Positions 1-64,000 of a stretch of 64,000 nt of DNA are shown piece after piece. The stretch is from Clostridiaceae bacterium HFYG-1003. Its GTDB lineage: Bacteria > Bacillota > Clostridia > Clostridiales > Clostridiaceae. Within the stretch, counting starts at the first letter, position 1, and the number at the start of each line of letters is the position of its first letter. Position numbers and translations under genes: made by a program. Under the pieces are notes generated by a model. That model was given only the letters and a program-made list of their open reading frames with translations, had not been told where the DNA came from and ran no database searches. Where the stretch lies: positions 1,835,558-1,899,557 of the forward strand of contig CP102060.1 of NCBI GenBank assembly GCA_024579835.1, given 5' to 3'.

Positions 1-543
1 GCCCATGAAGACTGGTATCTGGAAGAACTGATGGAGCAAACCGGCCTGAAGGAAACAGAGCCTTATCTGAACAGCATGTATCCCACGGACTTTCCACTGA
101 TGGATCAACTGCCGGAACATGTAACCATCCGGCCGTTGACCATGGCTGAGTTTCCCTTGGTGCGCGCGACCTACCGGACCGTGGATGAGGACGACTACAT
201 CCGGGAGCGGATTGAGGCGGGCATGCTGGGTGCCTGGTACGGTGAGGAAATGGCCGGCTTCATCGGAACGCATGATGAAGGCACCATCGGACTGCTGGAA
301 GTACTGCCTGCCTTCCGGCGCAAAGGAATCGCCCGGGCACTGGAAGTGGCCATGGTTCGCAGCCGCTGGAAGCAGGGGCGTCGAGCCCAAGGAAACATTG
401 CCGTCGACAATCAGCTCTCCCGGACCGTTCATGAGAAGATGGGCATTCTGATCTCCCAGAACCCGGTCTACTGGTTCTTTCCCGCTGCCCCGGAGGATCC
501 GACTCAGGTGTGTCAGGATTCATCTGAAGCTTCGCCAACTTAG
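1..543 (+). CDS. GNAT-family N-acetyltransferase, 5' end probably outside the window
   Basis: The frame is open from base 1, so the gene probably starts upstream. An internal ATG at 31 follows a GGAAG stretch and cannot be fully excluded as the start. The visible part has the GNAT core: a beta-strand region ending in LLEVLPAFRRKGIARALE, which matches the acetyl-CoA pyrophosphate-binding motif (Q/R-x-x-G-x-G/A), then a helix and an N-x-x-S-x-x-x-H-x-K-x-G stretch typical of motif B. The family transfers an acetyl group from acetyl-CoA to an amine; nothing here shows the substrate. The short tail after the GNAT fold is Pro/Ser-rich. No partner gene is visible; catalase lies 150 bp downstream behind its own promoter candidate. 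Confidence 0.8.
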   Translation, partial: AHEDWYLEELMEQTGLKETEPYLNSMYPTDFPLMDQLPEHVTIRPLTMAEFPLVRATYRTVDEDDYIRERIEAGMLGAWYGEEMAGFIGTHDEGTIGLLEVLPAFRRKGIARALEVAMVRSRWKQGRRAQGNIAVDNQLSRTVHEKMGILISQNPVYWFFPAAPEDPTQVCQDSSEASPT

Positions 544-556
544 ATTAAGTCTAAGT
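538..556 (+). terminator. Small hairpin over the stop codon of the acetyltransferase
   Basis: ACTTAGA, loop TTAAG, TCTAAGT: a perfect 7-bp inverted repeat that includes the stop codon and is followed by an AT-rich run. It may be a weak terminator or a protein-binding palindrome. The stem is A/T-rich and the T-run is poor, so the terminator reading is uncertain. Confidence 0.3.
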
Positions 557-628
557 ATTTAAATTCAAGTACGATTTATGAAGGAAGCGTAACATATTAC
601 CCTCCGATTAATAATTGATGAATCGCTC

Positions 629-637
629 TGTTATATT
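629..637 (+). promoter_or_regulatory. Candidate extended -10 promoter of catalase
   Basis: TGTTATATT is an extended -10 element 60 bp before the catalase start. No good -35 box sits at the right distance. I found no clear PerR box (TTATAATnATTATAA type) around it. Confidence 0.35.
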
Positions 638-696
638 GAAGATAATCGAACAGGTTGCTTGTTCTGTTATTAACCAAATGATACAGGGAGGTATGA

Positions 697-2418
697 ATGA
701 TGGATGACAATAACCCTAAGAAATCAACTGAGAGTTACCCCATGGATAAAAACCAGGCCGGCCCCAGTCAGCCCTCGCGCAATGACCGAAAAGGCGAGCG
801 GACCGACATCACCACTGCTCAGGGCGCTCCCGTTTCAAACAACCAGGATGTCATGACCGCAGGTCCCCGCGGCCCGATGGCGCTGCAGGATGTCTGGTTC
901 CTGGAAAAAATGGCGCATTTCGACCGGGAAGTCATTCCTGAACGAAGAATGCATGCCAAAGGATCCGGCGCGTTTGGCACGTTTACCGTAACCCATGACA
1001 TTACCAGGTATACCAAAGCTAAAATTTTCTCGGAAATCGGCAAGAAAACCGAGATGTTCGCCCGATTCTCCACGGTAGCCGGAGAACGCGGCGCAGCTGA
1101 CGCCGAACGTGACATTCGCGGCTTCGCCCTGAAATTCTACACTGAGGAAGGCAACTGGGACCTGGTAGGCAACAATACCCCGGTATTCTTTTTCCGTGAC
1201 CCCTTAAAGTTCATTGATCTCAACCACGCCGTCAAGCGCGATCCCCGGACCAATTTAAGAAGCGCCAACACCAATTGGGATTTCTGGTCCTCGTTGCCGG
1301 AAGCCTTGCACCAGGTCACCATCACCATGTCGGATCGCGGCATTCCTTCCAGCTATCGGTTCATGCACGGCTTCTCCAGTCATACCTACTCCATGATCAA
1401 TTCGAATGGTCAGCGGTTCTATGTCAAATATCATTTCCGCAGCCAGCAGGGCATCCAGAATCTGACGGATCAGGAATCCGCCGTGGTCATTGCCAGTGAC
1501 CGGGAATCGCATCAGCGGGATCTGTACAATGCCATTGAAAATAAAAACTATCCCCGCTGGAAAATGTATATCCAGGTCATGACCCCGGATCAGGCCACCG
1601 CCATGCCGTACAATCCCTTTGATCTGACGAAGATCTGGTACAAGAAAGACTTTCCCGTTATCGAAGTCGGCGAGTTCGAACTGAACCGGAATCCGGAGAA
1701 CTTCTTCCAGGATGTCGAACAGTCCGCCTTCTCCCCCCATAACGTGGTACCCGGACTGTCATTCTCCCCGGATCGGATGCTTCAGGCCCGGCTGTTCTCC
1801 TATCAGGATGCACAGCGCTACCGTCTGGGCGTCAATTTCCATCAGATCCCAGTGAATCAGCCCCGCGGCGTGAAAAACCCGCACATGTTTTCCCGAGACG
1901 GGGCCATGCGGGCAGATGGTAACCTGGGCTCTGAAAATCACTATGAACCCAACAGCTATGGCAACTGGACGGAATCCAGAGAGCACGAGCTTCCGCCGGA
2001 AGCCGGGGGCGATGTATTCCGCTTCGATTTCCGCGAAGATGATCACAATTACTATCAGATGCCGGGAGACCTCTATCGGGCAATGACGCAGGACCAGAAG
2101 CAGGTTCTGTGTGAAAATATAGCCCGCAACATGGGCGATGCAACGCTGCAAATCAAGCATCGCTGGATCGACCACTGCTATAAGGCGGATCCGGATTATG
2201 GCCAGCGACTGGCCAACGCCCTCAACATTGATCTTGAGTCGGTGGATCTGAACCTGCCGGAGCGCAATTCCAAGGAAAACAACTGGAAGGCCAACAACGC
2301 TCATCCCGAGCTCAATGTTCCCTCTGAGAACATGGCTCTGAAGGACTGGCAGGAACTAAAGACGGATTACGATCCGATGAAATTCGTTGATCCCATGGAG
2401 GATCCTTATTTCCTGTAG
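697..2418 (+). CDS. katA: Catalase (monofunctional, heme)
   Basis: This enzyme breaks down hydrogen peroxide to water and oxygen in the cytoplasm. The protein is 573 aa, slightly longer than small-subunit catalases because of a polar N-terminal extension of about 50 residues. Visible landmarks are the distal His near residue 86 ([12 protein letters not shown]), the catalytic Asn region VGNNTPVFF (about 157-165), and the proximal heme-ligand Tyr near 369 in [20 protein letters not shown] at 686-691 serves either ATG 697 or the adjacent ATG 700. The gene stands alone between its own promoter candidate and a strong terminator. Peroxide defence fits an anaerobe meeting oxygen. The family call is secure; the symbol is by analogy. 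Confidence 0.97.
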
Positions 2419-2460
2419 TTGAAGCCAAACATAACCTGATGAACCACAGAACAATCCCCG

Positions 2461-2487
2461 GGCGGCCTGTCTTACAGGCCGCCTTTG
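2461..2487 (+). terminator. Rho-independent terminator after catalase
   Basis: GGCGGCCTGT, loop CTT, ACAGGCCGCC: a perfect 10-bp GC-rich stem followed by TTTGT. Confidence 0.85.
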
Positions 2488-2681
2488 TCATATGAAGTTG
2501 ACCTTTAGGCAGTTCGCCGAATTCCCTGACTGTCAGTTCATGACGAAGTCTGAAAGAGAGGACATGGCGCCGGATGTCAACATTTTGTTGACCGAAGCGG
2601 CCGCGGGGAGTAGTCTGAAAGTGAACCTGTCATGATAGGATTCTGCTGCAATATTGTTGGCAAGGAGGAGTGGCACACATT

Positions 2682-3557
2682 ATGAACATCATTGAAATCG
2701 ACCACTTGAAAAAATACTATGGCAAGCACCGCGGAGTGGAGGATGTTTCCTTTCAGGTGAAAGAAGGTGAAATCTTCGGTTTCATCGGACCCAACGGAGC
2801 CGGAAAGTCAACGACAATCCGATGTGCCCTGTCTTTGATCTATCCCACATCCGGGCAAATCCGGATCTTTGGGAAGGATTCCATCAAGGACCGGGTGGAG
2901 ATCGCCCGGAATGTCGGATATCTGCCGGGGGAAGTATTCTATTACGACAATATGACCGTTCGGGAATTGTTAAACTACAGCTCGTCGTTCTATTCAAAGG
3001 TCGATCCCAAAACCGTGAAGGAACTTTGCGAACTGCTGGAACTGGATCCGACCAAACGAATTGAAGATCTGTCTCTGGGCAATAAGAAAAAAGTGGGGAT
3101 TGTCCAAGGCTTGCTCCATGACCCCCGCCTGATCGTTTTGGATGAACCAACCTCCGGTCTGGATCCGCTGATGCAGCAGCGATTCTTCAACCTGATTGAG
3201 GAACGCCGGCGTCAGGGGGCAACCGTTCTGTTTTCGTCCCATATTCTTTCTGAAGTCAAGCGACTGTCCGACCGCATCGCGATCATTCGAAACGGTCTGA
3301 TCGAAGACATCAACACGGTCATGGGTCTTGAGACAAATGCTTATAAAAACGTAACTGTCACGTCCCCGGAGGAACGGCTGAAACAACTGGACAATCTGTC
3401 GGGTCTTGAAATTAAATACTCCGACGCCGGCCAGCGGGAATACCTGTTCCGCGGCGATATGGCTCTCCTGATTCGCGAATTGAATCAGGCACAGGTGAGC
3501 AATCTAACCATTGAGGATCCTTCTCTGGAGGAGATCTTCATGCACTATTACGAATAA
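2682..3557 (+). CDS. ABC transporter ATP-binding protein (ABC-2 exporter type)
   Basis: This is the ATPase subunit of a three-gene ABC exporter. Walker A is GPNGAGKS at about 36-43. A slightly unusual signature LSLGNKKKVGIVQ replaces LSGGQ, followed by Walker B LIVLDEPTSGLD and the switch His in SSHILSEV. The C-terminal 80 residues form the regulatory extension common in BcrA/CcmA-like ATPases. An in-frame GTG at 2670 lies on the ribosome binding site AAGGAGG (2662-2668), so ATG 2682 is the better start, with 13-nt spacing. It is followed by two permease genes at gaps of 12 and 1 nt, clearly one operon. Substrate unknown; such exporters often move antibiotics, peptides or lipids. Confidence 0.93.
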   Translation: MNIIEIDHLKKYYGKHRGVEDVSFQVKEGEIFGFIGPNGAGKSTTIRCALSLIYPTSGQIRIFGKDSIKDRVEIARNVGYLPGEVFYYDNMTVRELLNYSSSFYSKVDPKTVKELCELLELDPTKRIEDLSLGNKKKVGIVQGLLHDPRLIVLDEPTSGLDPLMQQRFFNLIEERRRQGATVLFSSHILSEVKRLSDRIAIIRNGLIEDINTVMGLETNAYKNVTVTSPEERLKQLDNLSGLEIKYSDAGQREYLFRGDMALLIRELNQAQVSNLTIEDPSLEEIFMHYYE

Positions 3558-3569
3558 GGAGGGCCTGGC

Positions 3570-4361
3570 ATGACCATCTTTTGGCAAGAACTGAAATTTC
3601 AGCGCCGCTCCCTCCTGATCTGGATCACAACCTTTGCGGCCGTTCTGCTGCTCTTCATGGGGATATTTCCCGGTTTCGCCCAGGAGGCTGACACACTGAA
3701 ACGCGCACTGGCCGCTTTCCCGAAGGCGATGTTTGACTCCATCGGGATGGATATCGAAAAAATATTCGAAGCCAGCGGCTTTGTCAGTTACATTTATGGA
3801 TTTATTCAACTGTTCCTGGCCATCATGGGCGCGCTCTACGGCCTGAACATCGTCAATCGGGAGAAAATCGCCCGCATGAATGACTTCCTGTACGTCAAGC
3901 CGGTCAGCCGATTGTCGGTGTTTTCTCAAAAGGTTCTGGCTGCCCTGGTCAGCTTCTTTCTCATGAACGCGGTGTTATATCTGATGTTTCATGGCATGGC
4001 AGCCATCTGGGAAATCGATCAGGCGAATTTAAATACAATTGATCAGATCATTCTGGGCGGCCTGCTGCTTCAGCTTCTGGTATTTTCCCTTGCCAGCCTT
4101 CTCGGTCTTATGCTGCGCCGGTTCAAGAATCCGGTCGGTCTGGCAACAGCCCTCAGCTTTACCCTGTTCTTCATTCTTCTGATCGGTCGATTGATGGACG
4201 ATGATAAAATCAAAGCCCTCACTCCGTTTGGGTATGTCGAACCTCTGGAGATCACAACCAAAGGCCTCGCGGGAACAACCGTCGCCGGATTTGTCGCCCT
4301 GACCGCCGCATTGCTTTGCCTGAATGCCATCCTGCTGATCCGGCGGGACCTGGAGGGATAA
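3570..4361 (+). CDS. ABC-2 type permease
   Basis: A membrane subunit of 263 aa with an N-terminal membrane helix, a large extracytoplasmic loop (about 40-80), and five further hydrophobic segments, the usual layout of ABC-2 permeases. The motif RMNDFLYVKPVSR on the cytoplasmic side is shared, in slightly different form, with the next gene product (RTADFLFVKPMSR). The two permeases are therefore paralogues that probably pair in one transporter. AAGGAGG lies 7 nt before the ATG. Substrate unknown. Confidence 0.9.
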   Translation: MTIFWQELKFQRRSLLIWITTFAAVLLLFMGIFPGFAQEADTLKRALAAFPKAMFDSIGMDIEKIFEASGFVSYIYGFIQLFLAIMGALYGLNIVNREKIARMNDFLYVKPVSRLSVFSQKVLAALVSFFLMNAVLYLMFHGMAAIWEIDQANLNTIDQIILGGLLLQLLVFSLASLLGLMLRRFKNPVGLATALSFTLFFILLIGRLMDDDKIKALTPFGYVEPLEITTKGLAGTTVAGFVALTAALLCLNAILLIRRDLEG

Positions 4362-4362
4362 C

Positions 4363-5142
4363 ATGATACTGCGAGAAATAAAAATCCGCTGGAAAAGTCT
4401 CCTGTTCTGGGCCATCGGCTTTGCCTTCATGATCATCGGCGGCATGACCAAATTTGATACATTTTCCGCCGGAGGCAGTCAGGATCTGAATCAGTTCATT
4501 CAGTCCATGCCCCGGATCATGCGGATCATCTATGGGATGGAAGGAATTGACATCAGCACGTTTACCGGATATTTCGGACTGCTCCTGCTCTATGTGCTGA
4601 TCATGGCTTCGATCCACGGCGCGTTTCTGGGCGCTTCCCTGATTCATCAGGAATTCAAGGATCGAACGGCGGACTTTCTGTTCGTCAAACCCATGAGCCG
4701 GGATCATATCCTCCTTCGAAAACTGGGCTCCGGCCTGGTGATGATTCTGATTCTGGAGGCGGTCATTGCTGCCTGCTGTTTCTATGTGTTCAATGAATCC
4801 GGGCAGCTCCCCCTGTTCGGCAAAACGCTGGCTGCAACCCTTGCGACTCATGTGTTCTTTTTCGGATTGGGCTTCCTGTTCACGGTTCTTTTGCCAAAGT
4901 CCCGCCAGGGACAGCAGCTCGCCCTGGTCATCATTCTGGTCAGCTACCTGTCCATCAGCCTGTCCCAGCTTTATGATCAGCCCTGGATCCGAAACCTGTC
5001 TCCCATCGGCTGGTATTACGCCCGGCTCTATCAGTCCGGCACCAGTGAACTGTGGCTGGCCGGAGGGATCCTGCTGACCCTGAGCCTTGGTTTCCTGGTT
5101 CTGGCGATTGTTCAGTTCCGCCGCAAAGACATCCCGAATTAG
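4363..5142 (+). CDS. ABC-2 type permease, second subunit
   Basis: A membrane protein of 259 aa with about six transmembrane segments, paralogous to the preceding permease and separated from it by one nucleotide, so translation is probably coupled (GGAGGG lies inside the upstream gene). The shared coupling-helix-like motif DFLFVKPMSRDHI supports a heterodimeric membrane part served by the upstream ATPase. A terminator follows about 90 bp later, closing the operon. No substrate can be inferred. Confidence 0.9.
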   Translation: MILREIKIRWKSLLFWAIGFAFMIIGGMTKFDTFSAGGSQDLNQFIQSMPRIMRIIYGMEGIDISTFTGYFGLLLLYVLIMASIHGAFLGASLIHQEFKDRTADFLFVKPMSRDHILLRKLGSGLVMILILEAVIAACCFYVFNESGQLPLFGKTLAATLATHVFFFGLGFLFTVLLPKSRQGQQLALVIILVSYLSISLSQLYDQPWIRNLSPIGWYYARLYQSGTSELWLAGGILLTLSLGFLVLAIVQFRRKDIPN

Positions 5143-5233
5143 CTAAAAATCCAGTCACACCATACGATGAATTCACCAAGACCAGGCAATAATTAAAAAA
5201 ACGATAACATCCTATCGTTCAGTCTATCTTTAG

Positions 5234-5266
5234 GCGCAGTCCCGGCTCATGTCGGGACTGCGCTTT
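5234..5266 (+). terminator. Rho-independent terminator of the ABC exporter operon
   Basis: GCGCAGTCCCG, an 8-nt loop, CGGGACTGCGC: a perfect 11-bp stem followed by TTT. Confidence 0.8.
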
Positions 5267-5563
5267 CTATCTGCCCACCCTTGCGCTGAATTCAGCAATC
5301 ACTGGATTTGGAATCGGATCTGAAATCTCAGCATGAAATTCAACGAAGAGTCATATATGAACTTCAGGCATGAATTCAACAATGAACCAGGGATCGCAAG
5401 CTCAAACAGAATATTCGAATATGCAGTACAAATATGCAATTTGATACGGATGAATCATGGATTGTAACGATGATCTGACTTATAATAGACCTATGACTGT
5501 GCAAACGATGCTCATTTTGCATTGCTGCACCTGCGTCAAAATTCTACCCTGAAGGAGGATTTC
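5267..5563 (+). promoter_or_regulatory. Intergenic region with degenerate repeats and a -10 box
   Basis: No gene is visible. A TATAAT at 5481-5486 lies 80 bp before the next gene; the upstream -35 is poor. Between 5327 and 5388 there are two related ~25-bp units (TCAGCATGAAATTCAAC and TCAGGCATGAATTCAAC) that resemble the tandem 26-bp units at 57443-57530. Confidence 0.4.
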
Positions 5564-6937
5564 ATGACCCGAGAAATGGCATGGGACAAACTGACCGCCT
5601 ACGGCCAGGAACATCTGCTCCGGTTTTATGAAGACCTGGACTCTGAACAACAACAGGCACTGCTCGAGCAGATTGCTGACCTTGATGTTGAATACATCCA
5701 CCAGCTCTATCAAGATCTGGTAGAACATCGAAATATAGAAATTGACGACGAACTGAGCGCCATGGGCTCTACCACCTGGAATGACGTTGCATCGGAGGAG
5801 CGCCAGCGCCTCTGGGAATCAGGACTTGCGGCTATTGGACAAGGTAAAGTCGCAGCCTTTCTGGTTGCCGGCGGCCAGGGTTCGCGTCTTGGCTTTGAAG
5901 GACCCAAGGGTGCTTATGATATTGGCCTGCCCAGCCATAAATCCCTGTTTCAGCTTCAGGCGGAGCGAATCCGAAAAATCGGTCTGGATGCCGGGTTCTC
6001 GATTCCCTGGTACATTATGACCAGCCCGCTGAATCACGGGGATACGGTTCGTTTTTTTCAAAAGCATGATTTCTTCGGGCTCGATCCGGCAGACATTCGA
6101 TTCTTCCCCCAGGGCACTCTCCCGTCGGTGGATGAAAACGGGAAAATTCTGCTGGCTCAGCGGGATCGAATTTCCGCTAACCCGGACGGTTCGGGAGGCT
6201 GCTTCCGGGCGTTTAAAGATGCCGGTCTGATGGATGATCTCCAGGAGCGAGGCATCGAATACATATTCTTTTACGGCGTCGACAATGCGCTGGTCCGGGT
6301 TTGTGATCCCTATTTCATTGGATTCGCCATCGATCAGGCCAAAGATATCGCGTCAAAAGCTGTTCTAAAAGTTCATTCCGGCGAAAAAGTCGGTGTTTAC
6401 GCCTACCGCAATGGCAAGCCGTCCATCATCGAATATACTGAACTGCCGGAAGACCTGGCGCTGGCTCAGGACGAGCAGGGCCGCCTGGTCTACGGATCAG
6501 CCAACATCGTCACCCACGTTTTTCGGACTTCGTTCCTCAATTCCGCATTGGATAAGAAAACCCCCTATCACGTCGCTCACAAGGCTGTGGAATATGTGGA
6601 TGAAGCCGGACAGCTGGTGAAACCCCTGAAACCCAATGCCTACAAATTTGAGGCACTTTACTTTGACCTGTTCCGCTATGCGGATGACATGGCAATCCTC
6701 AATGTCTCACGCGAAGAGGAATTTTCACCCGTGAAAAACTTTGAAGGGGTGGATTCCAAAGATACTGCCCGTGAGATGTTCCTGAACCTGTGCACATCCT
6801 GGGTTCGAAACCTGGATCTCGAACCGGCGATGCCCATCGAAATTTCCCCGCTGCTTTCCATTTACGGTCACGACCTGGACCGGACCGAAGTGGAATCCAG
6901 ACTGAAGGACACCGAATCAGGTTACCTTGCACCGTAA
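5564..6937 (+). CDS. UDPGP-family UTP:sugar-1-phosphate uridylyltransferase (UDP-GlcNAc pyrophosphorylase-like)
   Basis: A 457-aa cytoplasmic enzyme of the eukaryote-like UDP-N-acetylhexosamine pyrophosphorylase group, which makes UDP-sugar and pyrophosphate from UTP and a sugar-1-phosphate. The nucleotide-binding loop LVAGGQGSRLGFEGPKG is at about 100-116, the central FFYGVDNALVR carries the metal/nucleotide Asp, and a later KPNAYKFE stretch is typical. ATG 5564 is chosen because AAGGAGG (5552-5558) lies 5 nt upstream; the longer frame back to 5522 has no such site. Bacteria usually rely on GlmU for UDP-GlcNAc, so the true sugar is open (GlcNAc, GalNAc or glucose). A hairpin separates it from pepF. 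Confidence 0.88.
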   Translation: MTREMAWDKLTAYGQEHLLRFYEDLDSEQQQALLEQIADLDVEYIHQLYQDLVEHRNIEIDDELSAMGSTTWNDVASEERQRLWESGLAAIGQGKVAAFLVAGGQGSRLGFEGPKGAYDIGLPSHKSLFQLQAERIRKIGLDAGFSIPWYIMTSPLNHGDTVRFFQKHDFFGLDPADIRFFPQGTLPSVDENGKILLAQRDRISANPDGSGGCFRAFKDAGLMDDLQERGIEYIFFYGVDNALVRVCDPYFIGFAIDQAKDIASKAVLKVHSGEKVGVYAYRNGKPSIIEYTELPEDLALAQDEQGRLVYGSANIVTHVFRTSFLNSALDKKTPYHVAHKAVEYVDEAGQLVKPLKPNAYKFEALYFDLFRYADDMAILNVSREEEFSPVKNFEGVDSKDTAREMFLNLCTSWVRNLDLEPAMPIEISPLLSIYGHDLDRTEVESRLKDTESGYLAP

Positions 6938-6958
6938 TGTCCCTAACGGGACATTTGG
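6936..6958 (+). terminator. Short hairpin between the pyrophosphorylase and pepF
   Basis: AATGTCCC, loop TAAC, GGGACATT, beginning in the stop codon of the upstream gene. Only two T follow, so it may be a weak terminator or an RNA-processing hairpin that lets part of the transcript run into pepF. Confidence 0.4.
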
Positions 6959-6994
6959 AAATAGAGAAAAATATAAAACTTGGAGGAAGATCAG

Positions 6995-8692
6995 ATGACA
7001 TTCAATGAAATGAACTACCAGCGTCCTGATTTTGACCAGACCTATTCCGATATGAAGGAATACCTGGTTAAAATGGAACAGGCCGCAACCGAAGCAGAAT
7101 TCTTCAAAGCCTTTGAAGATCTGGATGAATTGTCCAACCACTTCGAAACCATGTCAACCCTCTGCTATGTTCGCCATACCATCAACACCGAGGATGAATT
7201 CTACAAGACCGAACAGGACACCATGGATGAGCAGCTGCCGCGCTTCCAGGAAATCGGAACTGAAGGAGCCCGCATCTGTCTGGAATCCAAGTTCCGGCCG
7301 GCTTTTGAAGAAAAATACGGAAAACATCTCCTGGAAAAATTCGAAGTTCAGCTCAAGACCTTCAAGCCGGAAATCATCGACGATCTGGTGGAAGAAAACA
7401 AACTATCCTCTGAATATCAGAAACTTACCGCTTCCGCCAAGATTCAATTTGAAGGCGAGGAGCGCAATCTGTCCGGAATGGCTCCGTTCATGGAGTCCAT
7501 GGACCGCGGCATGAGAAAACGGGCCAATGACGCTTCCTGGAACTGGTTTGCCGAAAATTCGGAAAAACTCGACCAGATCTATGACGCGCTGGTAAAGGTT
7601 CGGACCCGGATCGGCAAAAAACTCGGCTATGACAACTTCATTCCCGTAGCCTACGCCCGGATGGGACGTACCGACTGGACTCAGTCCGATGCCCGGATTT
7701 ACCGCGATCAGATCGCTGAATCCGTTGTGCCCCTGACCCAGAAGCTTTATCGCCAGCAGGCCCAGCGCATTGGCATCGATCAGATGAAGAACTATGACGT
7801 CAATTTGAAGTTCCTGACCGGCAACCCAACGCCCAAGGGCGATGAACCATACATGGTCCAGGCAGCTGCCGAAATGTACGAGGAACTTTCGCCCAAGACC
7901 CATGAGTTCTTCACCCTGATGCGGACCCGGGAGCTGATGGATCTGACTACGAAGAAAGGCAAGGCCAACGGCGGCTATATGACCTTCTTCCCGGAATTCA
8001 AGGTTCCCTTCATTTTCTCCAACTTCAACGGCACCTCCGGGGATGTTGACGTCCTGACCCACGAAGCCGGTCACGCGTTCCAGGGCTGGCTCGTCCGGGA
8101 TTCCAAACCCCGCGCCCTCAATGATTTCACCTCCGAAGTGGCAGAAATCCACTCCATGAGCATGGAGTTCTTCACCCATCCCTGGATGGAGAAATTCTTC
8201 GGGGAAGACACGGAGAAGTACTTCTACGCTCATGTCGCCGATACCCTCGAATTCCTTCCCTATGGCGCATCCATCGATGAACTGCAGGAATGGGTCTACG
8301 AAAATCCCGATGCCACTGCCCAGGAGCGCAAGGCCAAATACCGCGAGATCGAGAAGAAGTACCTCCCCCACCTGGACTATGACGGTCATGAGTTCCTCGA
8401 ACAGGGCGGACGCTGGCAGAAACAGCTCCATGTCTACCTCTATCCCTTCTACTACCTGGATTACACCTTGGCTCAGGTCTGTGCTCACCAGTTCTTCAAC
8501 TGGAGCCGCAAGGACCCCAAAGCCGCCTGGGAATCCTACCTGGAGCTGTGCAGCCAGTCCGGTCGCAAGCCCTTCACCAAACTCGTACCCGATGCCGGCT
8601 TGAAGAACCCTTTCGTAGCCGGAACCATTGCCAGCATCACGCCGATGCTGGAAGAATACCTCGACAGCCTGGACTATTCCAAGATCAAGTAA
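6995..8692 (+). CDS. pepF: M3-family oligoendopeptidase (PepF type)
   Basis: A 565-aa cytoplasmic zinc metallopeptidase that cuts short peptides. The active-site HEAGH falls at about 356-360, inside LTHEAGHAFQGW, and the third zinc ligand is expected in the following helix (FTSEVAEIHSMSMEFF). Length and the absence of a signal peptide fit oligoendopeptidase F of Gram-positive bacteria. The start at ATG 6995 has GGAGG (6982-6986) 8 nt upstream; an in-frame TTG at 6980 would overlap that site. It follows the pyrophosphorylase gene by 57 bp and may be co-transcribed. A terminator shared with the convergent gene follows. Confidence 0.95.
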   Translation: MTFNEMNYQRPDFDQTYSDMKEYLVKMEQAATEAEFFKAFEDLDELSNHFETMSTLCYVRHTINTEDEFYKTEQDTMDEQLPRFQEIGTEGARICLESKFRPAFEEKYGKHLLEKFEVQLKTFKPEIIDDLVEENKLSSEYQKLTASAKIQFEGEERNLSGMAPFMESMDRGMRKRANDASWNWFAENSEKLDQIYDALVKVRTRIGKKLGYDNFIPVAYARMGRTDWTQSDARIYRDQIAESVVPLTQKLYRQQAQRIGIDQMKNYDVNLKFLTGNPTPKGDEPYMVQAAAEMYEELSPKTHEFFTLMRTRELMDLTTKKGKANGGYMTFFPEFKVPFIFSNFNGTSGDVDVLTHEAGHAFQGWLVRDSKPRALNDFTSEVAEIHSMSMEFFTHPWMEKFFGEDTEKYFYAHVADTLEFLPYGASIDELQEWVYENPDATAQERKAKYREIEKKYLPHLDYDGHEFLEQGGRWQKQLHVYLYPFYYLDYTLAQVCAHQFFNWSRKDPKAAWESYLELCSQSGRKPFTKLVPDAGLKNPFVAGTIASITPMLEEYLDSLDYSKIK

Positions 8693-8787
8693 TTTCCAGA
8701 AAGAGTTTATGCCTTGAGGCAGATTTATATCAGCCTTCAAGCTTAATCCGCTTCATCCTGCCATCCCCCGCAAGGGTGGATGGACAG

Positions 8788-8826
8788 AAAAGCCAGACCG
8801 AATCCTCACGATTGGTCTGGCTTTCC
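8788..8826. terminator. Bidirectional terminator between pepF and the M50-like gene
   Basis: AAAGCCAGACC with its complement GGTCTGGCTTT and an inner AATC/GATT pairing separated by one unpaired base. It has A-rich and T-rich flanks, so it can work for pepF (plus) and the convergent gene ending at 8882 (minus). Confidence 0.75.
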
Positions 8827-8881
8827 CTTTTTTCTGTTATATTATGTTTGATTTTCAATCAGAACAACTGTTAAAACCTGT

Positions 8882-10150
8882 TCATTCAATGATTGGCATT
8901 GGCCGGTGGGCAGCAGTATCCTGATCTGCTTCCGCCTTGATTCGAATCCGATCCAGGAGCTGCCGCTCCCATTCGATTTCCCCGAGAATCGGATACCTTT
9001 TGCATTGATCTTTAAATGCCGCGCGATGCCGCATCGCTTCCGCCTCATTCTTGGTATAGAGCATATGATAGGCTGCCATCAGCCGCCGTTTTCCAATCAT
9101 CTGGCCCTGAGTCCTGTCGATATAGTTTTTGAGCTCTCCGGTATAGAAGGGATCCACCGTCTCCGGGACTGGATCCAGCATCAGTTGAACAAACAGCCGT
9201 TCACACTGCATTTCATATTGATAGTAGAGCAGCAGTCCGCCCTGATTCAGGATTGAATCGATCAGGGAAGCCGCGGCCGAATATTCTTCCCGATCGATCC
9301 GATCCATCACCCTGAAGTTCAGCAGGCTGAGAAAACCCTTGTCCTCCATGCCTTGCAAAAGTTCTGCCTCCGAATAGTCCAGCCAGGGGCTGGGGAGATC
9401 CTGGAACCGGGTTCCCTGCTGCAGGCGTGCATTCAGATTAAGTACATCCCAGATGACTTTTCGATGAGTCTCTCCTATGCCAGCCTGCATCAAATCGTGA
9501 CCATCATTTCCGATGCCGCTTAGTTTCATGGGGATTCCATTTTCCAGTGCCATATACAGCGACAGAATGCCTGTGACCAGAAAAAACCGTCCCCGCGGAA
9601 TATCCAAACCGACGTACTGAGCCAGAAGAAACAGAACTCCTCCCAGAACCAGATTCATCAACACCCCTCCGGCCAGATACAGCCGGTAGGGAAAGCGGTT
9701 TTCCCGGGAAGGCGGAGGAGCCATCAGACACTGGCCGGCTGTCCCGGGAATCGAATAGTATTTGAGCCGAAAGCCATCGGGGTACCTGGCCAGCGTCAGA
9801 TGGAGAAATCGAAAAGATACCAGCCGGTAGCCTGTCAAAAGCCCCAGGAGGCAATGTCCGACCTCATGGAGAAGAATCAGTACCAGATACGCCAGGACCA
9901 CCGCTGCCACCAGCACAAAGTAGCCGCCTAAGGCAGGAAGCAGCGGCAGATTCAGCAACCGTTCATAGTCAATCCATCCCCCCAGCAGCCCCAGACAGCC
10001 TCCCAGAACCAGATAGAAAGCGATGGCGCCGGCACTACGCTGCGGCTCCGCTGGACGCTTGCCCGGATTTATCTTCTGGTCTGCTTTATTCTCAGGCTCC
10101 TTCAAGCCCTTTCCTGTCTGCTCGGCTTTATTCGACGGTTTCAGATTCAT
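8882..10150 (-). CDS. M50-like membrane zinc metalloprotease
   Basis: A 422-aa protein with a charged N-terminus (about 1-40), then hydrophobic segments at about 42-60 and 74-95. The second carries HEVGH (95-99), the zinc-binding site of site-2-protease-type enzymes. After two more membrane segments comes GNDGHDL, which resembles the NxxxLDG motif that supplies the third ligand in M50 proteases, though the Leu is replaced. About 200 residues of soluble C-terminal domain follow with no motif I know; it is not a PDZ or CBS domain as far as I can tell. Start chosen at ATG 10150 because GGAAGGA lies 6 nt upstream; the frame stays open to 10180. Substrate unknown. It lies downstream of a DMT transporter on the same strand. 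Confidence 0.75.
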   Translation of the reverse strand: MNLKPSNKAEQTGKGLKEPENKADQKINPGKRPAEPQRSAGAIAFYLVLGGCLGLLGGWIDYERLLNLPLLPALGGYFVLVAAVVLAYLVLILLHEVGHCLLGLLTGYRLVSFRFLHLTLARYPDGFRLKYYSIPGTAGQCLMAPPPSRENRFPYRLYLAGGVLMNLVLGGVLFLLAQYVGLDIPRGRFFLVTGILSLYMALENGIPMKLSGIGNDGHDLMQAGIGETHRKVIWDVLNLNARLQQGTRFQDLPSPWLDYSEAELLQGMEDKGFLSLLNFRVMDRIDREEYSAAASLIDSILNQGGLLLYYQYEMQCERLFVQLMLDPVPETVDPFYTGELKNYIDRTQGQMIGKRRLMAAYHMLYTKNEAEAMRHRAAFKDQCKRYPILGEIEWERQLLDRIRIKAEADQDTAAHRPMPIIE

Positions 10151-10259
10151 TTTCATTCCTTCCATATTTTCCGCTATCACCAGAGTTCTGGTCTTTCTTG
10201 TTTTTCACTTCGAACTGTTCTTCAAACTCAACAAAAATATCGGTTTCCTCCTGATTCAA
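10128..10259 (-). CDS. Possible small acidic protein (43 aa)
   Basis: A short frame starts at TTG 10259 and ends at TAA 10128, overlapping the M50-like gene start by 23 nt. The translation is strongly acidic (13 Asp/Glu, 5 Lys/Arg) and begins NQEETDIFVEFEEQFEVK. A good AGGAGG lies inside the frame (about 10248-10243), so initiation could instead occur further in, at a rare codon. A TATAAT (plus-strand 10274-10279) sits just upstream over the DMT transporter stop. No family recognised. It could equally be a leader without coding function; only the reading frame and its position support it. Confidence 0.3.
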   Translation of the reverse strand: MNQEETDIFVEFEEQFEVKNKKDQNSGDSGKYGRNENESETVE

Positions 10260-10274
10260 AGAATCCACAGGACA

Positions 10275-11189
10275 TTATATATTCTGACTCGCGGCATTGC
10301 CTGGATCTGGTTTTCGTCGGTCGAGAAGCTCAAACAGCAGGGTTGCACCCAGGATGAGTACTGCACCGACAACCATTTCTTCCGTGAGCTGTTCGTTCAG
10401 AACAAAGCGGGACAAAAGGATGGCGACCACCGGGTCCAGATAACTATAGATCGCAACGGTCTGTGCCGATAATAACTTCATGGATCCAAAGTACAGGACA
10501 TAAGCAATCCCCGTATGAAGGATCCCTACCGTCAACAGGAATCCAGTCTCACTCAAGGTGAGCCGGTGACCGGTCATGGGACCGGCAGCCAAAGTATAAG
10601 GCAGTAAAATCAGAGCTGCCACGGTCAGTTGAACCAGGGTCCGGTCATAGGCTGATATATCAATCAGTTTCTGATTCAACAGAATCACGGTTGCATAGAA
10701 CACTGCCGCCCCCAGGCCCAGTAGAATCCCCTGGAAATCGGCCGTCCCTCCGCTTCTTTGCCGCATCACGCCAGAGACTAAAATCATTCCGCACAAAGTC
10801 AGACCCACACAGATCAGTTTGCTCAGTGTCAGTCGTTCGCCCAGCACCAGGCTGGACAGTAGAATCACAAACACCGGCGCCATATAGTAACTGAGCGTAG
10901 CAGCCGCTACTGTCGTATAGCGATATGATTCAAACAGCAGAATCCAGTTGATGCCGATGGCAGCCCCCGAAAGGAGTAATATCCAGCGGTTTCGCCTGAT
11001 CTGCTTCCAGGACACATTTCGCCCGGTCACTTTCAGAAAAATCAGCAAAAACACTGAGCCGGTCAGTCCTCGCACCAGGGCGATGAGACTCGATGGGAGC
11101 GGGATCTGTCGCACAAACAGTCCAATGGTACCAAATAATATCATTGCCAGGGTTAGCTGGCTTCTGGGATGTTCCTTTGTCGAATTCAT
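10275..11189 (-). CDS. EamA/DMT-superfamily transporter
   Basis: A 304-aa integral membrane protein with ten predicted helices arranged as two EamA repeats (about 15-140 and 155-295), typical of drug/metabolite exporters such as RhaT/YdcZ-like proteins. Conserved features include the helix-4 stretch YYMAPVFVILLSSLVLGERLT and its second-half counterpart SYLDPVVAILLSRFVLNEQLT, both matching the family E-x-L/T motif. ATG 11189 is chosen because AAGGAG lies 7 nt upstream; the frame extends to 11219 without such a site. Its leader is about 250 nt long and full of short repeats. Substrate unknown. Confidence 0.92.
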   Translation of the reverse strand: MNSTKEHPRSQLTLAMILFGTIGLFVRQIPLPSSLIALVRGLTGSVFLLIFLKVTGRNVSWKQIRRNRWILLLSGAAIGINWILLFESYRYTTVAAATLSYYMAPVFVILLSSLVLGERLTLSKLICVGLTLCGMILVSGVMRQRSGGTADFQGILLGLGAAVFYATVILLNQKLIDISAYDRTLVQLTVAALILLPYTLAAGPMTGHRLTLSETGFLLTVGILHTGIAYVLYFGSMKLLSAQTVAIYSYLDPVVAILLSRFVLNEQLTEEMVVGAVLILGATLLFELLDRRKPDPGNAASQNI

Positions 11190-11215
11190 GTTGATCTCCT
11201 TTTCGGCAGCTCTGA

Positions 11216-11335
11216 TCATTCTGACAGCTCTAATGGGTCTGACAACTCAGATCGTTCTGAGGACTCTGATCGCGTTGATGGCTTGATCGCTTTGATCGCT
11301 CTGATGGCTTTGATGGCCTTGATAACGTCGCAACC
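11216..11335. repeat. Degenerate ~9-bp tandem repeat in the leader of the DMT transporter gene
   Basis: On the minus strand the unit is close to ATCAAAGCS (for example ATCAAAGCC, ATCAGAGCG, ATCAAAGCG), repeated about a dozen times with growing decay toward the gene. If translated, one minus frame (11428-11216) gives KAIKAIRAIKAIK then a Ser/Glu-rich repeat. It is low-complexity DNA of slippage origin rather than a clear gene. Confidence 0.6.
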
Positions 11336-11413
11336 TGAATTGTAGGTTTCAGTCAGCAGTTTCTTTCCAAGTTCCTCCTGAGACAAAAGGAGTAATGGAG
11401 TAAAATGAACTTT

Positions 11414-11452
11414 GTCATCTAAGGTCATCTAAGGTCATCTATTCTGATTATA
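11414..11452 (-). promoter_or_regulatory. Candidate -10 box and short direct repeats upstream of the DMT transporter gene
   Basis: TATAAT on the minus strand (plus 11447-11452) with no good -35. Just downstream, GTCATCTAAG (plus strand) is repeated at 11414, 11424 and, truncated, 11434: 2.8 copies of a 10-bp unit. The repeats would lie at the 5' end of the transcript. Confidence 0.4.
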
Positions 11453-11827
11453 CAGCAGTTATAGTGATAAATATAAATTATACAGGCGATAAAAGAAGCT
11501 GCGGGTGACATTGTTGCAATGGTTTTATCTCGGGTTTCAGCCCAGTTTCCCCATAGCGGATTGTTCGTTTCCTGATCCTGTCCGGATGATGAGATCCTGG
11601 TTTCCTCACAGGTTCAATTTTCGTAGTCTCTAATCTTTTGGATATGGAGGGATCACGGTTGACCTGGAGAATGCGATCTGGCGTTTATCTCCTTTGCGCA
11701 TTGTGAGGAAAATCCTTGATTTGATTCGTTTTTATTCATTCGTCCATTGGAAATCCGTTCTGATCCGGCAAGAAAAGTTATTTGAACTATAAATTCTTTT
11801 CAACAGTGATGTTTGTACAACAATTTT
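11453..11827. other. Intergenic region without recognisable gene
   Basis: AT-rich, with no long frame that has a ribosome binding site and no tRNA-like or terminator structure that I can see. Confidence 0.4.
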
Positions 11828-11836
11828 TGTTATAAT
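11828..11836 (+). promoter_or_regulatory. Extended -10 promoter of the SH3b lipoprotein gene
   Basis: TGTTATAAT, a perfect extended -10, ends 29 bp before the ATG at 11866. GGAGG (11856-11860) follows. The -35 region is weak, which extended -10 promoters tolerate. Confidence 0.6.
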
Positions 11837-11865
11837 TAATTGAATAAACAGCGACGGAGGCAATC

Positions 11866-13056
11866 ATGAAACAAAGGATACGACCAGAGAAACCAATGAG
11901 TCAGTTCGATGGAACGGCCGTTCCTGCGAATAGACGGAACTTCATGCGTCTGATGGCGGGTTCGGCATTGATTCTTTTCATGCCCCTTGTCCTGACGAGC
12001 TGTCTGCAGCTGTCCTCGCCAAAAATTACCCAGACTCTGACGGTTCCACAAACAATGGCGCTACCCGTAACCAAGCCGGTCCAGACCACTCCGGCAACAA
12101 CACCGGCCGCTCCTTCCACCAGCCTGGTAGGAATTGTAGTCAATGGGGATCAGGTGAATGTACGCAGTCAGGCAACCACTCAGAGCGACACCGTTGGTAC
12201 AGTCAGCGCCGGGCAGGAGGTTCCAGTCCTGGATGAATTCTACAATGACTCCTGGCACCGGATTGATTACGAAGGTAAATCCGCCTTCATCCACAAGGAT
12301 TTTCTGACCGTCCGGAAAGTTACGGTTGAGAACCCGGCCACACCGGAGCCTTCGCCGATCTATGTCGGTATCGTCACCGGAGAGCGGGTGAATATCAGGA
12401 AACAGGCCAGCGCCAATGGTGAACTGGCGGGAACCGCAGAAACCGATCAGGAATTCAAACTCCTGGAACGGGAACCGGACGGCAAATGGTTCAAGATTGA
12501 ATTTAATGGGAGTCCGGCCTATATTTCCGCCGACTTCCTGCAAGTGAAAGAAGTTCCGGCCGAACAACCGTCTGTCCCCCCTGTGGATCAGACAATCTAT
12601 GGTATTGTTACGGGTGATTCGATCAACATCCGTCAGGAACCATCCCTGACAGCTCCCATTGCCGGTTCTGCCAAAAAGAATGACCGCCTTGTGGTTCTGG
12701 AACAGAACATTGATGACGCCTGGCATAAAGTTGAGTTTAATGACGGAGAAGCCTACGTTTACGCGCAATATCTGACCATTGAAGAACCGGTCACTCCGCC
12801 CAGCATTCCCGAACCTTCATCGCCCCAGCCCCCCACCGGGCCGGAACCGGCTCCCAAGAATACGGGCCTGATCATCAATGCTGCCAAAGTCAATGTACGG
12901 TTTGAGCCCTCGATCAGTGCCATGGTCCTGGGTCAGCTCAACCAGAGTGACCAGGTAACAATCGTGAAAGCATACTTTAATGAGAACTGGCATCAAATTG
13001 AGTTTGATGGCAAAACGGCTTATATCCATTCCTACTACGTTGAACTGGGCAATTAA
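11866..13056 (+). CDS. Lipoprotein with four bacterial SH3 domains and a twin-arginine-like signal
   Basis: A 396-aa exported protein. The N-terminus has RRNFM (23-27), a hydrophobic stretch, and a lipobox LTSC with Cys46, so it is probably lipidated. The twin Arg with Phe at the right place resembles a Tat signal. A Thr/Pro-rich linker follows, then four SH3b repeats (about 87-148, 165-226, 244-304, 327-395), each with the pattern VNVR...G.V..GQ.V.VL......W..I.Y.GK.AYI...YL and separated by Pro-rich linkers. SH3b domains usually bind peptidoglycan or cross-bridges. No catalytic domain is present, so it is likely a cell-wall-binding adaptor or sensor. Monocistronic between its own promoter and terminator. 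Confidence 0.85.
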   Translation: MKQRIRPEKPMSQFDGTAVPANRRNFMRLMAGSALILFMPLVLTSCLQLSSPKITQTLTVPQTMALPVTKPVQTTPATTPAAPSTSLVGIVVNGDQVNVRSQATTQSDTVGTVSAGQEVPVLDEFYNDSWHRIDYEGKSAFIHKDFLTVRKVTVENPATPEPSPIYVGIVTGERVNIRKQASANGELAGTAETDQEFKLLEREPDGKWFKIEFNGSPAYISADFLQVKEVPAEQPSVPPVDQTIYGIVTGDSINIRQEPSLTAPIAGSAKKNDRLVVLEQNIDDAWHKVEFNDGEAYVYAQYLTIEEPVTPPSIPEPSSPQPPTGPEPAPKNTGLIINAAKVNVRFEPSISAMVLGQLNQSDQVTIVKAYFNENWHQIEFDGKTAYIHSYYVELGN

Positions 13057-13089
13057 TCAAACATGAAAACAGGCTAATAAAAGCAAAAA

Positions 13090-13126
13090 CAGAAGCAGAG
13101 TGATTTTGTCACTCTGCTTCTGTCTT
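13090..13126. terminator. Bidirectional terminator between the SH3b gene and the V-ATPase operon
   Basis: CAGAAGCAGAGTGA, loop TTTTG, TCACTCTGCTTCTG: a perfect 14-bp stem, A-rich on the left and TCTT on the right. It ends the SH3b gene (plus) and can end the ATPase operon (minus). Confidence 0.8.
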
Positions 13127-13134
13127 GGAATCCT

Positions 13135-13782
13135 TTATTGTCCCGCGGCTTCCTTGGCTTCCATCATGGCTTTGACTTTCATCAGCCGGGTAATGGAGGC
13201 CCGTTCGTTTTCATCCAGTTTCATCCGAATGAAGCGAATGGTTTCCTGAAGATCAGGGATTGTCATATATTCCAGGGCGTTTACCCGACGTCGGGTTCGT
13301 TCGATTTCATCCGCCATGAGCATGCAGGCTTTTTCGACTTCAGCCAGCTTCAGCAGCTGCGGCATGATGTCATGAAGCGTTTCGATGGCATCATCCAGAT
13401 CCGCCGAGGTGTCATTGAATCCGTAAGGGTGAATGGATCCCCCTTCCGAATCCCGGATGAATTTCATCTCAGGTACATTAACGGACATGATGTTGCGCTT
13501 AGTTATCTCCAGAGAAATTTTCTCCGTGGGATACATCAGCGCTTCCTCCAGGGTCTGGTCACTCATCATGGCGCGGGCCAGAAGAAAACCCTTGAATCCG
13601 GCTTCCAGCTGCTTTTCGACAGAAACTCTGAGCTTCTGGTTTTTCCGAATCATTTCAATGAATTTCCGCATCAGCTCATCCTGCTTGTCCTTGAGTAGCT
13701 TATGTCCGCGGACAGCGGTCTTGAGCCGGGCCTTGAGCTTGGTGAGCTCCATTCTGGTCGGATTGACATTGAGCTTCGCCAT
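13135..13782 (-). CDS. ntpD: V/A-type ATPase subunit D (central rotor stalk)
   Basis: A 215-aa subunit that forms the central coiled-coil shaft turning inside the A3B3 head. The N-terminus [19 protein letters not shown] is the usual start of this subunit, and the protein is mostly long helices with a RRRVNALE motif near residue 165 before the C-terminal helix. It is the last gene of the operon, 2 nt after subunit B, and ends at a strong terminator. Confidence 0.96.
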
Positions 13783-13784
13783 GG

Positions 13785-15168
13785 TTAGTCAGCTCCTTTG
13801 ATGTCCTCGTTCTCGAGATATTTTTCCAGATACTCATCGCGAATACGCTTGAGTTCAGTTTTCGGCAGAAGCCGGAGAAGTTCCCAGCCCAGATTGAGGG
13901 TTTCCTCAATGGTCCGGTTGCGCTCGTAGCCCTGGGAAACATAGCGGGCTTCGAACTGTTCGGCAAAGCGGGCAAAGGCCTTGTCGGTATCGGACAGTGC
14001 GGATTCACCCAGAATAACGGCCAGTTCCTTGGCTTCCTTACCGGTGGCATAGGCTGCAAACAACTGGTTCATCGTATCTGCGTGATCTTCCCGGGTTTTA
14101 CCCCGGCCAATTCCCTTGTCCTTCAGACGGGACAGGGACGGCAGTACGTCGATGGGTGGTTCCAGGCCTCTTTTGTACAGTTCACGGGAAAGGATGATCT
14201 GTCCTTCCGTGATATAGCCGGTCAGGTCAGGAATCGGATGGGTCTTGTCATCTTCCGGCATGGACAGGATCGGAATCTGGGTAATGGAACCCTTACGTCC
14301 CTTGATTCGGCCAGCCCGCTCGTAGATTGTGGAAAGGTCGGTATAGAGGTATCCGGGGTAGCCGCGGCGTCCGGGAACTTCCTTACGGGCTGCCGAGGTT
14401 TCACGCAGAGCCTCACAGTAGTTGGTCATATCCGTCATGATGACGAGAACCTGCATGTCTTTTTCATAAGCCAGATACTCAGCGCAGGTCAGAGCCATAC
14501 GCGGGGTGGAAATACGCTCAATGGCGGGGTCATCGGCCAGATTCATGAACAGGACGGCCCGGTCGATGGATCCGGTGCGCGTAAAGTCATCAATGAAGAA
14601 CTGTGCCTCTTCAAAGGTAATACCCATGGCGGCAAAGACAACGGCGAACTTCTCACCGGAGCCCAGCACGCGGGCCTGCCGGGCAATCTGCGCGGCCAGG
14701 TCGGCATGGGGCAGACCGGAACCGGAGAAGATCGGCAGCTTCTGTCCGCGGACCAGGGTGTTCAGTCCGTCAATGGCTGAGATGCCGGTCTGAATGAACT
14801 CGGACGGGTAGTCCCGGGCCACCGGGTTGATTGGAATACCATTGATGTCCATCCGCTTTTCCGGGATGATGCGGGGACCTTTATCCTTGGGGGTTCCCAT
14901 TCCGTCAAAGACGCGGCCGATCATGTCTTCCGACACGCCCAGCATCAGCGGCTTGCCGAGGAAACGAACCCGGGAGGTAGGCAGGTTGATACCGGCGGAG
15001 GATTCAAAGAGCTGAACCATGGCCTTGTCGCCATTGACTTCCAGAACCTTGCCTCGTCTCATTTCACCGGAAACCAGCTCAATTTCAACCAGTTCGTCGT
15101 ATTTTACGCCTTCGACGCCGTCGACCACCATCAGGGGCCCGACGACTTCGCGTACCGTCATGTATTCT

Positions 15169-15176
<8 letters not shown>
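13785..15176 (-). CDS. ntpB: V/A-type ATPase subunit B (non-catalytic nucleotide-binding subunit)
   Basis: A 463-aa subunit alternating with A in the head. It carries the family features [19 protein letters not shown] in place of a true P-loop, [17 protein letters not shown] and a C-terminal helical domain. The Walker A sequence is degenerate, as expected for the non-catalytic subunit. The start overlaps the end of subunit A by 8 nt, which suggests coupled translation that keeps A and B equal. Confidence 0.97.
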
Positions 15177-16941
<1,765 letters not shown>

Positions 16942-16955
16942 TCTTGTGCTCTCCT

Positions 16956-17264
16956 TTAAAGAATATTAGATCCCACGGCTTTCTCAACATTGTCGCTGAT
17001 GCGCTGTATTCCGATATTTAACGTACCCTGATTGGATGGAATCAGGATGACGGCCGGCGTCAGGATCTTATTGTACCGGTCAATGGTATCAGGAATCCTT
17101 GCGGCTGCCTGTTCCGTGATGAAAATGACGCCATATTTATCCCTGGCCAGGGTATCAATGGTCCGGCGGGCCTCTTCGGCTTCCAGTACCGGAAATACGT
17201 CCACACCCAGAGCCTTGAAGGCCAGGATGGAGTCCTTATCTCCTACTACTGCCACTTTATACAT
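16956..17264 (-). CDS. atpF: V/A-type ATPase subunit F
   Basis: A 102-aa subunit that sits on the central stalk with D. It begins [20 protein letters not shown], the typical start of this Rossmann-like small subunit, and has [10 protein letters not shown] near residue 55. ATG 17264 overlaps the end of subunit C by 8 nt; the longer frame upstream belongs to the subunit C reading region and lacks a ribosome site. Called NtpG in Enterococcus and AtpF in clostridial genomes. Confidence 0.93.
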
Positions 17265-18261
17265 AAATATCACGCAACCTTTCTCGGATCCTGTCCGGGG
17301 GAATGTTGTTGAGCTTGGAAACCATGATGATCCGCAGAAGCTTGTTTTCCCGCTCTTTTGCCACCACATAGGCAAACAGCGGTTCCGGTCCGAAAATGAC
17401 GCGTTTGGACGGCTTGACGATGCTCATCATTCCGTTTTCCATCTGTCGTTCCATCTCCCCGAGCCGACCTGTGGCCTGGTAAGCATCCAGCCCCTTCTTC
17501 AAGGCCGGTCCGATGGGATAATTTCTGAACTTCCGGGCGATGTTGTCAACCGATTCCAGATAACTGTCTTTCAGATCCGAAACCGGAATCGCGCCGCCCT
17601 GGGCGAACAGGTCTTCCAGGAACGCAGGTTCCTTGTCCTGTTTCTTTGCCCGCATCAGCGCCAGCAGATTGTACATGTCCGTCTGATAGGAGACATAATC
17701 CCGGATCAGGTCGACATCCCTCTTGCCGGATACCAGGCTGTTCAAATGTTCAAAATATTTCCGGTCCACCAGCATGTCGATGCGCTGGGGATCCCGGTTC
17801 TTGCCGAAATCCTCCATGGCCAGGCGAACTGCTTCCTGAATATGCGGGCTGTATTCGCCCAGATTTTCGGATTCCACATCGGACCGCAGCTCGTTCGCCG
17901 GGATCGTTCCCATGTCCTGCAGCAGGAGGTTTGCTTCCCCTTCCAGCACGCTGGACTTGAGCAGCATCTTCAAATTCTGGTAATCATACTTCAGTGCCAG
18001 CAGCGCAATGAGCTCCTGATCCTTTGCCATTCGGTAGATCTCCTGATACACCCGTTCCAGTTCAGTGGTCAGGACGGCTTCGAAATCCTCCGGCTGCTTG
18101 TTGGCGCCCATGGATCGACTGTATTCCGTCTCCTGGAGGATCTTCATGACTTCATCCGCCGAAGCGGCATCTGCCATGCGCTCAATTTTCACTGAATCCA
18201 GAAGGCGTTTCTCGTACACCCGCATGGTCGCGACAGCTTGGGTATATTCCATTCTGTCCAA
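17257..18261 (-). CDS. ntpC: V/A-type ATPase subunit C (stalk-to-ring adaptor)
   Basis: A subunit of about 334 aa, all-helical, that links the central stalk to the membrane ring (the archaeal C/eukaryotic d type). It begins [17 protein letters not shown] and ends with [32 protein letters not shown], a well conserved C-terminus of the family. Start choice: GTG 18270 lies inside the likely ribosome site AGGGGGTGA. TTG 18261, 5 nt after that site, or ATG 18252 is better; I use TTG. Gap of 12 nt to subunit E. Confidence 0.93.
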
Positions 18262-18273
18262 GGTGCTCACCCC

Positions 18274-18828
18274 CTATCCTTCAAAGAGAATTTGTGCTGC
18301 CTGAGCCTCCAGATCCTCTTTCATGTAATCCAGAGTCGTTTCAAAGGAGTGATTCTCCATGACGCCGTTTCGATCGATGATGTAGCCAGACAGGTCCTTC
18401 ATGCCTTCAACCCGGACATTGCCCAGGGCAGCTTTCACTGCATCCTGAAGTCCCTCAGGCACCAGCAGCCTTTCCTGTGGCGCAAACGTGCGGCCGGTCA
18501 GGCTGTTCTTGATGAATCCGCTGACTTCATCAGCAGACAGGGTTTTTAACCGTTCCTTTACACTGGCCATGACCTTGTCGATGACCTGACCTTTCGCCCC
18601 CAGCTTTTCATCCCGGATGCGAAGGTTGGTACCGGAGATAATCCGTTCCGCCATCAGGTCAGCTTCGTTCTTTGCCCGGACCAGGAAGTGTTCCTTTCTG
18701 GCCTGTGATTCTTTCAGAGCCTGGTTGATCCTGGTTTCGGCCTGCACTTTGGCTTCCTGGAGGATTCCCTCCGCTTTGCCTCTGGCATCCTGCAGAATCT
18801 GCTCTGTCAATTGCTCTAAGTTTGCCAT
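18274..18828 (-). CDS. ntpE: V/A-type ATPase subunit E (peripheral stalk)
   Basis: A 184-aa subunit with a long N-terminal coiled coil rich in Glu, Gln, Ala and Lys (about 1-85) and a globular C-terminal part, the standard architecture of the peripheral stalk. It pairs with the small H/G-type subunit encoded first in this operon. Separated by 12 nt from the ring subunit gene. Confidence 0.92.
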   Translation of the reverse strand: MANLEQLTEQILQDARGKAEGILQEAKVQAETRINQALKESQARKEHFLVRAKNEADLMAERIISGTNLRIRDEKLGAKGQVIDKVMASVKERLKTLSADEVSGFIKNSLTGRTFAPQERLLVPEGLQDAVKAALGNVRVEGMKDLSGYIIDRNGVMENHSFETTLDYMKEDLEAQAAQILFEG

Positions 18829-18840
18829 GTATGCCCCCTG

Positions 18841-19317
<477 letters not shown>

Positions 19318-19381
19318 TTACAAACCTCCAAGTTTGAATGATTTATGAAATATTTTTTTGCTTGAGTTGATCATCCGTCGA

Positions 19382-19402
19382 AATCCCTGCCGTTCAGGGA
19401 TT
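19382..19402. other. Hairpin between ntpI and ntpK
   Basis: AATCCCTG, loop CCGTT, CAGGGATT: an 8-bp perfect stem in the only long gap inside the ATPase operon. No T-run follows on the minus strand. It could stabilise the ntpK-proximal transcript after processing. Confidence 0.4.
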
Positions 19403-19450
19403 CGGGATCCGGTCCTAAGGCACACCGTTGCCGGGTTTCCAAACGAACCG

Positions 19451-21421
19451 TTAGTCGTAGCTTTCCACGTCAGAATAATTAATGTACTTGGGATCCCGTT
19501 TCAGTTTCTTAAATGCCTTACCTCCTCCGGAATAGAACTTTCCGAAGAATTCAACGTAGATCAGACGCAGGGAATGAACATAAGCGCCCAATGCCGACAG
19601 GAAGAGGTTAAAGCCGTGCCCAACCAGGAATATGAGAGCCGCAAACGGCAATAAATACCAGGCACTGCCTATCATTCCGGCGATCATATTAAACGCCATG
19701 CCAATGAAGGCGCCGGAGAGGCCAAGGGCCATCAGACGGGAGTAGGACACGAAGTCACCGACCCAGGAAGAGATTCCATACAGCGAATACAGTCCGCCGG
19801 CAATTCGTCCACCCCATCCGGCTGCATCACGCGCCGCAAACAGGACAATGCCTGCCATGCCGATTACCATCACCCATAGGGCAACCGTTCCGACGATGGA
19901 TGGCAATTTGGCCGGACCTGCCAGGAGCAGAAGAATCATTCCGGTTAAGGCCATATACCAGAACACTACATCATAAACCATATCTTTCTTCTTGCCGTCA
20001 CGAAGCAGCATGTAGGCTTTGATCGCCAGGCCGAAGAACAGATGGACCAGTCCGAAAATGATCGAGATGATGAGCATCAGCTGGAAGTCCTTGTTCGTAT
20101 CCAAAAGCTTTGGCACCGGGATGTCCAGCGAGAAGTACGAACCGTAGATCACACCCCAGAAGATCGTGGGGATGGACAGGTAGAAGAAGAACTGAACGAA
20201 ATTCCGCATGCTCTTGCTCAGGTTCAGGTACTTCAAAGCCAGGCTGCTGCCGATCAGCAGAATCAGGCCGTAGCCTGCATCTGCCAGCATCATTCCGAAG
20301 AAGAACATGTAGAAAGGAGCCAGCAGCGGGGTTGGGTCAATTTCGTTGTACTGCGGCATGGAGTACATCTGGGTGATGTTGGAGAAAGCACTCGCAAACT
20401 TGTTGTTCTTCAGGATGATCGGAACCGTCTCATCCTCCCTGTCCGCTGGTTCAGCGCTCAGGTGATAGCGGTCTTTGACTGCCCGGTGGATTGCTTCCTC
20501 GAATTCCTTCGCCTTTTCTGTCGGGATGTAGCCTTCCATGGCATTCATCGTTTCGGTGTTGATGAAATTCTCATTGGCCATGACCCTCAGGCGCTTGTTC
20601 TCCAGATACTCATAGGCCATTTCCAGTTTCGGGATATCCTGGCCGTACGCCCGGAGCTCATCCCTGGTTTCGTGCTCTCTGGCTTTGAGTTCGATGATTT
20701 CCTTGTTGAGGCGCTGTTTGCGCTTCAGGGGTTCTTCATCGTAATCAAGCTTGTGTTGGGAGAATGCTGCCTGACGCAGGATCTCCGCCACCGCTTCCTC
20801 TTCCAGAGGGTGTGTGATGATCAGATAGTAAAAATCAGCTTTTGATTCGCCGACTTTTTCAACATAGGTGTACTTTAGTTTGTTCAGCTCCTGGCGCATG
20901 CCTTCTTCCATCTTGCGAGGGATGGCACCCAGCAGCGTCCGGGCTGATCTGACTGCTTCGATGCGCTTGGGTGAAATGTCGAGCTGAGTCCAGCTGGTCA
21001 CTTCCTCCAGTTCGCTTCTCATCTTGGTTTCCTTCAGTTTCAATTCATCCAACCGGTCGGAGATTTGTCGGACAGCGTCATAGGTCGCTTCCCAGCCGCT
21101 GGCTTTTACCGTTGACTCCAACTGGTCGAACCCAATGGTGGGATTTCCCTCCCTGAGCCCTTTGAGTCCCCCTGGCCGCTCGTCGTAATTGAACAGGAGC
21201 TTTAAGGCGTATTTGACCTTTTCTACCTGCTCGTTAACTGCAACGACCTTTTCCGGGACTTTTCCGGTTTTTGCTCCCTCCTGCTCCCCATTCGCGTCAG
21301 TCTCGACTTCCTCCGGTTTCAGAAAATGAACATAGTTGAATTTCTGAAGTTCCTTGAGGAGGGCGTCCTGCTCCTTGTCGAATGTGAAGAGGCTGAATTT
21401 GGTCATGTTAACGATTGCCAT
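19451..21421 (-). CDS. ntpI: V/A-type ATPase subunit I (membrane stator, subunit a-like)
   Basis: A 656-aa stator. The N-terminal half (about 1-330) is soluble with long coiled-coil helices. The C-terminal half has about seven to eight membrane helices with the sequence DAGYGLILLIGS and RLMALGLSGAFIGMAFN. The latter holds the conserved Arg (in SYSRLMALGL) that faces the ring. Start ATG 21421 overlaps the preceding small subunit by 14 nt. The C-terminus continues LRLIYVEFFGKFYSGGGKAFKKL, typical of the family. Confidence 0.96.
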   Translation of the reverse strand: MAIVNMTKFSLFTFDKEQDALLKELQKFNYVHFLKPEEVETDANGEQEGAKTGKVPEKVVAVNEQVEKVKYALKLLFNYDERPGGLKGLREGNPTIGFDQLESTVKASGWEATYDAVRQISDRLDELKLKETKMRSELEEVTSWTQLDISPKRIEAVRSARTLLGAIPRKMEEGMRQELNKLKYTYVEKVGESKADFYYLIITHPLEEEAVAEILRQAAFSQHKLDYDEEPLKRKQRLNKEIIELKAREHETRDELRAYGQDIPKLEMAYEYLENKRLRVMANENFINTETMNAMEGYIPTEKAKEFEEAIHRAVKDRYHLSAEPADREDETVPIILKNNKFASAFSNITQMYSMPQYNEIDPTPLLAPFYMFFFGMMLADAGYGLILLIGSSLALKYLNLSKSMRNFVQFFFYLSIPTIFWGVIYGSYFSLDIPVPKLLDTNKDFQLMLIISIIFGLVHLFFGLAIKAYMLLRDGKKKDMVYDVVFWYMALTGMILLLLAGPAKLPSIVGTVALWVMVIGMAGIVLFAARDAAGWGGRIAGGLYSLYGISSWVGDFVSYSRLMALGLSGAFIGMAFNMIAGMIGSAWYLLPFAALIFLVGHGFNLFLSALGAYVHSLRLIYVEFFGKFYSGGGKAFKKLKRDPKYINYSDVESYD

Positions 21422-21734
21422 TTGACTTCACAATCCTCTCCAGTATGGCAGATGCTGCTTTTTCCACCTGAGCATCCTCGATGCTCAGAATGGCGTTCAC
21501 GGATGCCTTTCCTTCTTCCAACACACTTTGAACCGAATGTTCCGCGTCCAGTTTTGCTTTGCTCTTGATTTCTTCTGCTAACCGCCGGGCTTCTTCCATG
21601 ATGTTTGCATCATTGAGCTTCACCTGGGCTTCTGCTTCTTTCAAAAGCTCCCTGGATTTCATCTGGGCTTCTGAAACCAGCCGGCTGGCTTCATCTTCTG
21701 CCAGCTTGATCTTTTCAATCGCTTCCCTTGCCAA
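21408..21734 (-). CDS. V/A-type ATPase subunit H/G (small peripheral-stalk subunit)
   Basis: A subunit of about 108 aa, almost entirely one coiled coil rich in Ala, Glu and Lys (REAIEKIKLAEDEASRL...), the usual first gene of clostridial V/A-ATPase operons and partner of subunit E in the peripheral stalk. Start choice: TTG 21734 has AAGGCGGTGA 4-5 nt upstream. GTG 21773 also opens the frame but has no ribosome site, and its extra residues do not look like the coiled coil. Known as AhaH or NtpF in other systems. Confidence 0.85.
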   Translation of the reverse strand: MAREAIEKIKLAEDEASRLVSEAQMKSRELLKEAEAQVKLNDANIMEEARRLAEEIKSKAKLDAEHSVQSVLEEGKASVNAILSIEDAQVEKAASAILERIVKSNGNR

Positions 21735-21753
21735 TATCTCACCGCCTTTATCG

Positions 21754-21795
21754 TTAAAATAGTACAGTTTCACAACACTTGTTTATTTTGAACAA
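21754..21795 (-). CDS. Possible 13-codon leader reading frame
   Basis: TTG at 21795 is preceded by AAAGGAGAG (7-nt spacing) and followed by 12 codons and TAA. The ribosome site is better than that of the following ATPase gene and is otherwise unexplained. The frame is not that of subunit H. It may be a leader peptide or a chance match. Confidence 0.2.
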   Translation of the reverse strand: MFKINKCCETVLF

Positions 21796-21829
21796 GGAAT
21801 CTCTCCTTTCTCAAAATCGTAATGCATCT

Positions 21830-23569
21830 TTATGCAGGAGTGTAATCAGTGCCTGATATATGCCTGACCTCGATCAGGTCAGGATATGCCAGCGAGTAAA
21901 AGATTAATGACTCGCCCGCAATGATTTCGCCACTTTGCCAAAAACGTAACACTTTGATTCTAAACCCCTCGACGCTTCCTTTCAACTGGAAGTTGTCTTT
22001 ATCACTGAATAATATGCGTCCGCGAGAACTGTTATATTTTTGACTTTTCAGCCATTCAGGGAAATTGCCTTTTCGGTTGCCCAGAATGTAGTCAAATCGC
22101 AGGAGATCCGCTAATACAGCCGATTGCTCGGGGGTTAAAGTCTCCCTTAAATCATTCAAAGCTCTGTAGTAATCTTCAAATGAAACAGCGCTGATGCGCT
22201 TTTGGTATTTCAATAATAATTCAGCTATAATTATGAACAATTCCCACGGTTCATCGAAAATACTTAACAAATATTTCATACAACAGGCAAATTTTCCCGA
22301 ATTGTAATATTTATCCGTGACCTGTTCAATCAGTTTGATAATTCGAAGATCCTCATAGCTCATCCGGTCTGTTCCCAGTACCTCGTAGGGCGGCCAGGGG
22401 CGAAATCGAATGTCATACTGGGATGCGCTGTGCCAGAGCGGAGTTCCCTTCAGTACCTTTAAAAATCCCACCTGAAGCATCTGGGGCCGCATCTTGATGC
22501 AGTCATTGAAACTGTTCCGGAACGTCTCCAGTGTATCTCCCGGCAGACCGGCGATGAGATCGGTATGTACGTGGACATTACCTGCCTCAATGATCCTGTT
22601 CAGTGCATCTCTGAGCTGAACCGGGTCATCCCGCCGATTGATCAGCCGAAGAACCCAGGGATCGGTGGTCTGAATGCCCGCCTCAATCTGAAACAAACCA
22701 GGCGGTGCCTGATTCAGCGTTTGAATCAAACGATCGGATAAGGTGGCCGCTCCTACTTCAAAGTGGAAGGACGTATGTCCTCCCCGCTGGATGGATTCAC
22801 TCAGCAAAAAGGATAAAATGTCGAAGGCCCAGTCTTCTTTGATATTGAAGGTACGATCCACCAGCTTGACCAGCGGGACCTTTGCATCCATCAGAACGCC
22901 CAGTTCCCTCTTGACCATCTCCACGGGCTTATGCCTCAGAGTACGGTCGATGGATGAAAGGCAGTAGGTACAGCCGTACGGACAGCCCCGCTGACCCTCA
23001 TAGTACACAATGCGGTGTTCCAGGCGTCCCAGATCCTCCTTATCATAGGGGAAGGGCACCTCACTCATGTCGGCCAGTCTGGCCGGCGCCGTGAGACGGA
23101 TCGATCCATCGTCCAAGCGAAGCATCAGTCCCGGAATCTCCCGCAGCGACTCTGTCAGGAAATGATCTGAATTCTGATGGTGCGAGGCTTCCAAAGCATT
23201 CAGAACCTCCGGGAAGATCACTTCCCCTTCGCCGACCATCACTCCGTCAGCCGGAACTTCCTGCAGGAAGTTTTCGGCGTCATATGCTACCTCAGGGCCT
23301 CCGCATAGAATCATGGTTTGGGGAAGCACCATTCGAACTGCCTCGCTCAGCTGTCGGACGTATTCGATATTCCAGATATAACAGGAAAAAACCAGTAAAT
23401 CCGGATGAAATTGAATCAATTCGCTCAGAATCAGATCCACATCGTCATTAATGGTCCTTTCATGGAAAACTACATCCCAGGATGATTGTTCTGCTATTTT
23501 ATTGAGATAGCGCAATGCCAGGTTCGAATGAATAAACTTTGAATCCAGGGCAGTCAGTAAAACACGCAT
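21830..23569 (-). CDS. B12-binding-domain radical SAM protein (DUF4080-containing type)
   Basis: A 579-aa cytoplasmic iron-sulfur enzyme. Residues 1-120 look like a cobalamin-binding Rossmann domain (MRVLLTALDSKFIHSNLALRYL, then LLVFSCYIWNIEYV and GGPEVAYDAEN). The radical SAM core begins with CPYGCTYC at 196-203, which supplies the three Cys for the 4Fe-4S cluster. It continues with a TIM-barrel half including IQTTDPWVLRLINRRDD and DLIAGLPGDT. A C-terminal domain of about 200 residues corresponds to the DUF4080 region of such proteins. The classic B12-ligand DxHxxG motif is not seen, common in this subgroup. Substrate unknown. It lies immediately upstream of the ATPase operon. Confidence 0.88.
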   Translation of the reverse strand: MRVLLTALDSKFIHSNLALRYLNKIAEQSSWDVVFHERTINDDVDLILSELIQFHPDLLVFSCYIWNIEYVRQLSEAVRMVLPQTMILCGGPEVAYDAENFLQEVPADGVMVGEGEVIFPEVLNALEASHHQNSDHFLTESLREIPGLMLRLDDGSIRLTAPARLADMSEVPFPYDKEDLGRLEHRIVYYEGQRGCPYGCTYCLSSIDRTLRHKPVEMVKRELGVLMDAKVPLVKLVDRTFNIKEDWAFDILSFLLSESIQRGGHTSFHFEVGAATLSDRLIQTLNQAPPGLFQIEAGIQTTDPWVLRLINRRDDPVQLRDALNRIIEAGNVHVHTDLIAGLPGDTLETFRNSFNDCIKMRPQMLQVGFLKVLKGTPLWHSASQYDIRFRPWPPYEVLGTDRMSYEDLRIIKLIEQVTDKYYNSGKFACCMKYLLSIFDEPWELFIIIAELLLKYQKRISAVSFEDYYRALNDLRETLTPEQSAVLADLLRFDYILGNRKGNFPEWLKSQKYNSSRGRILFSDKDNFQLKGSVEGFRIKVLRFWQSGEIIAGESLIFYSLAYPDLIEVRHISGTDYTPA

Positions 23570-23745
23570 TTTTTGTCACCTTCAATACTACCATCATAAC
23601 ACATTTTGATATTTCCTTATATCGTAAACGGTATTCCCCTCTATGTTTCAGGGCTGATCTTCTCATTCATTGAGCAATTCATAACGCCTTTGGATAGCAT
23701 TCCGATGATTGCTGATTTACGCTATTTTTTCTCGTATGTTCAAAA

Positions 23746-23795
23746 GCAATCAGCTGCAATCAGCTGCAATCAGCTGCAATCAGCTGCAATCAGCT
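23746..23795. repeat. Five perfect tandem copies of a 10-bp unit
   Basis: GCAATCAGCT is repeated at 23746, 23756, 23766, 23776 and 23786 without any change. The half CAGCTG formed at each junction is a palindrome. One helical turn per unit would place any bound protein on the same face of the DNA. Confidence 0.95.
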
Positions 23796-23945
23796 CCAAA
23801 ACAACACCAATCATCCTGATTACGACCGATTCTCACCTGGTAACTCTTTTTTTACCAACACTTTTTTGAAAAGCCAATGATTATTTAAGCTGGAGCTGTA
23901 AGCGAACCGGATCGTCCCGCGGTTGAGCACTTTTACTCAGACTGA

Positions 23946-24004
23946 CACAAAGCTCCCTGCTGCCGTTCAGGATTTTGCCTGATCGGGAAGCAGGGAGCTT
24001 TGTG
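23946..24004. terminator. Long hairpin, possible bidirectional terminator of the phospholipase gene
   Basis: CACAAAGCTCCCTGCT (23946-23961) and its exact complement at 23989-24004 make a 16-bp stem with an inner TCAGG/CCTGA stem. It lies 52 bp past the end of the minus-strand gene at 24057. The T-run after either arm is poor, so it may act as an mRNA-protecting structure. Confidence 0.5.
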
Positions 24005-24056
24005 ACTGGCAGTCGGCTTACGCAAACTACTGGCAGTGCCAGGAGTAATCTTCCGA

Positions 24057-24875
24057 CTAATCCGGCTCAATCGAGTATTCTTTTTTCAGGTTGCGAACTT
24101 CTATCCGCTTGTCGTGTTCCGCTTCTTTCAAAGTGGAAAACCAGGCTTCATAGAAATCCAGCAGCAATCCCGCGGTGGTTCGCTGAGCCAGGGCGATCAG
24201 GCGTTCCGCCATGAAACGGAAAGCTTCTTCCTGGTTCGCAATATTTTTCGCTTCTTCATAGATGGCATTGGCCTGTTTCGCGTTTTCGGAGATGTACATT
24301 TCAAAACGGGGATACCGAACAATGCCATGCCGGACCGTAAAATCGATGGTATCCCAGGAATGTGCCAGGATCCAGACTTCATAGTCATGATGCGATTCCA
24401 GCAGCTTATTGTTGATGTGCTGCGGAACCGTCATATCCTGACTCAAGTGGCAGATCACTCCGGTATAGAACAGCGCCCGGGTCAGATTAGCCCGTCTGGC
24501 ATAATACATCATTTTGTCCCGGTATTTGGTAGCTTCTGTCAACGCATCTGAAAATCCATACAGACCCTTTTTCATTTCATGGTGATAAAAATGATTGATG
24601 CTCTTGAAATCCTGGTCGATCCAGGTCGCGCCTTCATTCAGGAATCGTATGTGATCACGGTAAAAATCGGCTGCCTCATAGTACCCTTCATTTTCCAGGA
24701 TATGGACCGATTTGATGTTGATATAGCGATGCATCAGACAGGAAGTTTTAAAGGCAAATTTTTTGAAGGGATTGGCCCCCTTCATCACCAGAGTGGCAAC
24801 CCGGCCAAATGATTTTTCCAGTTTACCCGCTCGATGGCGGTAGGACGAATCAATCTTGCTGACGATATTTTCCAT
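24057..24875 (-). CDS. Zinc-dependent phospholipase C-like protein
   Basis: A 272-aa helical protein of the zinc-dependent phospholipase C/S1-P1 nuclease fold. Candidate metal ligands are His50, His58, Asp89, His95, then His143 and Asp147 in CHLSQDMTVPQH, His153, and His162/163 with Glu166 in ESHHDYEVW. This spacing (HxxxD...PxH...HxxYE) is that of PlcC-type enzymes that hydrolyse phospholipids. No signal peptide is visible, unlike the secreted toxins, so it may act inside the cell, leave by another route, or have a different substrate. Start at ATG 24875 follows GGAAGTGA by 5 nt; an upstream ATG at 24890 has no site. Confidence 0.82.
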   Translation of the reverse strand: MENIVSKIDSSYRHRAGKLEKSFGRVATLVMKGANPFKKFAFKTSCLMHRYINIKSVHILENEGYYEAADFYRDHIRFLNEGATWIDQDFKSINHFYHHEMKKGLYGFSDALTEATKYRDKMMYYARRANLTRALFYTGVICHLSQDMTVPQHINNKLLESHHDYEVWILAHSWDTIDFTVRHGIVRYPRFEMYISENAKQANAIYEEAKNIANQEEAFRFMAERLIALAQRTTAGLLLDFYEAWFSTLKEAEHDKRIEVRNLKKEYSIEPD

Positions 24876-25029
24876 GGTTTTCACTTCCATTTTAGCTTTG
24901 GTTAACAGGCCATTGGATGAACCTTGAGTTAATTATACCTTTTCATTAAGAATAATTATCACTTAGGCGAAAATATCACACTTTTGTTACGCTATCTTCA
25001 TACGGGGAGCGGATCCTGGAGCGATTCGG

Positions 25030-26628
25030 TTACTCCTGTACCCGAAGGAAGCGCTGAATCGAGCTGGGAACTTTGTTGGCCAGCCCGGGACGGATGGCAT
25101 TGAGATCAGCTCTGGTGATGCCGCCAAGAAGCAGCAGAGCCACCGAGTAGGCTGCGATGCCAACGCCCATCAGAAGAATCAGCTGAATGCCATTGGCACT
25201 TCGACCGGCGACATCCGGGAGAACCTGCTGGAGCAGGATCAGTGCTCCTCCCATAATGAGGGAGGCCAGCAGCGGTCGACGGGCAATCCGCACCTGATTA
25301 ATGGACAGTTTGAGGTTCTGATGAATCAGATATTCATTCAGACCCAGGGTTACAATCCCCTGCAGATAACTGGAAATGATGGCTCCCTGGCCACGCAGCT
25401 CCGGCAGGGCCACCAGGAAGTAGTTGGCGATAATTTTGACCGCAATGCCGATGAGCAGGGGCACCAGGGACTTGCGATGGAGTCCCAAGGCCTGAAGCAG
25501 CACCGTCTGCATCAGGGTAATCCCCTGCAGAATGACGACAAAAGATCCCATGGCGATCAGTAGTCCACGGACCGGTTCCCCGTCAAACATCGCAATGTTG
25601 GCCGGCCCCGAGACTGCGTACAGCCCGATCGCAGACGGAAAGGCCAGGAGATAATTTATCTTCAGGGCCATCCGGTATTTGCGCCGGACTTCCTCATAGT
25701 CCCCGAGGCTTGAGGCTCTGGCAAGGGACGGAAACAAAGAAGTGGTCAATGCGACCAGGATGGTCAGCGGGACCGCAATGATGGTCTTATAGCTGGAGAG
25801 AAACGAATAGGTTACATTGGCTCCGGCCACATCCAGGCCCGACACCAGCAGTCGGGTCTTGACATTGACCAGGTCAATGATATGCCCAAACTGGGTGGCC
25901 GCCGTACCGATGGCCAAAGGGATGGTATAAGCCATCAGTTCCCGCAGAATTCTGCGTTCAGTTCCGTCCTTGCTTCTGCCTCCGGGTTCTTCCGCAGAGG
26001 TACGGCGATACTGCCAGGCAAGATAGGCTGCCGCCACCAGAGCCCCGAACAGCGTTCCGGAAGCCGCGCCGGCTACACCGTACTGAATTCCAAAGCGAAT
26101 CAGAACAAGAGCCAGAACCAGAGAGACCACCACATTGACGGCCTGTTCCCAGATCTGACTGACGGCCTTCATGGAAAGCAGTCTCCGTCCCTGGAAATAG
26201 CCCCGATATGCACTGGTGGCTGAGGTCACGGCGATTGCCGGCGCCAGGATGCGGAGCGAATTGACACTGGTGGGGGCACCTGAGATTTGAGCCAGGCTGC
26301 CGGCCGCCAGAAAGAAGATCACGGACACCACCACTCCCAGAGCCAGCAGGATGGTCCGGGAGATCCGAAATACTTTATGGGCAGCTGCCACATCCTGGCG
26401 AGCCATGCGGTCACTCACCATCTTGGCAATGCCCTTGGTGATGCCTTCATTGGTAATGACATAGGCGAAAGCAAAGAATTCATAGGCGGTGGTATAGACC
26501 CCATGGGCTTCTGCCTGAATAATGTTCAGCAGCAGCGGGACGTAAATCAATGACATGATTTTCGTCAGAAAGGTGGCCACCGTCAGGATCATAAAACTTT
26601 TTGACGTCGATTCCTCTTTGATTCTCAT
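25030..26628 (-). CDS. SpoVB/MurJ-like lipid-linked oligosaccharide flippase
   Basis: A 532-aa membrane protein with about 14 helices of the MOP exporter superfamily. Its N-terminus (SKSFMILTVATFLTKIMSLIYVPLLLNIIQ) and the following AHGVYTTAYEFFAFAYVITNEGITKGIAKMVS are typical of the SpoVB/YtgP/YkvU group, which flips lipid-linked cell-wall or polysaccharide precursors. About 9 bp separate it from the pseudouridine synthase gene upstream, so the two are probably co-transcribed. Lipid II or a related undecaprenyl-linked substrate is likely, but the exact role (growth or spore cortex) cannot be decided here. Confidence 0.9.
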   Translation of the reverse strand: MRIKEESTSKSFMILTVATFLTKIMSLIYVPLLLNIIQAEAHGVYTTAYEFFAFAYVITNEGITKGIAKMVSDRMARQDVAAAHKVFRISRTILLALGVVVSVIFFLAAGSLAQISGAPTSVNSLRILAPAIAVTSATSAYRGYFQGRRLLSMKAVSQIWEQAVNVVVSLVLALVLIRFGIQYGVAGAASGTLFGALVAAAYLAWQYRRTSAEEPGGRSKDGTERRILRELMAYTIPLAIGTAATQFGHIIDLVNVKTRLLVSGLDVAGANVTYSFLSSYKTIIAVPLTILVALTTSLFPSLARASSLGDYEEVRRKYRMALKINYLLAFPSAIGLYAVSGPANIAMFDGEPVRGLLIAMGSFVVILQGITLMQTVLLQALGLHRKSLVPLLIGIAVKIIANYFLVALPELRGQGAIISSYLQGIVTLGLNEYLIHQNLKLSINQVRIARRPLLASLIMGGALILLQQVLPDVAGRSANGIQLILLMGVGIAAYSVALLLLGGITRADLNAIRPGLANKVPSSIQRFLRVQE

Positions 26629-26637
26629 ATTAACTAA

Positions 26638-27600
26638 CTAAATTTCCACGCGGAACACGTCGCTCTTGATGTGGCGGAATAAGGGCGGCAGCTTGACGGT
26701 AATGACTTTGCCCTGAAGGTAGGACAGAAAATCGTCGGTCTGCAGGAAGGTCACTTTATAGGCATAAAGATACTGAAATTTCAGGGCGTACTTGTTGTCA
26801 AAATAGGCGTTGATTTCTTTTGAGCCATATTTGCGGTCACCGACAATGGGATTTCCCATGTGTGACAGATGAGCCCTCAGCTGATGGGAGCGTCCGGTAA
26901 TCAGGTTCAGTTCGACAAACGAATACAGGCCGTTGGACTCCATTGTCCTGGTTTCCATGACGATGGGCAGACGGTCTGTTCCCGCTTCCTCATAGATTCT
27001 GGAGACATTGCGGTCAGCGTCCTTGGAGATGAAAGCCTCCTTACGGCCGTCCGGAATCCGTCCTTTGACGATGGCCACATAGTCCTTGCGCAGTCCGCCG
27101 TCTTTCAGAATGGCCGCCAGGCTCCGCGTCGCCTGAGCATTTTTCCCGAAAATCACAATGCCTGATGTATTCCGATCCAGCCGGTTGACCGGAGAGGGGG
27201 AATACGTTGTTTCCACAGCCGGATCCCAGGCTCCCTTTTCTGCCAGATAGCTCAGGACATGATCCGTCAGACTGGGTTGTTCTGACCCATCCGGATGAAC
27301 CACCACGCCCGGCCATTTTTCGACCATCAGGATGTTCTGGTCTTCAAAAACCACCTTGAAATCTACATTGGCATCCATGAACGTCTTCTTTTCCACCGCC
27401 TTACGGGATTCCAGGTAGCGAATCTCGAGTTCATCGCCCTCCGAGAGCCGATCCTTGTCTTTGGCCTTTGCCCCGTTCAGCCTCACATCGCCCTTGCGCA
27501 GGGCTTTGTGGATCGCCGAAAGCGGAACATCCCGCATCAGTTTCTTAACGTATTTTTCAACACTCTGTCCGGCCTCATTCGGCCCAATTTTAATGATCAT
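26638..27600 (-). CDS. RluA-family 23S rRNA pseudouridine synthase
   Basis: A 320-aa enzyme that converts uridine to pseudouridine in RNA. An N-terminal S4-like RNA-binding region (about 1-65, with IHKALRKGDVRLNGAKAKDKDRL split over it) is followed by the catalytic domain. The catalytic Asp is Asp142 in NRLDRNTSGIVIF; the usual HRLD is NRLD here. GRSHQLRAHLSHMGNPIVGD is the second signature. AAGGAAAG precedes the ATG. The RluD/RluC subtype and the modified site are not decided by sequence. Confidence 0.94.
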   Translation of the reverse strand: MIIKIGPNEAGQSVEKYVKKLMRDVPLSAIHKALRKGDVRLNGAKAKDKDRLSEGDELEIRYLESRKAVEKKTFMDANVDFKVVFEDQNILMVEKWPGVVVHPDGSEQPSLTDHVLSYLAEKGAWDPAVETTYSPSPVNRLDRNTSGIVIFGKNAQATRSLAAILKDGGLRKDYVAIVKGRIPDGRKEAFISKDADRNVSRIYEEAGTDRLPIVMETRTMESNGLYSFVELNLITGRSHQLRAHLSHMGNPIVGDRKYGSKEINAYFDNKYALKFQYLYAYKVTFLQTDDFLSYLQGKVITVKLPPLFRHIKSDVFRVEI

Positions 27601-27976
27601 ATTGCTTTCCTTTATGGGATTCCGGGGACTCAGCTGAGTTGCCGGGATCCATGACTTTTATTATTGTTTCAATTGATTCCGCATCACTTGATTATAACAG
27701 AAATCCTCAGGGAAGGCGTAACAATTGAGTACCAGCGTCGCATCCGCTTCCATCCTTACTCACTCTTGGTGAAACACATCAGCCCTGGATCGATCTCGCC
27801 TTTCAGAGCCGGGATCTTTCATCAGACTCCGTTCACGAACCTGAATCCTTCCGGCTGAAACACGCCCTTTGAACGGCCTGGTCTATTCCTCAGTTGCGCA
27901 TCAGGCGGTTAATCTTCCCTGATCCAGTTAACCTTATGATTCAGGCCCTATGCTGAGACTATTCATCTTGAAATCT
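27601..27976. promoter_or_regulatory. Intergenic region with an extended -10 for the pseudouridine synthase gene
   Basis: On the minus strand TGTTATAAT (plus 27691-27699) is a clean extended -10 about 90 bp before the ATG. Nothing else is recognisable in the rest of the gap. Confidence 0.5.
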
Positions 27977-29827
27977 TCACAACCGGATCTTCTGCTTGAT
28001 CATACGAATGATTCCCCCGACCTGATTCTTTGCAGTGACGGGGCTCTCATCCTCAATTGGCAGACCCAGTTCCTTCAGAAAACGTGATGGCTCGACAGCC
28101 CGGCCCTGACGGGAGGCCGGTACCAGAATTGTCAGATCATGCATGGCCCGGGTGATGGCGACATAAAACAGCCGTCGTTCCGCTTCGAGATCATCCATTG
28201 ATTTTTCATGGGGGATGCTGCCTTCCACTGCGTTCACCAGCAGTACCTCATCAAATTCCATCCCCTTCACCCCATGCATGGTGGAAAGCAGAATCCGTTC
28301 ACCGGCTCCCTTTTCACTCATGATTCCATCCCACGTCCGGATAAATTCGAGAAAATCCGGCACCGAACCAAAGTATGCTGCTTCCGCGGCGAAGTCCTCC
28401 GCTTCGCGAATCAGATCCTGCAGGATGGCACCGGTCCCCTGAGCCATACGCCGGATCCATTGGCTGTAACCCATGACATACAGAATATAGCGAATAGCCG
28501 TCCCAGGCTCCATGGTTCGAAGTTTTCGAAATCCCTTGAACAGGCGATCCAGTCCCTGCCGCTGGTCAGGTGTGAGGTCAAAGATCTGATCATTGAGCAA
28601 ATCTTGTTCGGACCATCGCTCACTGTTGACGCAGCGCGTAATCACTTCAGGAGACAGGTGCAGGGGCAGGGTTGCCAGAAGTCGGAAAAACATAACCTTA
28701 CAGGATATCGCATTTTGTGAATAGGTCAGGAAATCAATCAGATTCCGCAGGAGCCGCCGATCATAGCGATTGGGCGGATGATCCAGACAGCTGAACCGAA
28801 GCTTCTCGCGGAGCAGCTGATGGGCTGTCTCCTCCAGCTCCGAGTTTGTCCGAAAGATCAGAGCCGCCGTTCGTCTGGACCCGAGCTTGTATAAATGCGA
28901 AATTAAAAACCGGGTGGATGCGCTGTCGCTGGAAAAGGATCGGATTCGGATGCTTGATTCATCCTGTCGAAAATTATCGATGACCTTGGGATAACGTGCT
29001 TGATTGCAGGCGATCACCTGATTGGCATGGCGCACAATCGTCGCGCTGGATCGGTAATTGTACTGCAGGTATAGAATTTGCCCGCCATCGAACTCCCGGG
29101 CGAAATTCACCATAGCAGCGGTATCCGATCCCCGGAAGGCGTAAATGCATTGATCCTCGTCCCCTACACAAAACAGATGACAGTCCTTTGACAGGATTTT
29201 CAAAATCCTCAGCTGCACCCGGTTCAGATCCTGAAACTCATCCACCATGATCCAGTCGTAGCGGTGCTGCATTGTAATGCGATACATTTCATCTTCGAGC
29301 ATTTCTAAAAATTCCTCTTCCAGGTCATCAAAGTCACGTAATTTCCGTTCTGCCTTATAATTGCCGTAAGCCTCCCGCACCTGCTGTCGGAATCGTTCCG
29401 GAATCGACGGATCAAAGTGCCCCGTGGCCCGCTCCCGTGAAATGTCAGACAGGCAGTCGGTGCTTTCCTGGAGCGACAGAAAATACTGCCTTCGAACCTG
29501 ATGGAGTGAAAAGATCGCCTGAGCCGGACTGATCAGCTCGATCCCCCCTTTTCGACTTCGAATCTCGCGATAGGCCAGAGCATGGATCGTCCCGAAGGCA
29601 GGTCCCCCAGCCTTGCGCTGCCGATGGTACCGATCTTTCATATTTTCACTCGCCGAGCGGGAGAACGTGAGCACAAGAATCCTGTCTGGCTCGACCTGAC
29701 ACTCCTCCACCAGATATTCAATTTTCGCCAATAAAACCGTTGTCTTGCCCGAACCGGGAGGTGCCACCAGCAGCACTTTATCTCCCCGATCGAGCCTCGC
29801 CTGTTCCTGAAATTGATCCAGCTGCAT
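27977..29827 (-). CDS. UvrD/PcrA-like superfamily 1 DNA helicase
   Basis: A 616-aa ATP-dependent 3'-5' helicase. The motifs in order are Walker A APPGSGKTT (22-30), motif Ia LTFSRSASENMK, motif II MVDEFQDL, motif III GDEDQCIYAFRGSD, motif IV QYNYRSS, motif V STMHGVKGMEFDEV, and motif VI ERRLFYVAITRAM. It is shorter than PcrA or UvrD (about 720-770 aa), with a reduced 2B region and a short C-terminus. It may therefore be a specialised paralogue rather than the housekeeping PcrA. ATG has GAGGGGAG upstream. No helicase partner genes are nearby. Confidence 0.92.
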   Translation of the reverse strand: MQLDQFQEQARLDRGDKVLLVAPPGSGKTTVLLAKIEYLVEECQVEPDRILVLTFSRSASENMKDRYHRQRKAGGPAFGTIHALAYREIRSRKGGIELISPAQAIFSLHQVRRQYFLSLQESTDCLSDISRERATGHFDPSIPERFRQQVREAYGNYKAERKLRDFDDLEEEFLEMLEDEMYRITMQHRYDWIMVDEFQDLNRVQLRILKILSKDCHLFCVGDEDQCIYAFRGSDTAAMVNFAREFDGGQILYLQYNYRSSATIVRHANQVIACNQARYPKVIDNFRQDESSIRIRSFSSDSASTRFLISHLYKLGSRRTAALIFRTNSELEETAHQLLREKLRFSCLDHPPNRYDRRLLRNLIDFLTYSQNAISCKVMFFRLLATLPLHLSPEVITRCVNSERWSEQDLLNDQIFDLTPDQRQGLDRLFKGFRKLRTMEPGTAIRYILYVMGYSQWIRRMAQGTGAILQDLIREAEDFAAEAAYFGSVPDFLEFIRTWDGIMSEKGAGERILLSTMHGVKGMEFDEVLLVNAVEGSIPHEKSMDDLEAERRLFYVAITRAMHDLTILVPASRQGRAVEPSRFLKELGLPIEDESPVTAKNQVGGIIRMIKQKIRL

Positions 29828-29975
29828 TGTTTCTTCTCCCCTCCCGATTGGACAGCAAGGTCACCGCTTTCCCTGGCTCAACGAGGATAAAACCATGTCG
29901 CTTTGCCTTGATGCCTTAATTGAGCTATATTATTCTTAATCAGTAAAAATTCATTCAATAACTGGAAGGGACACT

Positions 29976-31466
29976 ATGAGAAAGAAACCTGCCTTTAATG
30001 TGCGTGATCCGAGAAATCTGACCATGCTGACAGACTTTTATGAACTGACCATGGGAAACGGCTATCTGGACAATGGAATGGAAGATAAGGTTGCATATTT
30101 TGATATGTATTTCCGACGCATTCCGGATGAGGGCGGCTATGTCATCATGGCTGGAGTGCATCAGCTGCTGGAGTATATTTCCGAACTAGGCTTCTCCACC
30201 CACGATATTGAATACCTGGAGAGCTTAAACCACTTTAAGCCCGAATTTATCGACTTCTTGAGAAACTTCAAATTCACCTGTGACATCTACGCAATCCCGG
30301 AAGGCACCCCTGTATTTCCCAATGAACCGCTTATCACCGTCCGGGGACCGATCCTGGAAGCACAGCTGCTGGAAACCATGATCCTCTTGACCATCAACCA
30401 TCAGACACTGATCGCCACCAAATCAAGCCGAATCGTTCGCGCTGCTGATGGCCGGGCAATTCTGGAATTCGGATCCCGCCGGGCGCAGGGCTATGATGGA
30501 GCCACTTACGGTGCCCGGGCAGCCGTCATCGCAGGATGTGTCGGAACCTCCAACACCATGGCAGGTATGATGTTTGACGTTCCGGTCCTTGGCACAATGG
30601 CTCATTCCTGGGTTCAGATGTATGACACGGAATATGATGCCTTCGCGGCCTACGCCAAAACCTATCCCGATTCCTGCACGTTGCTGGTGGATACATACAA
30701 TACCTTGAAGTCCGGAATTCCCAACGCGATTCGTGTTTTCAATGAAATCATAGTGCCCCAGGGCTTCCGTCCCAAAGGAATCCGGATCGATTCCGGAGAT
30801 ATCACCTACCTATCCAATGAAGCCCGGCGGATGCTGGATGAAGCGGGATATGAAGACTGCAAAATCCTCGTGTCCAACTCTCTGGATGAATTCATTATTC
30901 GGGACGTCCTCTCTCAAGGGGCGAAAATTGACTCCTTCGGTGTCGGTGAACGTCTCATTACCGCACGGTCGGAGCCTGTATTCGGCGGAGTGTACAAACT
31001 GGTGGCAGTTGATGATAAAGCAGGCCATCCGATTCCAAAAATCAAGCTGTCTGAAAATGAGGAAAAGATTACCACTCCCGGCTTCAAGAAAATTTACCGC
31101 CTCTTTGCCCGCAAGGACGATCGGGCCATCGCCGATGTCATCTGCCACAGCGATGAGATCATCGATGAATCCCAGCCCTATACCATTTTTGATCCAATTT
31201 TCACCTGGAAAAAGAAAACCCTGCGCAATTTTTATGCCAAAGAATTGCAGGTACCCATCTTTCTGAACGGAAAACAGGTCTACCAAAGTCCGACAGTTCA
31301 GGAAATCGCCGCCTATTCCAAACAGGAACTTGATAAATTCTGGGATGAAATCAAGCGCTTCGAAAATCCACATGGATATTATGTTGACCTGTCACAAAGA
31401 CTCTGGCAGACCAAACAGGATCTGCTCAACTCCCTGACTGATCAGTTTGCCGAAATAGAAGATTAA
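29976..31466 (+). CDS. pncB: Nicotinate phosphoribosyltransferase
   Basis: A 496-aa cytoplasmic enzyme of NAD salvage that joins nicotinate and PRPP (with ATP hydrolysis) to nicotinate mononucleotide. It opens with NLTMLTDFYELTMGNGY, and FGSRRAQGYDGA and GTMAHSWVQMYDTE (about 203-216) contain the active-site loop with its catalytic His. IRIDSGDITYLS is the phosphate-binding stretch. The length fits the longer Gram-positive form. GGAAGGG lies 6 nt before the ATG. A strong terminator follows, so it is a single-gene unit. Confidence 0.96.
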   Translation: MRKKPAFNVRDPRNLTMLTDFYELTMGNGYLDNGMEDKVAYFDMYFRRIPDEGGYVIMAGVHQLLEYISELGFSTHDIEYLESLNHFKPEFIDFLRNFKFTCDIYAIPEGTPVFPNEPLITVRGPILEAQLLETMILLTINHQTLIATKSSRIVRAADGRAILEFGSRRAQGYDGATYGARAAVIAGCVGTSNTMAGMMFDVPVLGTMAHSWVQMYDTEYDAFAAYAKTYPDSCTLLVDTYNTLKSGIPNAIRVFNEIIVPQGFRPKGIRIDSGDITYLSNEARRMLDEAGYEDCKILVSNSLDEFIIRDVLSQGAKIDSFGVGERLITARSEPVFGGVYKLVAVDDKAGHPIPKIKLSENEEKITTPGFKKIYRLFARKDDRAIADVICHSDEIIDESQPYTIFDPIFTWKKKTLRNFYAKELQVPIFLNGKQVYQSPTVQEIAAYSKQELDKFWDEIKRFENPHGYYVDLSQRLWQTKQDLLNSLTDQFAEIED

Positions 31467-31534
31467 ACAACAGCCAGATGAGCCGATTAGCCAGTCTATC
31501 TCCTGCCGACAATCTCTTACCCGAAACACTGCCA

Positions 31535-31567
31535 GCGAGGCTCCGTCAATGGATGGAGCCTCGCTTT
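31535..31567 (+). terminator. Rho-independent terminator of pncB
   Basis: GCGAGGCTCC, a 10-nt loop, GGAGCCTCGC, then TTTCC: a perfect 10-bp stem. Confidence 0.8.
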
Positions 31568-31855
31568 CCTTCCTCCTGCATTCAGTTTTCTCTTGGACTC
31601 TACGAATCTCCAGCTCTCAGGCTATCTGGCTCTCCATCCCTCTGGCTCTCTGAAGCTCTCTCTCGCTGGGCTCTGGGCTCTGACAAGATGATCCTGGTGA
31701 TGTGCTTGAACGGGTAGTGGTTGAGATAATTATTTTAAGTCATGCGAAAGAACTTTGTCGCCTGCCTTTCCGTCCCAGCCCCTTTAAAAGAACGGAGAAA
31801 CAGTTATAATGGGGATTAGGTCGCATAAAATATGATGAAGCGTGGGGAATGAACG
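31568..31855. repeat. CT-rich low-complexity stretch and promoter region of the MFS gene
   Basis: Between about 31600 and 31685 the plus strand repeats GGCTCTC/GGCTCTG-like units (for example TCTGGCTCTC and GGGCTCTGGGCTCTG). No gene is visible. A TATAAT at 31805-31810 lies 46 bp before the ATG at 31856; its -35 is poor. Confidence 0.5.
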
Positions 31856-33133
31856 ATGAAAGATAATGTCAGCCGAAAAATAAAAAGCTTCCTTGGCAGC
31901 AATGCCAACATGAGAGCTTATACCATGAATGGAATATTGTTCACCATCGTCACCATTTTTTCCCGGACCTATGCGCCTAAATTCATGGACCGCCTGGGGG
32001 CTGGATCCCTGCATTATTCACTGTTCAATTCATTACCGGGCCTGGTCGCCGTTCTGACCACCATTCCGGGAATTCTGTACATTCAGAACGCTTCCGACAA
32101 AGGACTGCTGATGCGGCGGTTTTTCTATTTATCCCGGTTCTTTCCGATCCTGCTGATGGCTACGCCGTTTCTGCCGGTCTCGATCCGGGGTTACGCGTTT
32201 GTGGTGCTTTTCAGTCTGATGAATCTGCCGGAAAGCATTGGACAGACGGCACTACAAAGCTGGACTGGCAGCATTTTCCATCCGCAGGACATCGCCAATG
32301 CCCTGAGTCAGCGCAATAAGCTGTCACAGGTTACAACCATTGTTCTGTCAGCCCTGGTCGGTATTATCTTGTCCCTCCCGCCTTCCGGAGACAATGATGG
32401 CGTGATTCGACTCTACCAGGTTCTCTTTTTAGCTTCCGTTATATTCGGAATATATGAAATCAAGACCCTCCGTAAAATCAAGGAGGTCTCTCGACCGGCA
32501 GCTCCCAAAACCCTGAAGCTGGGTAAATCAATCACATCGATATTCCACCACCGGGAATTCGTCCTGTTCCTCATTTGCTCACTGCTGTTTCACTTCAGCT
32601 GGCAAATGGGCTGGCCGCTGTTTAATCTGTATCAGATCGAATATCTGAAAGCCGACGAAAAATGGCTGGCACTGATCAATGTATCAAATGCCCTGGCCAT
32701 GGTGCTGGCCTATAATCTGTGGTCATGGCTGATCCGCATCAAAGGTTATAAGCTGACCACGGCCATCGCGGTCCTCGGAATGGCACTGAGTCCGGCAGCG
32801 TACGCTCTGACTCACACTCTTGCCCTGCTCACCGTAATGAACATCCTGATCGGCATCTTTGTTGCCGGGATTACGGTGGTAATCCTGGGTTCCCTGCTGG
32901 AATCCGCGCCGGCTGATGAAGTCATGCTCTGTACTGCGGTCCATCAGACCCTGATCAATATTACTCTGTTTGTGTCACCCTTTGTCAGCGAATTGATCTT
33001 GCGCTCCCATGGCATTTATACCGCACTCTACGTCACTTCCGCTGCCCGTCTGCTCAGCGCTGTCGCCTTCTTTTTGCGCTGGTATCTTACCCGGGAACGG
33101 TCCACAAAGCAGCGGATTGCCGCAGACCGCTGA
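31856..33133 (+). CDS. Major facilitator superfamily transporter
   Basis: A 425-aa membrane protein with about 12 helices in two six-helix halves and a polar central loop around 200-220 (KTLRKIKEVSRPAAPKTLKLG). The first ~20 residues are cytoplasmic and basic. There is no clear MFS A-motif GxLaDrxGrk; the region after helix 2 reads IQNASDKGLLMRR, a derived form, which leaves substrate and direction open. It stands alone with its own promoter and shares a terminator with the convergent gene. Confidence 0.88.
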   Translation: MKDNVSRKIKSFLGSNANMRAYTMNGILFTIVTIFSRTYAPKFMDRLGAGSLHYSLFNSLPGLVAVLTTIPGILYIQNASDKGLLMRRFFYLSRFFPILLMATPFLPVSIRGYAFVVLFSLMNLPESIGQTALQSWTGSIFHPQDIANALSQRNKLSQVTTIVLSALVGIILSLPPSGDNDGVIRLYQVLFLASVIFGIYEIKTLRKIKEVSRPAAPKTLKLGKSITSIFHHREFVLFLICSLLFHFSWQMGWPLFNLYQIEYLKADEKWLALINVSNALAMVLAYNLWSWLIRIKGYKLTTAIAVLGMALSPAAYALTHTLALLTVMNILIGIFVAGITVVILGSLLESAPADEVMLCTAVHQTLINITLFVSPFVSELILRSHGIYTALYVTSAARLLSAVAFFLRWYLTRERSTKQRIAADR

Positions 33134-33208
33134 CCCTCAAACCCCTGAGATCTTGCTCTTAATCCCCAGGACGTCGGACCGTATCGACCATGCCGCAAAC
33201 CAAAGAAA

Positions 33209-33256
33209 CAACCGTGATCCCCAGAAAATACGGTCTGGTCATCACGGTTGTTTTTT
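33209..33256. terminator. Bidirectional terminator between MFS gene and PGA-hydrolase-like gene
   Basis: CAACCGTGAT (33209-33218) pairs with ATCACGGTTG (33241-33250); an inner CCAGA/TCTGG extends the stem. TTTTTT follows on the plus strand and an A/G-rich stretch precedes it. Confidence 0.85.
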
Positions 33257-33998
33257 ATTGACTTGATTTAGTTTTCAGTTCCAGCTCCGTCAACGCAGAG
33301 CGGATTGCGCCAACATAAGCTTCGTATAACTTATTGGGCCGGCTCTCATCCCGCTTGGTGAAGAGTGCCCGACGCTGCGCCAGCGTTAATTCCAGCTGAA
33401 TTCCCATGCCATTGCTGTTGCGGTTCACAAAATTTTTAGGATCTGTTCCTGTATAGTTCAATGGTGCGGTATCAACCAGGAAGCCGGCTTTTTCCAGAGC
33501 GGCCCGAACAACCTGTATCCCCGCTTCGTCACGTCCTCCGATATAAGTTACTTTCTCATTTCCACTGATCCCATGAATGGACAGCGAGAGTTCAGCTGCC
33601 CGGTTGAGAGGGATCAGGTCCGGCGGATTATAGTCGACGGAAGAAACATGGAGCTGTCGGTATGCCCCCAGATCCAGAAGTCCTTTGAATTCAAAGTAAC
33701 TGAAGGTATCGCCCGCAATGCCGCTGCCAATGGCTGAGGTAAAAGGCTCGATCCGCCCGCCATGCGGTGTAATGATGAGTACGGGACTCTTCCTGTCCTG
33801 AACAGTCAGTTCGTAGGAAGCAGTCGGTTCCTTTTTCAAAAGCTCTGCCATATCCCGGTAGGTATCATTGCCGGTCGGTTCGCGAAACTGATAGGCCACT
33901 GCAAATACCGCTCCGAAGAGCAGCAGAAAAACCAGTCCTATCAGTAGACTCCTTGTTTGTTTTTGCTTTTCGGTCAGTAATTTAGATCGACTGGCCAT
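33255..33998 (-). CDS. Poly-gamma-glutamate hydrolase-family protein, membrane-anchored
   Basis: A 247-aa protein with one N-terminal membrane helix (about 16-37), the rest probably outside the cell. The catalytic-domain signs of the phage PghP/YmaC-like family are present: ITPHGGRIEPFTSAI (first His ligand and Glu), LHVSSVDYNPPD, LSIHGISG (second His) and GMGIQLELTLAQRR (Glu). These are zinc peptidases that cut the gamma-glutamyl bonds of poly-gamma-glutamate. No capsule-synthesis genes are seen nearby, so the target could be foreign polymer or wall-linked gamma-glutamyl bonds. The gene overlaps the bidirectional terminator by two bases. Confidence 0.85.
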   Translation of the reverse strand: MASRSKLLTEKQKQTRSLLIGLVFLLLFGAVFAVAYQFREPTGNDTYRDMAELLKKEPTASYELTVQDRKSPVLIITPHGGRIEPFTSAIGSGIAGDTFSYFEFKGLLDLGAYRQLHVSSVDYNPPDLIPLNRAAELSLSIHGISGNEKVTYIGGRDEAGIQVVRAALEKAGFLVDTAPLNYTGTDPKNFVNRNSNGMGIQLELTLAQRRALFTKRDESRPNKLYEAYVGAIRSALTELELKTKSSQ

Positions 33999-34125
33999 GT
34001 GCTTCCCTCCCTCAGGCGAATATGGATTGAATTCTCACAACCGAGAAATCATGAAACATCAGATTGTCCGGCAGGCGTTGATGCGTTCTCCGGATTTAAC
34101 GAATATCGACTTGGACCTTTGAAAG

Positions 34126-34148
34126 AAAAAAAGCCGCGCTCAGGCGGC
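34126..34148 (-). terminator. Rho-independent terminator of lepB
   Basis: On the minus strand GCCGC, a 6-nt loop, GCGGC, followed by TTTTTTT. It lies 64 bp after the lepB stop. Confidence 0.7.
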
Positions 34149-34211
34149 AATCAGATACTGGGGATACCCAGATTATGGATCAATGCCAAAAATCTAAACA
34201 GCAGAGCTGCC

Positions 34212-34721
34212 TTATCGGACTAAGCCCATATTGTTCAGCGGCCAGAAACGAAGTCCGGCCCGTGCCAGAATGTCTGCCTCATCAATGAAACCTACTTCCG
34301 CATACCGGGAATCTTTCGAATCCGCTCGATTGTCGCCCATGAAGAAATACTTCCCTTCCGGGACCTTATACTCTCCGGTAAACCGATCCGGTCGTTTGAC
34401 ATAGTCTTCGACCAGCTCGATTCCGTTGACAGAAACTTTTCCGTCTTTGATTGATACCGTATCACCCGGAGTTCCGATCAGACGCTTGACATAAAGTGTC
34501 TCCACTCCGTTCGGACGAACTTTGAATACGACGATGTCCCCCGTTTCAAGCTTTTCCGGCCAGTATTCCCTTAATACCAGAAACCGGTCTCCTTCGTTGA
34601 TCGTCGGGATCATGGACCCCGTCGGGACCATGACATGGAAAAAGACAAACCGCTGGATAAGCAGGGCCAGAATAAAAACGCCTACCAGTGGGATTACCCA
34701 TTCTTTGATAAAATTCTTCAT
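34212..34721 (-). CDS. lepB: Type I signal peptidase
   Basis: A 169-aa membrane protease that removes signal peptides of exported proteins. One N-terminal membrane helix (about 8-28) is followed by the catalytic Ser36 in PTGSMIPT and Lys78 in LYVKRLIG, the Ser/Lys dyad. The box GKYFFMGDNRADSKDSR is the third signature. The short length and single membrane anchor are those of Gram-positive SipS-like enzymes. It lies 91 bp after engB on the same strand and may belong to the same transcript. Confidence 0.97.
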   Translation of the reverse strand: MKNFIKEWVIPLVGVFILALLIQRFVFFHVMVPTGSMIPTINEGDRFLVLREYWPEKLETGDIVVFKVRPNGVETLYVKRLIGTPGDTVSIKDGKVSVNGIELVEDYVKRPDRFTGEYKVPEGKYFFMGDNRADSKDSRYAEVGFIDEADILARAGLRFWPLNNMGLVR

Positions 34722-34811
34722 AATTTCTTCCCTCGTGTGTTGATTTCACCGCTGCCTTCCGCACCCGGCCCTGACTGCACAGGGGGTGCAGCCGGGAGTC
34801 CGGGTATTGGA

Positions 34812-35414
34812 TCAGACGGTGTCAGGCTCTGGGATCAGACCCTCAAACACAGCGTCCAGGACCGCTTCCCGATTTTCCTTGGTCAGGGAGGAATACATCA
34901 GAATGCGTTCTTCGGGCGTCATGCCGAGCGTTTCCCGGATGAGCTTCTCGTTTTTTCGAATTTCATTTCGTTTCAGCTTGTCGAGCTTGGTTCCCACGAT
35001 CAGGCACGGAATGTCGTAGTGGCGGATATAGCGATACATCAGGATATCATCCTGGGTTGGTTTGTGGCGCGAATCCAGAAGAAGTACTACCTTGTTGAGA
35101 TTGGTCCGGCTGGTGAAATACTCATCCGTAATCTTCCCGAGATTTTCTTTTTCCGACTTGGATACTTTGGCATAGCCGTATCCCGGAAGATCCACCAGGT
35201 AGATCGATTCATTGATTAAGAAAAAGTTGACCAGCCTGGTCCGGCCAGGGGTGTTGGAGACCCGGGCCAGTCCCTTTCGGTTCGTCAGGGAGTTGATGAT
35301 GGAGGACTTTCCCACGTTGGATCGGCCGATAAAGGCCACTTCGGGACGATCCTCTTCCGGATACTGATCCCTTTTAACAGCTGAGGTCAGAAACTCTGAT
35401 TTGATAATCTCCAT
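34812..35414 (-). CDS. engB: Ribosome-biogenesis GTPase EngB (YsxC/YihA)
   Basis: A 200-aa GTPase needed for 50S ribosomal subunit assembly. G-motifs: G1 GRSNVGKSS (about 30-38), G3 DLPGYG, G4 GTKLDKLK and the G5 region YSSLTKEN. The ATG overlaps the lon stop codon by one base (TAATG), so translation is coupled. The lon-engB junction is conserved across Bacilli and Clostridia. Confidence 0.97.
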   Translation of the reverse strand: MEIIKSEFLTSAVKRDQYPEEDRPEVAFIGRSNVGKSSIINSLTNRKGLARVSNTPGRTRLVNFFLINESIYLVDLPGYGYAKVSKSEKENLGKITDEYFTSRTNLNKVVLLLDSRHKPTQDDILMYRYIRHYDIPCLIVGTKLDKLKRNEIRKNEKLIRETLGMTPEERILMYSSLTKENREAVLDAVFEGLIPEPDTV

Positions 35415-37732
35415 TATTTTTCCCCCAGGACTGCTTCCTGAATGACTTCAGAAATTTGAGTCACGGGAAGGAATGTCATGTCCTTGCGGATGCTCTCCGG
35501 GAGCTTCTCAAGATCCACTTCGTTTTTCTTTGGAATGATGATCTTGCGGATGCCGGCCCGATAAGCTGCCAGGGATTTTTCTCTGAGGCCGCCGATGGGA
35601 AGTACCCGGCCGGTCAAGGTAATCTCACCGGTCATGGCAATTTCGTGACTGACTTTTTTATTGGCCAGAGCCGACACCATCGCTGTAGCCATGGTAATGC
35701 CGGCTGACGGGCCATCCTTGGGGGTTGCGCCTTCCGGCACGTGGATATGGATGTCCTTGGTCTTATAGAAGTCTTCCGGTACCTTGAAAGCCTTGGCCTG
35801 GCTCCTGATATAGGAGTATGCGGCTTTGGCCGATTCCTTCATGACTTCTCCCAGAGAACCGGTCAGTTCCAGTCTGCCAGTGCCTTCCATGACCTGAACC
35901 TCGATGGGAAGAATATCTCCGCCGTAAGGGGTCCAGGCAAGTCCGGTGACGACACCCACCTTGTCCTCCAGATCTGCTTTGTCATAGGTAAACCTGGGAT
36001 GACCAAGGAATTCCTCGACGACTTTCGGACTGATGGTCATCGTCTTGCGCTTGGTTTCCAGCAGCTTGGCAATGCCCTTTCGGATCACGGAAGCCAGATT
36101 GCGCTCCAGGTTACGCACCCCGGATTCCAGCGTGTAGCCGTCAATGATTGTCTTGATGGCTTCATCGCTGAACTTGATCTCATTCTTTTCCAGTCCGTGT
36201 TCCTTGAGTTCCTTGGGAATGAGATGACGTTTGGCAATGTTGAGTTTTTCCTCGTAGGTATAGCCCGAAACCTCAATGACTTCCATCCGGTCCAGCAAGG
36301 GCCGGGGAATGGTATCCATATTATTGGCCGTTGTGATGAAGATCACCTTGGAGAGGTCATATTCCAGCTCCAGATAGTGATCGCGGAAGGTTGAATTCTG
36401 TTCCGCATCCAGAACTTCCAGCAGTGCATCTGCTGGATCTCCCCGGAAATCCTGGGCCATTTTATCCACTTCGTCCAGAAGGAAGAGCGGATTGTTGGAC
36501 TTGGCCTGACGCATTCCGTAGATAATCCGTCCCGGAATCGCTCCCAGGTAAGTCCGGCGATGACCACGAATCTCGGCTTCATCCCGTACACCGCCCAAGG
36601 ACATCCGGACAAAGTTCCGATCCAGAGCGTGAGCCACGGATTTGGCGATGGAGGTCTTTCCGACACCAGGAGGGCCGACCAGACAGAGAATGGGACCCTT
36701 GATGGAATCCTTTGTTGCCTTGACCGCCAGATATTCAATAATGCGGTCCTTGACATCCTTTAATCCGTAATGTTCGGCATCCAGGATCTCTCTGGCCCGG
36801 GTAATGTCTTTGCTGTCCTTTGTAAACTGATTCCACGGCAAATCCAGGATCCAGTCGATATAAGTCCGGATGATACCGCCCTCTGAGGAGTACGGTCCTG
36901 AATTCTTCAGCCGGTCCAGCTCATAGAGTGCCCGTTCCTTCGCCTCTTTGGGAAGCTTGGCCTTGGTGATCCGGCTTTTATAGCGGGTGATTTCCTTCTG
37001 GGTTTCATCTTCTTCCCCCAGTTCTTCCTGGATGGCCCGGATTTGTTCCCGAAGGTAATAATCCCGCTGGGACTTATCGATGTTTGATTTTACTTTGGAT
37101 CCGATCTTGCGCTCAATTTTTAAAATTTCCAGCTCGTTCTTAATCAGAACCAGAAGTCGTTCCAGACGCTTCTTAATGGACACCGCTTCAAGCAGTTCCT
37201 GTTTTTCATCGATTTTCAGATTCATGTAAGAACAGACCATGTCCGAGAAGCGGTCGGAATCATCCATGTCTTCCATGGTGATCAGTGCTTCCGGCGGCAT
37301 GTTTCCGCTCATTTTGATAAAATCATCGAAGGCGTCCTTCACGCTCCGCACCAGAGCCTCTTCTTCCGTTTCGCTGACGTCTGACACCGTTTTGACTTCT
37401 TCCAGCTTAGCTCGGAAGTATGGATCAGACTGCTCCATGGACAGAATCTTTCCGCGTACGGTGCCTTCCACCAGGACCCGGACGGTATTGCCAGGCAATT
37501 TCAGCAGCTGGCGGATGGTACAGACCGTCCCCATGTCATAGATGTCCTTCTCCGTAGGATCTTCCAGCCGGGGATCCTTCTGGGTCACCAGGAGAATCTC
37601 CTGATTTTCCATCATTGCCGCATCCAGGGCCTGAATGGATTTATCCCGACCAACGTCGAAGTGAAGCACCATGTATGGGAAAAGGGTCAGCCCTCTCAAA
37701 GGGATGAGGGGTAGTTCCTTTCGTTTGTTCAT
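35414..37732 (-). CDS. lon: ATP-dependent protease La (Lon)
   Basis: A 772-aa cytoplasmic AAA+ protease. N-terminal substrate-binding domain (1-300) beginning LPLIPLRGLTLFPYMV, Walker A GPPGVGKT, Walker B FLLDEVDKM, and the C-terminal peptidase with the catalytic Ser676 in PKDGPSAG and Lys719 in GGLREKS. AAAGGAGAAAAAAT precedes the ATG. It has its own extended -10 promoter (plus 37763-37771) downstream of clpX. No CIRCE or CtsR-type site was seen. Confidence 0.98.
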   Translation of the reverse strand: MNKRKELPLIPLRGLTLFPYMVLHFDVGRDKSIQALDAAMMENQEILLVTQKDPRLEDPTEKDIYDMGTVCTIRQLLKLPGNTVRVLVEGTVRGKILSMEQSDPYFRAKLEEVKTVSDVSETEEEALVRSVKDAFDDFIKMSGNMPPEALITMEDMDDSDRFSDMVCSYMNLKIDEKQELLEAVSIKKRLERLLVLIKNELEILKIERKIGSKVKSNIDKSQRDYYLREQIRAIQEELGEEDETQKEITRYKSRITKAKLPKEAKERALYELDRLKNSGPYSSEGGIIRTYIDWILDLPWNQFTKDSKDITRAREILDAEHYGLKDVKDRIIEYLAVKATKDSIKGPILCLVGPPGVGKTSIAKSVAHALDRNFVRMSLGGVRDEAEIRGHRRTYLGAIPGRIIYGMRQAKSNNPLFLLDEVDKMAQDFRGDPADALLEVLDAEQNSTFRDHYLELEYDLSKVIFITTANNMDTIPRPLLDRMEVIEVSGYTYEEKLNIAKRHLIPKELKEHGLEKNEIKFSDEAIKTIIDGYTLESGVRNLERNLASVIRKGIAKLLETKRKTMTISPKVVEEFLGHPRFTYDKADLEDKVGVVTGLAWTPYGGDILPIEVQVMEGTGRLELTGSLGEVMKESAKAAYSYIRSQAKAFKVPEDFYKTKDIHIHVPEGATPKDGPSAGITMATAMVSALANKKVSHEIAMTGEITLTGRVLPIGGLREKSLAAYRAGIRKIIIPKKNEVDLEKLPESIRKDMTFLPVTQISEVIQEAVLGEK

Positions 37733-37762
37733 ATTTTTTCTCCTTTGGCTTTGCTAATAATG

Positions 37763-37771
37763 ATTATATCA
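37763..37771 (-). promoter_or_regulatory. Extended -10 promoter of lon
   Basis: TGATATAAT on the minus strand, 31 bp before the lon ATG. ATCACA at the -35 position (17-bp spacer) is weak. Confidence 0.55.
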
Positions 37772-37857
37772 GAGCAAGACCGGATTGTGATTTTCTTTCA
37801 AAGGCTTTACACAGCTTTCATATTTATCGGAACGTTCGTTCAAAATTTGAGCGGTAA

Positions 37858-37878
37858 GGGCACACCCAAGGTGTGCCC
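37858..37878 (-). terminator. Hairpin after clpX
   Basis: GGGCACACC, loop CAA, GGTGTGCCC: a perfect 9-bp GC-rich stem 17 bp past the clpX stop. The T-run is short, so part of the transcript may read into lon. Confidence 0.6.
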
Positions 37879-37895
37879 TCAATCACGTCATTTGA

Positions 37896-39155
37896 TTAAG
37901 CTGATTCTTCCGCGTCCTTGGCATCCAGTGTGCGAATGATCTCCGGCATCTTGCTGTCGATGGTCTCGCGACTGATGATGACCTTGCGAATTCCCGGGTC
38001 CGAGGGTGTCTCAAACATAATTTCGCGCAGGACATCCTCCAGGATGGAGCGAAGTCCGCGGGCACCGGTGTCCCGGCCAATCGCTATGTCTGCAATGGCC
38101 TCCAGCGAGTCATCCTTGAATTCCAGCTCCACATCATCCAGCGCAAAGAGCTTGGTGTACTGCCGAACCAGGCTGTTCTTGGGTTCTCTCAGGATCCGTA
38201 CCAGGGCATCCCGATCCAGAGAATCCAACGCCACCACAATGGGCAGACGACCCACCAGCTCGGGAATCAGACCGTACTTCGTCAGATCCTGCGGCAGTAC
38301 TTTTCGGAGCATGCGTCCGATGTCCTCACCCTGCTTGGATTTGACTTCCTGGCCGAATCCCATGGCGGAAGACGTTGTGCGCCGATTAATGATTTTTTCG
38401 ATGCCGTCGAACGCTCCCCCGACAATAAAGAGGATGTTCGTCGTATCGATCTGCAGAAATTCCTGATGCGGGTGTTTTCTGCCACCGGTGGGCGGAACAT
38501 TGGCCACGGTTCCTTCGAGAATTTTCAGCAGTGCCTGCTGTACGCCTTCCCCTGATACATCCCGGGTGATTGACACATTTTCCGATTTGCGCGAAATCTT
38601 GTCAATTTCGTCAATATAGACAATGCCCTTTTGAGCCTTTTCGATATCAAAGTCAGCATCCTGGATCAGCTTGAGGAGAATGTTTTCCACATCTTCTCCG
38701 ACATAGCCGGCTTCGGTCAGGGTTGTGGCGTCGGCAATGGCAAAGGGTACTTTTAATAGTTTCGCCAAAGTCTGGGCCAGATAGGTTTTTCCGGAACCGG
38801 TCGGTCCCAGCAGGATAACATTGGATTTTTGCAGTTCCACGTCACTGTTTTTTCCGGAATCCTTTGCGTTGATCCGCTTGTAGTGGTTATACACTGCAAC
38901 GGACAGAGTTTTTTTCGCATCTTCCTGGCCGATGACATATTCATCCAGGTGACGCTTGATGTCGATGGGTTTGGGCAGATCCGTGAGGACAAACTCATCC
39001 TCGCTTCCCAGCTCCTCATCAATGATTTCAGAGCACAGATCGATGCACTCATTGCAGATATAGACACCTGGTCCCGCGACCAGACGCTTTACCTGATTTT
39101 GCGGTTTTCCGCAAAAGGAACAGCGAAAATTGCTGTTATCTTCTTTTTTTGCCAT
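37896..39155 (-). CDS. clpX: ATP-dependent Clp protease ATP-binding subunit ClpX
   Basis: A 419-aa AAA+ unfoldase that feeds ClpP. The N-terminal zinc-binding domain has Cys12, Cys15, Cys34 and Cys37 (CSFC...CNEC). Walker A is [14 protein letters not shown], Walker [13 protein letters not shown], and the pore and sensor regions are intact. Start at ATG 39155 follows GGAGG by 6 nt; the frame runs further upstream but without ribosome site or family residues. It lies 43 bp after clpP. Confidence 0.98.
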
Positions 39156-39198
39156 ATCGTTGCCTCCGTTGGGACCTGTGCAGGTCCGCGCATTGGTA

Positions 39199-39816
39199 TT
39201 ATTCCCTTGATTCCGCTCCGGTCTTGACGTCCTGAGCGTAATTCTCGATGACCCTGTCAATCAGGCCATATTCTTTTGCCTCATCAGCGCTGAAGAAGAA
39301 ATCCCGCTCAATGTCCTGGCGGATCTTTTCTACCGGCTGACCGGAATTTTCCGAGATGATATGAATCATCTTATTCTTGATGTTCAGGATCCGCTTGGCG
39401 TGAATTTCAATGTCCGTCGCCTGACCCTGATAACCGCCCAGCGGCTGGTGCATCATGATTTCTGAATTGGGCAGGGCAAACCGCTTGCCTTTTGTTCCGG
39501 CCGTGAGCAGGAACTGTCCCATGGAGGCGGCCATGCCGACACAGATGGTTACAACATCCGGCTTAATGTATTTCATGGTATCGAAAATAGCCATGCCTGA
39601 TGTTATGGATCCACCCGGGCTGTTGATGTAGAGGAATATGTCCTTGTCGGGATCTTCACTCTGCAGGAAAAGAAGCTGCGCCACCACCAGCGAGGCCATG
39701 GTATCGTTGACTTCACCTGAAAGCATGATGATTCGGTCCTTTAACAGTCTGGAAAAAATATCGTAGGATCGCTCGCCTCTGGCGGTCTGTTCTACGACCA
39801 TTGGTACTAAACTCAT
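39199..39816 (-). CDS. clpP: ATP-dependent Clp protease proteolytic subunit ClpP
   Basis: A 205-aa serine protease subunit forming the 14-mer chamber. The catalytic triad is Ser98 (GMAASMGQ), His123 (MMHQPLGG) and Asp172. ATG 39816 follows AGGAGG, and the protein then starts [23 protein letters not shown] as usual; 21 bases of longer frame upstream carry no family residues. A 540-bp gap from tig with a terminator suggests a separate promoter (candidate -10 at 40026-40031). Confidence 0.98.
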
Positions 39817-40300
39817 AGGATTTACCTCCTGTTCCATTGGTATTTATAGATTTGGATCTCAAGGATCCGCTGATAAGAAAACGGTGATCACATCCTCAGC
39901 CCGGAGTATGCAGCAGATCGCATGCAGGAGCTGTCCACAGGATGCCTATGATCTTATTATTCCTTCACGATATTAAAATACAATTAAGGTTTTTCTGAGC
40001 AAGCATCCGAAACAGAAGCCTGCACATTATAGTATTTTACCACAAAATGGAGTGTTTTCCCAGCAAATCCCTCGGCTTTATCTTCAACTCGCCGGCTTTA
40101 TCTTCAACCCGGGCAACCCTTCCTCAAAAAAATAATCATCTGCTCCCGGTCCGTCCATGATTCCACACGAAATCCCGTAAGCTATTTCTTGCCCTGTTCA
40201 TCAATTTTATTTCAGACACGGCCCTCTGCTGATTCTGATTTTCCCGATGAGCGCATGAACCGGCCTGGTAATTCCTCACGATGGCCCGGAGGATGCGGCA
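39817..40300 (-). promoter_or_regulatory. Gap between tig and clpP with a candidate clpP -10 box
   Basis: TATAAT on the minus strand (plus 40026-40031) within an AT-rich stretch, about 210 bp upstream of clpP. I found no CtsR heptad repeat or CIRCE element. The rest shows nothing recognisable. Confidence 0.35.
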
Positions 40301-40339
40301 AAAAAACTGCTGCAATCGGGATTCTCCAGATCACAGCAG
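40301..40339 (-). terminator. Rho-independent terminator of tig
   Basis: On the minus strand CTGCTGTGATC pairs with GATTGCAGCAG (one bulge) and is followed by TTTTTT. It lies just after the tig stop. Confidence 0.75.
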
Positions 40340-40356
40340 CTGATTCCTATGAATGG

Positions 40357-41670
40357 TTAGTTATGGGCCATCGGGTCCTGGCCTTCGACGAATTTGACTT
40401 TGCTTACCAGCTCATCAAGTACTTTCTTGAGCTTGACATCGCGCTGTACGCCTTCCTTATTGGACTGAACCAGCGTTTCCGCGAATTTTTCATCCTGGTT
40501 GTAGGCTTTGGCATATTCCTTGGCTAACTCCAGAATCTCTTCCTCGGTAACTTCAAGAGCGGACTGATCCAGCATTTTTTCAATGACAAGTTCAGATTTT
40601 GCCCGTCTGACGGCATTGTCTCTCATCTGGTCGCGAGTAGCGGCTTCAGTTGAACCGGTGAGTTCAAAATAAGTCTCCAGTTTCATTCCCTGGTAGGACA
40701 GTCTCTGTTCCAGGTCCTTCAGCATCAGATCCAATTGACGTTCAACCAGCGCTTTGGGAACTTCCAGTTCTGTCTTTTCAACCAGGCTGTTCAGAGCTCC
40801 CTCACGGGCAGCTTCTTCCATGTGTCTGGTGTGGTCTTCCTTCATGCGGCGATGGATGTCGCCTCTGAGTTCCTCAACGGTTTCGAACTCGGATACTTCA
40901 GAAGCAAATTCATCATTCAGCTCCGGCAGTTCCTTGTACTTGACATCGTTGATCTTCACCTTGAAGGTGGCTTCCTTGCCATTGAGATGGTCTACACCAT
41001 ATTGTTCCGGGAAGGTGACTACTACATCCTTCTCATCGCCGACTTTCAGTCCTTCGAGCTGCTCTTCGAAGTTGCCGATGAAGCTGCCTGATCCCAGTTC
41101 AAGCTCATAGCCTTCGGATTTTCCTCCGTCAAAAGCTACTCCGTCAATGGATCCGTCGAAATCGAGATTTACGAAATCGCCCTTTTCAGCTGCCTGTCCC
41201 TCTTCCCGGGAAACAAGACGGGAACCTTCCCCGCGCATTCTTTCCAGTTCAGCATCTACATCCGCCTCAGAGAAGGGGTGGTTATGCTGTACCACTTCCA
41301 GTCCGTCTACTTCCGGCAGGGCGAATTCAGGAACAATTTCTACCACAGCGGTATACTTCATTCCCTCTTCTTCACTGCGGTCGGTAATGTCGATCTGCGG
41401 ATAATCCACCGGATCGAGCTTGCTTTCCTGAATGATTTTGAAATAGGACTCATTCAGCGCAAAGTTATCGGCATCCTCAAAAAGAGCCTCAACACCGAAC
41501 TTTCTCTTTACCATTTCGTAAGGTGCCTTGCCCTTGCGGAATCCCTGAATCTGGAAATATTCCCGATTCTTCTCAAAGGACTGCTTTAAGTGAGCCTGAT
41601 ATTCTTCCTTTGATACGGTCACATCAAATTTCAGCTTGTTGCTGGATACTTTTTCAATTTTATAATCCAT
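40357..41670 (-). CDS. tig: Trigger factor
   Basis: A 437-aa ribosome-bound chaperone and prolyl isomerase. The N-terminal ribosome-binding domain includes FRKGKAPYEMVKRKFG (about 43-58), the usual GFRxGKxP signature. The FKBP-type domain (about 160-240) has GDFVNLDFDGSIDGVAFDGG and GSFIGNFEEQLEGLKVGDE, followed by the long helical C-terminal arms. AGGAGGAAAAA precedes the ATG. It is first in the conserved order tig-clpP-clpX-lon-engB. Confidence 0.97.
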   Translation of the reverse strand: MDYKIEKVSSNKLKFDVTVSKEEYQAHLKQSFEKNREYFQIQGFRKGKAPYEMVKRKFGVEALFEDADNFALNESYFKIIQESKLDPVDYPQIDITDRSEEEGMKYTAVVEIVPEFALPEVDGLEVVQHNHPFSEADVDAELERMRGEGSRLVSREEGQAAEKGDFVNLDFDGSIDGVAFDGGKSEGYELELGSGSFIGNFEEQLEGLKVGDEKDVVVTFPEQYGVDHLNGKEATFKVKINDVKYKELPELNDEFASEVSEFETVEELRGDIHRRMKEDHTRHMEEAAREGALNSLVEKTELEVPKALVERQLDLMLKDLEQRLSYQGMKLETYFELTGSTEAATRDQMRDNAVRRAKSELVIEKMLDQSALEVTEEEILELAKEYAKAYNQDEKFAETLVQSNKEGVQRDVKLKKVLDELVSKVKFVEGQDPMAHN

Positions 41671-42139
41671 TTTTTCCTCCTCACAGTCCTTCTGAAAGGA
41701 CGTGTGTTACTCATGCTAAATCATGCCTAACAATTATACCATAAATATGATTTTACTGAACACGAAAAATCAACTGGAAAAATCATGAAACTCGGAATTA
41801 TGAGATTTTCAAGTTAAGCATTCAATGAAGCTTCTCTGACGGCAGCACTTCCTCATCCATTGGGATTCCCTAAGGAATATCCCTGGGCAGAGTCCAGTCC
41901 TCCAAATCGGGCTTACAGCCATTGGACCATACGATCCTCCCACTGCCTGATTCCACCAATCCGCGATCAGTCGTCAGGGACTCCCTGCTGTGATTTTTGA
42001 AATCCCCTGACCGGTATTCTGAATGCCACATTTTTCCCTCATTTTCGCTTTAACTTTCCTGATACTTTTCCGAGTGAGAGTAGTAAATTAAAGATGAACC
42101 AAGGAACTCCAACCGAACGAATGAAAGGGGAAAAATCAA
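41671..42139. promoter_or_regulatory. Divergent intergenic region between tig and the repeat-protein gene
   Basis: A minus-strand TATAAT (plus 41733-41738) is a likely tig -10 with a weak -35. The middle (41800-42050) shows no gene. The plus-strand repeat-protein gene has AAAGGGG before its ATG but no convincing promoter. Confidence 0.4.
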
Positions 42140-42787
42140 ATGAAGAAAAATCTAATTACATTACTCACCGCAGTGGCTGTTACCGGATCACTATACTTTG
42201 CTCCCACAGTACTGGCCTCCAGCCCTGTTCAGAATCAGTCACAGGACCAGACACAGGTCCAAAGCCAGATTCAGTCTCCGGCAGAAACAACCGAAACGCC
42301 CGTCCTGGCCCGTGAGTCAGCACAGGTTCAAAATCGCTACGGCGCTGAAGCCGGCGGTTCCAACTTTGAAGATAAGGACCAGGACGGTGTCTGCGACAAT
42401 CTGGGCGAAGGTACCCCCATCCGCAAACGCGATGGCAGCGGCAGCCAGTCCGGCAGCGGCACCAACTTTGAGGATGCCGACAAAGACGGCGTCTGTGACA
42501 ATCTCGGCGACGGAACCCCAGACCGCAAAAGAGACGGATCCGGCAGCCAGTCCGGCAGCGGCACCAACTTTGAGGATGCCGACAAAGACGGCGTCTGTGA
42601 CAATCTCGGGGACGGAACCCCTGACCGCAAAAGAGACGGATCCGGCAGCCAGTCCGGCAGCGGCACCAACTTTGAGGATGCCGACAAAGACGGCGTCTGT
42701 GACAATCTCGGCGACGGAACTCCTGACCGGAAAATGGACGGATCCGGCAACCCCGGCGGTTCCAAGGGCAAAGGCAGAGGAAAATAA
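42140..42787 (+). CDS. Secreted protein with four 34-residue calcium-loop-like repeats
   Basis: A 215-aa protein with a Sec signal peptide (MKKNLITLLTAVAVTGSLYF, cleavage likely after VLA near residue 26), then a Gln/Ser/Thr-rich spacer (27-70). Four 34-aa repeats (about 74-209) have the core NFEDADKDGVCDNLGDGTP and a Gly/Ser-rich, Lys/Arg-containing tail. The tail of the protein is basic (GKGRGK). DxDxDGxxD-type spacing in DADKDGVCD resembles the calcium loops of dockerin and thrombospondin type-3 repeats. Each repeat has one Cys, odd for a secreted protein. No cell-wall anchor is seen. Related small clostridial DxDGDGVCDN proteins exist as I recall, but no function is known to me. Single gene with a strong terminator. 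Confidence 0.85.
   Translation: MKKNLITLLTAVAVTGSLYFAPTVLASSPVQNQSQDQTQVQSQIQSPAETTETPVLARESAQVQNRYGAEAGGSNFEDKDQDGVCDNLGEGTPIRKRDGSGSQSGSGTNFEDADKDGVCDNLGDGTPDRKRDGSGSQSGSGTNFEDADKDGVCDNLGDGTPDRKRDGSGSQSGSGTNFEDADKDGVCDNLGDGTPDRKMDGSGNPGGSKGKGRGK
42359..42766 (+). repeat. Four tandem copies of a 102-bp in-frame unit
   Basis: Units start at 42359, 42461, 42563 and 42665, exactly 102 bp apart. Copies 2 and 3 differ by only two bases over most of the unit, copy 4 diverges near its end, and copy 1 is the most diverged. Such near-identity points to recent expansion or gene-conversion-like homogenisation. Confidence 0.95.
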
Positions 42788-42894
42788 TTCCCCTGGCAGT
42801 GCAGTCTTCCCGTTCCGATTTCACCGGAACAGTGATCGGTTCCATGAAGTTCGATCCATGGCAGTCTGAGCAGGGTCATTCAAGGGACATGCAA

Positions 42895-42929
42895 GAAACT
42901 CCCGGTCATTGAGACCGGGAGTTTCTTTT
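42895..42929 (+). terminator. Terminator after the repeat-protein gene
   Basis: GAAACTCCCGGTC, a 5-nt loop, GACCGGGAGTTTC, then TTTT: a perfect 13-bp stem. Its A-rich left side means it may also serve the convergent gene at 42979. Confidence 0.85.
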
Positions 42930-42978
42930 CTGTCTTTCCAGAGATTCTCTGAAGCATTCAAACAATGAAATCATTGAC

Positions 42979-43488
42979 TTATTTTTTCTGCCTGGTTTTT
43001 TCGCGCAGGCCTTCGACCAACTGCTCATTGGTAATCTCAAACTGATCCTGCTTCAGATTTTTCCGAATCAGTTCCATGGTTTTCTCGTAATCCTTCATGT
43101 CAAAGGTCATGACATTGGTCCAAAATTTCCCAACGCTGTGAAGTTCAAATTCCTGGCCATTCTTCCGCTTCACGATTTTTGCAAAGCGCAGAGCCCGCCA
43201 GGGCAATGCCAGAAAAATCCGGTTCATCGAAGCCAGTCCGTCCCGCGAGATTCCCGTTTTCGCGAAGGTCGCGTACATTAAGCCAGCAAGGAGGGCTCCG
43301 ATCACATAATGAATGGGTTCGGAGGAACCAAACAGCGTGACCGCCCCCACCATCACAAGACTGATGATCAGGGAAGTTTTTTCGACCACTGTATTTTTAG
43401 CTTTTACCGTCAGATTCATCCGGCGATATATTTGGAGCGCAATCATCAGCCCAATGGCGATGGCAATTCCAATATTGAATTTATCCAT
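42979..43488 (-). CDS. Membrane protein of unknown function
   Basis: A 169-aa protein with three hydrophobic segments (about 5-20, 38-55, 60-78) and a soluble, basic C-terminal half (about 95-169) ending in KTRQKK. No domain recognised. The central SMNRIFLALPWRALRFAKIVKRKNG may sit at the membrane surface. It is the last gene of the minus-strand run and lies 22 bp after the GNAT gene, so it is likely co-transcribed. Function cannot be inferred. Confidence 0.75.
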   Translation of the reverse strand: MDKFNIGIAIAIGLMIALQIYRRMNLTVKAKNTVVEKTSLIISLVMVGAVTLFGSSEPIHYVIGALLAGLMYATFAKTGISRDGLASMNRIFLALPWRALRFAKIVKRKNGQEFELHSVGKFWTNVMTFDMKDYEKTMELIRKNLKQDQFEITNEQLVEGLREKTRQKK

Positions 43489-43510
43489 GTTTCACCTCAA
43501 CTAAATTTGA

Positions 43511-44341
43511 TCAGGAATGGTACGTGGCGATCGCCAGTTCCTCCTGGAAAAAGTCTGTAAAGCCGGCTTCCCGGAATATCTTCTCCGCAGTGATGTTCTG
43601 CGGCCACAGGTACAGCGGCAAGCTGGATTCCCGCCGATGCATGTCAACGATGGTGCTGATCAGTTCACGGGCATAGCCCTGACCGCGCAGCTCTGCTGCG
43701 GTTTCCGCTGATGCCAGTCTGGCTACGCCGTGATCTCCGTAATAAATCGTAACCATGGAGACTGCCTTCCCCTGAAGATACCCGACCAGAACCCGATAGC
43801 GCCGGCCCATGATGTTTCGTTTGATTTCTTCCACGGCCTGGCCGTTCCCGTCGGGAATAAGAATGTCTTCGGCAACGCGCGGATCCCATTCGGTCAGCTC
43901 CCGAATTTGCAACTTGCCGGTGGGCTGAATTCGATTGGGGTTTTCCAGGAGCATGAATCGGGTCGGCGCAAAAAGCTGAATATCATAGCCTTTGATGCGA
44001 AACTCCGTGGCATGATCCATGAAGTAGCCTTTTGTAAAAGGCTGTCTGACTCTGGGTTGAATGCCCCGTTCGAGATAAAACTGGGTGATCGCATCCAGAG
44101 CCCCGGGCAAATCCTCGACCTGATCAGGAAAAATAATAGCATGGTTCAGATACGGGTTATCCGGATCCGACTGGTCGTGGTAAATGACGCCGAAAGGCTT
44201 TTCTTCAAAGTTTGAAATATATTTGGGATAATCCATTTCTGTCCGGAGGATCCGGTCCATCAGATCAGGATGGACCCGGTCCTCTTCCAGCGCTGGCGTT
44301 GCGCCAGCGCTGCCTGCATGTCTCTCTGTCATTTTTTCCAT
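43511..44341 (-). CDS. GNAT-family acetyltransferase (two-part)
   Basis: A 276-aa protein whose C-terminal half is a GNAT domain: GYLQGKAVSMVTIYYGDHGVARLASAE followed by the acetyl-CoA loop AELRGQGYARELIS and a final FREAGFTDFFQ strand. The N-terminal half (about 1-130) resembles a degenerate second GNAT-like domain (YHDQSDPDNPYLNHAI). Substrate unknown. Its start overlaps the end of the TIM-barrel gene by 13 nt, so translation is coupled. Confidence 0.85.
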   Translation of the reverse strand: MEKMTERHAGSAGATPALEEDRVHPDLMDRILRTEMDYPKYISNFEEKPFGVIYHDQSDPDNPYLNHAIIFPDQVEDLPGALDAITQFYLERGIQPRVRQPFTKGYFMDHATEFRIKGYDIQLFAPTRFMLLENPNRIQPTGKLQIRELTEWDPRVAEDILIPDGNGQAVEEIKRNIMGRRYRVLVGYLQGKAVSMVTIYYGDHGVARLASAETAAELRGQGYARELISTIVDMHRRESSLPLYLWPQNITAEKIFREAGFTDFFQEELAIATYHS

Positions 44342-45129
44342 ATTGCCTCCGCCGCGTCAGTCAGGATTCTGCTGCCTGCCATCAAATCGGCCTCATCCTT
44401 AAAATTTTGGCGGTACAGCTCAAGAATGCCGTTGCCCGCATAGCCCATCGCCTGAAGATGACGAAAAAAAGCAGTAAAGTCAAACGTCCCCCGGCCGGGC
44501 AAAAGACAATTGTCAGTTGCATTATGGTCATTGAGATGAACGTTGATCAAGTCCTCACCGAGAACCTCAAGAAAATCGTAGGGATTGACTCTGGCTCGAA
44601 TGGACTGCTTGATATCAAAAGTATGCAGCATCCGCTGCTTCATCCGGGATTTCATCTCCATGAGAAATGCCGGATCCCCGGAGGCCAGATAGGCGACATT
44701 CTCCTGAGCCAGGCGAACCCCCGCTTCTCCCGCCAGTTCATAAAGCTCATCATAGCATCCGGCCAGATGATCGTAATATCTTGGATCCGCCATATTGCGC
44801 GGAACGCCGTGAAAGGTATAGATATCGCTTCCCAGCCCGCGGACACACCGGAGGGTATTCCGGAACAGCTTCAAAAAATCCTGGCGCCGGCGCGGCAGCA
44901 GATCAAACAGACAGGGCTCCATGATCATGCTCATGACATGAACCGAATTGACGGTCATGCCATTGCGGTCGCAGCGCTCCCTGAGCATGGCGATGAATCC
45001 TTCCTCCATTTCGGAATAGGTATTCAGGAAGATTTCCACCGAGTCGATGCCAAGCGCGCCGTAATGGTCAATCATGTCCTCTGTATTCATCTCCGGAAAA
45101 TAATTTGCCGTTGAAAACCCTATTTTCAT
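44329..45129 (-). CDS. Sugar phosphate isomerase/epimerase-like TIM-barrel protein
   Basis: A 266-aa protein of the xylose isomerase-like/AP endonuclease family 2 fold. It begins MKIGFSTANYFPEM and has the strand-end metal residues of the family: Glu in SVEIFLNTYSE, His in HGVPRN, Glu in LAQENVAYL, Asp in HTFDIKQS, His/Asp in INVHLNDHN and Glu in GILELY. These would bind a divalent metal for sugar or polyol isomerisation. The true substrate is open. It overlaps the preceding gene by one base (TAATG). Confidence 0.87.
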   Translation of the reverse strand: MKIGFSTANYFPEMNTEDMIDHYGALGIDSVEIFLNTYSEMEEGFIAMLRERCDRNGMTVNSVHVMSMIMEPCLFDLLPRRRQDFLKLFRNTLRCVRGLGSDIYTFHGVPRNMADPRYYDHLAGCYDELYELAGEAGVRLAQENVAYLASGDPAFLMEMKSRMKQRMLHTFDIKQSIRARVNPYDFLEVLGEDLINVHLNDHNATDNCLLPGRGTFDFTAFFRHLQAMGYAGNGILELYRQNFKDEADLMAGSRILTDAAEAIWKK

Positions 45130-45914
45130 TATTCTACCTTCAGTTCCGGCGTCACCAGCTTCGTTACGGCATCCAGTCGAACCCGGTAACCGTCTTGTGT
45201 CCGTTCCATCAGTTCCAAATCCTCCGCCCGGGTTCCGCTGACAAGCTGAAACTTCTTATCCTTCAAATCGTAAGACCAGACATAAAAAGGCTTCAGTGCC
45301 AGAGCGACCTGAGATTCAAACAAAATGAGGTCATTTGTCAGAAATCTGGCATTGCGCATCCAGACAAATCCATCTTTTTGAATATAATCCGTTCGCTTCA
45401 GCTGCCCCTTTTGGGAGTGACGGTAGGTATTGAACGAGTGATCCTCAGCCGCCAGATCCTGACCATAGAGGGTCAGGGTCTGGGTTGAGGTTTCATTGAG
45501 CAAGAGCCTGCTCTGATCAGGGGACAGATCAAAGGAGAAGCTTCCGGCCGGTCCGGCAGCGCCCAGATACCGGATCCCCTGTTCCGTCTTTTCATAACGA
45601 ATCGCAATAACGGACCCGTCCGACAGCGGATGATCCGCGGTCAGCGGCTGTGGTTTTGTTTGCGCACTCGTGAGCGGCGGTGCCGTTTGAGCAGGCGTCG
45701 TCGCGGGTTTGGTCCCGGCCGTGGTGGTTGTCTGCGCCGTCTGGGGAAACTTGCCGCCGGCTGCCTGAAACTCTTTGACCTTCCCGTCCAGATAGGGCAG
45801 GAAGAACAGCAGGAATAAAGCCAGTGAGGCTAGAAACAGCCAAAGATTTCGCCGCAGTCGGTGCTTTTTCTTCGCTTTATTGTACCGATCGGAATAGATA
45901 CTTGGCTTTTTCAA
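45129..45914 (-). CDS. Membrane-anchored protein of unknown function
   Basis: A 261-aa protein with a basic N-terminus (about 1-23), one membrane helix (24-42), a Thr/Pro/Ala-rich extracytoplasmic linker (50-95), and a beta-rich C-terminal domain of about 165 residues. The last part contains repeated SFDLSPDQSRLLL, WSYDLKDKKF and similar strands that look like blades of a propeller-like fold, but I cannot name a family. The start is TTG 45914 with AGCGGTGAG 5 nt upstream. Coupled by a one-base overlap to the TIM-barrel gene; 139 bp after thiI. Confidence 0.72.
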   Translation of the reverse strand: MKKPSIYSDRYNKAKKKHRLRRNLWLFLASLALFLLFFLPYLDGKVKEFQAAGGKFPQTAQTTTTAGTKPATTPAQTAPPLTSAQTKPQPLTADHPLSDGSVIAIRYEKTEQGIRYLGAAGPAGSFSFDLSPDQSRLLLNETSTQTLTLYGQDLAAEDHSFNTYRHSQKGQLKRTDYIQKDGFVWMRNARFLTNDLILFESQVALALKPFYVWSYDLKDKKFQLVSGTRAEDLELMERTQDGYRVRLDAVTKLVTPELKVE

Positions 45915-46053
45915 GCTGACTCACCGCTTTCCCGCATCAGAAGCCGCGACTCTGAAGGAATCACCGGACCGGTGCTGTCGTTCTGATACAGCTTTGTTCC
46001 TGATGCCACAGACCTGACTTCGAGCCGGATGCGCAGCCTCTCCTTGCAAGTCA

Positions 46054-47202
46054 TCACAGGTCGATCACCTCCGCCTGATCCAGAGTGGTCCGGACCAGTG
46101 CTTCGATATCCAGAACAGCCTCGTGAGCCTCAATTTCAGCCAGTCTGGGCTTGGTTTTCGGATGCTTGGGAACAAAGATCGTGCAGCAGTCTTCATAGGG
46201 CAAAATGGAGGTTTCATAAGTGCCGATGGAGTGCGCTATATCCATGATGTCAGTCTTATCCATGGCTACCAGGGGACGGAATACCGGGCGATCCGCAACA
46301 GCATCCGAAACCACCAGGGATTCCATGGTCTGACTGGCCACCTGTCCCACCGATTCCCCGGTGGTAACGGAGTGGATCTTATACTTGGCGGCTGCGGCAC
46401 AGGCCAGACGCATCATGAACCGCCGCATAATGATCGTCAGTTCGTCCTCGGGGCATTTTTCAATGATTTCCATCTGAATCTGGGTGAACGATGGAATAAT
46501 AAGACGGAACTTCCCGGTGGACGCTTTGAGAATGGAGGCCAGTTCCTTGACTTTGTCCTTGGCCCGCTCTGAGGTGTAGGGATGGCTGTGATAGTAGATG
46601 CCTGTCACCTGAACGCCGCGTCGAGCCATGAGATAACCCGCGACAGGCGAATCGATGCCGCCGGAGAGCATCAGCATGGTGGATCCGTTGGATCCATAGG
46701 GCATGCCCTTGGCTCCTTCCAGTTTCTTTTTATAGATATAGGCCTTGCTGCGGATTTCCACTTTCAGGGTAACCTGGGGATCCCGGACATCCACGGAATA
46801 GCCTTCCGTGCTGTTCAGCAGGATCCCTCCCAGTTCCCGGGAGATTTCCATGGAATTCAATGGAAATTTCTTATTGGCCCGGTTGGTGACCACCTTGAAG
46901 GTGGTTCCCTTGGGATAGCTCGTCAGAATCTGGATCAGGTGGTCCCCGATCCGATCCAGATTCGCATCGGTTTCCTCGACCAGATCAACCTCCATGACGC
47001 CAAATACTTTCGCGACCTTTTGCGCGACCCGTTCGCCGGCTTCAGTTTCGATGAACCAGCGCAGCTGGTCCCGTATCAGTTTATAGTCCTCGCCGTCGAG
47101 GACCCCGCGAATATTGGCCATCAGGCGGTCTTCAAAAATTTTCCGGTTCAGCCCCTTGAGAAAAATCTCGGGTGCGTATTTGATTAAAATTCGTTCACTC
47201 AA
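46054..47202 (-). CDS. thiI: tRNA 4-thiouridine synthase ThiI (no rhodanese domain)
   Basis: A 382-aa enzyme that thiolates U8 of tRNA and may supply sulfur for thiamine. It has an N-terminal ferredoxin-like and THUMP region (1-165), the PP-loop SGGIDSP (180-186), and TGESVGQVASQT. It ends near YEDCCTIFVPKHPKTKP, so the C-terminal rhodanese domain of E. coli ThiI is absent. In Bacillus subtilis this form works with a dedicated cysteine desulfurase, NifZ, encoded next to it. Here too a desulfurase gene lies directly upstream with a 4-nt overlap. Confidence 0.96.
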   Translation of the reverse strand: MSERILIKYAPEIFLKGLNRKIFEDRLMANIRGVLDGEDYKLIRDQLRWFIETEAGERVAQKVAKVFGVMEVDLVEETDANLDRIGDHLIQILTSYPKGTTFKVVTNRANKKFPLNSMEISRELGGILLNSTEGYSVDVRDPQVTLKVEIRSKAYIYKKKLEGAKGMPYGSNGSTMLMLSGGIDSPVAGYLMARRGVQVTGIYYHSHPYTSERAKDKVKELASILKASTGKFRLIIPSFTQIQMEIIEKCPEDELTIIMRRFMMRLACAAAAKYKIHSVTTGESVGQVASQTMESLVVSDAVADRPVFRPLVAMDKTDIMDIAHSIGTYETSILPYEDCCTIFVPKHPKTKPRLAEIEAHEAVLDIEALVRTTLDQAEVIDL

Positions 47203-48335
47203 CTTTTTATCCTTCCGGCGAAGGCCAGGGCATATTGAAACCCTGCCTTGGCCTCTTCAATTTCAGCCATGGTATTGGTATCGGAAAAACAGATCCGGAT
47301 GGATCCCTTAATTGCTTCCTTGTCCAGCTTCAGAGCTGTCAGGACATGGGAATCCTTTAAATTCTTGGATGAGCAGGCCGAGCCGGTCGATACGCAGATC
47401 CCCTTCTCCTCCAGCAGGCGCAGCAGGATTTCAGCGCGGATGCCCCGGAATGAGACATTGAGGATGTAGGGCGAGAATCCCTCCTCATCGCCGTTGAGCT
47501 GGAACCGGTCGGCGGGATCTTCTTCCCGGAAGAATCCGAGTAAAGAGGTCTTCAGCGCTTCCACCTGCCGGCGGTTTTCCTCCAGGTGAGGCAGAATCAG
47601 GTCGCAGGCCTTGCCAAAACCCGCAATGTAGGGAACATTATGAGTTCCGGCCCGCTGGCCATCCTCCTGACCGCCGCCATGAATAAGACTGGTCAGGCGA
47701 AGTCCCTTGCGCACATAAAGCATGCCGATCCCCTTGGGACCATGGGCCTTATGGGCCGAAGCCGTGGCGTAGTCCAGATTCATTGCGCGCACGTCCAGCG
47801 GAAATTTCAGAAAGCTTTGCACCAGGTCCGCGTGGAATCGCGCCCGGCTGCCTGACTCTTGGATGATCTGGCCGATCCGGGCCAGATCATTGACTGCTCC
47901 GATCTCATTGTTGACGTGCATGATGCTGACCAGCGAGGTGTCACGGGTCAGATTTTGGCGCAGATCCTCCAGATCAATCCGGCCCTGACCGTCCACGGGC
48001 AGCCAGGTCACCCTGGTTCCGGATTCAGCCATGGCCCGCAGTGTATTGCGCACGCTGGGATGCTCGATCTCCGTGGTAATGATATGGCCGCCTGCAAAGT
48101 GCTTCAGAACCTGATTGTTTCCTTCTGAGGCGCAGGAGGTGAACAGAATCTCACCGGGCTGAGCACCGATGACCCGGGCTACGGAAGCGCGGGCCGAGGT
48201 CATGATGTCCTGGGCCTGTCGGCCCAGGGCATGAAGAGACGACGGATTTCCGAATTCTTCATCCAGCACCCGTTTAATTTCAGCGGCCACTTCCGGATAA
48301 ACCGGGGTTGTCGCGCAGTTATCAAGATATATCAT
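47199..48335 (-). CDS. Cysteine desulfurase (NifS/IscS family, NifZ-like)
   Basis: A 378-aa PLP enzyme that takes sulfur from cysteine as a persulfide. The PLP Lys is Lys196 in SAHKAHGPKG and the active-site Cys is Cys321 in STGSACSS. It begins MIYLDNCATTPVYPEV. It overlaps thiI by 4 nt and the AlaX gene upstream by 4 nt. Its position predicts delivery of persulfide to ThiI rather than general Fe-S assembly; no iscU or suf genes are nearby. Confidence 0.95.
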   Translation of the reverse strand: MIYLDNCATTPVYPEVAAEIKRVLDEEFGNPSSLHALGRQAQDIMTSARASVARVIGAQPGEILFTSCASEGNNQVLKHFAGGHIITTEIEHPSVRNTLRAMAESGTRVTWLPVDGQGRIDLEDLRQNLTRDTSLVSIMHVNNEIGAVNDLARIGQIIQESGSRARFHADLVQSFLKFPLDVRAMNLDYATASAHKAHGPKGIGMLYVRKGLRLTSLIHGGGQEDGQRAGTHNVPYIAGFGKACDLILPHLEENRRQVEALKTSLLGFFREEDPADRFQLNGDEEGFSPYILNVSFRGIRAEILLRLLEEKGICVSTGSACSSKNLKDSHVLTALKLDKEAIKGSIRICFSDTNTMAEIEEAKAGFQYALAFAGRIKS

Positions 48336-49489
48336 ACTGATTCCTCCAACAGCGCCTTCAGCTTTCGGCCAAAGGTCAGTAATTCTTCCTTTGTATCGGC
48401 AATTCCCTGAAAGGAATGCGGTCCGCCGCCCCCTCTGACTCCGGGAATCTTATGAGACCGGAACAGTGCTCCGGCGGCCAGACCGTCGCGGTACAGGCTG
48501 CCATAAATCCTCAGCTGCCGCATATCCAGCAGGATCGCGTCCTTTTCCTGGCGGCCCAGTTCGGAAGCCAGAATTCGGATCAGTTCTTCTTCCTCATCCA
48601 GCTCCTGGTATACCAGAGCTTCATTGTACTCGTTCAGCTGCAGCATTTGCCGGGCCAGCTTGGTCCTCAGTTCCGTGATGGTTCTGGCGTCTTCCTGGGT
48701 CTGCTCCAGGAGCAGACGCACGCGGAACGGGATTTCCGATTCGTGAATTTCCAGCTGTTCCTTCGCGTCCTGAACGATGCGGACAGCTTCCAGGGCAAAA
48801 TCCAATGCCCGCTTCCCAAACTGGAAGTAAACGCGCGACCCGGACTTGTGCTTCTCCACTTTCCGGATAAAAAAGAAAAGCAGATCCGACGTGGAGTCGA
48901 CATGAGTTCCGCAGCAGGCACTGACATCCAGATCTCCGATTCGGATCACCTGGACATCTTCCTGAAGATCCACTGCTTTGCGCAGACCGAGCCGATCAAG
49001 CTGATCCGCTGATTCAATGAAGAAGGTCACCGGAATCCCTTCCAGAATGGCTGAGTTGACCTGATGCGCCACATCTTCCAGAATATCCTCCGCGACGGGA
49101 CAGTCGGTGTCAATGGTAGCCGTCTCCTGGCCAATGTGGAACCCTACAGTCTGCAGCTGATGATCGCGCAGCAGAATCGCTGACAGAAGATGCTGGCCGG
49201 TATGCTGACGTGACATTTCCAGACGATGTTCTCCATCAATCTCGACTTTGACTCGCATGCCCACAAACAATTCGGAAGGATCCGTGACTTCATGCCAGAT
49301 CCGGCCGTCAATCTCATGCAGCGACAGCACCTTATGCCCTTGAATCGTTCCCTGATCGGAGGGCTGACCGCCCCCTTCCACAAAAAACTCCGTCCGATCC
49401 AGTACGAGGTAATGCCGCCCCGCTTCCTGATGGATCTGCGTGATCAGAGTATAGTATTCCATTTCTGCATGGTTGTTCTTAAAACTCAT
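48332..49489 (-). CDS. Alanyl-tRNA editing protein, AlaX-L type
   Basis: A 385-aa protein homologous to the editing and C-Ala regions of alanyl-tRNA synthetase. It removes Ser or Gly wrongly attached to tRNA-Ala. Editing-site zinc ligands are visible: His96 and His100 in RQHTGQH, and CCGTH (192-196). GGGQPSDQGTI is the N-terminal signature. The C-terminal 150 residues include coiled coil and a DHHA1-like RGGGGPHSFQG. Start at ATG 49489 follows AGGAGG; the frame continues upstream without a site. First gene of the tRNA-quality/thiolation operon. A minus-strand TGATATACT near 49570 may be its extended -10. Confidence 0.92.
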   Translation of the reverse strand: MSFKNNHAEMEYYTLITQIHQEAGRHYLVLDRTEFFVEGGGQPSDQGTIQGHKVLSLHEIDGRIWHEVTDPSELFVGMRVKVEIDGEHRLEMSRQHTGQHLLSAILLRDHQLQTVGFHIGQETATIDTDCPVAEDILEDVAHQVNSAILEGIPVTFFIESADQLDRLGLRKAVDLQEDVQVIRIGDLDVSACCGTHVDSTSDLLFFFIRKVEKHKSGSRVYFQFGKRALDFALEAVRIVQDAKEQLEIHESEIPFRVRLLLEQTQEDARTITELRTKLARQMLQLNEYNEALVYQELDEEEELIRILASELGRQEKDAILLDMRQLRIYGSLYRDGLAAGALFRSHKIPGVRGGGGPHSFQGIADTKEELLTFGRKLKALLEESV

Positions 49490-49683
49490 GGCCGCCTCCT
49501 GTGCTGGATTATCGGACTTGCCCCTCTGCCGCCTGAAACCGGAAGAGGACATCCTGCCTGACAATAGTATATCAAAACCATCCGGCACTGACATTTTCCA
49601 GTGGCAGATGTCCTGCTGCCGGAGGTTCTTCAGCCTTTGGTTCACGCTTCGTTTGTTTCCTGGATGGGGACAGATTTCCTAGC

Positions 49684-50487
49684 TCAGTCCTTATTTCTGG
49701 CAGATTCATTCAGAACCGCCTGTTTGGCCAGTTCATCCGCCAGATCATTCATGGCGTCTCCGGAATGGCCCTTCACCTTTCGAAACGTCAGACTCAGCCG
49801 GGGACGAACCGATCGAACAAATTCATGATAGCCCCTGGTCAGATCATTGTTCCGTTTCCAGGTTCCGATGGCCCAGCTTTCGATGCCCTGATAGTCAAAA
49901 TGCAGGACCAGTGAGCGGGCACCTGCGGCCATGGCATACTGCATTGCCTTGATCGCTCCCAGCACCTCTCCGGCCACATTGCGCATAGCAACATATTCAG
50001 GCCGGGAGCCGGTCCCTGAAAGGGTTTTAATGACCCGGTCTCCGGCAAGGATGACCACGCCATAGCCATAGACGCTGTGTCCCTGCCGGAAGGAACCATC
50101 CACATAAGCGACCAGATGATCCGCCTGGGGAGCTGCCCCGGACTCTGAAGCGGTTATTTCTGGTTCTCCTGGGAATGGCTCCGCCTGTCCGGAGAGGCTG
50201 TCAGCTCCGGTCAGGCCTTCCGGTGAGCCTTCGTTCTCCCGGGCACCGGCCTGGCTGAATCGGGTCTGTTCCGACTCGGCCCGGACTGACGCATGCTCGG
50301 GGAACACCTGGATCTGATCGGCGGGAATACCCAATTCCTTCAGAAAGTGTGCTGCCAGGTCCCGGCTCGGGAATGATTTAAATTTCACGCCGGAAATTCC
50401 CCGGACATTCTGCTCCGTCTGACCCCAGTCGGTATAAATGCCGGATCCCTCCCGGCCCTTGGCCACTGCATAGTATTTTTTCGCCAT
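49684..50487 (-). CDS. rnhA: Ribonuclease H with viroplasmin-like N-terminal domain
   Basis: A 267-aa RNase HI that cuts RNA in RNA-DNA hybrids. The N-terminal KKYYAVAKGREGSGIYTDW (2-20) is the hybrid-binding (viroplasmin/HBD) domain, followed by a variable acidic linker (65-125). The catalytic domain starts at VAYVDGSF; Asp130, Glu174, Asp198 and Asp251 fill the four metal-binding positions. It lies downstream of the DUF1232 gene, behind a terminator. Confidence 0.95.
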   Translation of the reverse strand: MAKKYYAVAKGREGSGIYTDWGQTEQNVRGISGVKFKSFPSRDLAAHFLKELGIPADQIQVFPEHASVRAESEQTRFSQAGARENEGSPEGLTGADSLSGQAEPFPGEPEITASESGAAPQADHLVAYVDGSFRQGHSVYGYGVVILAGDRVIKTLSGTGSRPEYVAMRNVAGEVLGAIKAMQYAMAAGARSLVLHFDYQGIESWAIGTWKRNNDLTRGYHEFVRSVRPRLSLTFRKVKGHSGDAMNDLADELAKQAVLNESARNKD

Positions 50488-50503
50488 ATAACCTCTTCCA
50501 TGG

Positions 50504-50528
50504 AAAAGGCACCCTGTCAGCGGATGCC
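50504..50528 (-). terminator. Terminator after the rhomboid-DUF1232 pair
   Basis: On the minus strand GGCATCC, a 7-nt loop, GGGTGCC, then TTTT; one G-T pair in a 7-bp stem. Confidence 0.6.
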
Positions 50529-50578
50529 TTGTCGGTTCACTTTACATTCTATTATACATGAATTTTTTCCGGTTTGAT

Positions 50579-51664
50579 TCAGATCTCCACAGAAGTGGGA
50601 ACCACCGGATTCTTGAAGTAAAAATCATCATCCTGGTATGCACCGAACTTTTCATCCAGTTTTTCGTCCACCAGATCATAGACCCGCTCAATGTTGGATG
50701 ATCCGGTCATGCCCATGATTTTTCCGATGTTGTCCTTCACAAACTTCAATGTTTTCAGATCTCCGGACCAATGCTCCACGACAATGGGCAGCGGAATTCG
50801 ATTCGTCAGATGATTCACGCCGAATACGAACAGCGCCAGATCATCAATGGCTCCTAAAACCGGGAACTTGTCCGGTATGATGTCAATGGGAGACAGGAAG
50901 TAGCCCAGACTCAGACCGATGATCCATTTATCCTTAGCCAGAACGCGCCGGTCTCTCATGACCCGGTAGCCCAGAACCAGAAGGTCCGGCAGGGCGGCAA
51001 TATATTCGTAGTGTTTCTTATAATCCAGCGGCACCCGTTTGTAAAGATCACGGCGAAGCCTTGAATACTCATCCTCAGCCGGTTCGATGCTAGCCAGATT
51101 AATGTTGAAATTCTCCATTTGTCTGGCTTCAACGACAGCCTGATTAACCGCTTCCACTTCGGCAGCTGCCGCAGCCGCTTCCTGGGCGGCTTTGTCTGCC
51201 TGCATGGCCTTGACATCGGCCTGGATGCCGGACACCTTAACCGCCAGCAGTCCATTCTCCATGATGATGTTGTCAATCATGACATGAACGTGGGGCACTT
51301 TCTGAAGTGCGTCATCCACATCCACCTGAATGTGACCGTCCTGATAGGTGATGCCAAGATCCTTGGCCTTCTTCATGGCAAAGGCCAGAGCCGCTGAGAG
51401 CACTGCATTCGGAATGCCCAGCCTGAGAACCTTGATCTTCTCAATCCGGATCCGGATTACATTATTGGCAACTGATGCCACATGCACACTGGCAAAGAAT
51501 GGGATGTCGATAATTTTATGGTAATTGGCCGTTACTTCGATGGAGTTGTTTTTAAACTCCACGTTGTTGACTGTCAGCCCTTCGACCTGGACAAACTCCC
51601 GGATATTCTCCATCAGATCGGTCTCTGACATCGTAGTTGTGACTGATGTTACTTTTGCGCTCAT
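50579..51664 (-). CDS. DUF1232 (YkvA-like) domain protein
   Basis: A 361-aa protein. The N-terminal part (1-150) is a beta-rich region with no known name (TVNNVEFKNNSIEVTANY). An Ala/Glu coiled coil follows (about 152-182). The C-terminal third holds the DUF1232 motif GYFLSPIDIIPDKFPVLGAIDD (about 264-285), which often lies in a short membrane hairpin. Function of DUF1232 is unknown. It is 8 bp downstream of a rhomboid protease and very likely co-transcribed with it. AGGAGG lies 11 nt before the ATG. Confidence 0.85.
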   Translation of the reverse strand: MSAKVTSVTTTMSETDLMENIREFVQVEGLTVNNVEFKNNSIEVTANYHKIIDIPFFASVHVASVANNVIRIRIEKIKVLRLGIPNAVLSAALAFAMKKAKDLGITYQDGHIQVDVDDALQKVPHVHVMIDNIIMENGLLAVKVSGIQADVKAMQADKAAQEAAAAAAEVEAVNQAVVEARQMENFNINLASIEPAEDEYSRLRRDLYKRVPLDYKKHYEYIAALPDLLVLGYRVMRDRRVLAKDKWIIGLSLGYFLSPIDIIPDKFPVLGAIDDLALFVFGVNHLTNRIPLPIVVEHWSGDLKTLKFVKDNIGKIMGMTGSSNIERVYDLVDEKLDEKFGAYQDDDFYFKNPVVPTSVEI

Positions 51665-51672
51665 GTTACGAT

Positions 51673-52263
51673 TTACCTCCTGCCCGGTTTAATGAATAGT
51701 GATAAGAGGAAGCCGGCGGCCAGGCCACCCAGGTGACCATAGTTGTCGATCCCCGAACCCGGCTGGAAACCCCAGGCCAGGTTGATGCCGGCAATCACCA
51801 GCAAGTTCAGCAGGGCACCACTGCGGAACATTTCCCGATTTTTCCAAACATAGCCGATCAGTGCGCCCAGCAGGCCGAAGATGGCCCCGGAAGCGCCGAT
51901 GCTGACGGTGTCTTCATGCATCAGATGGGAGAGCAGTGAACCGCCCAGCCCTGATACCATATACAAAATAAAATACTTCCACTTTGGCAGCATCCGTTCG
52001 AGATTGGACCCCAATGCCCACAGCGAATACATATTGAACGCCAAATGCTGAATATCGCCATGCAGAAACATGGCCGTTACCAGGCGATAATACTCTCCTG
52101 CTTCCACCAGCGGCTTATAATTGCCCCCGAGGTATACCAGAACCAGCGGATGGATGTTCGTTGACTCCGACAACCAGGCTGAATAGAGGAATGCCGCCAG
52201 ATTGATGATAATCAGACCCACGGTGATTCCGATCCCCCGGGATCTGTTCTTCCATTGATTCAT
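51673..52263 (-). CDS. Rhomboid-family intramembrane serine protease
   Basis: A 196-aa membrane protease with six helices. Catalytic Ser125 is in GASGAIFG and His177 in NYGHLGG, the Ser/His dyad of rhomboids. The loop with HGDIQHLAFNMYSLWALG between helices 1 and 2 is the typical His/Asn-containing part. Substrates unknown. Operon with the DUF1232 gene, whose product could be a partner or substrate. Confidence 0.94.
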   Translation of the reverse strand: MNQWKNRSRGIGITVGLIIINLAAFLYSAWLSESTNIHPLVLVYLGGNYKPLVEAGEYYRLVTAMFLHGDIQHLAFNMYSLWALGSNLERMLPKWKYFILYMVSGLGGSLLSHLMHEDTVSIGASGAIFGLLGALIGYVWKNREMFRSGALLNLLVIAGINLAWGFQPGSGIDNYGHLGGLAAGFLLSLFIKPGRR

Positions 52264-52712
52264 TCCGTTTTGCTTATCTCCTCGATCGGGATCCTAAGAC
52301 GTCTCCCTTTACCTACTATATTAAAGGAATCCGTCGGGTAAATACAGGGAAAGGCCTGATATTTCGGATATTCGTTACATAAAATTCAATATCTCCGAAC
52401 TACCTGCTACCTCTTTGGTCCTGTTTCTCCCTGAAAGTGCTTCACCCAAGGAAAGTCCTTGAACGTGCTCGGTCCCACCTGTTCCCTCATTTTCGAGTCG
52501 AGATGATGCAAATCATTTGCATTTTAAAGGCTGTATGTCCTATAATTTTTTTGAATAGAGTCCTTGGAAGCGAACAGATCATTCATAAGCTCAGAACACC
52601 CGGACTGCGGATTCCTGCCGGAAATGAGCCTGATCCTGCCACCGTGCTTTATACCTGAACAAACTTTGAAAAAAGCGGTTGACTGCAGTCATTCCGCATT
52701 GAAGGGAAATCC
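52264..52712 (+). promoter_or_regulatory. Promoter and palindromic Fur-family operator of the zinc-type importer
   Basis: At 52506-52522 lies ATGCAAATCATTTGCAT, a perfect 8-1-8 inverted repeat. Its last bases form the -35 TTGCAT (52517-52522), followed by an 18-bp spacer and TATAAT at 52541-52546. A repressor on the palindrome would cover the -35. The predicted 5' leader is about 160 nt long and shows no clear gene or riboswitch. The 52264-52500 part shows nothing else. Confidence 0.75.
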
Positions 52713-53402
52713 ATGGAAATCCGAAATCTTGAATTCAACTATGAACCGGGATCACCGGTTCTGATCCATGATCTGAACCTGACCATTGCACCCGGAGTAT
52801 TCCTGACTGTCCTGGGCGAAAACGGGTCTGCCAAGTCAACCCTGATCAAGCTGATGCTGGGTCTGCTCAAACCCGTCAAGGGAGAGATCCGCCGGACCTT
52901 ATCCAAAATTGGTTACGTGCCGCAAAAGAAAGACAAGTTTAATATGCGCTTTCCCATTACTGTGCGCGAAATGCTCGCGATCCACATGGCCAGGGGTTGC
53001 CAGGGTTCCCCGGAAACGTATCTGGCCATGGTAGAAATGGAGGATCAGGCGGAAGCACTGTTCGGAGAGCTCTCCGGGGGTCAGCAGCAGCGGGTTCTGA
53101 TCGCCCGGGCAATTTCTGCCTGTCCGGATCTTTTGATTCTGGATGAGCCGCTGACCGGTATTGACAGTCACTCCCGCGAAGTCATCCGCCATTTGCTCCT
53201 GAAACTGAATCAGGAAGGCCTGACGATTGTCTCCATTGAACATGATGTAGCATTTGCCCTGCATCACTCGACTCATATTCTGACCATGAAGGAAAACCAG
53301 GTCCGATGGTTTACCGTTGAGGAGTATAAAAACCAAATCGGCCACGATGACCGGGACAATTTTTTACATCACCTGGAGGAACATTCCCATGCTGCAATAT
53401 GA
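52713..53402 (+). CDS. znuC: Zinc/manganese-type ABC importer ATPase (ZnuC/AdcC-like)
   Basis: A 229-aa ATPase. Walker A reads GENGSAKST (35-43): the Gly before the catalytic Lys is Ala, a change also known in streptococcal AdcC-type proteins, so it is probably functional. Signature LSGGQQQRV, Walker B LLILDEPLTGID and the His switch SIEHDV are normal. The gene overlaps the permease gene by 14 nt. Context with a Fur-family regulator and a matching operator suggests zinc uptake. The metal is inferred, not shown. Confidence 0.9.
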   Translation: MEIRNLEFNYEPGSPVLIHDLNLTIAPGVFLTVLGENGSAKSTLIKLMLGLLKPVKGEIRRTLSKIGYVPQKKDKFNMRFPITVREMLAIHMARGCQGSPETYLAMVEMEDQAEALFGELSGGQQQRVLIARAISACPDLLILDEPLTGIDSHSREVIRHLLLKLNQEGLTIVSIEHDVAFALHHSTHILTMKENQVRWFTVEEYKNQIGHDDRDNFLHHLEEHSHAAI

Positions 53403-54165
53403 TTTCATGAGAAACGCCCTGGCGGCCGGATTCCTGATCGCCCTGCTCTGTCCGGTGATCGGTTCCTTCCTCGTACTCAAACGGTTTTCCATGATGGGCG
53501 ACACCTTGTCCCATTCCGCTTTCGCCGGCGTCGCACTGGGTGCGTTCTTCGGGTTGAATCCCTCCGTCGCCTCTTTGATCTACACGCTGCTGGCAGCGCT
53601 ATTGATTGAGTACCTGCGCAACCGGTTTAAAAGTTACGAAGAGGTCGTGATGTCCATTGTCATGACGTTCAATGTCGGCCTGGCCATTATCCTGGCTTCA
53701 CGCGGGAGCAGCGCCAATATTGAATCGTTCCTTTTTGGTTCAATCCTCACAGTAGAACCCTCTGATCTTTTCCTGATCGCAGCAGTCACGCTGATCAGCC
53801 TGATCTTTATCCGAATCTTCTATTCGCAGCTGCTCTATATCACCTTTGATGAAGAAGGCGCGGAGATCTCGAAAATCCCGGTTGTGTCCCTGAATTACCT
53901 GTTCATGGCACTGACCGGAGCTACTGTCGGAGTCTCCATCCGGATTACCGGTCTCCTGGTGATTTCATCCATTCTGGTTCTGCCGGTGGCGGCAGCCTTG
54001 AATCTGAGAGCGGGCTTCCGCAAGACTCTGCTTTGGGCTGTTGGCTTTGGTCTGATCGCCGTCCTGTCCGGCCTGGTCCTCTCCTATTATCTGGATTCAG
54101 CCCCGGGGGGAACCATCGCCATCATGAGTGTCGCCGTCCTGTTATGTTCGTTCTTCCTTCGCTGA
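53389..54165 (+). CDS. znuB: Zinc/manganese-type ABC importer permease (ZnuB/AdcB-like)
   Basis: A 258-aa membrane protein with about eight helices of the metal ABC-3 family. Typical sequences are KRFSMMGDTLSHSAFAGVALG (about 31-51) and VSLNYLFMALTGATVGVSIRITGLLVISS. ATG 53389 follows TGGAGGAA by 7 nt; the frame extends upstream inside znuC. No periplasmic-type metal-binding lipoprotein is encoded next to it, so the binding subunit must be elsewhere. Confidence 0.93.
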   Translation: MLQYDFMRNALAAGFLIALLCPVIGSFLVLKRFSMMGDTLSHSAFAGVALGAFFGLNPSVASLIYTLLAALLIEYLRNRFKSYEEVVMSIVMTFNVGLAIILASRGSSANIESFLFGSILTVEPSDLFLIAAVTLISLIFIRIFYSQLLYITFDEEGAEISKIPVVSLNYLFMALTGATVGVSIRITGLLVISSILVLPVAAALNLRAGFRKTLLWAVGFGLIAVLSGLVLSYYLDSAPGGTIAIMSVAVLLCSFFLR

Positions 54166-54229
54166 AAAACCGCATAACATTGCTCTTCACCGAGCCTAGG
54201 GCAATGCGTTGATCCTCTGTAAAACCAAT

Positions 54230-54274
54230 GAAGAACCGCGTCGGATCCACAACAGTGATCCGACGCGGTTCTTC
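54230..54274. terminator. Bidirectional terminator between znuB and the Fur-family gene
   Basis: GAAGAACCGCGTCGGATC (54230-54247) and its exact complement at 54257-54274: an 18-bp perfect stem with a 9-nt loop. ATTT follows on the right and A-rich sequence precedes on the left. Confidence 0.85.
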
Positions 54275-54309
54275 ATTTAAGGATCCCGGCCTTCGCATGG
54301 GGAGTCCTG

Positions 54310-54780
54310 TTACTTTTGTTTTCTGCCGGAGGCTGAACCTTCCTTGTCCCCCTCAGAAGCTGTTTTCTCCAGCCGCTGGGAGCATTCTGCACAGATTCCC
54401 TTCAGTTCCAGCCGGTGTTCCATAATCGAGAATCCGGTTTCCCGGTTAATCAGCTCCTCGATCTTCACCATGGGACAGTCCAGATCCACCGTCTTATGAC
54501 AGATTTCACAGGTCAGGCTGTGCATATGGTGATCCCGCTTCAGCACATAGTTATACTTCTTTTCTCCCAGGTCAAATTTATCAAGGACACTGATACTCTC
54601 CAGAAGCTCCAGCGTCCGATAGACGGTCGAGAGGTTGATGTACAGCTCACGATTTTCGGCTTCATCCCGGATGGACTCGGCATCCAGTCCATGATCGGAC
54701 TGAGCAAGGATTTCCAGAATGGCTTCTCTGGGCTTTGTGATTTTCAGACCGTGTTTTTTGAGCAATTCCTGAACGTTCAT
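54310..54780 (-). CDS. Fur-family metal-responsive repressor (Zur-like by context)
   Basis: A 156-aa winged-helix regulator. The DNA-binding domain (1-80) includes the recognition helix NLSTVYRTLELL. Metal sites: His84, His85 and His87 in KRDHHMHSLTCEIC, the structural zinc pairs Cys91/Cys94 and Cys130/Cys133, and His122. It converges on the zinc-type ABC importer, whose promoter carries a Fur-type palindrome, so control of zinc uptake is the best guess. PerR or Fur function cannot be ruled out. A hydrophilic 20-residue tail is added at the C-terminus. Confidence 0.9.
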   Translation of the reverse strand: MNVQELLKKHGLKITKPREAILEILAQSDHGLDAESIRDEAENRELYINLSTVYRTLELLESISVLDKFDLGEKKYNYVLKRDHHMHSLTCEICHKTVDLDCPMVKIEELINRETGFSIMEHRLELKGICAECSQRLEKTASEGDKEGSASGRKQK

Positions 54781-55164
54781 CGATCTTTAGGCAAGGTTCC
54801 TCTCTTCCGATTACTGCGGGAAGAATAGTCTCTCATTGGTTACGAATGAATCGGTCCCCTTGCCGTTCTCCTTTCTATCATTATACCGGTCAGTGCAAAT
54901 AATCAACTCATAGAAAACATAAAAAATGCATGGCAGAGTGAGTGACAAACAAAGCATGGGGAGATCGGAATACATTAAATGATTCCGAATGCAGCAATGC
55001 AGTGACTTTAATATCATCGGCTGTCCCATCCGAAACATCAGGGACGCCGCCGGTAGTCGAAGAAAGCAGTACTAAGGTACATGGGACCGGTTCCCAGACG
55101 GAAACAACCATGTCCCTCTTGACTTCTATTTGTAATTATAGCAGATTTTCCAATGGTTCCCGTC
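54781..55164 (-). promoter_or_regulatory. Upstream region of the Fur-family gene
   Basis: A minus-strand TATAAT lies near 54880-54885, with TTGATT 15 bp before it. Beside it (plus 54894-54900) is TGCAAAT, one half of the palindrome found before znuC, which could allow autoregulation. A second minus TATAAT lies at 55135-55140, and a 67-codon frame (55111-54908, minus) follows it after AGAGGG. I do not recognise its product and do not call it a gene. Confidence 0.35.
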
Positions 55165-55710
55165 TTAGAGAAAAGCCATTCTCAAACCGAACACCAGCAG
55201 AATGGCTCCTCCAATGAAATCGGCGTATTTTGTTACGAGAGGGGCAGACTGAAGACGCTTGCTCAGCACGAATGCCAGGCTGACCAGAATCAGGGTGACA
55301 ACTCCGATCAGGAGTCCATCCTGCAAAATGTACTCTCCTCTGGAGTACAACGCCGTAATGCCGACAATCATGGCGTCAATCGATACCGATACCCCGAGGA
55401 CAATCTCCATGCCCGGCTTGATCAGAATGCATTCCTCTTTCTGCTGTGCACCCTCCCGGATCATCATAATGCCGACACCCAGTATTACCAATCCTCCGAT
55501 CAATGTCGGCACAGCGGCAATCTCCTGATTGATGAGCCGTCCCAAAGCAGCGCCTATAAAGGCAAAGGCAAACTGGAAGAACGCAAAGGACAACGCAAAC
55601 CGCACTTTCTTCAGTCGATCCACCTGACAATTGATACCAATGGACAGCGCGACCCCACAAGCATCCATCGCCAGGGCTACCCCGATCAGCAGCACATTCC
55701 AACTATTCAT
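55165..55710 (-). CDS. mntP: Manganese efflux pump MntP
   Basis: A 181-aa membrane protein with six helices in two halves. The conserved Asp16 in LAMDACGVALSIG and Asp112 in SIDAMIVG are the metal-path residues of the family, which exports Mn2+. GGGGGAA precedes the ATG. I see no yybP-ykoY manganese riboswitch in the 100 bp upstream before the IS110 element begins. The insertion may have separated the gene from older regulatory sequence. Confidence 0.94.
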   Translation of the reverse strand: MNSWNVLLIGVALAMDACGVALSIGINCQVDRLKKVRFALSFAFFQFAFAFIGAALGRLINQEIAAVPTLIGGLVILGVGIMMIREGAQQKEECILIKPGMEIVLGVSVSIDAMIVGITALYSRGEYILQDGLLIGVVTLILVSLAFVLSKRLQSAPLVTKYADFIGGAILLVFGLRMAFL

Positions 55711-55772
55711 TTGATTTCCCCCAATCGATCAAGAAGAAGCTGCAGCCAGCCTGTTTTTCTATCCAGCTATCA

Positions 55773-55781
55773 ATTATAACA
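55773..55781 (-). promoter_or_regulatory. Extended -10 promoter of mntP
   Basis: TGTTATAAT on the minus strand, about 63 bp before the mntP ATG. No good -35. The IS110 left end lies only tens of bases further upstream. Confidence 0.5.
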
Positions 55782-55899
55782 AGATCTGCCGAAAGAAAAA
55801 AGGGCTTCGCCAAGACTCCGGACATAGCACTCCCCCTCCTAGAATAATGTTGTAGTAGTTAATAGGTTTTTCGTAACTGTAATTAACTGCCATAATATA

Positions 55900-56094
55900 A
55901 GCATGCAGAGTGAGTGTCGCCGGCTCCCACCTTGAGGTTCTTCCTCGTTTATGAGAGTGGCGCCTCACCTCTTGCGGCAGTTCACGAATGAGCTGGATGT
56001 TGAGACTTTTGGGTCTTCTCCGTCTGTCCAAGGAGGTTGTGAGCCGCCGGAGCGTGAGGGTTCACCCTGTAAATCTTGATCTTAGAGGTGATCT
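55900..56094 (+). ncRNA. Candidate bridge (seek) RNA of the IS110 element
   Basis: About 195 nt lie between an AT-rich promoter-like CATAATATAA (55891-55900) and the transposase ATG. I read two main stem-loops. The first: GGC-CCAC near 55921-55929 pairs with GTGG-GCC near 55957-55964, enclosing a GAGG/CCTC hairpin. The second: 55964-55974 pairs with 56029-56043 over 11 bp with one bulge, enclosing a 54-nt loop that holds a 7-bp CGAA-capped hairpin (55978-55995). A stem plus 5' and 3' internal loops is the layout of known bridge RNAs that choose target and donor DNA. The loop-to-DNA matches are not proven. Confidence 0.55.
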
Positions 56095-57282
56095 ATGTAC
56101 TATCTGGGCATTGACATCGGCAAGAACAACCATGAAGCAGGTTTCATCAGGGAGGATGGCAGCCATGTGGGCAAGTCTCTGCGCTTCACAAACACCCAGG
56201 AGGGCTTCGAGAAGCTCACCCAGTTAATTCAGGATCGCCTCCCACAGGATGAAACCTTCTGCATCGGGATGGAAGCCACCGGCCATTACTGGCTGGCGCT
56301 TTACTCATTTCTGCATGAACAAGGCTATATTCTGCACGTGATCAATCCGATCCAATCCGACAGTCTTCGAAACTTCCACATCCGTCAACAGAAGACTGAC
56401 GCGGTGGACTGCTTCTTGGTGGCCGAAGTCATCCGCTTTGGCAAGTTCACTGAAACTCACCTTGCGGATGAGGATATCCTGATCCTTCGCAATTTCGCTC
56501 GTTTTCGTGAATCTCTGAAAGACTCCTGCGCAAACTATAAACGCCAAGTTATCACAGTCCTGGATCAGGTATTCCCGGAATATGACAAGCTCTTCTCGAA
56601 TCTGTTTGGCCAAAGCTCCAAGGCCTTTCTAAAGACTTATGGAACTCCTGAACAGGCGATGGAGGTTGACACCGATTCTTTGGCTGATTTGCTTAATAAG
56701 GCCAGCAGAGGTCGTCACAGCGCCGATAAAGCGCAGCAGCTCAAAGAGGCTGCATCCCGGTCAGTTGGCGTTACCATCTGCTCGGATGCCTTTGCCTTTC
56801 AGCTGAAGATCCTGATTGAGCAGGTTGAGTTCACAGAAGGCCAGCTTCATGAAATCGAAAATAAGATTGACACGCAGTTAAAGAAAATCAACTCCGTCAT
56901 TCAGACGATCCCTGGTGTCGGGGCTGCTACTGGGGCTATGATCCTGGCGGAAATTGGAGACATCAATCGCTTCTCTACCCCAAAGAAGCTTGTCGCATTT
57001 GCAGGAATGGATCCCACCATGATGCAGTCCGGCAACTTCACCGGACAGCACAACCGACTCTCGAAGAAGGGCTCACCCTATCTTCGGCGGGCAGTGTGGA
57101 TGGCTGCTGTATCCGCTTCCAGGCATGATCCGGTCTTCAAGGCCTTCTATGAGAAGAAACGATCCGAAGGGAAGTCCCATGGGACTGCCATCGGTGCTGT
57201 ATCACGGAAACTACTGTACACCATCCACGCTGTACTGAAGGCTAATAAGCCGTATGAGGTTCATCTGGATACCATCTCATAA
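56095..57282 (+). CDS. IS110-family transposase (RuvC-like DEDD recombinase)
   Basis: A 395-aa recombinase. The N-terminal RuvC-like domain has Asp7 in GIDIGK, Glu60 in GMEATG, and Asp102 and Asp105 in KTDAVD, the DEDD set of IS110 proteins. A coiled coil follows (about 235-265). The Tnp_20 domain has IQTIPGVGAATGAMILAEIGD and the probable catalytic Ser312 in MMQSGNF, followed by RLSKKGSPYLRRA. All key residues are intact, so the protein may be active. In this family the enzyme works with a structured RNA from the element's noncoding end. Confidence 0.95.
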   Translation: MYYLGIDIGKNNHEAGFIREDGSHVGKSLRFTNTQEGFEKLTQLIQDRLPQDETFCIGMEATGHYWLALYSFLHEQGYILHVINPIQSDSLRNFHIRQQKTDAVDCFLVAEVIRFGKFTETHLADEDILILRNFARFRESLKDSCANYKRQVITVLDQVFPEYDKLFSNLFGQSSKAFLKTYGTPEQAMEVDTDSLADLLNKASRGRHSADKAQQLKEAASRSVGVTICSDAFAFQLKILIEQVEFTEGQLHEIENKIDTQLKKINSVIQTIPGVGAATGAMILAEIGDINRFSTPKKLVAFAGMDPTMMQSGNFTGQHNRLSKKGSPYLRRAVWMAAVSASRHDPVFKAFYEKKRSEGKSHGTAIGAVSRKLLYTIHAVLKANKPYEVHLDTIS

Positions 57283-57624
57283 GCTAGCCATCATAACTCT
57301 CCGATAGCCCATATCCCTGTGGGTCTTGTTGGCGTGCACTTATTTTCCAGATAAATCTTTTTGGGGAATTTCTTTTCAAAATCACTACCTCATTCAATTT
57401 TCTTGACGATCCCTATTGACATTAAATAGCTGGTCTCATATTACTCATAATGAATACCCAGAATCGATACTCAGAATGAAATCCCAAAATGAAGACTCAG
57501 TATGAATTCCCAAAATGAAAACTTATTATCCTTCTGACACACTCTGGCAGAAGTTATCCTTTCCCGGCTATGCGTGGATACTGCATTTCCTTATTCACCC
57601 TGAATGGAGATCCTAGAACTGATC
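57283..57624. other. Region between the two insertion sequences
   Basis: No gene. It holds the IS110 right end, a promoter-like TTGACA (57416-57421) with 17-bp spacer and TATTAC (57439-57444), the 26-bp tandem repeats (57443-57530), and, at its right edge, the left copy of the 9-bp target duplication GAACTGATC (57616-57624). Confidence 0.6.
57443..57530. repeat. Three tandem copies of a 26-bp unit
   Basis: Units at 57443, 57469 and 57495, consensus ACTCAGWATGAAWTCCCA followed by AAATGAAR, plus a fourth partial copy. Copies 2 and 3 differ by only a few bases. Related units occur at 5327-5388. Confidence 0.8.
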
Positions 57625-57663
57625 TAGGACAAACGCATCAATTCAAACAACATAACCTTAAAG

Positions 57664-57703
57664 GAAACTGTCCCCTGGCCATTACAGGCCAGGGGACAGT
57701 TTC
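57664..57703 (-). terminator. Terminator after the ISAs1-like transposase gene
   Basis: GAAACTGTCCCCTGGCC, loop ATTACA, GGCCAGGGGACAGTTTC: a 17-bp perfect stem inside the element's left end. On the minus strand TTTCCTTT follows. It may also block transcripts entering the element from outside. Confidence 0.8.
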
Positions 57704-57765
57704 AGCTTGAAAGGTGATTTTGGAGCGCACTTTCCCCAAGGTTTTTGTCGCTTTCTCCAAGATCC

Positions 57766-59064
57766 CTATTTTCTATTCAAATTTGCATTTTCTAAAGCGT
57801 TTTTCAAGACATTCTCGTCAAAGGAATTGAGCAGCTTAGCCAGATTATCTTCGAATCCCCAGGAGAAATCCTTCCGGATCAGCCGGATACTGCTGTTCTT
57901 TTTCATCAGTGGCTGGACCAGTTTGAACAGGGACAAGGCCATCTTATTGAGGATGCTCAAATTGGTGAACGCCTGTCGATCCACTGTCGTGTTGTCGTCT
58001 TCGTGGAAGGTATAGTCCAGATGCCAGTGCAGCTGGTTTTCCACACTCCAATGCCCCCGGATCGCGTCTCCGCCGAGTTCAACATCATTGAGACTGGTGA
58101 TATAGTATCGGATTTCAGTGCTCTCTTTGCCGGTTATTGTGCTGAATATCCTTTTCTCGTAACAGATGAAATTACGAAGCCCCTGCCACTCCTTATCCAG
58201 ATCAATGGCCTTGGTCATATAGAACTGCCTGGTTTCAATCTGACTGTGAGATTTTTCAGTGGTCTCGTAATAATTCTTTCCAGCTTTTCGAATTCTGACT
58301 TTATTCTTCTCCGTGAAGGATTCAGCGGCAGCCAGTGCCAATTTTCCCTGATTACCCTTCAGGGCACCAACATAGTTTCCGCCTCGCTCCATGATGATTC
58401 CGATGGTTTTGGTCTGCGTGTGCAGAGCATCAAAGGTGACGATGGCATTTTTGAGTTGGAGCATTTTGAGTGCTTCCTGGGCAGCGGGGATCTCATTGGT
58501 TTTGCTGTCGATCTGATGAGAGACTATGCAGACGCCATTGGAGGCATCGTAGATATGCAGAGTCTGCAGATTACGGATCTCCTGATCAGTACCGGCTTTG
58601 CGTCCCGTACCGCGTTCTTCTTTCCCATCAATGCACAGTTGACGTACCGATGATTTGATGCCCAAAGACTTCCTGAGGACAGCCATATTCTCCATTAGAA
58701 ACAGTACAGTAGCCTTTTCCAGCTGCTCCGAGGCAATCAGTGAGAAGACCCGGCGAAACGTGTCATGAGAAGGAATCCCATTGTTCAGCTTCAGGAATTT
58801 TTTCAGCCACTTGTGCTTGGCATTGCCAAACCGCTCGATCTCATTCCAACTCGAGGCATTGCCAAGCACCGCCAGAAAGGCGATCACCAGGATCTCCTCG
58901 AGCGGGTAGTCGGTCATCGCCTGGATCCTGACATCTTCGATCTCCCGGAACAGGCGAATAAAACGCTTCATGATCTTTTGGGGAGGGGTGTACTCGTCAA
59001 TGGTTATGCCGGTGGCTTTGATGACTTCCCGGTATTCCAGGATGGGTCTGCAAATCTTGCTCAT
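57766..59064 (-). CDS. ISAs1-family DDE transposase
   Basis: A 432-aa transposase. An N-terminal helical domain (about 20-125: DYPLEEILVIAFLAVLGNASSWNEIERFG) is the DDE_Tnp_1-associated region. Catalytic residues are Asp146 in LCIDGKEERG, Asp212 in VTFDALHTQ and Glu342 in GHWSVENQLHW, all intact. YVGALKGNQ is a family motif. The ATG at 59064 overlaps the stop of the accessory gene as ATGA. GGGAGG lies 8 nt upstream, inside that gene, so the two are translationally coupled. Confidence 0.93.
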   Translation of the reverse strand: MSKICRPILEYREVIKATGITIDEYTPPQKIMKRFIRLFREIEDVRIQAMTDYPLEEILVIAFLAVLGNASSWNEIERFGNAKHKWLKKFLKLNNGIPSHDTFRRVFSLIASEQLEKATVLFLMENMAVLRKSLGIKSSVRQLCIDGKEERGTGRKAGTDQEIRNLQTLHIYDASNGVCIVSHQIDSKTNEIPAAQEALKMLQLKNAIVTFDALHTQTKTIGIIMERGGNYVGALKGNQGKLALAAAESFTEKNKVRIRKAGKNYYETTEKSHSQIETRQFYMTKAIDLDKEWQGLRNFICYEKRIFSTITGKESTEIRYYITSLNDVELGGDAIRGHWSVENQLHWHLDYTFHEDDNTTVDRQAFTNLSILNKMALSLFKLVQPLMKKNSSIRLIRKDFSWGFEDNLAKLLNSFDENVLKNALENANLNRK

Positions 59065-59687
59065 AGCTGGTCCTCCCACTTCAAGTTATATTTCAATCGT
59101 AGTTGTCTGGTGACCTCGGGTTCCGCGGAACGGTAAACCCGGTCATTGATGCTGACCATGTAGACCAGAGGAAAAAGGAGCATCACGGTTGGAAGATCCT
59201 CACCAAAGTGTCTAGCCATTGTGTCCCGGATCATCAATTGACTCCGCTGGATCCCAAACTCTTGGGGCTTTGTCAGAACCGCGTCAAAATCAAGGTCTGG
59301 GAAGCGCCTGGATAGATAGGATTGTTTGAACAGAAGAGAGTCGTAAGTTCCATACAAAAACGAGAGGATGGATGCTGCCATGACCAGGTCACCAGCTTTG
59401 GTGAAAGTACGGCGCAGGCCTTTGTGGATGTTCTCGCAGATGGTAAGAACCGTTGTGGACATGCCAAACTCCAAAACAACCGGTGGCTCATTCACTTTGT
59501 CCTTGGGCGGGATCAAGCCATCTTCCTCAGTGATCCGACCCAGATAACCATCACTGACCCGCCGAACTTTGTCTGTACCTTTGATCCGCTCCGAATGGGC
59601 GGCATACAGATAGTACTTACCTTTGACGACGTTGATGTAGGTACCTGGTTTCTTATGTTTAAGCACCCAATCGGGATAATCAGCCAT
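59061..59687 (-). CDS. Accessory protein of the ISAs1-like element, unknown function
   Basis: A 208-aa protein encoded first in the element. The N-terminal part (1-65) reads DYPDWVLKHKKPGTYINVVKGKYYLYAAHSERIKGTDK...DGYLGRITEEDG (shown in pieces). It resembles the small N-terminal beta domain of IS1634/IS4-type transposases (KGKYYVYE...KYLGRI). The rest (80-208) is helical with no catalytic residues that I recognise. GGTGGTGAAG precedes the ATG at 59687, and ATGA coupling with the transposase implies both are made together. It may be a DNA-binding helper or a regulator. Confidence 0.8.
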   Translation of the reverse strand: MADYPDWVLKHKKPGTYINVVKGKYYLYAAHSERIKGTDKVRRVSDGYLGRITEEDGLIPPKDKVNEPPVVLEFGMSTTVLTICENIHKGLRRTFTKAGDLVMAASILSFLYGTYDSLLFKQSYLSRRFPDLDFDAVLTKPQEFGIQRSQLMIRDTMARHFGEDLPTVMLLFPLVYMVSINDRVYRSAEPEVTRQLRLKYNLKWEDQL

Positions 59688-59701
59688 GCCTTCACCACCT
59701 T

Positions 59702-59726
59702 TTGTATTACATAGTATGTAATACAA
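59702..59726. promoter_or_regulatory. Perfect 12-1-12 palindrome before the accessory gene
   Basis: TTGTATTACATA (59702-59713), one G, TATGTAATACAA (59715-59726). It ends 15 bp before the ATG of the accessory gene, right next to its ribosome site. It could be an operator for a dimeric repressor or, in RNA, a hairpin that limits ribosome access. Confidence 0.7.
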
Positions 59727-59738
59727 TTATGTGCTAAA

Positions 59739-59774
59739 AACCGACAAATAACAAGGGGAAGTCATTTGTCGGTT
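59739..59774. other. Hairpin inside the right end of the ISAs1-like element
   Basis: AACCGACAAAT (59739-59749) and ATTTGTCGGTT (59764-59774): a perfect 11-bp inverted repeat with a 14-nt loop, 12 bp inside the terminal repeat. It may be a subterminal transposase-binding site or a guard against read-in transcription. Confidence 0.6.
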
Positions 59775-59843
59775 AAAATGAAGGCTAATTGATGCGTTTA
59801 TCCTAGAACTGATCCGTGATTTTGTGCATTGCTCTCCGCCTTC

Positions 59844-59852
59844 TGTTATAAT
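59844..59852 (+). promoter_or_regulatory. Extended -10 promoter of the ABC-F gene
   Basis: TGTTATAAT, 30 bp before the ATG at 59882. A possible -35 TTGTGC (59822-59827) has a 19-bp spacer. The promoter starts only 17 bp outside the IS end, so the insertion has left the core promoter intact but replaced everything upstream. Confidence 0.6.
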
Positions 59853-59881
59853 AATAAGGTTGAAAACAGGAGGCAGAAATC

Positions 59882-61801
59882 ATGATCGCATTATCCTGCA
59901 AAGATATTAAAAAAGAATATGGAACGGATGTCATCCTGAGAAACATTTCCTTTACGATCAATGAAGGAGACAAAGTAGCGCTCATCGGAGCCAATGGCGT
60001 CGGAAAGTCGACTCTGTTCAGAATCCTCACGCGCCAGATCCAGCCTGATGAAGGAGAATACTATGTTGACCGCAATGCCACACTGGGTTATCTGGCGCAG
60101 AATCTGGACCTTGATTCCGACCGGACCATCTATGATGAAACCCTGAAAGTCTTTCAGAATCTCCTTGAAATGGAACAGACACTGATCCGCCTGGAAAATG
60201 ACATGAAAACGGAGTGGACCGATGACAATCGCAGCTGGCATGAAGAGATTCAGAATCAGTATGCGAGCCTCCAGGACCTTTACCTGATCAAAGGCGGGCA
60301 AACCTATCGCGCCCAGCTTCATCGGGTGCTGACAGGGTTGGGTATCCCTCAGACGGACTGGAGCAAATCAATTTCGGTACTCTCCGGCGGTGAGAAAACA
60401 CGGGTTGCCCTGGCCAAGCTCCTCTTAAGTGAACCTTCCATCATTCTGATGGATGAGCCAACCAATCATCTGGATCTGGCAGCCACCGAATGGCTGGAAG
60501 AATTTCTCAAGAGTTACAAAGGTACGCTTCTGGTCATTTCTCATGACCGTTATTTTCTCGATGCTGTGACAGATCACACCTATCTCATGCTGGAAGGTGA
60601 AGTGCTGTCCTATAACGCCTCCTATACCGGCTATCTTGAGCTTCACAAGAAAGCCTACGAAGTCCGGCTTAAGGCCTATGAGGCCCAGCAGGATGAGATC
60701 AGGCGGCAGGAAGCCATTATTGAGAAATACCGCCAGTTTAACCGGGAAAAGTCGATTCGGGCGGCCGAATCCCGTCAAAAGCGGCTCGATAAGATTCAAC
60801 GGATCGAAGCTCCCAAAAAGGAAGGTCGTGCTGCCGGAATCCACTTCAAGGCAGGCTATGAATCGGGAAACGATGTACTGAATGTTGTCGACCTGGCCAA
60901 ATCCTTTGATACCAAGTCCCTGTTTCGTCATGTCAGTTTCCTGATTCGAAAGGGTGACAAGATCGCACTGATCGGTGAAAACGGGCGCGGCAAGACTACA
61001 CTGTTTCAAATGATCCGAGGCCTGATCACACCTGATCATGGTTATACGGTCCTGGGCCGCAATGTATCCCTGGGATACTACGACCAGGAACAGGCCGACC
61101 TGGATCCCGAAAAAACGGTAATGGACGAGGTCTGGGATGAATTTCCAGAACTGACAACTACCGAACTTCGAACCGCCCTGGGCACCTACCTCTTCCGCGG
61201 CGATGATGTCTTTAAACCGATCAAACTTCTTTCAGGAGGAGAAAAGTGCCGTATCAATCTTCTGAAACTAATGCTGAGGGAAGATAATTTTCTTCTGCTC
61301 GATGAACCCACCAATCATTTGGATATCCCCTCGCGCGAAGCCCTGGAGGAATCCCTGATGGACTATGACGGAACGCTTTTTGTCATATCCCATGACCGTT
61401 ATTTCCTCAACAAGGTCATTCACCGGATTTACGAGCTCCGTTCAGAAGGGATCAAGGAATATCTGGGCAACTACAGCTACTATGCGGAAAAACGGGAACC
61501 GGAAGCTGCTTCGACGGCGGTAAAAGCTGAAGAAAGCCAGTCCAATCAGGATCGAACGAGACGAAAAGTCAATCAGCGGGAAGAACGCAAAGCCCGGGTT
61601 CGTCTGCGCGAAGTGGAAGAAGCCATCGAAAGCAGCGAACTAACCCTGGATGAACTCACCGCCAGCCTGGCAGAAAGTGATGTCTTCATGGATCCGAAGC
61701 GCATGAGAGAAGTCCAAACATCGATCGATCGAACCCACACGCAGCTGACTCAGCTGATGACCGAATGGGAAGAACTGCTGGCTGTCACCGAAGAAGAGTA
61801 A
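59882..61801 (+). CDS. ABC-F family ATPase (ribosome-associated)
   Basis: A 639-aa soluble protein with two ABC domains and no membrane part. First Walker A GANGVGKST (36-44) with LSGGEKTRVALA; second Walker A GENGRGKTT with LSGGEKCRINLL. The interdomain linker (about 240-310) is basic and helical, the P-site tRNA interaction motif region. The C-terminal 100 residues form a charged coiled coil, as in YdiF/Uup-like members. ABC-F proteins act on the ribosome, either in translation or in antibiotic protection; the linker is too short to assign a resistance type. GGAGG precedes the ATG. Confidence 0.94.
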   Translation: MIALSCKDIKKEYGTDVILRNISFTINEGDKVALIGANGVGKSTLFRILTRQIQPDEGEYYVDRNATLGYLAQNLDLDSDRTIYDETLKVFQNLLEMEQTLIRLENDMKTEWTDDNRSWHEEIQNQYASLQDLYLIKGGQTYRAQLHRVLTGLGIPQTDWSKSISVLSGGEKTRVALAKLLLSEPSIILMDEPTNHLDLAATEWLEEFLKSYKGTLLVISHDRYFLDAVTDHTYLMLEGEVLSYNASYTGYLELHKKAYEVRLKAYEAQQDEIRRQEAIIEKYRQFNREKSIRAAESRQKRLDKIQRIEAPKKEGRAAGIHFKAGYESGNDVLNVVDLAKSFDTKSLFRHVSFLIRKGDKIALIGENGRGKTTLFQMIRGLITPDHGYTVLGRNVSLGYYDQEQADLDPEKTVMDEVWDEFPELTTTELRTALGTYLFRGDDVFKPIKLLSGGEKCRINLLKLMLREDNFLLLDEPTNHLDIPSREALEESLMDYDGTLFVISHDRYFLNKVIHRIYELRSEGIKEYLGNYSYYAEKREPEAASTAVKAEESQSNQDRTRRKVNQREERKARVRLREVEEAIESSELTLDELTASLAESDVFMDPKRMREVQTSIDRTHTQLTQLMTEWEELLAVTEEE

Positions 61802-61836
61802 CGGGCCAAAGCCGGTTTATATATCAAAAATCAAAT

Positions 61837-61881
61837 CAACAGCCAAAATCCTGCCGAAGATCGGCAGGATTTTGGCTGTTG
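61837..61881. terminator. Bidirectional terminator after the ABC-F gene
   Basis: CAACAGCCAAAATCCTGCCGA (21 bp; written here as its two parts CAACAGCCAAAATC and CTGCCGA), loop AGA, and the exact complement at 61861-61881. It also lies beyond the end of the convergent gene at 61953. Confidence 0.85.
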
Positions 61882-61952
61882 CGTTATTAGTTTATGATTT
61901 TACCGATCATACCAATTGATTTTGGGTGATCCCGACCTGCGCCAAACTTCGC

Positions 61953-62600
61953 TTACCGCTGGAGTTCCCTGATATGAGCCATAAAAGATTCAATCGGCTG
62001 ATTGCCGACCAGATCCCGACCATCATTGAACACGATCTTGGGAACGGAAGAAACATTATGCTGCTGGGACAGTTCCGGGAACAGGTTGGCATCTATCATT
62101 TCTGCCTTGATCCGGCTATTTTCCATGGCCAGGCGATGGGCTTTGGAAACGGCTCCCGGACAGTGCGGGCAGGATAAGGTGACAAACACCTTGATGTTAA
62201 TGTCCTTCTCCATCCCCTGAAGTTCCCGAACCAGTTCTTCCGGCAATTCTTCCTTTCCGCCGGATACGGCCATCAGGGCGTAGATAAAGGAATTAATCTC
62301 ATGACCAGCCGGCAATCCATAAAACTGAATCCCGTGGTCCACTCCGCCTTCTCCCATAACGGTGAATCCGGGAGCCCGAACGATTCCCAGCTGATCCGCT
62401 TTTGCCTGATCCTCCGGCAGCCGGTTGACTGTCAATTGAATCTGATCGCTGAGTTCGGCAATCTCACTCAAAAAGTCCTCCACTTCCTGAACCGCGGGTT
62501 CATCCTTGGCGGTAAAGAATTCGATGGTCACGGGTTGGACCATTCCACTGAATATTTCTTTTAACTGTCCTCTGATTTCGTCATTAAACATATTGCTCAT
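61953..62600 (-). CDS. Two-fold thioredoxin-like protein disulfide oxidoreductase
   Basis: A 215-aa protein with two thioredoxin folds, as in the N-terminal domain of AhpF and archaeal PDO. The first half (1-110) has no CxxC, the second half has CPHC in VFVTLSCPHCPGAVSKAH (about 136-153), and SSVPKIVF supplies the cis-Pro. It probably passes electrons to peroxiredoxin-like partners or reduces disulfides in the cytoplasm. AAGGAG precedes the ATG. It has its own strong promoter. Confidence 0.88.
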   Translation of the reverse strand: MSNMFNDEIRGQLKEIFSGMVQPVTIEFFTAKDEPAVQEVEDFLSEIAELSDQIQLTVNRLPEDQAKADQLGIVRAPGFTVMGEGGVDHGIQFYGLPAGHEINSFIYALMAVSGGKEELPEELVRELQGMEKDINIKVFVTLSCPHCPGAVSKAHRLAMENSRIKAEMIDANLFPELSQQHNVSSVPKIVFNDGRDLVGNQPIESFMAHIRELQR

Positions 62601-62670
62601 TTTTTTCTCCTTGCATTTGAATCATTTCGGGGACACTACTTGAATTATGTCCCGTTCAAGCTATGAGCAT

Positions 62671-62699
62671 AGTATAACATCCCATTTTATCTAATTCAA
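62671..62699 (-). promoter_or_regulatory. Promoter of the thioredoxin-like gene
   Basis: On the minus strand TTGAAT (plus 62694-62699), a 17-bp spacer, and TATACT (plus 62671-62676) with an upstream TGT extension. Among the best-formed sigma-A-type promoters in the window. Confidence 0.7.
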
Positions 62700-62904
62700 G
62701 TACCGTCCCTATATTTTATGCAATCTTTTTTAGGTGTCTTGATCCAGATTCATCTCAGAAGGAGTCCCCGGCGATCCGAGTCATTCGGCAGGAACCCGAT
62801 CATAATTTTCCTGACTCCAAATCGATCCGGTCGGTTAATTCCTGCCACCGCTGCATCTCCTGATCAGGCAAGACCGAAATGATACCTGCAGCTCATATAA
62901 TGCA

Positions 62905-62930
62905 AAAAGCTGCCGGATCCGGCAGCTTTT
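62905..62930. terminator. Terminator of the HtrA-type gene
   Basis: A self-complementary 26-bp run: AAAAGCTGCCGGA and its mirror TCCGGCAGCTTTT. On the minus strand it ends in a T-run 85 bp after the stop. The rest of the 62700-63014 gap shows nothing else. Confidence 0.75.
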
Positions 62931-63014
62931 GCTATCTAACTAAGGTATATTCTTGTTCACTGCCCCGCGGTCCATTACTCCGTGGTCGATTGCGTCACCC
63001 TGGCTTCGAGCGAA

Positions 63015-64000
63015 TCAGGGTCGGGCCGTCAGTTCCAGTTCAAGTGTCAGCAGGTCGTTGCCTCGCTTAATCTCCATCCTGATCTTTTCGCCGGGATCGT
63101 GACGCTCCCGGATATCGTTCATCTGGCTGGTCTTCAGGATTTCCCTGCCATCAAAGGTCAGAATGATATCTTTTTCCTGAAGACCGGCTTTCTCCGCCGG
63201 AGATAATTTATCCACCGCGATCACAACGACGCCATTGCTGATGTTGAGGGCTTCCAGCGCTTCCGGATTGAGATCTTTGGCAGTAAACCCGGTGTACAGT
63301 GGTACTCTGGATAAGTAGGTCAGCTTTTCCTTCAGGATATTGATGGGAATAGCGAATCCGATTCCCTGTACATCATCGGACATTTTTGCCGTATTGATTC
63401 CAATGACTTCCCCCCTGGCATTGAATAAGGGTCCGCCCGAATTCCCCTCATTGATGGCGGCATCGGTCTGAAGATAACTGATGACAGAATCGCCAATATA
63501 GACATTGCGGTCTTTTCCGGAAATGATTCCACTGGTCACAGTTCCGGCAAAATTTCTCGAGACCGGACTGCCAATGGCAACCACCTGTTCTCCGACCGTA
63601 ATGGTATCTGAATTTCCTACTGTCACAATTCCAGGAAGCGAAATCCGATTATCAATTTTAATGATTGCAAGATCAGTGTCCCGATCTGAATTGATCTCCT
63701 TGGCAGATACCTCACGGCCATCAGCCAGAATCACGGTGATGGTGTCCGCTCCGCCAATCACATGCTGATTGGTGGCGATCATTCCATCGCGGTTCAAAAT
63801 AAATCCACTGCCGATAAAATTGCGCATCTCGTTTTCAGATTCTGTGTCTCTGATTTTGGTCACAATGGTTACCACTGAACTTTTGTACTGGGCTACAATT
63901 TCGGATACCGTCATATCGGGATCATCGCTGGTCTCCTCAATAATCGCTTTTTGCGCTTCAATGGCCTTCAGCTGCTTGGAGACATCGCTCATTATGCCTT
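63015..64000 (-). CDS. HtrA/DegP-type trypsin-like serine protease with PDZ domain, 5' end may lie outside
   Basis: A quality-control protease. The catalytic triad is His77 in TNQHVIGG, Asp107 in RDTDLAIIKI and Ser185 in NEGNSGGP, numbered from the ATG at 63992. The C-terminal 90 residues form a PDZ domain (NGVVVIAVDKLSPAEKAGLQEKDIILTFDG). Family members usually have an N-terminal membrane anchor. None is present in the visible part, and the frame is open to the window edge, so the true start is probably upstream. If 63992 is the start, the enzyme is unusually cytoplasmic. Confidence 0.93.
   Translation of the reverse strand, partial: GIMSDVSKQLKAIEAQKAIIEETSDDPDMTVSEIVAQYKSSVVTIVTKIRDTESENEMRNFIGSGFILNRDGMIATNQHVIGGADTITVILADGREVSAKEINSDRDTDLAIIKIDNRISLPGIVTVGNSDTITVGEQVVAIGSPVSRNFAGTVTSGIISGKDRNVYIGDSVISYLQTDAAINEGNSGGPLFNARGEVIGINTAKMSDDVQGIGFAIPINILKEKLTYLSRVPLYTGFTAKDLNPEALEALNISNGVVVIAVDKLSPAEKAGLQEKDIILTFDGREILKTSQMNDIRERHDPGEKIRMEIKRGNDLLTLELELTARP

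Follow-up and report, generated by a model that had tools for sequence, protein, structure and literature searches.

Gene organization and the palindrome upstream of znuCB

The window analysed here, a 64,000-nucleotide stretch of the genome of Clostridiaceae bacterium HFYG-1003, carries a putative zinc-importer operon of two genes, znuC and znuB, which faces a gene for a Fur-family regulator. The features of the locus are as follows.

52506–52522, no strand: proposed Zur operator, ATGCAAATCATTTGCAT (sequence, znuA copy, conservation, published Fur_1691 core)
52507–52521: 7-1-7 core of the palindrome, TGCAAATCATTTGCA, identical to the published Fur_1691 motif
52517–52522, plus strand: TTGCAT, −35-like hexamer overlapping the operator (sequence; 3/6 consensus positions)
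52541–52546, plus strand: TATAAT, perfect −10 hexamer after an 18-bp spacer (sequence)
52713–53402, plus strand: znuC-like ABC transporter ATPase, 229 aa (PF00005, E 2.2e-24)
53389–54165, plus strand: znuB-like ABC-3 metal permease (PF00950, E 1.7e-67)
54310–54780, minus strand: Fur-family regulator, 156 aa, proposed Zur (PF01475, E 4.1e-25)

The top NCBIfam matches of the ATPase and the permease are the zinc ATPase AztA and the zinc permease AztB, respectively, each under its cut-off. The ATG at 53389 was taken from the sequence as the start of the permease gene, while the profile searches used 53392–54165. As the initial annotation of this DNA had described, the regulator gene faces the operon ~0.9 kb past znuC; it ends ~145 bp past the permease gene. 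A gene for an MntP-like manganese exporter (55165–55710, minus strand) adjoins the regulator gene, and transposase-like genes, recognized by eye, flank the far side of the locus (56095–57282, plus strand; 57766–59079, minus strand). Rfam gave nothing credible between 52200 and 55900, where its two microRNA matches were far under the gathering score.

Read on the plus strand, positions 52506–52522 form a perfect 8-1-8 palindrome, and the sequence confirms the TTGCAT, the 18-bp spacer and the TATAAT that were first noted there. The reading of TTGCAT as the −35 element is weak: only three of its six bases match TTGACA, which makes it a poor −35, and a znuCB promoter with TTGCAT/TATAAT was absent from the output of a standard promoter scan. 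Perfect 8-1-8 palindromes number seven in the window against about one expected from composition, so this one is notable only by its place (0.007 expected in the 449-bp intergenic stretch) and its conservation, and for this reason conservation was used as evidence. The ATGCAAATCATTTGCAT pattern has its sole match in the window here even at three mismatches, which says little alone because 31 of 100 shuffles also contain at least one three-mismatch match.

The regulator

The product of the regulator gene possesses the Fur-family domain (PF01475, 88.7 bits; cut-off, 23.1). Its two CxxC pairs (C91, C94, C130, and C133), which in Fur-family proteins form a structural zinc site, are conserved without exception among the 18 aligned proteins, as are H85, H87, and C102. 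The protein falls below every NCBIfam cut-off, with the Fur and PerR models outscoring the Zur model, and does not pass the curated Zur model NF008646 (32.3 bits vs. 167). The 17 other aligned proteins also match NF008646, yet at best the Fur and PerR models match better, and in our judgement NF008646 is too narrow for this clade. Because the regulator is under all NCBIfam cut-offs, the name Zur rests on its context. It groups with the orthologs of relatives, away from the two intact paralogs of its own genome (100/99 split), both of which match PerR models best, though under cut-off. A third Fur-like paralog of the genome (G000:C1:1121148-1122853; L016, L017) is interrupted, its N- and C-terminal pieces lying 1.2 kb apart with a 330-aa frame between them that looks by eye like a transposase.

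The conserved C102 is an additional cysteine, part of a CP motif, that all members of the ortholog group share. Near position 80, where other Zur proteins have a sensor cysteine, the alignment shows a hydrophobic residue. Judging from the aligned residues, this clade may have a different zinc-sensing site.

A second copy of the site before an unlinked znuA

The genome (G000) is a single contig of 3,425,042 bases (3.43 Mb). At up to one mismatch, TGCAAATNATTTGCA occurs in it at two places only, the site in the window and TGCAAATCATTCGCA, a one-mismatch copy located 1.2 Mb from the window and ending 17 bp before the start of znuA. The znuA gene (G000:C1:3091049-3091972) encodes a 308-aa ZnuA-type lipoprotein (PF01297, E 6.4e-70), the best solved relatives of which include AdcA-, Lmb-, and YcdH-type (zinc-type) chains, ahead of manganese-type ones. 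As read from the sequence, the copy follows a TTGACA-17-TAAGAT promoter and precedes the ribosome-binding site. Composition predicts about 0.5 matches at up to one mismatch in the genome, and 1.5e-5 in the 100 bp upstream of a particular gene. The predicted zinc importer of this organism is split over two distant loci, znuCB in the window and znuA elsewhere, each with its own copy of the site (hereafter the box). The initial annotation had expected a local, self-contained switch; the box before the distant znuA and the unboxed regulator gene, described below, speak against this.

Two-mismatch matches were found at eight more places in this genome vs. three in a reversed control. By eye, no metal-related neighbor was recognized at any of the eight, and they were treated as chance. 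Ribosomal-protein paralogs, suggested earlier as further targets, were not among the matches at up to two mismatches in this genome when inspected by eye.

Conservation of the box among relatives

In the best 30 loci returned for each gene, a box with up to two mismatches was present before znuC in 30/30 and before znuA in 28/30, against 1/600 shuffled upstream sequences in each case. One of the two znuA exceptions (G001) is a split match with the site present before its N-terminal piece; the other (G016) has no box within 350 bp at up to two mismatches. Divergent znuA/znuC pairs had a single common site in 11 cases. The initial annotation would have been undermined by a lack of the site at other metal-uptake promoters of this genome and its relatives; its presence before znuA here, and ahead of both znuC and znuA among relatives, supports the proposed Fur-family (Zur-type) operator for a zinc importer. 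A slightly relaxed 17-mer, searched with one mismatch, matched in 34 of 58 genomes, our own included, and 47 distinct sites, 24 of them exact, were collected over 31 genomes.

We also compared 80 named loci centered on the regulator gene, which are Clostridiaceae-type (best, Youngiibacter fragilis, 56%) and do not include Clostridium thermocellum. ZnuB was in reach in 32 of them, and a box with up to one mismatch was found in 27 of these 32 but in none of the 48 without ZnuB in reach. An MntP-like gene was near the regulator gene in 64 of the 80, vs. znuB in 32.

The regulator gene itself was preceded by a box at up to two mismatches in 0/30 loci, the one in the window included (shuffled upstream sequences, 3/600), and autoregulation was rejected on this count. 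A half-site with four mismatches, TGCAAATAATC, lies ~110 bp before the regulator start (54894–54904); relatives have no box at the matching position, and it was left as chance. The sequence and geometry of the site, its recurrence before znuC and znuA and its absence before the regulator gene are direct observations.

Among 30 fetched pattern loci of relatives, nine were not beside znuA or znuC: one precedes a COG0523 gene, three (L025, L026, and L033) precede an NF037962/PF11449 (ArsP_2) permease, and the other five look like chance, several lying within coding regions. Among another 12 places that were fetched, one is before a COG0523 operon (L247), one is at znuA (G036:C21), three are the loci L248, L250, and L256, and the remaining seven were matched to no explanation. 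In G013 (L031) and G028 (L247 with L233), the box precedes a ycgR/ycgQ-like operon, in which two successive COG0523/CobW-like genes come first and a permease and a small membrane protein come after. By eye, L256 (G036:C33) has a two-mismatch box ahead of a Fur-like frame with a CobW-like gene behind it, the one case where a regulator gene seems boxed; L248 (G010) has a one-mismatch box ~170 bp before a cation-diffusion-facilitator-like frame; and L250 (G019) has the exact core ~65 bp upstream of the gene for a TauE-like membrane protein.

Relation to known Zur systems

Zur of Bacillus subtilis is a Fur-family protein with a 7-1-7 site that has an AATnATT-like center and lies before zinc uptake genes, as here. 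The initial annotation remarked that the window sequence differs from the Bacillus box, and the difference presumably lies in the outer bases of each half (TGCAAAT here). In Clostridia, a Zur motif was given as unreported in 2009 (PMC3087516). More recently, DAP-seq of Fur_1691 of C. thermocellum identified TGCAAATcATTTGCA before the zinc ABC operon clo1313_1690-1688, a motif conserved in C. clariflavum, C. stercorarium, and Caldicellulosiruptor bescii (PMC8457756; 2021). That study, which did not assay the response to zinc, reported no self-regulation of Fur_1691 (PMC8457756).

Positions 52507–52521 are letter-identical to this published core, TGCAAATcATTTGCA. Because the identical core stands before a zinc ABC transporter in C. 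thermocellum (PMC8457756), the window site adds to a known clostridial switch and is not a new system. We likened the window regulator to Clo1313_1691 by box and gene context. In both systems the zinc ABC operon adjoins the regulator gene, and self-regulation was neither reported for C. thermocellum (PMC8457756) nor seen here. They differ in that znuA of our organism is unlinked, with its own copy of the box, and that its regulator gene and znuCB converge. The boxes before COG0523/CobW-like genes in G013 and G028 recall the Zur-controlled COG0523 genes described elsewhere (PMC2770081). The genome of the window, in contrast, has no COG0523 target among its boxes with up to one mismatch.

A proposed zinc switch and its alternatives

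Judging from the core, its recurrence and the gene context, we have little doubt that the palindrome is the operator of a zinc repressor, Zur, encoded at 54310–54780. With zinc in good supply, a Zur dimer loaded with the metal would bind TGCAAATCATTTGCA and block RNA polymerase at the znuCB promoter, as the site covers the −35 region; when zinc is scarce, Zur would leave TGCAAATCATTTGCA. The same Zur would bind the one-mismatch copy just after the −10 hexamer of znuA and block transcription there, so that the two halves of the importer would be co-ordinated in trans. We infer this protein as the binder, zinc as the co-repressor, and repression as the effect, in each case as the most likely reading.

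A metal operator could also answer to manganese or iron, or be bound by another Fur-family protein, two of which are intact and PerR-like in this genome. The better scores of the Fur and PerR models on the window regulator would fit such a reading, as would the MntP-like genes near the regulator gene in the window and in 64 of the 80 named loci. mntP is not boxed, however, as no box with up to one mismatch was found in the 48 named loci without ZnuB, and the boxes that are present precede znuC and znuA, plus COG0523 genes in G013 and G028. In addition, the znuA product resembles zinc-type binding proteins, and the two PerR-like paralogs stand outside the ortholog group of the regulator. We therefore regard another effector or binder as improbable.

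That Zur binds the site but activates, or acts in both senses, is in our estimation very improbable; Zur activation also occurs in some bacteria, as mentioned in the C. thermocellum report (PMC8457756), but the positions over the −35 at znuCB and just past the −10 at znuA both suit blocking. Least probable of all, to the point of being negligible, is that an AT-rich promoter happens to contain the palindrome by chance. The seven palindromes where about one is expected, and the three-mismatch matches in 31 of 100 shuffles, would fit this reading, but chance is contradicted by the recurrence before znuC and znuA over 31 genomes, by the znuA copy in the same genome, and by the binding reported for the same core (PMC8457756).

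The box before permeases annotated for arsenic efflux

At L025, L026, and L033, where the box precedes a permease of the NF037962/PF11449 family, it has no znu gene beside it. Other boxed-permease loci are L219, L221, and L225–L229 in the set of relatives, and L258–L261, L265, L270, L273, L280, L286, L287, and L309 in a set of 393 genomes of the class. They occur mostly in genomes without a ZnuA-family protein; at L221 the box lies 14 bp before the permease start codon. The genome of the window has znuA, znuC, and znuB, and no NF037962/PF11449 permease.

Among the 58 relatives, 12 have a permease over the cut-off, and 10 of the 12 have no ZnuA match at E 1e-15 (Fisher 1.8e-5, ignoring kinship; a single genus accounts for five of the ten). 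A box with up to two mismatches lies close before 7 of the 12 permease genes that have upstream sequence; the genes of G014, G033, and G054 and both genes of G040 have no box at that threshold, and for the gene of G053 and locus L223 the contig gives no upstream sequence. In the class set, the permease was found in 79 genomes (E 1e-20) and PF01297 in 275 (E 1e-10), with both in 12 (Fisher 1.2e-30, ignoring kinship). By eye, permease-only genomes occur alongside ZnuA-only ones in eleven families.

Of 81 permease genes in the class set, 77 were examined; left out were the gene of G380, in which the frame is broken, those of G322 and G325, which are partial matches, and that of G123, at a contig end. 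Eleven of the 77 are boxed at up to one mismatch vs. 0/3850 shuffles, and they come from families f1, f8, f27, f28, and f36, to which the set of relatives adds f2. No box at up to two mismatches was found before 64 of the 77, which speaks against a general rule; these permeases may depend on a different box or have a different role. Permease and ZnuA occur together in 14 genomes (the 12 of the class set plus G014 and G033), in six of which the open frames give a long variant of ~400–450 aa, perhaps a different type of permease.

From the control by the box and the complementary distribution, we infer that the boxed permeases may import zinc. The box would then mark NF037962/PF11449 (ArsP_2) permeases as zinc-starvation genes, and these could be misnamed alternative importers that largely replace ZnuABC in Clostridia, a possibility that we rate at slightly under an even chance. 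A published link of this family to Zur was not found in our search, which left most subscription journals outside its range.

Significance

The present analysis takes a motif that was known from a single DAP-seq study (PMC8457756) and makes of it a marker for comparing Zur control across Clostridiaceae. In Clostridiaceae bacterium HFYG-1003, it places the two distant loci of the predicted zinc importer under one box. As a marker, the box also points to a permease family annotated for arsenic efflux as a possible zinc supplier; if this is true, a widespread family would supply zinc where ZnuABC is missing.
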